From a virus, in the IMG/VR virus record IMGVR_UViG_3300015371_000139, positions 1 through 27,906 of that record: 27,906 nucleotides of DNA; one strand, given 5' to 3'. Below are positions 1 through 27,906 of this stretch, piece by piece; positions within the stretch are counted from its first letter, which is position 1; each line of letters opens with the position of its first letter. Under the pieces are notes generated by a model that saw nothing but the letters and a program-made list of their open reading frames with translations, made no database searches and was not told the origin of the DNA. The position numbers and the translations under genes are program-made.

Positions 1-220
1 CGATCGTCGAATCGGAGATCCGCGCGCTCGAGCCGAAGATCGCGACGCTCGGCGCGCGCCTCGACGCGCTCCCGCCGGCGCCGACGCTCGCCGAGCTCCG
101 GCCGATCGTCGAATCGGAGATCCGCGCGCTCGAGCCGAAGATCGCGACGCTCGGCGCGCGCCTCGACGCGCTCCCGCCGGCGCCGACGCTGACCGAGCTC
201 CGGCCGCTCGTCGAATCCGA
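1..220 (+). repeat. 102-bp in-frame tandem repeat
   Basis: Bases 1-102 and 103-204 are almost identical (the differences lie near the end of the second unit), and a third, diverged unit begins at 205 (CGCTCGTCGAATCC). The period is 34 codons, so copy-number change would keep the frame. The encoded repeat is predicted helical/coiled coil followed by a Pro-rich hinge (LPPAPTL). Further copies may lie to the left of the window. Confidence 0.9.
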
Positions 221-779
221 GACGGCGCGCGCGCTGGCGGCGCGGCCGCCGGTGAAAGACGGCCGCGACGGTTTGAGCCTCACGGGCGCTCTAGTCGATC
301 GCGCCGGTCATTTGGTACTGACGGTGAGCGACGGCCGGACGATCGACGTGGGGCCGGTGCTCGGCCAGGCCGGGCCGCCCGGCCAGGACGGGAGGCCGGG
401 ACGGGATGCGGTGCTCAAGGGCGGCGTGCGGATCAAACGCCTCGACGTGCGGCGCTTTGCCTTCGAATGGAGCGACGACGGATCGCCGGTCGCCGTGGTC
501 GACGCCGAGGGCAACGCGCTCGAGGCGATCACGTTCCCGGTACCCGTTTACAAACACGTGTGGACGGCCGCGGCGTACGACGAGGCCGATCTCGTGACGC
601 ATAGCGGATCGGTGTGGATTGCGAAACGGGCGACGACGACGAAACCGGGCGACGGTGCAACCGATTGGCAGTTAGTCGTCAAGCGCGGCGCCGATGGGCC
701 GCGCGGCAAGGCCGGCGATCCCGGGCCGCCTGGCCGCGATCTTACGTCGATGACGTTTGACGGGACGAAGTATCGGTGA
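1..779 (+). CDS. Collagen-like phage structural protein with 34-residue repeats (5' end outside window)
   Basis: The reading frame is open from base 3 to the TGA at 777-779, so the start lies to the left of the window; the GTG at 252 is only an internal codon. Visible order: two near-identical 34-residue helical repeats (IVESEIRALEPKIATLGARL...), a third degenerate copy, a VKDGRDG linker, a beta domain, a first Gly-X-Y stretch (GQAGPPGQDGRPGRD), a second beta domain, a carbohydrate-binding-like motif (YDEADLVTHSGSVWIAK), and a second Gly-X-Y stretch near the C-terminus. Proteins with this collagen/SWIA-type arrangement lie just before the head-tail connector in many alphaproteobacterial-type siphoviruses and GTA-like prophages. 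I infer a capsid or neck fibre. It runs in the same direction as the connector gene 10 bases downstream. The structural assignment is fair; the exact role is unknown. Confidence 0.7.
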   Translation, partial: IVESEIRALEPKIATLGARLDALPPAPTLAELRPIVESEIRALEPKIATLGARLDALPPAPTLTELRPLVESETARALAARPPVKDGRDGLSLTGALVDRAGHLVLTVSDGRTIDVGPVLGQAGPPGQDGRPGRDAVLKGGVRIKRLDVRRFAFEWSDDGSPVAVVDAEGNALEAITFPVPVYKHVWTAAAYDEADLVTHSGSVWIAKRATTTKPGDGATDWQLVVKRGADGPRGKAGDPGPPGRDLTSMTFDGTKYR

Positions 780-789
780 GGATCGATCG

Positions 790-1149
790 ATGCTGGTGAG
801 TTACGAGGCCGCGGCAATTCACTTGAAGCTGTACGAGCTCAAAACGGATCCGGAGATCACGGCCGATCTCACGCGCAAATTGATCCAGGCCGAGGCGCTC
901 GTACTCGCGCATTTGAAAACGCATTTATGGGATCCGCCGCCGACGTGGGACGAAAACACGGATCCCGCCGACGATCCGCAATTCGCGATCACGCAAAGCG
1001 CGATCCTGATGGCGACGGCGAACCTCTGGCGATTCCGCGGCGATGATGAAAACCCGTCGACGGCGGGCAACCCGCTCGCCGGCAATGGTGCGATCGACGC
1101 GCGGGTGATCGGGATCTTGGCGAGCCTCCGCGATCCGTCGTTTGCCTGA
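790..1149 (+). CDS. Head-tail connector protein (HK97 gp6-like)
   Basis: A 119-residue protein matching the HK97 gp6-type connector family in size, helical content and position. Such proteins form a ring under the portal and link the capsid vertex to the tail. Visible features: N-terminal helix-rich segment (LVSYEAAAIHLKLYELKTDP), a long helix (ADLTRKLIQAEALVLAHLK), and a second conserved helical segment containing the ILMATANLWRFRGDD stretch typical of the family. I chose ATG 790, preceded by GGTGAGGA at 776-783, over the upstream in-frame start at 757, which would overlap the previous gene. Two bases separate its stop from the next start. Family assignment rests on pattern and synteny. Confidence 0.75.
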   Translation: MLVSYEAAAIHLKLYELKTDPEITADLTRKLIQAEALVLAHLKTHLWDPPPTWDENTDPADDPQFAITQSAILMATANLWRFRGDDENPSTAGNPLAGNGAIDARVIGILASLRDPSFA

Positions 1150-1150
1150 T

Positions 1151-1510
1151 ATGGCGCTGCTGACTCACGTCTCGGCGGCGGGCGCTCGTTATGCCCTGGT
1201 GACGATCGAGGCGCTCATACCGCCGTCGGGCGGCGGGTTTCCCGTCGAAACCTGGGCGCCGCTCGTAACCACGTTTATGCAACGGGTCGATCTGATGGGC
1301 GCCGAGGCGTACCGGGCCGATCAACTCTCGGCGCGTTACGACGTGCGATGGGTCGGGCCGTATCTGCCGGCGCTCGATCCCGAGCTCGTCGACGTGCCGG
1401 CAACGCACCGACTCCGACACCGAGACAAGGTGTACGACGTGATCGGGGCCGTGACGGTCGGCAACTACGAAGGGATCGAATACCGCGCGATCGCGCATTC
1501 GGAGGCCTGA
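1151..1510 (+). CDS. Head-tail joining protein (Phage_H_T_join / SPP1 gp16-like)
   Basis: A 119-residue all-beta protein. The pattern VETWAPLVTTFMQRVDLMGAEAYRADQ..., then a conserved Arg-rich strand (TYPE: R..VRWVG), then RHRDKVYDVIGAV, follows the usual head-closure/joining family layout of a (V/E)TW strand, E/A-Y-x-A-x-Q turn and a K/R-x-Y-D-(V/I) strand. These proteins sit between connector and tail terminator and seal the capsid exit. ATG 1151 is preferred over the overlapping TTG 1142. Its TGA (1508-1510) overlaps the next ATG by one base, a sign of translational coupling. Confidence 0.75.
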   Translation: MALLTHVSAAGARYALVTIEALIPPSGGGFPVETWAPLVTTFMQRVDLMGAEAYRADQLSARYDVRWVGPYLPALDPELVDVPATHRLRHRDKVYDVIGAVTVGNYEGIEYRAIAHSEA

Positions 1511-1941
1511 TGCAAATCGGCGTACGTCTCACGGGCCTCGAGAGTTTGATCCGAACGCTCGTCGACGAGCTCCCGGCGGCCGTCGAGGCGCCGGTGCTCC
1601 GACGCACGCTCACCCGTGCGGCCGAACCGATGCGCGATGCAATGGCGCGACATGCGCCGCGCGGCGACACGGCGCCACATTTGGCCGATAACATCCTGAC
1701 GCGGCCGCTGTCGATCGCGGCGCTCGAGGCCGCCGGCGTCGACGACTCGGCCGGTGTGGAGATCGGGCCTGATAGCGCATTTTTCTATGGCTATTTTTGG
1801 GAGTTTTCGACAATCAAACTCCCGGCGCGGCCGTTTGTGCGCCCGGCCTTCGACGCGCATAGCGACGACGCGCTCGGCCGAATCGGCGGCGAGCTCGGGG
1901 CGGCGATCCTGGCGGCGGCGGCGAAAGGCAAGGCGGCATGA
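1510..1941 (+). CDS. HK97 gp10-family neck/tail-completion protein
   Basis: A 143-residue protein starting with MQIGVRLTGLESLIRTLVDE. The family hallmarks are an N-terminal G-(L/I) motif, a helix with paired Arg residues (LRRTLTRAAEPMRDAMARHAPR), and the C-terminal PARPFVRPAFDA motif, seen here as LPARPFVRPAFDAHSDD. The FFYGYFWEFST segment corresponds to the conserved Y.x.x.(V/F)E(F/Y)GT strand. The role is tail completion or neck assembly. Start ATG 1510 overlaps the preceding stop by one base, and its stop overlaps the next gene (ATGA at 1938). Confidence 0.8.
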   Translation: MQIGVRLTGLESLIRTLVDELPAAVEAPVLRRTLTRAAEPMRDAMARHAPRGDTAPHLADNILTRPLSIAALEAAGVDDSAGVEIGPDSAFFYGYFWEFSTIKLPARPFVRPAFDAHSDDALGRIGGELGAAILAAAAKGKAA

Positions 1942-2378
1942 GTCCCGAGGAAGCGATCGCGCAACGGATCTTGAGTCTGCCGGCCGTGACGGCGATCGCC
2001 GGGACGCGGGTCTGGTTAGTGATGCTGCCGCAATCGCCCGAGACGCCGTGCGTACGCGTGCAGCAAATCAGCCAAATCGATCAAGGCCTCACCTTGCGCG
2101 GCGCCGGCGGCGTCGGATGGGCGCGCGTACAGGTCGATGCGGTCTGCGATATGGCCGACGGCGGGAACGGCTACACGACGGCGCGCGCGCTCACCGACGC
2201 GATCCACGGCGACGGCCTCGGCGACGGTGCAACGGGTTTGCTCGGATGGAAGGGCACGATCGCGCCGCTCGAGATCCTCGGGATCTTTTCCCTGCTCGAT
2301 GGTGTCGCCGACTACGCGCCCGACGAGCTCAGACAGATCAAGATCCGGCGTGACTATCAAGTCTGGTTTGCACAGTAG
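1938..2378 (+). CDS. Tail terminator / DUF3168-family protein
   Basis: A 146-residue protein beginning MSPEEAIAQRILSLPAVTAI. It has the DUF3168-type layout: helix, then a strand with the Pro-Cys-(V/I)-R motif (ETPCVRVQQIS), a V-x-V-D strand (WARVQVDAVCDM), an ARALTDAIHG helix, and the final D-Y-x-(V/I)-W strand (RRDYQVWFAQ). Members form the hexameric ring that ends tail-tube polymerisation. The ATGA overlap with the previous gene supports the start. The next gene follows after a 12-base spacer containing GAAGGGGG, its ribosome-binding site. Confidence 0.75.
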   Translation: MSPEEAIAQRILSLPAVTAIAGTRVWLVMLPQSPETPCVRVQQISQIDQGLTLRGAGGVGWARVQVDAVCDMADGGNGYTTARALTDAIHGDGLGDGATGLLGWKGTIAPLEILGIFSLLDGVADYAPDELRQIKIRRDYQVWFAQ

Positions 2379-2390
2379 AAGGGGGCAACG

Positions 2391-3071
2391 ATGGCAGACG
2401 TAACAGATACCTTTTACCCGTCGGAAGGCCAAATCGGTTACGGGTCGCAATTACTCGTCGCCGTCGACGACGACGCCGACACCGAAGCCACGGTTGCCGT
2501 GGCGGAAGTGACGACGATCACGCCGGGATCGATCGACACCGAGGACGTACCGCGTACGCATTTGCGATCGCCCGACGCTCACCATGAGCACATGCCGGGG
2601 ATGCGCGACTCGGGCGCATTCGAGCTCGTCGGGACGTTACGTCTCGATCACGAATCACAAAACAACTCGCCCGGGCCGCCTGGTGGGCTGATCTACCTGC
2701 AACGCAATCGCAAGGTACGGAATTTCGAGATCACCTTACCGGATGCGACGGCGCTTCCCTTCCGCGGCTACGTGCAGCGGTTCCAGATTGGCGCAATGGG
2801 TACAACGGGTCTGCTGAACTTCACGGCGGCGATCATGCCGACGGAAAGCTATAGCGCCGATCTTCCCGGGGCGGCGGCCACGGGCGCCACGGCGGGATCG
2901 CCGGGCACGTTCACGCCGACGGGATCGACGACGCCGGCGAACCTGGCGGCCTTATCTGGCGTCGTCGCGTCGCCGTCGTCGGCGTGGACGACAGGCCAAC
3001 ACGTGATCCTCGGCGACGCAAGCCACGCGCATTGGAACGGGTCGGCGTGGGCCTCGGGCAACGCGCCATAA
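2391..3071 (+). CDS. Major tail (tube) protein with C-terminal appended domain
   Basis: 226 residues. The core, residues about 1-165, shows the tail-tube pattern: FYPSEGQIGYGSQLLV, a glycine-and-acid-rich loop, I-T-P-G-S-I-D-T-E-D-V, then alternating strands (GAFELVGTLRLDHESQNN, VRNFEITLPDAT) and the GLLNFTAAIMPTE strand typical of these proteins. The tube is the hollow shaft through which DNA passes. Residues about 170-226 form an extra module (GTFTPTG..., ASPSSAWTTGQHVILGD, HWNGSAWASGNAP), a recurrent C-terminal addition on tail proteins of other siphoviruses that is thought to be surface-exposed. It follows the tail terminator and precedes the chaperones, the usual order. Confidence 0.85.
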   Translation: MADVTDTFYPSEGQIGYGSQLLVAVDDDADTEATVAVAEVTTITPGSIDTEDVPRTHLRSPDAHHEHMPGMRDSGAFELVGTLRLDHESQNNSPGPPGGLIYLQRNRKVRNFEITLPDATALPFRGYVQRFQIGAMGTTGLLNFTAAIMPTESYSADLPGAAATGATAGSPGTFTPTGSTTPANLAALSGVVASPSSAWTTGQHVILGDASHAHWNGSAWASGNAP

Positions 3072-3074
3072 GTC

Positions 3075-3473
3075 ATGGCGAACCGGGAGCGGGGAGAGGT
3101 CGAGGTGATCGTCGACGGCCGGCCGTATACGTGGCGCCTCACGGTCAACGCGGCGTGCGCGCTCGAGGCGCGGACGGGGCAAAAGCTCGGCGAGCTGCTC
3201 GCCGCGGCCGATGCCCTGTCCATGATCGCGCTGCGCGATCTGGTGTGGGTGTTTGTGCAGGAGTACCACGGCGCGGAATTTCCGACGGCCGAGAGTGTCG
3301 GCGACTTTCTCGATCGTCTCGGCGTGCTGGCGGCCGTGCTGAAGTTTCGCGAAGTACTCGAGGTCAATCAACCTCGAGCCGGAGGCGCGGCGGCGACGGC
3401 CGGCGCAAACCCTCCGGAGCCTCAGAGTGGGACTGGCGCCGCCTGGCCGTCGAGGGGCGGCGCCTCGGTCTAA
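3075..3473 (+). CDS. Tail assembly chaperone, zero-frame product (GTA gp10-like)
   Basis: 132 residues. MANRERGEVEVIVDGRPYTW begins a compact alpha/beta domain with the N-A-x-C-x-(L/M)-E motif (VNAACALEARTG) shared with gene-transfer-agent gp10-like proteins. These small chaperones bind the tape measure protein during tail assembly. The tail from about residue 100 is low-complexity Ala/Gly/Pro, overlapping a second open frame. It sits between tail tube and tape measure as expected. The AAACCCT at 3407-3413 provides a -1 slip into the downstream domain (separate entry). The next chaperone is a paralogue. Confidence 0.8.
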   Translation: MANRERGEVEVIVDGRPYTWRLTVNAACALEARTGQKLGELLAAADALSMIALRDLVWVFVQEYHGAEFPTAESVGDFLDRLGVLAAVLKFREVLEVNQPRAGGAAATAGANPPEPQSGTGAAWPSRGGASV

Positions 3474-3775
3474 CTCGCGAGGCCTTTTGGAGTGCGACGC
3501 CGCGGGAACTGTTCGACGAATTCGACGGCCTTGCAATGCGGCGCCAGGATGAACGCGATCGGGATCTGACGCACGCCTGGCTAACGGCAAACCTCGTCGG
3601 GCATTTGTGGAGCAAGGGCAAGCTGCCGGAGCTCGCCGGGCTGATCGCCGCCGGCAAGCCGCGGCCAAAGGTGCAAACGGTCGCCGAGCAACGGGCGGCG
3701 CTCACGACGATCGCCGGGCAATTCGGCCTCACGCTACGAAAGCGACGAACTAATGATCGAGCCCGATCGGCCTAA
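3075..3775 (+). CDS. Tail assembly chaperone, -1 frameshift fusion product (about 233 residues)
   Basis: The frame one base back is open through 3775 and encodes SEWDWRRLAVEGRRLGLTRE..FWSATPRELFDEFDGL, which fits the Phage_TAC_6-type W-x-x-L...G...GL...E-A-F-W-x-(L/A)-T-P-R-E-L pattern. No ATG or GTG precedes this domain in its own frame; the first ATG, near 3537, would remove it. The two frames overlap for about 60 bases after an A AAC CCT heptamer. A slip there joins 113 zero-frame residues to about 120 more, analogous to lambda gpG-gpGT. In GTAs the two parts are separate genes. The domain match and frame geometry are read directly from sequence; frameshift use is inferred. Confidence 0.75.
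3407..3413 (+). other. -1 ribosomal frameshift slippery heptamer A AAC CCT
   Basis: Bases 3407-3413 read AAACCCT, with zero-frame codons GCA AAC CCT. This is the X XXY YYZ arrangement. After slipping one base back the two tRNAs would pair with AAA and CCC. It lies inside the frame overlap and directly before the first recognisable codons of the downstream domain (SEWDW, from 3422). The following 60 bases are very GC-rich and could fold as a stimulator. Confidence 0.7.
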
Positions 3776-4172
3776 CGGATCCGAGGCGCCGGCCGAATCG
3801 CCGCCCGACGCGCCGCCGCCGGCGAGCGCCGCGCGGCGTGAGCTCGAGCTCGTCGTCGGCGAGCGGCGGTACGTGCTCGTCGAATCGATGAATGCGTATT
3901 GCCGGATGGAGGCGATCGCCGCGGCGACGACGGCGGCGATCGTGATGGAGGCCGCTCAAGGCGGGATGCGCGCAACACGCGCGCTGCTCTGGGCGCATTT
4001 GCAAAGCAAGCACGGCGACGAATTCACGACGCTCGAGGCCGTCGGCGACGTGATCGATCGCGTCGGGATCGATACCGTGTGGCGGCAACTGCAACTCCTG
4101 GCCGGCCTCGAGCCGGCGGCCGAGAAAGTCTCGCGCCAGGTGCGGCGCGCTCGAGCGCGGGGGGCGGCGTAA
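3753..4172 (+). CDS. Second tail assembly chaperone (paralogue of the previous one)
   Basis: 139 residues. After a Pro/Ala-rich leader, the domain lines up with the first chaperone: ELELVVGERRYVLVESMNAYCRMEA against EVEVIVDGRPYTWRLTVNAACALEA, and HGDEFTTLEAVGDVIDRVG against HGAEFPTAESVGDFLDRLG. It therefore looks like a diverged tandem copy of the GTA gp10-like domain. It has no frameshift extension: its stop at 4170-4172 abuts the tape-measure ATG at 4173. ATG 3753 overlaps the end of the preceding frame by 23 bases. It probably acts on the tape measure protein together with the first copy. Confidence 0.75.
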   Translation: MIEPDRPNGSEAPAESPPDAPPPASAARRELELVVGERRYVLVESMNAYCRMEAIAAATTAAIVMEAAQGGMRATRALLWAHLQSKHGDEFTTLEAVGDVIDRVGIDTVWRQLQLLAGLEPAAEKVSRQVRRARARGAA

Positions 4173-7100
4173 ATGGCGGCCACGGGAACCGTCGGGATCC
4201 TCCGCGCGCTGCTGACGGCCGACGCCTCGACGTTTCAAGCGACGATGAAGCAATCGGCCGTCGTCGCCGGCAAATTCGGCGACACGGTTTCGAAGGTCGG
4301 CGACACCGCGCAAAAAGTGACGCCGCAACTCACCCGAATGGAAAAGGCCTTTTCGGGTGACAAACTCCTGTACACCGCGAACAACCTCACGGCGGCCGTC
4401 GGCAAGATCGGCGGCGCGGCCAAGCTGACGACGAAGGAACAAGAGCGCGTAAATCGATCGGTGACGGAGGCGATCGAGAAGTACCGGGCGCTCGGGAAGG
4501 AAGCGCCGGCCGCGATGCTCGCCTTACAGAAAGCGACGACGGGCGCGACGCAACCGACAAGCTTTCTCACAACCAAAATGATCGCGCTTGGTACCGCGGT
4601 CGGCACGTTTGCCTCGCAAATGGCAATGCAGGCGGTACGCGCGCTCGGGTCGTTTGCGGTCGAGGCCTTCGACACGGCCGGGCAAATCATTGATCTCTCG
4701 AAAGCAACCGGCCTGACGACGGACACGATCCAAGAAATGCAAGCCGTGGCCGATCAAACGGGTACCGATCTCGAGGCCTTCACGACGGCGGCCTACAAGC
4801 TCGGGATCGCGATCGCCGGCGGCGGGCCGTCGGTGGTCAAGGCCTTTCGGGCGCTCGGCCTCGAGCTCGAGGCCTTGCGCGCCATGTCGCCGGATCAGCA
4901 GTGGCGCGCCACGATCAAGGCGCTCGAGGCCGTGCAAAACGAAACCGAGCGCAACCGGATCGCCCAAATGCTCTTTTCCAAAACGTGGAAAGAGATCGCC
5001 GCCGGCGTCGTCGGCGGATACACCGAGATCGCCGACGCCGCGCATAAGAGCACGCGGGCACAGCTCGAGGCGCTCGATCGCGCCGGTGATGCCTGGGACG
5101 GGTTTGTAACGAACCTGAAGGGCACGATCCGATCGAACCTCGGTCAGATTGTGCTGTTTGGGCAAGCGGTCGCCGACATTATCAAAGAGGGCGGCGTATT
5201 TCAGTCGACGGCCAAAGTGATTGCAGAAGCACAAGCCCGGGTCGCAATGGGGATCACGGGCAAGGGAAAAGGCGACATTGAACTAAAGCCGCGGATCAGC
5301 ACACTCCGTGATTACGTCGCCGAGCTCGAGGCCGCGCGTCTCGAGCTCGGGAAGCTCGACGCCGCGCAACGCGCGCAAGTGAAGGCGGCGCAAGATGCCG
5401 GCGCCGACACCGAGGAAGTGACCGAGCTCCTAGTCCGCTATGGCGTGAGCGCCGGCCAGGCCGCCGCCGTACTCAAGCTGCTGACTGGCGAGCAAAAGGC
5501 GTCGGAAACGGCGACCGAGAAGCAAGCGCGGGCAATGGAACAACTCGGCCTGGTGACGGAAAAAACCGCCGCCGAGGAACTACACAAACTCGCGATCATC
5601 GTGCGTGATGCGGTCGCCGGCGGCGCCGATATGAATAAGGCGATCGTCGCGATCTTGCCCAAACTGATCGAGCTCGGCGACAAGGCCGCGGCCTCGGGTG
5701 TGAAGGTCAAAGGCCTGTCGGAAAACATCAAGGCCGCGATCGATCTCTGGGTCGCCAGTATCGACAAAACGAAGGGTACCAACATTGCCGATCTCGTGAT
5801 CGGCGACTCCGAAGACTTCCGGCGGAAGTTTCAAATCGAAACGCCTTTCGCATTCGCCCATCGTCTCGAGGTCGATCTATTCGAGCTCGGCGAGCAAGCC
5901 AAAGAAACCCAAAAGATCCTCTCGCCGGAAGAATTCGATCTCTCACATATCGGGCCGGCAATGGAGCGCGCCGGGTTTCAAAGTAAGCGGGCGCTGCAAT
6001 CTCTCGCCGCCGAGGCCGAGATCGACTATGCCGTGATCGTGCGCGCCGTCGGGAAAAACGCGCCGCAAGCCGTGGCGGCGTACAAACGGATGATCGACGC
6101 GCAAAAGCTCGCACAAAAAGGGTTACTCACATTTTGGGATCGGGAATTCCCCGAGGTGCTCGAGGATGCCGGCCGCGGGATGGTGCGATCGTGGTCTGAC
6201 GCGCTCGGCGACATGCTCACGGGTACGCGCGGTTTCAAAGAGACGTTTATCGAAATCTGGCGCTCGATCCAACGCGCGATCAGCAACATTCTTTCGTCGA
6301 TCCTCAACGAGTTTATCGGGTCGTTTCTGAGAGGCCTTCTCGGCGCGCTACGCGGGCAACAGGGCGCTTTTGCGGCGGCCTTTGGGAACTTGATCACCGG
6401 CGGCGCCTCGAGCGCGATAGGCGCGCTTGTAGGCGGCGGCGCGGCGTTTGGCGTGGCGCCCGCGGTGAGTAGCGCCGCCGGTGCGGCAAACGCGGCCTCT
6501 CTCGGATGGACGCTCGGCGGCGCCGGCGGGGGAACCGCGGCGGGCGGGGCGGCGGCGGGCGGCGCCGGGTTTGGCGGGTCACTACTGGCGCTCGCCTCGA
6601 ATCCGATCACGTGGGGAGTGGCGGCCGGCGCGCTGCTCACGTGGGGGATCACCAAAAAGGGATGGTTTCGCGGCGGCGAGGAAGGCGTGCAAGTGAACCC
6701 GGCGCGCGATCGCTACCTGGCGAAGTGGGGGCCGCCGGGCACGGGTGAGGGTTCTGGGTTTGCGAACCTGGCGGCGCTCTTAACGCGACTCACCGGCGAA
6801 CCTGGCGGCGGCCGGCTGTTTGCGGCGCTCGCGCACGCGCAAACGATGAAGGCCTTTACGACGGCCGTAACCAATATCGAAACCCTACTCGCGCGCCGTG
6901 GTGTCCCGAGTCCGCAAATGGGCGGCCGGCAACGGATGCCGCTCCCTGAGCTCGGCGCCGCGGGCCGGACGCCGCTCCCGGCTCTGTCACTGGCGGCGAG
7001 CTCGGCGACGCTCCCGGCGCCCGCGGCGATCGCGCCGACGGCGATCCCGAGTCCGGCCGCCGCCCTGGCCGCCGGCGGCGGAACGATCAACATGAACCTC

Positions 7101-7226
7101 TCGATCCAGGCCTGGGACCGGGCCGATCTGAATGATGCCTTTCGCACGGAGATCATTCCGCGCTTGAAGGATGCGATCGCCTTCAATCAATCGGGTTTGC
7201 GAACGACGATCGCGGGTGTCGGCTAA
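4173..7226 (+). CDS. Tail tape measure protein
   Basis: 1017 residues, the usual place and size for the protein that sets tail length and exits with the DNA. The N-terminus (GILRALLTADASTFQATMKQ) is the common tape-measure start. The middle is long helical sequence rich in Ala, Glu, Lys and Gln. Residues about 660-710 contain the conserved segment ending in FKETFIEIWRSIQRAISNIL and the amphipathic/hydrophobic stretch SSILNEFIGSFLRGLLGAL, followed by Gly/Ala-rich hydrophobic runs that could insert in membrane. The C-terminus is Pro/Ala-rich and then strand-rich (INMNLSIQAWDRADLNDAF). By the rule of about 0.15 nm per residue the tail would be near 150 nm. The stop TAA overlaps the next ATG by one base. 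Confidence 0.9.
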   Translation: MAATGTVGILRALLTADASTFQATMKQSAVVAGKFGDTVSKVGDTAQKVTPQLTRMEKAFSGDKLLYTANNLTAAVGKIGGAAKLTTKEQERVNRSVTEAIEKYRALGKEAPAAMLALQKATTGATQPTSFLTTKMIALGTAVGTFASQMAMQAVRALGSFAVEAFDTAGQIIDLSKATGLTTDTIQEMQAVADQTGTDLEAFTTAAYKLGIAIAGGGPSVVKAFRALGLELEALRAMSPDQQWRATIKALEAVQNETERNRIAQMLFSKTWKEIAAGVVGGYTEIADAAHKSTRAQLEALDRAGDAWDGFVTNLKGTIRSNLGQIVLFGQAVADIIKEGGVFQSTAKVIAEAQARVAMGITGKGKGDIELKPRISTLRDYVAELEAARLELGKLDAAQRAQVKAAQDAGADTEEVTELLVRYGVSAGQAAAVLKLLTGEQKASETATEKQARAMEQLGLVTEKTAAEELHKLAIIVRDAVAGGADMNKAIVAILPKLIELGDKAAASGVKVKGLSENIKAAIDLWVASIDKTKGTNIADLVIGDSEDFRRKFQIETPFAFAHRLEVDLFELGEQAKETQKILSPEEFDLSHIGPAMERAGFQSKRALQSLAAEAEIDYAVIVRAVGKNAPQAVAAYKRMIDAQKLAQKGLLTFWDREFPEVLEDAGRGMVRSWSDALGDMLTGTRGFKETFIEIWRSIQRAISNILSSILNEFIGSFLRGLLGALRGQQGAFAAAFGNLITGGASSAIGALVGGGAAFGVAPAVSSAAGAANAASLGWTLGGAGGGTAAGGAAAGGAGFGGSLLALASNPITWGVAAGALLTWGITKKGWFRGGEEGVQVNPARDRYLAKWGPPGTGEGSGFANLAALLTRLTGEPGGGRLFAALAHAQTMKAFTTAVTNIETLLARRGVPSPQMGGRQRMPLPELGAAGRTPLPALSLAASSATLPAPAAIAPTAIPSPAAALAAGGGTINMNLSIQAWDRADLNDAFRTEIIPRLKDAIAFNQSGLRTTIAGVG

Positions 7227-8032
7227 TGTGGTACGCGCTGCCGGCCGATGACCTGGCGCCGACGGCGATCGCCGTGACGGCAAGCGCCGAAGATGCCGGC
7301 TACCCGGCCGATCTGCTGATCGATCCGAATCCTGCTCACCCGGCCAAGCTGACGACGACGAGTGGCACGTGGGTACTCGAATTCGCGGCGCCGATCGCGC
7401 CGGTCGCCGTGGCGCTCATTTACCCGCAACTCGACGCCGGCGTACTCACGATGATCGAGGGCAATACCGCCGACACGTGGGGAGCGCCGGCCTTCTCGCA
7501 AACGATCGCGATCCCGGGACCGCATGAAGACGGCGCTTCAATCTCGCCGATCCTCGAGCTCGTCGGCGCGCCGAGCTATGCGTTTTGGCGCCTCCGAATC
7601 GCGGGCACAAATTCCGTTCCGGTCGCCGTGGGCCGGCTCATGCTGCTCGGCGCGCTCCGGAGTTTCGAGGATAACGCTACGTCTGTTCGATGGGGCGTCA
7701 CGGAAGATGAGGATTACGGGATCGTCGAAATGGCTACTGAGCTCGGCGTCGAAACGATCTACGAAGTGGGCAACAAGCGCCGGGAGCTCACCGGCGAAAT
7801 GCTACTCAGGCCGGAAGGCGCCGAGCAATTTTTGACGCTCCGGCGCTCGACGCGCGGGCGCTCGGAGGCCTGGCTCCTGTGGCCGTTTGAAGATGAAAAC
7901 GACGTGTATCTAGTCCGATGGTCTGATCGCGCCAGTCTCCGACGCCTCGACGTGCCGGCCGTCGGCGGCGGGTACGTGCAACTGTTTCGCGTACAGGTGA
8001 AGGAAGTAAGCCGCGGCCTTCCCTGGCCGTAA
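7226..8032 (+). CDS. Distal/minor tail protein with discoidin-like N-terminal domain
   Basis: 268 residues, directly after the tape measure where distal tail (Dit-like) proteins lie. Residues about 15-145 resemble a carbohydrate-binding discoidin/F5-8C sandwich: YPADLLIDPNPAHPAKLTTT, WVLEFAAPIAPVAVALIYPQL, and a closing FWRLRIAGT strand then GRLMLLG. The C-terminal half (SVRWGVTEDEDYGIVEMATE...RRELTGEMLLR...YLVRWSD) is beta-rich and looks like a tail-tip scaffold. Start ATG 7226 overlaps the previous stop by one base. The role is inferred from position and fold pattern only. Confidence 0.6.
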   Translation: MWYALPADDLAPTAIAVTASAEDAGYPADLLIDPNPAHPAKLTTTSGTWVLEFAAPIAPVAVALIYPQLDAGVLTMIEGNTADTWGAPAFSQTIAIPGPHEDGASISPILELVGAPSYAFWRLRIAGTNSVPVAVGRLMLLGALRSFEDNATSVRWGVTEDEDYGIVEMATELGVETIYEVGNKRRELTGEMLLRPEGAEQFLTLRRSTRGRSEAWLLWPFEDENDVYLVRWSDRASLRRLDVPAVGGGYVQLFRVQVKEVSRGLPWP

Positions 8033-8043
8033 CGGGGGGATCG

Positions 8044-9171
8044 ATGCTGCTCTTTATGGACGGCCAGGCGCATTACTCGAGCGCGCAAATCGCGCGCAAG
8101 TACTCGACGCTCACGGATACGGCTACGACGTGGACGGTAGCAACTGACGGGCGTTTCGGTCATTGCCTCAAGCGGGTTTCGGCCTCGGCCTTCTCCGGCG
8201 AATCGGCAATGCTCACGATCGCGCCGCTGATGACGCGCTCGGGAGTGTGGACGCCGAAAACGAGCGGCGTGGCCGGGTTTGCGTTGAAGGTCGACGATCT
8301 CGAGGCGCTCGCCGATAGTTCGATCGCGTACAACTCGACGCTAATCAAGATCGCCGAGGGCGCAAGCTATCACTGCCGGGTCAATCTCAACCCGGCGGGA
8401 ACCTTCACACTGATTCAAAACATTGGGAGCGCCGAGAATAGTTCGGGCGCAACGATCCTCGCGCATTCGGTCGGCGGGATCGCCGGCGGATCGTGGGCCT
8501 ATCTCGAATTCAAATGGGATCTCGACGGCGGATCGTTCGAGATCCGGGTGAATGGGTCAACGGTGCTCGACTACACCGGGACGATCACCGAAAACGAATT
8601 GCTCTTTAATTCTCTCGGCGTGTGGAACGGGATCAAGATCCTCGGGATCACGTCACAGGCAACGCCGCTGCTCACGCTTCGCATGGCCGATCTCTACCTG
8701 GCCGATCTCGAGAGTGCCGACGCCGACGACGTAAGCGACTTTCTCGGCGACGGAACGATCGAAACGATCCGCCCGAACGCCGCCGGCGCTGCAAGCGCAT
8801 GGACGCCGAGCGCCGGGAGCAATTATCAAAACGTCGACGACGACGCCGCGGCCGACGACGACGCGACGTACAACTCGACGACGGCGCCCAACACGATCGA
8901 CTCCTACAACTTCGAAAACCTCCCGGCCGGATCCGTGGTCAATGGCGTACACGTCAACATCCTGGCGCGCAAGGCGGCGACCGGGAGCGCGGCGATCGCG
9001 CCGGTCTATCGGCAAGGCGGCGTCAATTACGTGGGGCCGACGCAAGGTGTGGCGTCGGAGGATTACGACCGTTACGTGATGCAACCAATGGATCTCAACC
9101 CGGCGACGAGCGCGAAGTTTACCGAAAGCGAGATCAACGCGAACGAGTTTGGCGTGAAGAAAGTGATCTGA
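8044..9171 (+). CDS. Lectin-like tail fibre/receptor-binding protein, copy 1
   Basis: 375 residues. The N-terminal two thirds read as a concanavalin A/LamG-type jelly roll: AGFALKVDDLEAL, WAYLEFKWDLDGGSFEIRVNGSTVLDYTG, ITSQATPLLTLRMADLYLAD. The C-terminal third is a recurrent phage/bacterial surface module: AWTPSAGSNYQNVDDD...DDDATYNST, an FENLPAGSVVNGVHVNI strand, PVYRQGGVNYVG, and a NPATSAKFTESEINANEFGV ending. Such modules bind glycans on the host or stabilise fibres. RBS GGGGGG at 8034-8039 precedes ATG 8044. The next gene is a paralogue with the same two-module layout. Confidence 0.7.
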   Translation: MLLFMDGQAHYSSAQIARKYSTLTDTATTWTVATDGRFGHCLKRVSASAFSGESAMLTIAPLMTRSGVWTPKTSGVAGFALKVDDLEALADSSIAYNSTLIKIAEGASYHCRVNLNPAGTFTLIQNIGSAENSSGATILAHSVGGIAGGSWAYLEFKWDLDGGSFEIRVNGSTVLDYTGTITENELLFNSLGVWNGIKILGITSQATPLLTLRMADLYLADLESADADDVSDFLGDGTIETIRPNAAGAASAWTPSAGSNYQNVDDDAAADDDATYNSTTAPNTIDSYNFENLPAGSVVNGVHVNILARKAATGSAAIAPVYRQGGVNYVGPTQGVASEDYDRYVMQPMDLNPATSAKFTESEINANEFGVKKVI

Positions 9172-9173
9172 TC

Positions 9174-10244
9174 ATGGCGCTGCTCTATATCGACTCTTTC
9201 GATCACTACGTGACGGCCGATTTGGCGGAAAAGTGGAGCTCGAGCGCCGTGACGTTTGGCACGAACGCGATCAGTGCCGGCAACGGGCGCCATAGTTCGG
9301 CCTCGTATCGGACGGTGTACTCGGGCCTCGGCGCCTCGGCGGCGCAACTGGTCAAGAGCCTGACGCCCGGCGACGCCACGGCGATCGTCGGCGGCGCGGT
9401 GCGCGTCGACGCGGCGCCGGCCGATAGTGGGGGCGCGGCGATCGTCTCGATCTACGACGGATCAACGCCGCAAGTGCAACTCCTGCTCATGAGCGATCTC
9501 AAATTGCGCGTCGTGCGCGGCGCCTTCTCCGGCGGTACCACGCTCGGCACGACGGCCGCGGCGGCGCTCGTCGCGAACACGTACGCCTATGTCGAGCTCA
9601 AAGTATTGATTCACGCCTCGGCGGGCACGGTCGATCTCAAGGTCAATGGGGTATCGGTGCTCGCGCTCACCGGGCAAAACACGCGCAACACGGGCACGGC
9701 GCAATGGACCGCGCTCCGGATCGGGCACGAAACCGGCGCGACGAGCAACTCGAGCAACGAGATCGACTTTGACGATCTGTACGTGCCCGACGGGAGCGGA
9801 TCCTCACCGTGGAATGCGTTTCTCGGGGATTGTCGCGTCGATGCGGTCTATCCGACGGCCGCCGGCAACTCAAGCGGGTTTACGCCGAGCGCCGGGAGCA
9901 ATTATCAAAACGTCGACGACACGGCGCCCGATGACGACTCGACGTACAACGCCGCGGCGAGCTCGCCTCTGACCGATACATTCGTCGTCGGGGATGCGCC
10001 TGTGGCCGGCGCCTCGATCTTCGGCGTGCAACATTGCCTGAGCATGAAAAAAACCGACGCCGGGACGTGTACCGTGGCGCCCGTCGTGCGGCATTCGTCG
10101 ACTGATTACGTCGGGAGCGACATTTCGCCGGCGACGACGTACGGCTACGGCCTGGCGATCAACGCGACAAACCCGGGAACCTCGGCGCAATGGACCGAAA
10201 GCGACTTTAACGCCGCGGAATTTGGTTACAAGCGGACGGCCTAA
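9174..10244 (+). CDS. Lectin-like tail fibre/receptor-binding protein, copy 2
   Basis: 356 residues from ATG 9174, two bases after the previous stop. Layout matches the preceding gene: an N-terminal jelly-roll domain (AYVELKVLIHASAGTVDLKVNG, EIDFDDLYVPDGSG) and the C-terminal module FTPSAGSNYQNVDDTAPDDD, SSTDYVGSDISPAT, NPGTSAQWTESDFNAAEFGY. Parts of the shared C-module are nearly identical to copy 1 (TPSAGSNYQNVDD), while the N-terminal binding halves have diverged, as expected for duplicated receptor-binding proteins. The open frame extends far upstream, but the upstream part is an out-of-frame shadow of copy 1. Confidence 0.7.
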   Translation: MALLYIDSFDHYVTADLAEKWSSSAVTFGTNAISAGNGRHSSASYRTVYSGLGASAAQLVKSLTPGDATAIVGGAVRVDAAPADSGGAAIVSIYDGSTPQVQLLLMSDLKLRVVRGAFSGGTTLGTTAAAALVANTYAYVELKVLIHASAGTVDLKVNGVSVLALTGQNTRNTGTAQWTALRIGHETGATSNSSNEIDFDDLYVPDGSGSSPWNAFLGDCRVDAVYPTAAGNSSGFTPSAGSNYQNVDDTAPDDDSTYNAAASSPLTDTFVVGDAPVAGASIFGVQHCLSMKKTDAGTCTVAPVVRHSSTDYVGSDISPATTYGYGLAINATNPGTSAQWTESDFNAAEFGYKRTA

Positions 10245-10290
10245 AACCTATCGCTAGTGCGGTCGCCCTTGTGGACTAGGAGCAACGCCA

Positions 10291-10704
10291 ATGCCGCATT
10301 ATGCGCTCGTGATCACCGATCCCACCAAACACAGAAACGCCGAGATCGCCCGAAGTCTGCGCCATAACCTCCCGCCGGATTTACAGGACGATCCCGGCGC
10401 ACAGAAACGCGCCGCGCGGGAGCTCGCCGCGCGCCTCGGGCCGCTGCGCGCCGTCGGCGACCTGCATACCGTGGCGGCGCGGGAGTGTCCCGAGGGCCGG
10501 CCAAACTGTGAGCATTGCGGCGATCCCGCGCGCGCGGCCACATGCCGCGCGGCCGGTCATTGTCCGGACTGCGGGACCAAGCACGGGATCGCGCCGGCAT
10601 CGGTGCTCACGGCCGGCGGCCTCGAGCTCGTCGCGCTCCCGGGGCCGCCGGCTGACGACGATCAATGGGATCCGCGGCGCCGCGCGTTTGTGAAACGGGC
10701 GTAG
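10291..10704 (+). CDS. Small zinc-ribbon-like protein of unknown function
   Basis: 137 residues. The N-terminal half is Arg/Ala-rich and helical. The centre has six Cys (C66, C73, C76, C85, C91, C94) in C-x6-C-x2-C-x8-C-x5-C-x2-C spacing, with His at 90, which could hold one or two zinc ions. The C-terminus ends PADDDQWDPRRRAFVKRA, a short motif seen on other phage tail-region proteins. An AGGAG at 10278-10282 precedes ATG 10291. It lies between receptor-binding and tail-tip genes, so a part in tail assembly is possible. I do not recognise the family. Confidence 0.6.
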   Translation: MPHYALVITDPTKHRNAEIARSLRHNLPPDLQDDPGAQKRAARELAARLGPLRAVGDLHTVAARECPEGRPNCEHCGDPARAATCRAAGHCPDCGTKHGIAPASVLTAGGLELVALPGPPADDDQWDPRRRAFVKRA

Positions 10705-10707
10705 ACG

Positions 10708-13700
10708 ATGGGCTACTACCCGGCCGACGCCTCGGAACGGAATTACATCACCTATCCGGTAGGGCCGTCGGCGCCTGGCGTCACGCTCACGGCGAGCGGA
10801 TCAGCCAACACAAAAGGCAGTTATACGGAGCTCGCCTCGTCGTCGAGTTTCACGTGTAACTCGATCCTGTTTCACATTTTCCGCACGAACGCGGCCGCGC
10901 GCCGCTACTTGATCGACGTGTCGACGGGCGCCGCGGGCGCCGAGGCCGTGATCCTCTCGAATCTGCTCGCCGAGGGGATTAGCGCGCTGTCGTCTCACCC
11001 GGGCCAAGCGCGCATGGCGATCGCGATCGCGATCACCAGTGGCACACGGATCGCGGCGCGCATTCAATCCTCGACGGGATCGAGCACGTTGTTTGCCGCG
11101 ATCACACTGATCAAGGGTGGGACGCTCGCCGGCCTGAGCTCGATCACAACCTACGGAAGCAATACCGGCGACAGTGGCGGAACGAGTGTCGATCCCGGCG
11201 GGAGCGCCAACACAAAAGGCAGCTATGCACAACTGAGCTCGTCGACGAGCGCGATCGTTCAATCCCTGACGATCGGCGTGACGCTCGACGCTAACGCTAC
11301 GTCTGGCGCCGGGACCGGGCCGCGCGACTCAGAGTGGAAAATGGACGTAGCGACCGGGGCCGGCGGCGCCGAGGTCGTACTCATTCCCGATCTGCTGTGG
11401 AACGTCGGCGAAGTCTACCCGGCGCCCGGCTGGCGCTATCTCACGCTCTTAACCTACATCGCGGCAAGTACGCGCGTCGCCGTGCGTACGCAGAGCTCGA
11501 TCACCGACGCAACCGATCGCCTGCTCGACGTGGCGCTCTACACCGGCGCCAATGCGACCGATAGTCACTACCCGCAATCCTCGAGCGGCCTGAGTTACGC
11601 GAGTTTCCCAACGAGCTCGAGTAGTTACGCCGTGAACGTCACGGCCTCGGCCTCGAACAACGCCAAAGGGAGTTATGCCGAAGTAACGAGCGCAACCTCG
11701 TTTGCCTCGAATTACGCGCGCGTCCAACCGATGCGCCACGACGGCGGGAGCGATTCAACCATCAACCGCATGTACGACCTGGCGACCGGGGCGGCCGGAT
11801 CGGAGGTCGTGCTCCTGTCGAATCTGTTTACGAGTGGCTATTGGGTGACGTTCTCGCCGTACGCCCTGATGTGCGTGATCGAGTTTTTCGTCGCGATCGG
11901 GAGCTCAACGCGCGTCGCGCTCCGGAGCCAAACCGGCGCCGGGTCTGGCAGTCTCGTTGATCGGATCGGGCTGTTTCTCGCGAGTGCCGGCGCCACGGCG
12001 GGCGCAACGGCGCCGGTGACGTACGGCGCGACGACGGCCTCAACGTCGCCGGTGACGGTCGACGCCGGCGGGAGCGCGAACACAAAGGGGAGTTACGCCG
12101 AGATCACCTCGTCGACGAGTGCGATCGCGCAACAGATCGCGATCATGATGCGCGCCGGCGGCGGCGGCGTGATGACGGCCGCGCAATTCGCCTTCGACCT
12201 GGCGACGGGAGCCGCGGGCGCCGAAACGGTCCTGATTCCCGATCTCCGCTACAGCACGGGATCGGGGAGTTACGCGATCTATTCGGGCTGGCGGCATTAC
12301 ACATTTCCGACCTATATCGCCTCGAGCACACGGATCGCCGCGCGCTGTTCGTGCGACATAACGGCCGCCGGCGACCGCACGCTCGGGATCATGCTCCTAG
12401 CGGCGGCGGCCGGGCCGCCGGCCGCGCGGGTGAGTCAGGACGCGATCGAGATCCTCTCGGTCGGCGTACCGACCGCTCGAGTGAGTCAGGCCGCGATCGA
12501 ATTGCTCGGCGGGTCGACGCCGGCGGCCGCCGCCGCGGCGCGGGTGAGTCAGGCCGCGATCGAATTGCTCGGCGGGTCGGCGCCGCCGGCCGCGGCCGCG
12601 GCGCGGGTGAGTCAGGACGCGATCGAATTGCTCGGAACCTCCGCGGCGATCGCCGGCCAGGTCACACAAGAGGCCGTCGAGGTCGCGAACGCCGGCGCCG
12701 CGCTGGCGGGTACGACACAAGCGGCCGTCGAGATCGCCAACGCCGGCGCCGCGGCGGCGCGGGTGACACAAGAGGCCGCCGAGCTCTATAACGCGCGCGC
12801 GACGACGACGGATGTAACGCAAGAGGCCGTCGAGATCCTTGTGCCGGCGCCGCCCGAGCTCGTCGAGGAAACGCTTAACCCGGGATGGCTCGCATGGATT
12901 GAATGGCCCGAGCCCGTCGTCGAGGCGATCGCCTCGGGACCGATCCCCGAGATCGTCGCGTATAGCGATTGGGACTTGCAGGATCCGCCGGCCTACTACA
13001 AGGGTTTCAAGCAAGCGCGGGTCGAAAGGTGGGGCCAGGCCGCGCGCACACTGAGCGAACCGCGGACGGGCGACTGGCAAGGATCGGCCTTCGATCTGCG
13101 CCTCTCCGACTATGACCGGATCTTTCGGGTGATGCTCACCAGTGACACCGATCGTTTCTGGACGAACGGCAATTTTATTTTGCGCATGGTGACGCGGCCG
13201 GTACGGGCGGCGCTCGGCGAGCCGCTGACCGTGTTTGTCGGGCCGCTACGCCGGGCGGATCCGGCGGCGCCGCTGTCGATCGAGCTCTTACTCGAGGATG
13301 CCGTCGGGCACGGCATGCTCAACGACGAACATTTGATCCCGCAACGAGTGATCGACGTGTCGGAGTGGGACGACGTGCTCGGATCGGTCAACGAGCAAGT
13401 GAGCGGGCATCCTGATCCGATCATCTACGGGACGCACCGACGGGAGGGCGGGGCGTTTGCGCCGATCTACCTGGGGATCGAGGACGGGACCGATCACGTG
13501 TGGATGGTTGCCGGGCATTATGCGGCGGTGACGGATGTTTTTCTCGACGGGGTTTCGGTGCTCGGCCTCGACGGGATCGACTGGACGATCCCGGGCATGA
13601 GCGGGCCGGCCTATGAGGATTTTTTCGGCAAACGCTACACGTTGATCCGCGGCAAAGTGGGCACGCCTGGCGCGCTCACCGATCCCGTGCTCTACGCCGA

Positions 13701-15312
13701 AAACGCCGGCGCCGGCGCCGAGACGTTCGAAACCTGGCTCGCGAGTTACCCGCTCGGCGGCATGCCGCCCGGCGTCGACGTGCGATGGGACGTAAACGGC
13801 ACGACGACGCCGCACAGTGGGGATCATTGCCTCGAAGGCGTCGACTTGCGGATCGGCGAGCTCATACGCGGGCATTTCGGCGTGACGGGGCCGCCTGGCG
13901 TCGCCGTGCCGCGCGGCTATCTGCTCGAGGATTACGACAACCTCCTGATCTGGGTACTGAACGGGACGGCCTTCTGGCCGGTCGGCGTGGAGATCCAAAT
14001 CGAGTGGCTTGTCGGGCCGACGCCGTTGATCGTGGGATCGACGGTCGTACTCGTCGATGGGGTGTACGGGTTTGACGAAACCAACGTCACAACCTGGCAG
14101 CTAATCACGATCCCGATCGCCGACTTTGCGACGAGCTCGGGCGATCGCGCCGACTACCTGCTGATCCGAAAAGAGGGAAGCGACGAAATCACGGTGAGCC
14201 TCGACGATATAAGCCTCGACGGCGGGCCGACGGCCGACGAGCGGCCGGCCGATCTGGCGGCGCAAGGGTCGAGCGCGCTCACGGTGAACGTTACGGGATG
14301 GACCGATACCGGCGACGACGACGGCGCTTTGATCACGGCGATCGCCGATCAATATCAACACTTTCTGATCAACTACGTGGCGAACCCTGACGGCTATTTG
14401 ACGGGCGGGCCTTTGGATAATCCGGAGTGGGATCTGTTCGATCGGACGGTCAATGTCGTACTCGAGGCGAGTTTCGCGACGGCGAAAGCGCAAGGCCTGG
14501 CGCGCTATCCGCCCGACGGCTACCTCGGCGCCGCAATCCTCGGCGCCACGGCCGGCGATCGCCTATCGGTGCGCCAATGGATCGGCCGGTGGAATTTATC
14601 GGCCGATGCGCGATTCGGCGTTACCCGGTACGGCGAGCTCTTTATCGTGATGACCGATCCGACGACAACCGATCTCGAGGCGGCGCCCGTCGTCGACGAC
14701 GTGCTCGACGTGCTCGAGGGAACTTTCGCGATCGAAATGGGATGGACGGTGCAAGCAACGCGAGTCCCGTTCTACGCCTCTCCTAACTACGTCACGGGGG
14801 AATGGACAATCTATCGGGACGCCGAAAATGTCGACCTGGGCGCCGATTACGGCCGGCCGGAGGGCATTCCCGGGACGCCGCGGGAATACTGGTTTCTCAC
14901 CGATAGCGATCAGGCAAAGAACGTCGCCGAACACGAAGTGCAACGGATCGGCGATCCGCCGCGCGTACTCGTGTTCGAAACAAACCTCGGCGACCTGATC
15001 ACGCGGGAGCTCGGGGAGTACGTCGTCGTTAAGCACTATGCCGGCCTCGGGGCCGTGCGCGCCGAGACGCTCTGTCAACTCGAGGAAATCACCGTCGGGC
15101 CTGGCACACGGCGACTCCGGATCCGTGCGGTCGACGTATCGGCGCTCGTCGACGCGACGACGCCGGCCGTGGCGGCGGCCGTGCCGGATTCCGTCACGCA
15201 ACCGGAGGCGATCGAGCGGCCGCCGGCGATCGTCGAGAAACCGATCTCGGCGGCGAGTCTGCGAAAGCGCGAACGCCTCGAATCGGTGCTCAAGCGGAAG
15301 GGGAAACGATAA
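10708..15312 (+). CDS. Giant modular tail tip/fibre protein (1534 residues)
   Basis: Three regions are visible. Residues about 1-570 hold four beta-rich repeats of 134-150 residues, each opening with (G/S)SANTKGSY-like sequence near residues 31, 165, 315 and 454 and containing a DLATGAAGAEVVL-type strand. Residues about 570-711 hold eight short repeats of the R-V-(S/T)-Q-x-A-(I/V)-E-(L/V) type. Residues about 720-1534 form a long beta-rich part (YYKGFKQARVERWGQAARTL, GEPLTVFVGPLRRADP, NEQVSGHPDPIIYGTHRREG, LGEYVVVKHYAGLG) that resembles a tail-hub or tip protein. Adhesive repeats at the N-terminus and hub-like sequence at the C-terminus is an unusual order. It is the last large tail gene and very likely contacts the host surface. 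Confidence 0.7.
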   Translation: MGYYPADASERNYITYPVGPSAPGVTLTASGSANTKGSYTELASSSSFTCNSILFHIFRTNAAARRYLIDVSTGAAGAEAVILSNLLAEGISALSSHPGQARMAIAIAITSGTRIAARIQSSTGSSTLFAAITLIKGGTLAGLSSITTYGSNTGDSGGTSVDPGGSANTKGSYAQLSSSTSAIVQSLTIGVTLDANATSGAGTGPRDSEWKMDVATGAGGAEVVLIPDLLWNVGEVYPAPGWRYLTLLTYIAASTRVAVRTQSSITDATDRLLDVALYTGANATDSHYPQSSSGLSYASFPTSSSSYAVNVTASASNNAKGSYAEVTSATSFASNYARVQPMRHDGGSDSTINRMYDLATGAAGSEVVLLSNLFTSGYWVTFSPYALMCVIEFFVAIGSSTRVALRSQTGAGSGSLVDRIGLFLASAGATAGATAPVTYGATTASTSPVTVDAGGSANTKGSYAEITSSTSAIAQQIAIMMRAGGGGVMTAAQFAFDLATGAAGAETVLIPDLRYSTGSGSYAIYSGWRHYTFPTYIASSTRIAARCSCDITAAGDRTLGIMLLAAAAGPPAARVSQDAIEILSVGVPTARVSQAAIELLGGSTPAAAAAARVSQAAIELLGGSAPPAAAAARVSQDAIELLGTSAAIAGQVTQEAVEVANAGAALAGTTQAAVEIANAGAAAARVTQEAAELYNARATTTDVTQEAVEILVPAPPELVEETLNPGWLAWIEWPEPVVEAIASGPIPEIVAYSDWDLQDPPAYYKGFKQARVERWGQAARTLSEPRTGDWQGSAFDLRLSDYDRIFRVMLTSDTDRFWTNGNFILRMVTRPVRAALGEPLTVFVGPLRRADPAAPLSIELLLEDAVGHGMLNDEHLIPQRVIDVSEWDDVLGSVNEQVSGHPDPIIYGTHRREGGAFAPIYLGIEDGTDHVWMVAGHYAAVTDVFLDGVSVLGLDGIDWTIPGMSGPAYEDFFGKRYTLIRGKVGTPGALTDPVLYAENAGAGAETFETWLASYPLGGMPPGVDVRWDVNGTTTPHSGDHCLEGVDLRIGELIRGHFGVTGPPGVAVPRGYLLEDYDNLLIWVLNGTAFWPVGVEIQIEWLVGPTPLIVGSTVVLVDGVYGFDETNVTTWQLITIPIADFATSSGDRADYLLIRKEGSDEITVSLDDISLDGGPTADERPADLAAQGSSALTVNVTGWTDTGDDDGALITAIADQYQHFLINYVANPDGYLTGGPLDNPEWDLFDRTVNVVLEASFATAKAQGLARYPPDGYLGAAILGATAGDRLSVRQWIGRWNLSADARFGVTRYGELFIVMTDPTTTDLEAAPVVDDVLDVLEGTFAIEMGWTVQATRVPFYASPNYVTGEWTIYRDAENVDLGADYGRPEGIPGTPREYWFLTDSDQAKNVAEHEVQRIGDPPRVLVFETNLGDLITRELGEYVVVKHYAGLGAVRAETLCQLEEITVGPGTRRLRIRAVDVSALVDATTPAVAAAVPDSVTQPEAIERPPAIVEKPISAASLRKRERLESVLKRKGKR
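12424..12840 (+). repeat. Array of eight short coding repeats (RVSQAAIELL type)
   Basis: Eight in-frame copies of a 16-22 residue unit inside the 1534-residue tail protein. The first four share ARVSQ(A/D)AIE(I/L)L and the last four (V)TQ(E/A)A(V/A)E. At DNA level a 36-bp stretch is identical at 12481-12516 and 12544-12579 (63-bp period). The (S/T)Q..(I/V)E(L/V)L motif is a recurrent short repeat of phage tail proteins. It probably forms a flexible stalk between the N-terminal domains and the hub part. Confidence 0.85.
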
Positions 15313-15324
15313 AGGGGGCTGTGT

Positions 15325-16002
15325 ATGCGACGAGAGATCACGCCGCGGGAGCCGGGGCCGGCCGGCGAAAAGTGCGAAACGTGCCGGTTTTTTCTCATCA
15401 CTGACTACCCGTCGGGGTATTGCCGAGTCAATCCTCCCGAGGGCGAAACGGCGCGGATCAACATTGGCAAGCCGCGGCCGTGGCCGCTCTGTTACGCGGG
15501 CGATTGGTGCGGCGATTACGTGCTTAAGAGCGACACGCCGAGTAGTGAACTTCCCGACGGCGGCGGCGGCGCCGGCGTGCTCGAGAGGTTTACGCCCGTC
15601 GTCACGTTTGGCGGGTCGAGCGATGGGATCGTGCTGTTTCCGGAAACGGCCGGCCAGTACCAGATCATCGGCGGGTTTGTTCACGCCTGGCTGACGGTCG
15701 CGATCGATCAGAAGGGATCGACGGCGCACGGCGAATTCGCGATCGGCGGCCTCCCGCAAAGTCTCAAGCCGTTTTCGCCGCTCGAGGCGCTGCCGATCGG
15801 CCAGGTCTGGCGGGCGGGTCTGCCGGCGGCCGACATGCGCGCGATCGTGCAGGATTCCGGCGCGATCACGTGGGGGCAACTCGACGCGCCGGCCGTCGTG
15901 CCGATCACCGACGCCGATCTACTCGACGGCGCGGCGTTTGTGCTGACGGGTGTCTACCCGGTGAGCGCGCCGGCGCGCGGCGCGAAAGGCGGCGCCCAAT
16001 GA
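15325..16002 (+). CDS. Cys-motif + beta-domain protein, late operon
   Basis: 225 residues. Residues 1-66 have five Cys (C17, C20, C33, C56, C62) in the form CETCRFF...GYCRVNPP...WPLCYAGDWCGDY. This C-x2-C...C...D-W-C-G-(D/E) pattern is found as a free-standing small protein in many phages and is likely to bind metal. After a Gly-rich linker, residues about 88-215 are a beta-rich domain (FTPVVTFGGSSDGIVLF, YQIIGGFVHAWLTVAID, AAFVLTGVYPVSAP) of a fibre or head-decoration type. The fusion suggests a virion protein. RBS AAAGGGGG at 15311-15318. The stop overlaps the next start (ATGA at 15999). Confidence 0.6.
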   Translation: MRREITPREPGPAGEKCETCRFFLITDYPSGYCRVNPPEGETARINIGKPRPWPLCYAGDWCGDYVLKSDTPSSELPDGGGGAGVLERFTPVVTFGGSSDGIVLFPETAGQYQIIGGFVHAWLTVAIDQKGSTAHGEFAIGGLPQSLKPFSPLEALPIGQVWRAGLPAADMRAIVQDSGAITWGQLDAPAVVPITDADLLDGAAFVLTGVYPVSAPARGAKGGAQ

Positions 16003-16964
16003 CCGATCTCACGCTCAAGCTGCAACCGGGCGACGCGCTCACGGTGCATTTGCTCGGGGAGGCCGGCGACACGCCGCCGCCCGAGCCCGAGCCCGATCAC
16101 GACTGGCCGAACAAGCCGGCCGGGTTTACGGAGGTCAACGAGTGGAACTGTGCCGGCGCGCCGGCCGTGCCGGAGCACGGGGAGCCGTACGTCGACGAAC
16201 CGATCCCCGGGTCGGATGGATGGCGCTGCGTGTACAACCACGTGCCCGGGGCGACCTGGCCGAACGACGGGAGTAGCTACGCCGGGAGCCCGTACGGGTT
16301 TGTCGAATGCGTCGACGACGCGCACGCGCCGAGCTCACCGAGCGCCGTGTATCGGTTTAGCTATCCGGAAGGGATGAAGGAAGGGATCGCGCCGGCGACC
16401 GCGTACCTATCATGGGGCGGCGCGCTCGGCGTGCGAAAGCTGTACGCGGGCATGTGGTGGAAACCGAGCGCCAATTTCGATCTTACGAACGGCGTCGGAA
16501 CCAAGATCGCGTTTATGTTCAATGGCGGCGGCGGCGCCGGCGGCCAGGCCTTTTGCATCCTCGATCCCGGCCGCCACGTGTGCGTGATGCCGGAGTACTT
16601 GCCGACGGACGATCCCGCGCATCCGTACTATCAACGCTCGCCGAACCGCGATCAAACGCCGGTGGAGCTCGGCGCCTGGCATCAACTCGAGTGGTACATG
16701 GATCTCGACGGCCACGTGATCCGATGGTGGATTGACGGGCGCCTGACGGGTGACTACGCCGATTTGGTGCCGAACGCCTGGGCCTTCGATATGTTCCAAC
16801 TGAGCCCGACATACGGCGGCTGTTGCAGTCATTCGCGGCCGGCGACGTGTGACTACCAATTCGATCACGCGATCGTGGCGGCGCCGCCGACGGTGCGCCG
16901 GCCGCGCTTTGGGAAGCTCCCGCCTGGCTATCGTCTGCCGGAGCTCCGGCCGTGGCCGTGGTGA
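15999..16964 (+). CDS. Lectin/polysaccharide-lyase-like jelly-roll protein
   Basis: 321 residues from ATG 15999. A short N-terminal beta segment and a Pro/Glu linker (PPPEPEPDHDW) lead into a jelly roll: LYAGMWWKPSANFDL, GTKIAFMFNGGGG, LGAWHQLEWYMDLDGHVIRW, and a DYQFDHAIV end strand. This is the concanavalin A-like/polysaccharide lyase pattern in which the W-H-x-(L/I)-E strand and the closing D strand are conserved. Several Cys (around CVYNHVPG, FCILD, CCSHS) could form disulphides. It is probably a virion surface glycan-binding or depolymerase-like protein. The membrane-anchored protein at 25218-26153 carries a similar domain. Catalytic residues cannot be named. Confidence 0.6.
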   Translation: MTDLTLKLQPGDALTVHLLGEAGDTPPPEPEPDHDWPNKPAGFTEVNEWNCAGAPAVPEHGEPYVDEPIPGSDGWRCVYNHVPGATWPNDGSSYAGSPYGFVECVDDAHAPSSPSAVYRFSYPEGMKEGIAPATAYLSWGGALGVRKLYAGMWWKPSANFDLTNGVGTKIAFMFNGGGGAGGQAFCILDPGRHVCVMPEYLPTDDPAHPYYQRSPNRDQTPVELGAWHQLEWYMDLDGHVIRWWIDGRLTGDYADLVPNAWAFDMFQLSPTYGGCCSHSRPATCDYQFDHAIVAAPPTVRRPRFGKLPPGYRLPELRPWPW

Positions 16965-16968
16965 TCCG

Positions 16969-17067
16969 ATGGACTGGGCGGCCGGCCTCCGGTTTCTGGC
17001 CGTCGTCGCGCTGCTCGCCTGCCTGGCGCTGATCGCCGGCGGGCGCCGCGGGCCGCCCTGGGATTAA
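16969..17067 (+). CDS. 32-residue single-pass membrane protein
   Basis: MDWAAGLRFLAVVALLACLA plus LIAGGRRGPPWD: one hydrophobic span (about residues 6-24) followed by a basic, Pro-rich tail. ATG 16969 starts four bases after the preceding stop. It ends the late operon. Tiny membrane proteins here may belong to lysis (holin or spanin-like accessory), but no endolysin is visible, so no role is assigned. Confidence 0.5.
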   Translation: MDWAAGLRFLAVVALLACLALIAGGRRGPPWD

Positions 17068-17162
17068 GGGACCGTAACCGGAATCGAACCGATCGTCTCG
17101 CCCTGGGCCGGTTGATCATTCCGGCTGCGAGCACGCTCGCGCCAGCGCAGCTCTACGATCCC
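17068..17162 (-). tRNA. tRNA-like element, degenerate or non-canonical
   Basis: Read on the minus strand from 17162 to 17068. The ends GGGATCGTA and TACGGTCCC pair over nine bases (one T-G). Next to them lies a perfect T-arm shape, ATCGG-TTCGATT-CCGGT, directly abutting the 3' acceptor strand. A GCCGG-AATGATCAA-CCGGC stem-loop lies where an anticodon arm would be, with a 9-base loop. The D-arm is not canonical, no CCA is encoded, and the anticodon is unclear (GAT if T-33 is kept). It fills the gap between two convergent genes exactly. It could be an aberrant phage tRNA, a tRNA mimic or a relic. Confidence 0.35.
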
Positions 17163-17181
17163 CTTTCGTAATTATGCCGCT

Positions 17182-17544
17182 CTACCAAGCGACCGTGACG
17201 GTCGCCGTGGCGCCTTTGTATGTCGGGCTGATCCGCACGCGACTGAATCCAAAGGCCGACATAGCGCCGCCGGCGGCGAGCATGAACAAGCCAACCCGCC
17301 GGCGGGCCGAGCTCACCGAGCACGCGCCATAGTCGACGGCGCGCTGAGTCACGCAAAACCGATCGCCGAGGATCTCGTACGTGTCGCCGGTCGGGAGCGC
17401 CAGGCCGATCCCGGCGCCGGCAACGATGAGGCCGGCGAGTCCCATGTTTGGATTGCGTGGCTTGGTCGTCGGGGCGCTCTGCGCCGACGCCGGCAAACTC
17501 CCGAGAAGCAAACTCACGATCGTGAAGGCGGCGATCTGTCGCAT
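17182..17544 (-). CDS. Secreted/membrane protein, probable lysogenic-conversion (moron) gene
   Basis: 120 residues from ATG 17544; a longer frame starting at 17625 lacks sense before this Met. Residues 1-22 are a clear signal peptide (MRQIAAFTIVSLLLGS, cleavage after ASAQ). The mature part has two glycine-rich hydrophobic stretches (GLAGLIVAGAGIGLALPTG and VGLFMLAAGGAMSAFGF) with two Cys between them, and ends in beta-like sequence (ATATVTVAW). It stands alone on the minus strand between the late operon and attP, the typical place for a gene expressed from the prophage. I do not recognise a function. Confidence 0.6.
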   Translation of the reverse strand: MRQIAAFTIVSLLLGSLPASAQSAPTTKPRNPNMGLAGLIVAGAGIGLALPTGDTYEILGDRFCVTQRAVDYGACSVSSARRRVGLFMLAAGGAMSAFGFSRVRISPTYKGATATVTVAW

Positions 17545-17788
17545 GGGTCCGGATCCTGTCTGGCGGCGCTGGCAACGCCGGGATCGGGAGCTCGCACGAT
17601 CGAGGCCTTGTGTAGCCACGGGCAACGCTGCGCCGTGGCGCTCGAGTTATCGGCGCCGGCGCCGACTTAACCGGCCTGGGATTAGGAAAATTATTAGGAT
17701 GATGACGGCCACGGCCGGGCTAACTTCCTGTTTCTCCCCGTCTGCCGCGACGTGTCAAAAGTGCTCGCGTTTGCTCACCCGTGGCCGT

Positions 17789-18045
17789 GTCACTTGGTAG
17801 AAGTCACTTGGAAGAACGGCAAACGTGAGCCAAATCAACGAGTTACGGATGCGATTCCCGGCCTTCTAAGCCGGGGGTCGCACGTTCAAATCGTGCCGGG
17901 CGCGCCACATTTTCCGAACAAAAACGCGCGGTTTCGCCAAATGTGCGCCAGTCTCTACCAAGTGGGGGCCTTTTCAGGCCTCTCCAAAACTCCTAGCAAA
18001 TCCTCACGTTTTCCAAAGTCACTTGGTAGAAGTCACTTGGTAGAA
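17789..18045 (+). other. attP: Phage attachment site attP with arm-type repeats
   Basis: The centre (17858-17907) is the 3' half of a tRNA-Arg(TCT) gene. On the left, GTCACTTGG(T/A)AGAA occurs twice in tandem (17789-17802, 17803-17816); on the right the same 14-mer occurs twice (18018-18031, 18032-18045); a partial inverted copy (CTCTACCAAGTG) lies at 17953-17964. A core with direct repeats on both sides is the layout of a lambda-type integrase attP, with arm sites bound by the integrase N-terminal domain. The integrase gene is about 1 kb to the right. The flanks are phage genes on both sides, so this is attP rather than attL or attR. Confidence 0.8.
17858..17907 (+). other. 3' half of tRNA-Arg(TCT) forming the attachment core
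   Basis: Anticodon stem CCGGC (17858-17862), loop CTTCTAA with TCT at 17865-17867, stem GCCGG, variable GGGTC, T-stem GCACG, loop TTCAAAT, stem CGTGC, acceptor CGGGCGC, discriminator G, and CCA at 17905-17907. The CGGGCGCGCCA end is standard for bacterial tRNA-Arg(TCT), whose 5' end is GCGCCCG. No GCGCCCG or D-arm precedes it, so it is not a complete tRNA. On integration it would restore the 3' end of the host gene. Confidence 0.85.
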
Positions 18046-18401
18046 GATCACAAATCTGTAATCGGCCGGGCGTCTGACCGGTGCGGTCAACGACCTGGCC
18101 GGCCGTCGTTTGAGTGGCGTTTCGGTGACGTTTGGGTGTCGCGGAATGGAGCCCGAATCGCGCCGGCGTGTCGCAACGCAATACACGGCGCCTCGAGCGG
18201 CCTCGAGCTCGGCGGGTCCGATAGCACGGTTTTTCGGCCTGTCAAGCCTCAAAACGGGACAACTCGAAATTTTACAATTCCCCTAACTGATGCAAACGGC
18301 CGATCCTCGTAGATGGGCCTGGCGGGCGCTATAAACGCAAACGATCGGAAAGTGAGGCCTCACCCTTACCGGCCTCGAGATCTTTGAACCTGGGGCAAAT
18401 T

Positions 18402-18755
18402 TCAATCCTGAAATCGGGGCGGGCGACGTTCCGAAAAGCCGGGTACACGGCGCCAGGTCGCCAGGTCGCGATCCGCGCTTTTGACGGCGACGAAAGCCGT
18501 ATGGACGGGGATCGTCGAATGCGTTTTGCCGTGCGGGCAAACGTAGTGCTCGGCCTTCAGGATCGGGAGGCGGAGGCGCGCGATCTCCGTATCAAGGCGC
18601 CTAAACGCCGGCAACGCGGCCGATAGGCTGTCATTCCATCCGGTTACGTCGACGAGCTCGGAGAACGAGATCGGGCCGACACGCGCGATCGGCACGCTCA
18701 CCCATCCGAGGCGCCTGGCCGGATCACAGCAACAGTGGACGGGGAGTCTGGTCAT
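18402..18755 (-). CDS. Conserved phage protein, third cargo gene behind the integrase
   Basis: 117 residues. The N-terminus MTRLPVHCCCDPARRLGWV carries three adjacent Cys plus His, a motif (L-P-V-H-C-C-C-(D/E)-P) I recognise from small phage proteins of unknown function; it may bind metal. The middle has short hydrophobic strands (ISFSELVDV, TAFVAVKSADRDLATWRRV) and YVCPHGKTH, a further possible ligand set. The start overlaps the stop of the 46-residue gene (ATGA), so translation is likely coupled to the integrase transcript. It is the last gene of the leftward operon, next to attP. Confidence 0.6.
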   Translation of the reverse strand: MTRLPVHCCCDPARRLGWVSVPIARVGPISFSELVDVTGWNDSLSAALPAFRRLDTEIARLRLPILKAEHYVCPHGKTHSTIPVHTAFVAVKSADRDLATWRRVPGFSERRPPRFQD

Positions 18756-18892
18756 TTCGAGCCGCGCGCGCGCCGCTGCAACTCGGCCAACACGATCCGG
18801 AGCAATGGGCCGTCGTCGACGGCGCGCGCCTCGTGTTGGAGTTTGACGAGCTCGAGATCCGAGAGCGACCGCACGAACGCCTCGAGATTCAT
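18752..18892 (-). CDS. 46-residue helical protein in the integrase operon
   Basis: MNLEAFVRSLSDLELVKLQH then EARAVDDGPLLRIVLAELQRRARGSK: two amphipathic helices. ATG 18892 overlaps the previous stop (ATGA), and its own TGA overlaps the next ATG. A longer in-frame extension up to 18982 has Arg/Pro-rich sequence that is the shadow of the neighbour. Its size and helix content would suit a small regulator or an integrase partner, but no function is known to me. Confidence 0.55.
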   Translation of the reverse strand: MNLEAFVRSLSDLELVKLQHEARAVDDGPLLRIVLAELQRRARGSK

Positions 18893-19092
18893 TTGCCGAA
18901 CGGGCCGTCCCGGCGGATCTCGGCGGCGACTTGCTCGAGGATCTCGGGAAGGGTCAAGAGAATTTCCGGATCGGCCTGGCAACTGAACCCGCTACCGTCG
19001 GCGCCGCTGATGACGATCAGAAGCACGCCGCGGGCCGTGGTTTGCTCACGTACCCGCGTGCAGTGCCGATCGTATTTGCCGGGGCCGAGCAT
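18889..19092 (-). CDS. Conserved 67-residue phage protein directly behind the integrase
   Basis: MLGPGKYDRHCTRVREQTTA, then GVLLIVISGADGSGFSCQAD and LTLPEILEQVAAEIRRDG. The pattern P-G-K-Y-D...(V/T)-R-E...A-x-G-x-(V/L)-L-I-V-I-x-G-x-x-G-S-G-F-S-x-Q-A...LP-x-(I/L)-L is a widespread small phage/prophage family of unknown function with one beta-alpha-beta unit. ATG 19092 overlaps the integrase stop by one base (TAATG), arguing for co-translation. The longer frame start at 19188 would lie inside the integrase gene. Confidence 0.65.
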   Translation of the reverse strand: MLGPGKYDRHCTRVREQTTARGVLLIVISGADGSGFSCQADPEILLTLPEILEQVAAEIRRDGPFGK

Positions 19093-20315
19093 TACGCCGA
19101 ATCCCGAACGATGAGCCGCAACCCGCGACGACGCTTTGCCGGTGCCGGCGGGACGGGCGCCGATCCCGGCGACGCGGGCACGGCCCACCGTTCCGACATC
19201 TTAGCGATCGCCGCGGCGACGCGCTCGGCTACGGCGCCTTTGGTATAGCGCCGGGTCGTTTGCAGGTTTGCATGCTGGCCGAGATCGGCGACGGCCTGTA
19301 AATCGCCGGTGCGCCGGTAGGCCTCGGTTAGAAACGAATGCCGGAGATCGTACGGCCGGCAATTTGTCGGGATCGCCTCAGTGAACAACTCGAGGCGGGT
19401 CCGGTCGCCAGTGTCGGCGGCCTCTTTCGCCAGGAACCGGATCGCGTTATCAATCGCCCGGCGCCACGACTTATGGACCGAGGATCGCGAAAACGGTTTT
19501 CCCCACAATTTTTCGCGGCCGTAGTCGGTTAACGCCTCGACGGCCGGCGGGAGCAAATCGATCCATTGATCGTCGACGCCGGCGCCTTTGGACCGTGCTT
19601 GCATGTGGAGTTTCCCGCGCCTGAAGTGGCGCGCCTCGAGCCGAACGAGCGACTTATGCGACAGGCCGGTATAGGCCTCGACTCGAAGGCGGATCTTGGT
19701 ATGGCTCACGGTCGATCGTTTGGCGTCGCGGATCGCCTGGCCGCGATCGGGCATTTGCGCCAGGATGAGCGCGACGAATTCGAGCGGGATTCCGCGCGCC
19801 TGGGCCGGCGGATCTTTGCGGCGCTTGATCCCGTCGGTCGGGTGACTGGCGCCGGGATCGAGCGATCGGTACAACTCGCGCAAGGCGCGCACGCGATGAT
19901 TGAGCGAGCTCGAGGCAAGGCCGGCGTTTTGCCACGTGGCGAGCTCGGTTAGTACGTCGCTATGGGTGATCTCGCCGCGCGGCAAATCGCCGAGTCTCGT
20001 GGCCGTCCATTGCGCCAGGTGTCCGGCGAAATCGGTTTTCCGCGATCCCTCGGGCAAGCTGTCGAGAAACCGCGGAACGTCGCCGGCGAGCGATCCGCGG
20101 CGGGAGGCCGCGACGCGCTCGGGGCGATCGGGATGTTTGAGAAGCTCGGCGCGGCGCTCGAGGCGCCAGGCCTCGATCGCGTCGAAATGAGTCCCTAACG
20201 GAAAGCGTTTTTCTTCCTGGGCGAAGCCGGCAACGGTGACGACGGCCGAGAGCCCGTACCGATCCTCGTAGATTCCCACGGCGACGCGCACGCGGCGCCC
20301 ATTGGCCCGACTCAT
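19092..20315 (-). CDS. int: Tyrosine site-specific recombinase (phage integrase)
   Basis: 407 residues. It would integrate the phage at tRNA-Arg through attP at 17789-18045. The N-terminal arm-binding region is about residues 1-70, the core-binding helical domain about 85-165 (FAGHLAQWTATRLGDLPRGEI...LNHRVRALRELYRSL), and the catalytic domain about 175-375. Visible catalytic set: K243 in the beta hairpin (RSKGAG), R325 in PYDLRHSFLTEA, H348 in LGQHANLQTTRRYT, and nucleophile Y357. The first catalytic Arg, expected in TG-x-R, is Ser219 here (YTGLSHKSLVRL). The C-terminus adds a Pro-rich, basic tail. A strong ribosome-binding site (AAGGGGGG) precedes ATG 20315. Three small genes follow, each overlapping. 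Confidence 0.9.
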   Translation of the reverse strand: MSRANGRRVRVAVGIYEDRYGLSAVVTVAGFAQEEKRFPLGTHFDAIEAWRLERRAELLKHPDRPERVAASRRGSLAGDVPRFLDSLPEGSRKTDFAGHLAQWTATRLGDLPRGEITHSDVLTELATWQNAGLASSSLNHRVRALRELYRSLDPGASHPTDGIKRRKDPPAQARGIPLEFVALILAQMPDRGQAIRDAKRSTVSHTKIRLRVEAYTGLSHKSLVRLEARHFRRGKLHMQARSKGAGVDDQWIDLLPPAVEALTDYGREKLWGKPFSRSSVHKSWRRAIDNAIRFLAKEAADTGDRTRLELFTEAIPTNCRPYDLRHSFLTEAYRRTGDLQAVADLGQHANLQTTRRYTKGAVAERVAAAIAKMSERWAVPASPGSAPVPPAPAKRRRGLRLIVRDSA

Positions 20316-20520
20316 AATCCCCCCTTGCCTTTAGACCAAGCGGAGACAAAGCAGAGAAGCAAGGCGCGGATCGAGATCGACTCTCGGCGCGCCTGGCGCT
20401 GAACCCGGCGCCATAGCGTGGGGGGAATTCGATCGAGTAAGTACCGTTTGTAGTTTGACCTGGGAGCGCGGCGTAAAGCGCCGATCATAGCCTCGGCGTT
20501 TTCGTTGGGTCTTAGTCGTA

Positions 20521-20560
20521 CGGAATTGATCGGAGGGTACGCGGAATTTGCCGGAGGGTG
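20521..20560 (+). promoter_or_regulatory. Tandem 21-bp direct repeat (CGGAATT-N3-CGGAGGGT)
   Basis: CGGAATTGATCGGAGGGTA (20521-20539) and CGGAATTTGCCGGAGGGTG (20542-20560) match at 15 of 19 positions with start-to-start spacing of 21 bp, about two helical turns, so two protein copies would bind the same DNA face. It lies about 205-245 bp upstream of the int start. Candidate operator or Xis/regulator site. Confidence 0.55.
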
Positions 20561-20666
20561 TTTCTACGGGGTCGGCGGCGGGCCTATCTGCCGCGACTCG
20601 AGGCCGTGCGTCCATAAACGCTCCTAGCTAATAGCGAAACGCTACCGTTGGAGAGTCTATATCACT

Positions 20667-20729
20667 TCTGAGCTCGAGTGATTAAATCCTATGAATCTCT
20701 ATCTGAGCTCGAATGATGCTTTCCTATGT
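20667..20729 (+). promoter_or_regulatory. Second direct-repeat operator pair (TCTGAGCTCGARTGAT ... TCCTATG)
   Basis: TCTGAGCTCGAGTGAT at 20667-20682 and TCTGAGCTCGAATGAT at 20702-20717 differ by one base. Each is followed a few bases later by TCCTATG, giving a bipartite unit repeated with a 35-bp period. Each copy contains the palindrome GAGCTC. They lie in the AT-richer part of the divergent region, about 150-200 bp before the Xis-like gene. Confidence 0.6.
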
Positions 20730-20868
20730 ATCGAAAGTGCTGTGCTTGCATCAGGTGTTTCATATGGTTCCTAATGGGCCTCACAACTCGCCTCCCGTGC
20801 CGAATCCCACGGCGCGGATTGTTTGTCGGCGTCGCCGGCGCCGTCGTCGTCGTAACAGGGGTTAGCTA

Positions 20869-21147
20869 ATGTCGACACCGATCACGACGTTCGAAAGTTT
20901 GCCGTTTGTGCTCACGCTCGATGATGTAGTCACGATCTACCGCCGGGGGAAATCCACGATCCTCCGCGACTTGAAAAACAAAAAATTCCAACCGCCGCCC
21001 TTTGAAGGGCCGCCCTATCGATGGTTACGTACGGACGTGCAACGGCATTTCGATCGCCTGTCAAGCCTTCCCGATCGGGCCGTGGCCGCCACATCTCGAG
21101 CGCCGCGCGTCGTCGCGCCGCGGCGAGCTCGCCGTAAGACGGCCTGA
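20869..21147 (+). CDS. AlpA/Xis-like DNA-binding protein (MerR-type helix-turn-helix)
   Basis: 92 residues. Residues about 13-65 read LTLDDVVTIYRRGKSTILRD, then a KNKKFQPPPFEG wing, then YRWLRTDVQRHFDRL: the winged-helix layout of AlpA/excisionase-type proteins, in which a W-x-x-x-(D/E)-(V/I) helix follows the wing. The C-terminus is basic and Ala/Arg-rich (PRVVAPRRARRKTA). Such proteins direct excision or control integrase genes. It is the first rightward gene after the divergent region opposite int, which fits. The sequence AGGGGTTAGCTAATG supplies the ribosome-binding site. Confidence 0.7.
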   Translation: MSTPITTFESLPFVLTLDDVVTIYRRGKSTILRDLKNKKFQPPPFEGPPYRWLRTDVQRHFDRLSSLPDRAVAATSRAPRVVAPRRARRKTA

Positions 21148-21197
21148 GCTCGAGCTCGAGGAAAACAAACGCCTCCGGACGGGGGAGGAGTACGCCT

Positions 21198-21770
21198 GTG
21201 TCGTTTCGCATCTTCGACTACCTCACCGAGATCGGTTTCGCCAGGATCGACGCCGCCGAGGCGCGCGTCGTGCTGTTCCGGCTGTTCAACTACGCGGATA
21301 TACGCGGGCGTCGGATGTTTCCCAGTGTCGCAACCCTGGCGGCCGAGTGCCGGCGGCCGCCCGAGCTCGTCGAGGCGGCGATCGACGAGGCCTTGCGCGA
21401 AAAGGTGATCGCGCTCGAGTCCGGCGCCGCGGCCTCCCGGCGGGTGTTTCGAACCGCGGTCGATCTCCGTCAATGGACGCCGAGCTCGACGTGTGCAAAA
21501 CCCGGTGGAAAACCTGTGGAAAAGCTGTGGAAAAGTGACGCCGACACTCAAGGTTTCCGATCAGTTGAAGATCAGTTGTACCAAAGAGATCAGTTGAAGG
21601 ATCAGTTGAAGGCGGTACTACGTGAGGCCGACACGGCGCGCGCTCACATTTTGGCCGAGGCCTATTCGTGGGATTTGTTACACGAAGCGATCGATCGGTT
21701 TCGCATGGTGAAGGCCGAGGCGAGCCCGGCCGGCCTGGCGCCTCGACGACGGCGACGGGGATCCGCATGA
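21198..21770 (+). CDS. Winged-helix replication initiator (lambda O/RepA-like) containing origin iterons
   Basis: 190 residues from GTG 21198 behind a strong GGGGGAGGAG. Residues about 18-75 form the replication-type winged helix (HTH_36-like): EARVVLFRLFNYADIRGRRM, FPSVATLAAECRRPPELVEA, AIDEALREKVIALES. The spacer from about 100 to 140 is encoded by two families of tandem DNA repeats, so the protein contains repeated (E/R)DQL(Y/K) units. The C-terminal helix region (ILAEAYSWDLLHEAIDRFRM) could contact a helicase or its loader. Lambda O also carries its origin within its own gene. No helicase or loader is seen in the window, so host DnaB recruitment is inferred. The stop overlaps the next start (ATGA). 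Confidence 0.65.
   Translation: MSFRIFDYLTEIGFARIDAAEARVVLFRLFNYADIRGRRMFPSVATLAAECRRPPELVEAAIDEALREKVIALESGAAASRRVFRTAVDLRQWTPSSTCAKPGGKPVEKLWKSDADTQGFRSVEDQLYQRDQLKDQLKAVLREADTARAHILAEAYSWDLLHEAIDRFRMVKAEASPAGLAPRRRRRGSA
21503..21535 (+). repeat. Iteron family A: three tandem 11-bp copies (CTGTGGAAAAG), DnaA-box-like
   Basis: CGGTGGAAAAC (21503-21513), CTGTGGAAAAG (21514-21524) and CTGTGGAAAAG (21525-21535), contiguous with an exact 11-bp period, one helical turn. TGTGGAAAA differs by one base from the reverse complement of the DnaA box (TGTGGATAA). Confidence 0.8.
21559..21611 (+). repeat. Iteron family B: four copies of GATCAGTTGAAG
   Basis: GATCAGTTGAA at 21559, GATCAGTTGTA at 21570, GATCAGTTGAAG at 21588 and GATCAGTTGAAG at 21600. 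Start spacings are 11, 18 and 12 bp. Each unit carries a GATC. They lie 23 bases after family A, within the initiator gene and in a less GC-rich stretch than the neighbouring sequence, as expected for an origin. Confidence 0.85.
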
Positions 21771-22033
21771 CGATGACCGTTGAAGTAGTGCGGAGCAACC
21801 CTCCGAAGATGAGCCGCTGTCGGGCTGAAGAATGCGGCGCCGTGATCGAGTGGGTGAGGACGCGCAACGGCCGACAAATGCCGATCACGGCGCCGCTCGT
21901 CGTGCGCGCGGAATACGAACGCCTCGACGGCGCGAAGGTCGTCGTGATCGACGCCTCGAGCTCCCACTTTGCGACCTGTCCGGCGGCGCGGGAATTCCGC
22001 CGGCGACAGAATGACGAAAGCCGGACGCCATGA
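21767..22033 (+). CDS. Small zinc-finger-like conserved phage protein
   Basis: 88 residues from ATG 21767 (ATGA overlap with the initiator). Pattern MSRCRAEECGAVIEWVRTRN then GRQMPITAPLVV and SSHFATCPAAREFRR. The C-x4-C-G-A-x-I-x-W-x-x-T-x-x-G-(R/K)-x-M-P(I/L) segment, then S-H-F-A-T-C-P, is a recurrent early-gene protein of siphoviruses. C18, C23, the His of SHF and the Cys of TCP are the probable zinc ligands. Function unknown; position suggests replication or nucleic-acid binding. The stop overlaps the next ATG. Confidence 0.65.
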   Translation: MTMTVEVVRSNPPKMSRCRAEECGAVIEWVRTRNGRQMPITAPLVVRAEYERLDGAKVVVIDASSSHFATCPAAREFRRRQNDESRTP

Positions 22034-22296
22034 TCAACCGTCTACCGACGATCGGGATCTGTTCGTACGTGTCGGGTTTCGCCGACGACATGCGCGGGAC
22101 GTGCGCGCGCTGCTCGGCCGTGATTTACTTTCGGCCGCACACGGCCAAACTCGTGACGGCCGAAAACCGGGTGTGTTTCAAATGCGCCATAGCGATCGGC
22201 AACGAATGCGGCGGCCTCAAGTTCGAAATGGATCCGGAAACGTACGCAGAGCTCGAGCTCTTATTGCGGCCGGCCGCGGGGAAACAACCCTCGTGA
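22030..22296 (+). CDS. Small two-CxxC zinc-binding protein
   Basis: 88 residues. Two CxxC pairs, CARC and CFKC, lie about 23 residues apart and would hold one zinc ion (treble-clef or ribbon type). A third Cys pair (IGICSY and NECGG) is less regular. The C-terminal helix MDPETYAELELLLRP is acidic. The start overlaps the previous stop and the stop overlaps the next ATG (TGATG), part of a chain of coupled early genes. No family recognised. Confidence 0.6.
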   Translation: MINRLPTIGICSYVSGFADDMRGTCARCSAVIYFRPHTAKLVTAENRVCFKCAIAIGNECGGLKFEMDPETYAELELLLRPAAGKQPS

Positions 22297-22397
22297 TGGA
22301 TCTCGCGCGCCTCGGTCTTTTTCTCGAGCAATTCGCCGAGCTCAAGATCAGGATCCGCAAGCTCCGGCGCAAGTGGCAGGAACGAGGGCGGCCGTGA
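22296..22397 (+). CDS. 33-residue basic helical protein
   Basis: MDLARLGLFLEQFAELKIRI then RKLRRKWQERGRP: one amphipathic helix with a strongly basic C-terminus. ATG 22296 overlaps the previous TGA by one base, and its TGA overlaps the next GTG by three bases. This tight coupling on both sides is the main evidence for a gene. It is too short for a functional call. Confidence 0.5.
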   Translation: MDLARLGLFLEQFAELKIRIRKLRRKWQERGRP

Positions 22398-22711
22398 GCC
22401 GCTACGGCCGGCGCCAGGACGGCAACCACGCGGCGATCGTCGAGGCGCTCAAGTGGTCGGGCAACTGGTTCTGGGATGCCTCACAGGGCGATCTCGGCGT
22501 CGACGGTTTGATCGTGGGGCACGGGCGGATCGTGCCGGTCGAGTGCAAGGTGCCGAGCCCGACGGGTCGCTATACGCTGACGCCGCGGGAGCGGGAGGTA
22601 CACGAAATCTTGGCGGCGCATGGTGTGAAGGTCGAGATCCTCACCGACGTACAAAGCCTCGAGGTACTTGGGATCGGCCGGCCGGCGCGCAACTATTACG
22701 GGAAGGTCTGA
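22394..22711 (+). CDS. PD-(D/E)XK nuclease (VRR-NUC / Holliday-junction-resolvase-like)
   Basis: 105 residues counted from GTG 22394 (GTGA overlap). Visible core: YGRRQDGNHAAIVEALKWSG for the first helix, then QGDLGVDGLIVGHGRIVPVE with D37, then E50-C-K52 as the E-x-K, followed by LTPREREVHEILAAHGVKVE, the helix-and-strand close of the fold. D37/E50/K52 fit the catalytic triad of PD-(D/E)XK enzymes; phage members cut branched or replicating DNA, or act in restriction-like roles. It sits in the early replication cluster. The substrate cannot be told from sequence. Confidence 0.7.
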   Translation: MSRYGRRQDGNHAAIVEALKWSGNWFWDASQGDLGVDGLIVGHGRIVPVECKVPSPTGRYTLTPREREVHEILAAHGVKVEILTDVQSLEVLGIGRPARNYYGKV

Positions 22712-22714
22712 CCG

Positions 22715-23254
22715 ATGCGAATGATCCTGATCGCGATCCTGCTGATGCTGGCCGGGTCCGGCGTCGGCGCGCAAACGAAGCCGGCGACGGCGAAGCCGCA
22801 ACCGCAAGCAACGCCCGTCGATCCGTGCGTCGCGGCGGCGCCGCCCTACACGGTGACAAGTGGCGCGCCATTTACGGTCGCGTGGCTGATGGCGCCGACG
22901 GTGCCCTTCAGCCCAACGAATCCGACGCCGGTACCGAACCGACATAACGGGTTTTATCTACAAATCGATTCGACGATGCGCCAGGACATTGGCAAACCGA
23001 GCGCCGGCGCTCCCTGTCCGGCCGGGACGCCGCGCGCCGGGTTTCTGCCGTATTCGTTTCGAACGTCGCAAGGCGTCTCGCGCGGCGCGCATACCGTGGT
23101 GATCACGCCGTGGAATTTCACACTGGCGGCCGACGGGACCGAAACGACGCAACGGCAAGACGGGGAGGCGAGCTCGATCCCTTTCGACGCCGGTGATCCG
23201 ACGGTACTAACCGGGCCGCCTGGGCCTCCGCAAAACGGGAGTGTTAAGCAGTAG
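22715..23254 (+). CDS. Secreted protein with signal peptide, early operon
   Basis: 179 residues. Residues 1-19 form a signal peptide (MRMILIAILLMLAGSGVGA, cleavage before QTKP). After a Lys/Pro/Gln-rich linker the mature domain is beta-rich: YTVTSGAPFTVAWLMAP, NGFYLQIDSTMRQD, GFLPYSFRTSQGVSRGAHTV, VITPWNF. The pattern fits an Ig/fibronectin-like sandwich. Two Cys (DPC and APCP) may form a disulphide. An exported protein among replication genes suggests a cell-surface change during infection or lysogeny, for example superinfection exclusion, but that is only inference. Confidence 0.6.
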   Translation: MRMILIAILLMLAGSGVGAQTKPATAKPQPQATPVDPCVAAAPPYTVTSGAPFTVAWLMAPTVPFSPTNPTPVPNRHNGFYLQIDSTMRQDIGKPSAGAPCPAGTPRAGFLPYSFRTSQGVSRGAHTVVITPWNFTLAADGTETTQRQDGEASSIPFDAGDPTVLTGPPGPPQNGSVKQ

Positions 23255-23262
23255 GGCGCCGG

Positions 23263-23676
23263 ATGCGACGGCCGAAAACGATCCGACTCGAGACGCTACA
23301 GGCCGAGATCGCGATCTGCCTGGCGGCGATTCCCTCGAGCACGTTTGATCTGCGGGCGCAAGGGCAACGGGAGGCCTTTACGCATCTGGGAACCTATCTC
23401 GCGAACTATGCGGCGCTGCGCTACCGAAAGGCGGCAACGTATGACGATCCCGAAACAACGCCGGCCACGCTCACCGATCCCGCCAAGCGTACGCCTGGCA
23501 ACCGCCGCCGCAAATCTGCGGGAGCGGCTACTCGAGCGCGGGTTACTCACGGAGCTCGAGGCGCGGGAGCTCGAGGAACTCGCCAAGCTCGCCGCCGATC
23601 TCGCGGCCTTCACGTACGCGAAACGTCGCCAGGCGTGGACGCCGGCGCGCGGGCGATCGGGATGGGATCCAAATGA
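23263..23676 (+). CDS. Early protein with good coding character only in its first part
   Basis: 137 codons from ATG 23263. Residues 1-80 look like a real protein (TIRLETLQAEIAICLAAIPS, then QGQREAFTHLGTYLANYAAL). From about residue 82 the sequence becomes Arg/Ala/Gly-rich (RRRKSAGAATRARV...) and has the look of a shadow, while the frame one base ahead becomes protein-like. Yet its TGA at 23674-23676 overlaps the ATG at 23673 in the ATGA style of this operon. Either the C-terminus is real but basic, or a +1 frameshift/indel near 23490 joins it to the next entry. Function unknown. Confidence 0.5.
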   Translation: MRRPKTIRLETLQAEIAICLAAIPSSTFDLRAQGQREAFTHLGTYLANYAALRYRKAATYDDPETTPATLTDPAKRTPGNRRRKSAGAATRARVTHGARGAGARGTRQARRRSRGLHVRETSPGVDAGARAIGMGSK

Positions 23677-23746
23677 ACGCACGCCGGGCCGTCGTCGTCG
23701 TCGAAACGTCGTACGAATCGGACGTGACGACGAAGGATCGCGGTGA
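23441..23746 (+). CDS. Overlapping helical protein, or second half of the previous gene
   Basis: 101 residues from ATG 23441. The best part is RLATAAANLRERLLERGLLT followed by LEARELEELAKLAADLAAFT and AKRRQAWTP, a long helix with coiled-coil character; codons here end mostly in G/C as in the neighbours. No ribosome-binding site is visible before 23441. It overlaps the previous frame for 236 bases and the next gene for 74 bases, unusual in this compact but orderly operon. A fused gene through a frameshift is the main alternative. Confidence 0.45.
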   Translation: MTIPKQRRPRSPIPPSVRLATAAANLRERLLERGLLTELEARELEELAKLAADLAAFTYAKRRQAWTPARGRSGWDPNERTPGRRRRRNVVRIGRDDEGSR

Positions 23747-23978
23747 GGCCGTGCAACACGCGATCGAGCTCGGCGTCGGAACGATCGGCCAGTGCATGCC
23801 GCAAGCGCCGCACGATCGCGTAACTCAACGCGGCGATCAACACGATCGGATCGTCGTCGGCGTGCTGTTCGACGAGGTAACGCTCGAGTCTCCGATGAGC
23901 CAAATAACTTTGGCGGGCCTGAGTTACCACGGGCGCGATCGTCGCAAAAAGGGGGCCGTATGGATATACAGGCGGTGA
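23673..23978 (+). CDS. Conserved-looking early protein of unknown function
   Basis: 101 residues. MNARRAVVVVETSYESDVTT starts with a strand. The middle helix is GEAVQHAIELGVGTIGQCMP. Then come charged sequence (RVTQRGDQHDRIVVGVLFDE) and a C-terminal strand set (QITLAGLSYHGRDRRKKGAV WIYRR). The layout suggests a small alpha/beta protein. The start overlaps the TGA at 23676; the end overlaps the next micro-gene by 19 bases. No known family recognised. Confidence 0.55.
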   Translation: MNARRAVVVVETSYESDVTTKDRGEAVQHAIELGVGTIGQCMPQAPHDRVTQRGDQHDRIVVGVLFDEVTLESPMSQITLAGLSYHGRDRRKKGAVWIYRR

Positions 23979-24034
23979 TCGTGGTGCTCACGGCGATCCT
24001 GCTGATCTGGATTGTGCCGCGGCGCCGCTACTGA
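23960..24034 (+). CDS. 24-residue single-pass membrane micro-protein
   Basis: MDIQAVIVVLTAILLIWIVP followed by RRRY: a near-perfect transmembrane helix with a basic C-terminal anchor. AAAAAGGGGG just before ATG 23960 (inside the end of the previous gene) is a good ribosome-binding site, the main reason to accept so short a gene. Its length and charge suit a small toxin-like or holin-accessory membrane peptide; function unknown. Confidence 0.5.
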   Translation: MDIQAVIVVLTAILLIWIVPRRRY

Positions 24035-24049
24035 CGAAGGGAGCCAATC

Positions 24050-24262
24050 ATGCCGTACTACCTCGAGAAGACCGTAAGCGACGAGTACCTTAACGGCCTC
24101 AAGCAAGGCTATCGCGACGGGTACAAAAACGCCGGCCACGGCGCCGAGGCCGACGAAAGCGATCAAGTGATCTTGGATCGCCTGGCCGAAGAAAAGGTGA
24201 TCACGGTGCCGGGCGCGATCGCGCTCGGGACGGCCGACGGCGCAAAGGCCGCCGCCAACTGA
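24050..24262 (+). CDS. 70-residue acidic protein of unknown function
   Basis: MPYYLEKTVSDEYLNGLKQG, YRDGYKNAGHGAEADESDQV, ILDRLAEEKVITVPGAIALG: mainly helical with many Tyr in the N-terminal half. The Y-L-x-G-x-x-x-G-Y-R-D-G-Y-x-x-(A/G) motif recalls short Gly/Tyr-spaced helices in other small phage proteins. GAAGGGAG precedes ATG 24050. The stop overlaps the HNH gene start by one base. Confidence 0.55.
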   Translation: MPYYLEKTVSDEYLNGLKQGYRDGYKNAGHGAEADESDQVILDRLAEEKVITVPGAIALGTADGAKAAAN

Positions 24263-24684
24263 TGCCGACGGCGCCGATCCCGTTTTGCCCGGTCAAGGGC
24301 TGTGCGGTACGAAGCCGCGGGCCGTGCGCGATCCATCGATCGGCGCGGGCGCTCGTCGAGGATGCCGCGCGCGGATCGCGCCAGGCGCGCGGCTACGACG
24401 CCCGGTGGTTTGCCTTTCGCCGGGACTACTGGCGGGAGCTCTTACGCCTCGGGATTGTGCCGAAGTGCGGCGCGCGCCTCACGCCGTGGCCGTCCCACGT
24501 GAGTGAATGCGTGCGCCAAGGGCGGCAAACCTTCGACGAGCTCGAGCTCGATCACGATCCGCCGCTCGAGGCGTGGGAGCGACGCGATCCGCGGCGAGTG
24601 TGCGATCGGGCGCGCGTCGGGTTTCTCTGCAAAACGTGTCACACGATCGCGACACGCCGCGATCAACATGCGGCGGCCAGGTGA
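24262..24684 (+). CDS. HNH endonuclease
   Basis: 140 residues. The HNH core is LELDHDPPLEAW (D97-H98) followed by the zinc knuckle FLCKTCHTIATRRDQ (C123, C126, H127). HNH proteins nick or cut DNA with a metal ion; phage versions aid packaging or act as homing nucleases. The N-terminus has an extra C/H set (C9, C14, C22, H25 in FCPVKGCAVRSRGPCAIH) typical of phage HNH proteins of this type. It lies in the early region, not beside the terminase. ATG 24262 overlaps the preceding stop. The second metal-binding half is compact, but the key His is present. Confidence 0.75.
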   Translation: MPTAPIPFCPVKGCAVRSRGPCAIHRSARALVEDAARGSRQARGYDARWFAFRRDYWRELLRLGIVPKCGARLTPWPSHVSECVRQGRQTFDELELDHDPPLEAWERRDPRRVCDRARVGFLCKTCHTIATRRDQHAAAR

Positions 24685-25001
24685 TGCCGGAGATCGATCA
24701 ACTCTTTCCGTCCAAGTTTCTCAAAACCGCCGATCTCGACGGCCACGAAGTGACAGTCACGATCGAGCGGGTCGCCGTCGAGGCCGCCGGCAAACGGCAA
24801 CAGTCGAAACCCGTGCTCTATTTCGTCGGCAAAAAAAAAGGGCTGATCCTCAATCGCACAAACGCCGACGCGATCGCCGCGATCGTGGGATCGACCAAGA
24901 CCGAGGCCTGGGCGGGAAAAACGATCCGGCTGTTCGTCACGGAAACGCAATTCCAAGGGCGACCGATCCCGGCGATCCGGATCAAAAAGGCGGCCGTATG
25001 A
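24684..25001 (+). CDS. Conserved phage early protein (OB-like small beta protein)
   Basis: 105 residues from ATG 24684 (overlapping the HNH stop). MPEIDQLFPSKFLKTADLDG, then strands HEVTVTIERVAVEAAG, KPVLYFVGKKKGLILNRTNA, helix ADAIAAIVGS, AWAGKTIRLFVTETQFQGRP and IPAIRIKK. The pattern F-P-S-(K/R)-(F/Y)-L-K-x-x-D-L...V-T-(V/I)...K-P-V-L-Y-F-x-G...N-x-T-N-A...W-x-G-K-x-I-x-L is a widespread siphovirus early-gene family of unknown function, often beside recombination genes. A nucleic-acid-binding role is only a guess. Confidence 0.7.
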   Translation: MPEIDQLFPSKFLKTADLDGHEVTVTIERVAVEAAGKRQQSKPVLYFVGKKKGLILNRTNADAIAAIVGSTKTEAWAGKTIRLFVTETQFQGRPIPAIRIKKAAV

Positions 25002-25204
25002 AACCCTCGGCGCTCCTGCATTTTCACAACGGGCACAGTTTGGAAGTGTGGTGCGGCCGGCGATCGACGCTTAGCAATTGGACGACGATCGCCGCGTGGG
25101 TAACGTGCCGAAAGTGTCTGCGGATAATGGCGGCGAAAGGCGGCGCCGATCTCGCCTTACCTCCCGACTGGAAACCTCCCGCCGGCCGCAAGGGCCAACT
25201 ATGA
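24998..25204 (+). CDS. Small Cys/His protein
   Basis: 68 residues from ATG 24998 (ATGA overlap). MKPSALLHFHNGHSLEVWCG carries two spaced His and one Cys; WVTCRKCLRIMAAKGG supplies a CxxC. Together these could form a small zinc site, and the compact HFxxGH...WCG...W-x-T-C-x-x-C layout occurs in other phage early proteins. The C-terminus is Pro/Lys-rich. It is preceded and followed by coupled early genes. Function unknown. Confidence 0.55.
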   Translation: MKPSALLHFHNGHSLEVWCGRRSTLSNWTTIAAWVTCRKCLRIMAAKGGADLALPPDWKPPAGRKGQL

Positions 25205-25217
25205 CAAAGGCGGCAAT

Positions 25218-26153
25218 ATGACGACGCGATCTCTTGTCCCTGGCGGCCTCTTTGGTGTGTTTCAGAATTGCGCCGTGTGCTGTGGCGCCTTTGTCGCGGC
25301 GCTGATCGTGATCGCGGCGATCGTCGTGCTCCTACTGCTCCGGCCGAATCCGCCGCCCGACTACGCGCGGATCCCGCTCGTCGACGATCAGGCGTGGAAC
25401 GAGCTCACTAGCCAGGGCTGGCAGTGGACGCAAAGCGCCGCCGCCGCCAACATGCCGCCGCGGATCGCCGAGCGATCAGAGGCGCCGGTTTCGCCGGTCA
25501 ACGTGCTTGCCATGAACTACGACGGCACGGATCGCGATTCGGCGCCGGTGACGTTCTGGCATACGCTCCCGAGCGCCACGCGGATCTACTACGAATTTTC
25601 GTACTACATGACGCCGAACTGGGAATGCTCGCCGGCGGGCTGTGGAAAAATCTCGTTTGTTTTTCCGGCCTCAGGGGGTGACGCCTATATCGGCGTCTAT
25701 TGCAAAACCGATCCCGCCGGTACTGGCGCTTGTCCGGGTCCGTTCACGAATAACGAAATGATCATCGGCGGGCAACTGCAATTCGACGCCGGCGCAAACT
25801 ACCCGCTCGGCGTGCCGATCCTGGCGAACAAAACGAAAACGCCGATCTATGCGGGCCGCTGGTACCAGATCGCCGTGTTTCATCAGTGGAGCTCGACGCC
25901 GACGGCCAACGATGGGATCTGGCGGATCTGGGTCGACGGGATCCTAAATCTCGAGCTCACCGACGTGAAGTACTCGATCCCGCCGGCGATCGAATTTCAG
26001 TATTCGATGACGCGCCAAGTGCCGCCCGTGGCGCCCGGGCAGGAGGTGTACGTCGATAACACGATCCTCCGTGCCGACAACGGGGTGATCCGACGGGTCG
26101 ACGTGCAAGCGCCGCCGGCTGATCGGTCGCGGCCGATGGTGCCGCTCCCATGA
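25218..26153 (+). CDS. Membrane-anchored lectin-like (jelly-roll) protein
   Basis: 311 residues. Residues about 20-41 (FVAALIVIAAIVVLLLL) form one membrane span behind a short Cys-containing N-terminus; the rest is probably outside the cytoplasmic membrane. The large domain is a concanavalin A/LamG-like fold: IYYEFSYYMTPNWECSPAGC, GKISFVFPASGG, YAGRWYQIAVFHQW, DGIWRIWVDGILNLELTDVK, and an end strand YVDNTILRAD. The same strand order occurs in the virion-type protein at 15999-16964. A surface-anchored glycan-binding protein made early could block or modify receptors, so superinfection exclusion is a reasonable but unproven role. The stop overlaps the next micro-gene. Confidence 0.6.
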   Translation: MTTRSLVPGGLFGVFQNCAVCCGAFVAALIVIAAIVVLLLLRPNPPPDYARIPLVDDQAWNELTSQGWQWTQSAAAANMPPRIAERSEAPVSPVNVLAMNYDGTDRDSAPVTFWHTLPSATRIYYEFSYYMTPNWECSPAGCGKISFVFPASGGDAYIGVYCKTDPAGTGACPGPFTNNEMIIGGQLQFDAGANYPLGVPILANKTKTPIYAGRWYQIAVFHQWSSTPTANDGIWRIWVDGILNLELTDVKYSIPPAIEFQYSMTRQVPPVAPGQEVYVDNTILRADNGVIRRVDVQAPPADRSRPMVPLP

Positions 26154-26239
26154 GGGCCTCTGTCTTCCTTCTGCTCTGTGCCCTTGTGGGTTTCTGCCTC
26201 GGGCCGGTGCTCGAATGGTGGTTAGAGCGCCGCCGATGA
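26150..26239 (+). CDS. 29-residue membrane micro-protein
   Basis: MRASVFLLLCALVGFCLGPV then LEWWLERRR: one hydrophobic span and a Trp-rich, basic end. ATG 26150 overlaps the stop of the membrane-anchored lectin-like gene (ATGA), so the two are likely co-translated and could work together at the membrane. Confidence 0.5.
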   Translation: MRASVFLLLCALVGFCLGPVLEWWLERRR

Positions 26240-26275
26240 TCACAAACTCTCCAACCCGAAAGAACGGACGGATCT

Positions 26276-26932
26276 ATGCGGGACAACCGGATCACCCTCA
26301 CGGGCAAAATGCCCATGATTCAACACTGCGACAACATCGACTGGGCCGACGAAATGGACGCCTGGCGAAATGATCCAGCCAATAAGAGATTTTCGAAACC
26401 CGGCGACGATCGCACGCCGGCCTTTCGCTGGCTCGGATGCCTGTATCACGACGGCGAACGGATCGCGGTACCAAGTGACAACCTGTCGCGGACGTTAATG
26501 GAAGGCGGCGCGCAAGTACTCGTACCGGGCGGCCGGAGTGGAAAAACGTTCAAGGCGCAAACACAAAGCGGAATGCTGGTCGAGGGTACACACTGGCCGC
26601 TACTCGTCGACGGCAAACCGATCCCCGTCAAGCCGATCCTGGCGCTCCAAAAAGAAACGAATTTCGCCGCGCACAAAAAGGCCGTCGAGAAAGCCGGATT
26701 TGAACTGTTTGTGAAGCGAGTGAAGATCGGCCAAAGCAAAAACATTCGCGTGCGGCCGATGTTTTCCCGGTGGTCGACAACGGGGATCGTTCACGTGTGG
26801 GACGAGCAAATCACCGAGGAAGTACTGCGCCAAATCATTACGCATGCGGGGATGTACAAAGGCCTCGGCGACTGGCGGCCAGGCGGCAAAACGCCGGGAC
26901 CGTACGGCATGTTTACCGCGGTAGTCGAATGA
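26276..26932 (+). CDS. Conserved phage early protein of unknown function
   Basis: 218 residues. MRDNRITLTGKMPMIQHCDN opens with the I-T-(L/I)-x-G-x-x-P-(M/L)-(I/L) start seen in a large family of early phage proteins. Further family features are FRWLGCLYHDGERIAVPSDN, LSRTLMEGGAQVLVPGGRSG, VRPMFSRW and a final GGKTPGPYGMF. The N-terminal strand, central L-Y-H-D-G...P-x-x-N turn and R-P-x-F-x-x-W strand are typical. Members often neighbour ERF/RecT-type recombination genes; none is seen here. The stop at 26930-26932 is followed after two bases by the pentanucleotide array. Confidence 0.65.
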   Translation: MRDNRITLTGKMPMIQHCDNIDWADEMDAWRNDPANKRFSKPGDDRTPAFRWLGCLYHDGERIAVPSDNLSRTLMEGGAQVLVPGGRSGKTFKAQTQSGMLVEGTHWPLLVDGKPIPVKPILALQKETNFAAHKKAVEKAGFELFVKRVKIGQSKNIRVRPMFSRWSTTGIVHVWDEQITEEVLRQIITHAGMYKGLGDWRPGGKTPGPYGMFTAVVE

Positions 26933-26934
26933 GC

Positions 26935-27150
26935 GAGGCCGGGCATGGCTTTGCCTGGCGAGGCCCGGCGCGGCATGGCGCGGCGCGGCATGGCGCGGCG
27001 CGGCATGGTTCGGCAGGGCGAGGCCTGGCGCGGCCGGGCTCGGCCTGGCGAGGCCCGGCGCGGCATGGTTCGGCGCGGCTAGGCCTGGCACGGCGCGGCT
27101 CGGCGGGGCCGGGCGCGGCGTGGCACGGCGAGGCGAGGGGGCGTAGGCCC
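26935..27150 (+). repeat. NNGGC pentanucleotide array 1 with conserved 3' terminus
   Basis: From 26935 to 27134, 40 consecutive 5-base units keep phase with no insertion or deletion; 37 are exactly NNGGC (exceptions TTTGC once, ATGGT twice). The first two bases vary freely (GA, CG, AT, CT, CC, GC, TC, AG, TA, AC, GG, GT). The array ends in AGGCGAGGGGGCGTAGGCCC (27131-27150), followed by GGGAGG and the next gene's GTG. The block GGCGAGGCCCGGCGCGGC occurs at 26957-26974 and 27047-27064. All coding frames across it are Arg/Ala/Gly-rich shadows, so I read it as non-coding. Confidence 0.9.
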
Positions 27151-27166
27151 GGGACGGGAGGCAACA

Positions 27167-27655
27167 GTGCGAACAAAGATCGTGAAGAACCCGAGGACCG
27201 ATGTCGATGTCGAGCTCTTACGAAAGGTGTTTCCCGATCTCTTACCCGACGGTCGGGAGGTACTGCATAGCCAGATTGAGTCCGTACTTGGCTCGTCGCG
27301 CCTAACGTCGCGTTATAAGCGCGTCGTGACGAAATGGCGGCGCGGCCTCCTGCTCGAGCGGAGTGTGTGGCTCGATGGGATGCTCGCCGACGGCCGCGGG
27401 TTTGTCGCGCTGACGGCCGACGAAATGACGCGATTTGGCAATCGGGCCGTACGCGCGACAGGCCGCAAATTGCAACGGGCGATCGCCGTCGTCATGGCGG
27501 CCGACGAACACGAACTAAGCGAAAGCGCGCGACTCTGGCGCGGGAAATTGATCATGGCAATGGAGAAGATGACGGCGGATCAACGCGCGGCCTTGCGCGA
27601 CATTTCGAAGGCGCTTCGACCGATCAAGCAACTGCCGCGCGCCGGCGGCGAGTAG
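27167..27655 (+). CDS. Conserved winged-helix-like early phage protein
   Basis: 162 residues from GTG 27167 behind GGGAGG. The N-terminal half, EVLHSQIESVLGSSRLTSRY then KRVVTKWRRGLLLERSVWLD, GMLADGRGFVALTADEMTRF, matches a common siphovirus pattern: a helix near G-x-x-(I/L)-x-H-x-x-(I/L)-E, a basic helix Y-x-x-(V/I)-V-x-x-W-R, and a wing G-x-G-(F/Y)-x-(A/V)-L. The second half is helical (RAVRATGRKLQRAIAVVMAA). Such proteins are probably DNA-binding regulators; the target is unknown. It lies exactly between the two pentanucleotide arrays, which makes autoregulation through them worth testing. Confidence 0.65.
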   Translation: MRTKIVKNPRTDVDVELLRKVFPDLLPDGREVLHSQIESVLGSSRLTSRYKRVVTKWRRGLLLERSVWLDGMLADGRGFVALTADEMTRFGNRAVRATGRKLQRAIAVVMAADEHELSESARLWRGKLIMAMEKMTADQRAALRDISKALRPIKQLPRAGGE

Positions 27656-27660
27656 TGAAC

Positions 27661-27849
27661 GTGGCGAGGCCTGGCGTGGCAAGGCACGGCTAGGCAGGGC
27701 AGAGCTCGGCGAGGCCCGGCGCGGCTAGGGTTAGGCGTGGCTTGGCGAGGCTTGGGCCTGGCGAGGCTTGGCGCGGCATGGCAAGGCGCGGCTTGGCGAG
27801 GCCCGGCCAGGCAGGGGCCTGGCAAGGCAAGGCGAGGGGGCGTAGGCCC
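27661..27849 (+). repeat. NNGGC pentanucleotide array 2 with the same 3' terminus
   Basis: It begins five bases after the TAG of the preceding gene. From 27661 to 27833 there are 34 units; 31 are five bases long and three are six (TAGGGT, TTGGGC, AGGGGC). Nearly all five-base units are exactly NNGGC. It ends with AGGCGAGGGGGCGTAGGCCC (27830-27849), identical to array 1, and contains the shared block GGCGAGGCCCGGCGCGGC at 27708-27725. Variable pairs include AA and TT, which are rare or absent in array 1, so the two arrays are related but not recent copies. Confidence 0.9.
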
Positions 27850-27906
27850 ATCGGGTCGAGGCCGGGGGGGGTGTCGTAGGAAACACGGGAGCGCGCCTCA
27901 GGGAAC
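27850..27906. other. End of window, no gene seen
   Basis: 57 bases after array 2, including a run of eight G (about 27864-27871). By analogy with array 1 a ribosome-binding site and a next early gene may begin here, but too little sequence is left to tell. Confidence 0.4.

Follow-up and report, generated by a model that had tools for sequence, protein, structure and literature searches.

The 27,906-nt stretch of viral DNA analysed here (positions 1 to 27,906 of IMG/VR record IMGVR_UViG_3300015371_000139; hereafter, the window) almost certainly contains a VIPR locus, one with a vap1 gene and hence type II-like, in the genome of a tailed, temperate phage. The locus is assigned to VIPR because the profile of the gene upstream of its two repeat arrays matches the Vipr protein of Escherichia phage SUSP1 and the gene lying between the two is a homologue of vap1 from that phage. 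By analogy with the SUSP1 system, from which their function is carried over, the two arrays, with GGC recurring every five bases, are best read as VIPR guide RNAs. They sit at the end of a contig that also carries genes for a tape measure protein and an integrase.

VIPR (Viral Interference Programmable Repeat) was reported in a preprint of April/June 2026 (PMC13142463). There it is presented as phage-borne, as related to CRISPR and as its probable forerunner, comprising a RAMP homologue, Vipr, with a minimal RRM core and a G-loop, and vrRNAs of 9–16 GGY/NN units with an invariable, structured 3′ tail. The GGY triplets are the scaffold bound by Vipr, the NN dinucleotides pair with double-stranded DNA, each unit skipping one base, and the system silences competing phages. 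The range of 9–16 repeats is given for SUSP1 and P. fulva and is not stated as universal; staggered overlapping arrays are among the architectures described. The preliminary description of the window arrays, made from the sequence without database searches, could name no described function for such elements. This holds for the older literature and has been overtaken by the preprint.

The genes of the locus

All elements lie on the + strand in the order vipr, vrRNA array 1, vap1, vrRNA array 2, and the reading frames of both genes are intact. The present analysis itself shows how the locus is laid out, what its genes are homologous to and how Vipr folds, as well as the co-occurrence of arrays with Vipr and the covariation of the tails. 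The vipr gene (26,276–26,932) encodes a 218-aa RAMP-fold protein of PHROG 4652, a family annotated as being of unknown function. Its family profile (A1) matches PDB entry 36pp, "SUSP1 Vipr protein", with E=2.9e-43, and direct tblastn of the window protein against phage SUSP1 gives 25% identity (E=1e-7). The AlphaFold2 model has a pLDDT of 94, and its best Foldseek matches in the PDB are Csm3/Cas7 subunits (E=3.8e-5). A conserved C-terminal glycine-rich loop (AG...GxGDxRP...GRF) in the family suggests a RAMP as well. Both the fold and a glycine-rich loop near the C-terminus are thus shared with the RAMPs of class 1 CRISPR systems (Csm3/Cas7), whereas the RNA is a pentanucleotide array instead of a spacer-repeat one. 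Sequence comparison of the family with Pfam returned no match to Cas7, the window genes scanned against Pfam and PHROGs included no Cas match, and the arrays lack the repeat-spacer layout of class 1 CRISPR-Cas.

The second gene (27,167–27,655) encodes a 162-aa vap1-like protein. Its family profile, built without SUSP1, matches SUSP1 vap1 with E=7.7e-20. The AlphaFold2 model (pLDDT 92) has a helix-strand layout like that of a winged helix, and Foldseek gives weak, no more than suggestive matches to winged-helix regulators (E of at least 0.015).

The resemblance to the type II VIPR of SUSP1 (PMC13142463, PDB 36pp) covers several features: both are phage-borne and have a RAMP-homologous Vipr and, following it in the gene order, a vap1 from one shared family, together with intergenic GGY/NN RNA whose NN positions are hypervariable and whose 3′ tail is structured. 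The two differ in several respects. The Vipr proteins are merely 25% identical; the window repeats, in a GC-rich genome, are almost all GGC, versus GGT in SUSP1; an array separates vipr from vap1, whereas in SUSP1 vap1 directly follows vipr; and the window tail is a short hairpin with no pseudoknot shown, unlike the SUSP1 tail. The arrays, of 40 and about 34 units (the latter with phase slips) and one tail each, also exceed the 9–16 repeats per vrRNA of SUSP1. Because the preprint describes other architectures, such as staggered overlapping arrays, this repeat count is a variant feature and not an exclusion from VIPR. The type II-like label follows from the presence of vap1, the type boundaries in PMC13142463 being drawn on a tree.

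Arrays and Vipr across viral genomes

The preliminary description had proposed a pattern search across phage genomes and had raised the worry of an assembly artefact. A scan of IMG/VR with (GGCNN)x8 returned at least 120 contig stretches; the pattern is therefore neither such an artefact nor private to the window contig. These loci were selected for carrying arrays only. When all their genes were clustered by BLAST, a single family dominated: it occurs in 82 of about 118 array loci, usually adjoining the array (the runner-up occurs in 17 loci), and the window vipr belongs to it. With an HMM, Vipr was recognised at 86 of 121 array loci, on the array strand in 84 of the 86, at a median distance of 18 nt from the array and never more than 1 kb away. 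Many of the other 35 loci are cut at a contig end and the rest are unexplained. Several of those with no recognisable Vipr (L001, L009, L026, L032, L043, L075 and others) lie away from contig ends, and these may hold divergent Vipr types. The route to VIPR was here independent and started from sequence alone, arrays first and protein second, and the link between array, Vipr, vap1 and tail is confirmed from loci chosen on arrays alone.

Among the matches listed, the arrays are intergenic, and 135 of the 157 with both neighbours called run co-directionally with both; in 45 of 46 multi-array loci every array lies on one strand. Over 3614 units, NN is hypervariable (N2 near uniform, N1 purine-rich), GG is best kept, and where a unit departs from GGC it most often reads GGT, as "GGY" requires. 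A coding function was dismissed: the arrays are intergenic, with a phase of five, and contain shadow ORFs only, as the preliminary description had held. It had also pointed to such ORFs in phage annotations, and one is indeed found in Mycobacterium phage Donkeykong, where gp48 is a spurious ORF overlying the array.

One could envision that intergenic arrays serve as recombination linkers for the swapping of early phage genes, since they lie between co-directional genes and a degenerate repeat would be usable in any register. That they track one protein family and not gene boundaries generally, and that each array in the window's clade ends in a structured tail, makes this reading very improbable. 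A similar verdict applies to the run of two-tetrad RNA or DNA G-quadruplexes, acting as a structural switch, that the preliminary description had favoured from the sequence pattern: GG every five bases on the sense strand does fit GGN3GG. A quadruplex, however, needs no pyrimidine at position 3 (the preliminary description had itself remarked that the C was superfluous), no covarying tail hairpin and no RAMP-fold neighbour, such as is found in 86 loci. In standard folding, much of the array pairs with the GCC that a C at N1 creates, and the purine bias at N1 is not specific to quadruplexes. As the arrays adjoin a RAMP-fold family, are intergenic and co-directional, and match vrRNAs in GGY, NN and tail, the quadruplex is hardly credible and is not needed as the main function. 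The other thought in that description, that a protein might read the arrays, is likely correct.

Pentanucleotide RNA is also read by TRAP, a multimer that recognises (G/U)AGNN, with a fixed triplet, two free spacer bases and a 5-nt period. The protein in the window differs in being a RAMP and not a TRAP ring, and the free bases of the window arrays would carry information. The RAMP fold of the neighbouring gene removed both a TRAP-type ring and a type III toxin-antitoxin system from consideration.

Phase slips over all array loci comprise 125 of 4 nt versus 8 of 6 nt. The 4-nt slip, typically GGCAGGC, resembles a marker of the boundaries between staggered vrRNAs rather than a random indel. Tail-like GGAACG or GGACC blocks recur every 6–12 units inside the arrays of L115, L109 and L151, which are apparently staggered overlapping vrRNAs. 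Cluster F mycobacteriophages (Cheoctovirus; many isolates on M. smegmatis) carry VIPR too: Vipr is gp49 in Donkeykong and gp51 in Saal (E about 1e-51), and staggered arrays with GGCAGGC 4-nt slips are present in both, of 66 units in Donkeykong (L141, 3925–4268) and 48 units in Saal (L142, 3995–4239).

In five VIPR loci, tRNA-like minihelices flank or separate the vrRNA arrays (locus coordinates: L019, 6885–7220, − strand; L107, 4722–4992, −; L093, 1494–1811, +; L004, 3785–3825, +; L003, 6368–6406, +). They measure about 40 nt and consist of an acceptor stem stacked on a T-arm (TTCGANY loop), 11–13 bp in total, with covarying stems and no D or anticodon arm. Eleven lie no further than 150 nt from an array (87 kb of sequence), versus five in the other 2.65 Mb, which suggests that they may mark vrRNA processing by RNase P or RNase Z. 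The main text of PMC13142463 names hammerhead-interspersed arrays, not tRNA-like minihelices.

The common 3′ end

Both window arrays end in the same 20-mer, AGGCGAGGGGGCGTAGGCCC, at 27,131–27,150 and 27,830–27,849. It has no other copy in the window, and shuffles give an expectation of 0. This common end, already noticed in the preliminary description, is made up of the final repeat unit and the vrRNA tail. The two tails (27,135–27,150 and 27,834–27,849, + strand) are identical and consist of GAGG followed by the hairpin GGGC-GTAG-GCCC. Throughout the window's clade the tail is RNGG joined directly to a hairpin of 4–5 bp with a loop of mostly 3–6 nt. Of 24 tails from relatives, 21 have this layout; in 200 shuffles the mean was 5.6 and the maximum 12. 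Eleven different complementary arm pairs occur among the clade tails: GGGC/GCCC in the window and, elsewhere, GGTC/GACC, GGCT/AGCC, GGCC/GGCC, GGCTC/GAGCC, GCTGA/TCAGC, GCTGC/GCAGC, GCGC/GCGC, GTGC/GCAC, GCTA/TAGC and GTTC/GAAC. Since single tails folded alone were no more stable than shuffles, it is this covariation that supports the hairpin. Rfam yielded nothing that reached gathering scores, and ARAGORN found no tRNA. The earlier view that the arrays have a defined 3′ boundary and are not products of simple slippage is upheld. Its expectation that relatives would share both pattern and terminus is borne out for the arrays and for the RNGG-plus-hairpin layout; the stem sequences themselves vary.

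Length and growth of the arrays

Array 1 (26,935–27,134, + strand) begins 2 nt past the stop codon, TGA, of the 218-aa gene. Its 40 NNGGC units keep phase with no indel; 37 of them are exact and three substituted (TGC, GGT, GGT). GGC, described at first as fixed, is nearly but not strictly so. From the frequency of GGC in the window (4.5% of positions), the chance of 37 in-phase triplets out of 40 is about 1e-46. Array 2 (27,661–27,833, + strand), which likewise follows a stop codon as first described, starting 5 nt past the TAG of the 162-aa gene, does have about 34 units. Its supposed phasing did not hold throughout, being broken several times by 6-nt spacings (GGCTTGGGC, GGCAGGGGC, GGCTAGGGTTAGGC), and its longest in-phase runs are of 13 and 12 units.

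In-phase runs over all loci have a median of 11 units (interquartile range 9–14) among the matches listed, in agreement with the published 9–16; array 1 falls near the 99th percentile and is exceeded only by runs in L007 (140), L072 (58) and L034 (50, 50). It is about three times the usual length, with 40 units versus the median of 11 in the surveyed loci and the 9–16 of PMC13142463. By far the longest array among these matches is that of L007 (6301–7008), with about 140 in-phase units beside a Vipr gene.

The five nearest relatives, 45–71% identical, include four IMG/VR loci (L143, L144, L145 and L147) in which classic vrRNAs of 9–17 units surround vipr. Like the window, these four and a region of Pseudorhodoferax sp. 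Leaf274 (L148) have RNGG-plus-hairpin tails, a gene of the vap1 family and a Vipr, 58–71% identical to that of the window. Unlike it, they carry several short arrays of 7–17 units, some upstream of vipr. The comparison of array lengths among close relatives that was proposed at the outset places a 40-unit array in the window and in none of these relatives.

Within array 1, matches between units are in excess at lags of 6, 12 and 18 units (p of 0.003–0.008 each, the best of 29 lags tried), and a five-unit block is repeated. This six-unit higher-order repeat suggests growth by duplication, which is the simplest account. A clear internal block duplication is also seen in L072, within a run of about 60 units.

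How such an array would be used allows more than one answer. Tentatively, array 1 may be transcribed and loaded as one vrRNA of 40 units, or its transcript, with the single tail, may be a precursor that is cut into several guides that overlap; the DNA-reading complex would then span about 120 bp, some three times the described VIPR footprint, and long arrays, also those of L007, L072 and L034, would represent a distinct VIPR architecture growing by block duplication. Alternatively, and this too we consider possible but doubtful, the locus descends from VIPR and array 1 is expanded and decaying, stretched by duplication, with only the tail-proximal units, or none, serving as guide. The 6-, 12- and 18-unit periodicity with its repeated block, the duplication in L072 and the phase-breaking indels of array 2 are in keeping with decay. 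Against it, 37 of the 40 units of array 1 are exact and none carries an indel, two of the three departures are the allowed GGT, and the frames of vipr and vap1 are intact.

Proposed mechanism and search for targets

Under the VIPR reading, RNA binding, the 1-nt skip code and repression are borrowed from PMC13142463, and the mechanism of the window copy would follow by homology. RAMP-fold Vipr subunits would coat the array RNA in a row, each occupying one GGY, with the NN pairs held outward; these pairs would read double-stranded DNA as xNNxNN..., skipping one base per unit, and the 3′ tail hairpin would cap the RNA. If the window copy works like SUSP1 VIPR, with the 40-unit array used whole or trimmed, the complex would bind and silence genes of competing phages or satellites, with vap1 helping.

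The searches brought up no natural target. The window's own genome contained no one-base-skip target above shuffles, and 1016 ten-unit queries against 2.15 Mb of fetched loci (both strands) showed no excess over skips of 0, 2 or 3 or over reversed order. In IMG/VR, exact 9-unit patterns from two stretches of array 1 had no match each, and one from array 2 had two, chance-like and with no extension. One guide of the Pseudorhodoferax relative matched nothing in its own genome; across 401 genomes it had a single match, with 1 mismatch, and the reversed control had one as well. NN composition fits codon positions 1–2 best, a fit confounded by the N1 purine bias; read in this way, array 1 gives a coiled-coil-like peptide (LEPAIAAIAAIS...) with no tblastn match in phages. 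Because the searches covered small pools or required exact patterns, the absence of targets is no evidence against the skip code, though it does count, with the length of array 1 and the 35 array loci lacking a recognisable Vipr, against the VIPR reading as a whole.

Significance

The finding is real and important, yet VIPR itself was already known. Its interest lies in the system to which the window belongs, which was reported only recently, is guided by RNA through a code that is noncontiguous, and is claimed to stand at the root of CRISPR. The analysis adds a GC-rich VIPR clade with a clearly covarying tail, and it brings up the role of arrays of 40 or more units.
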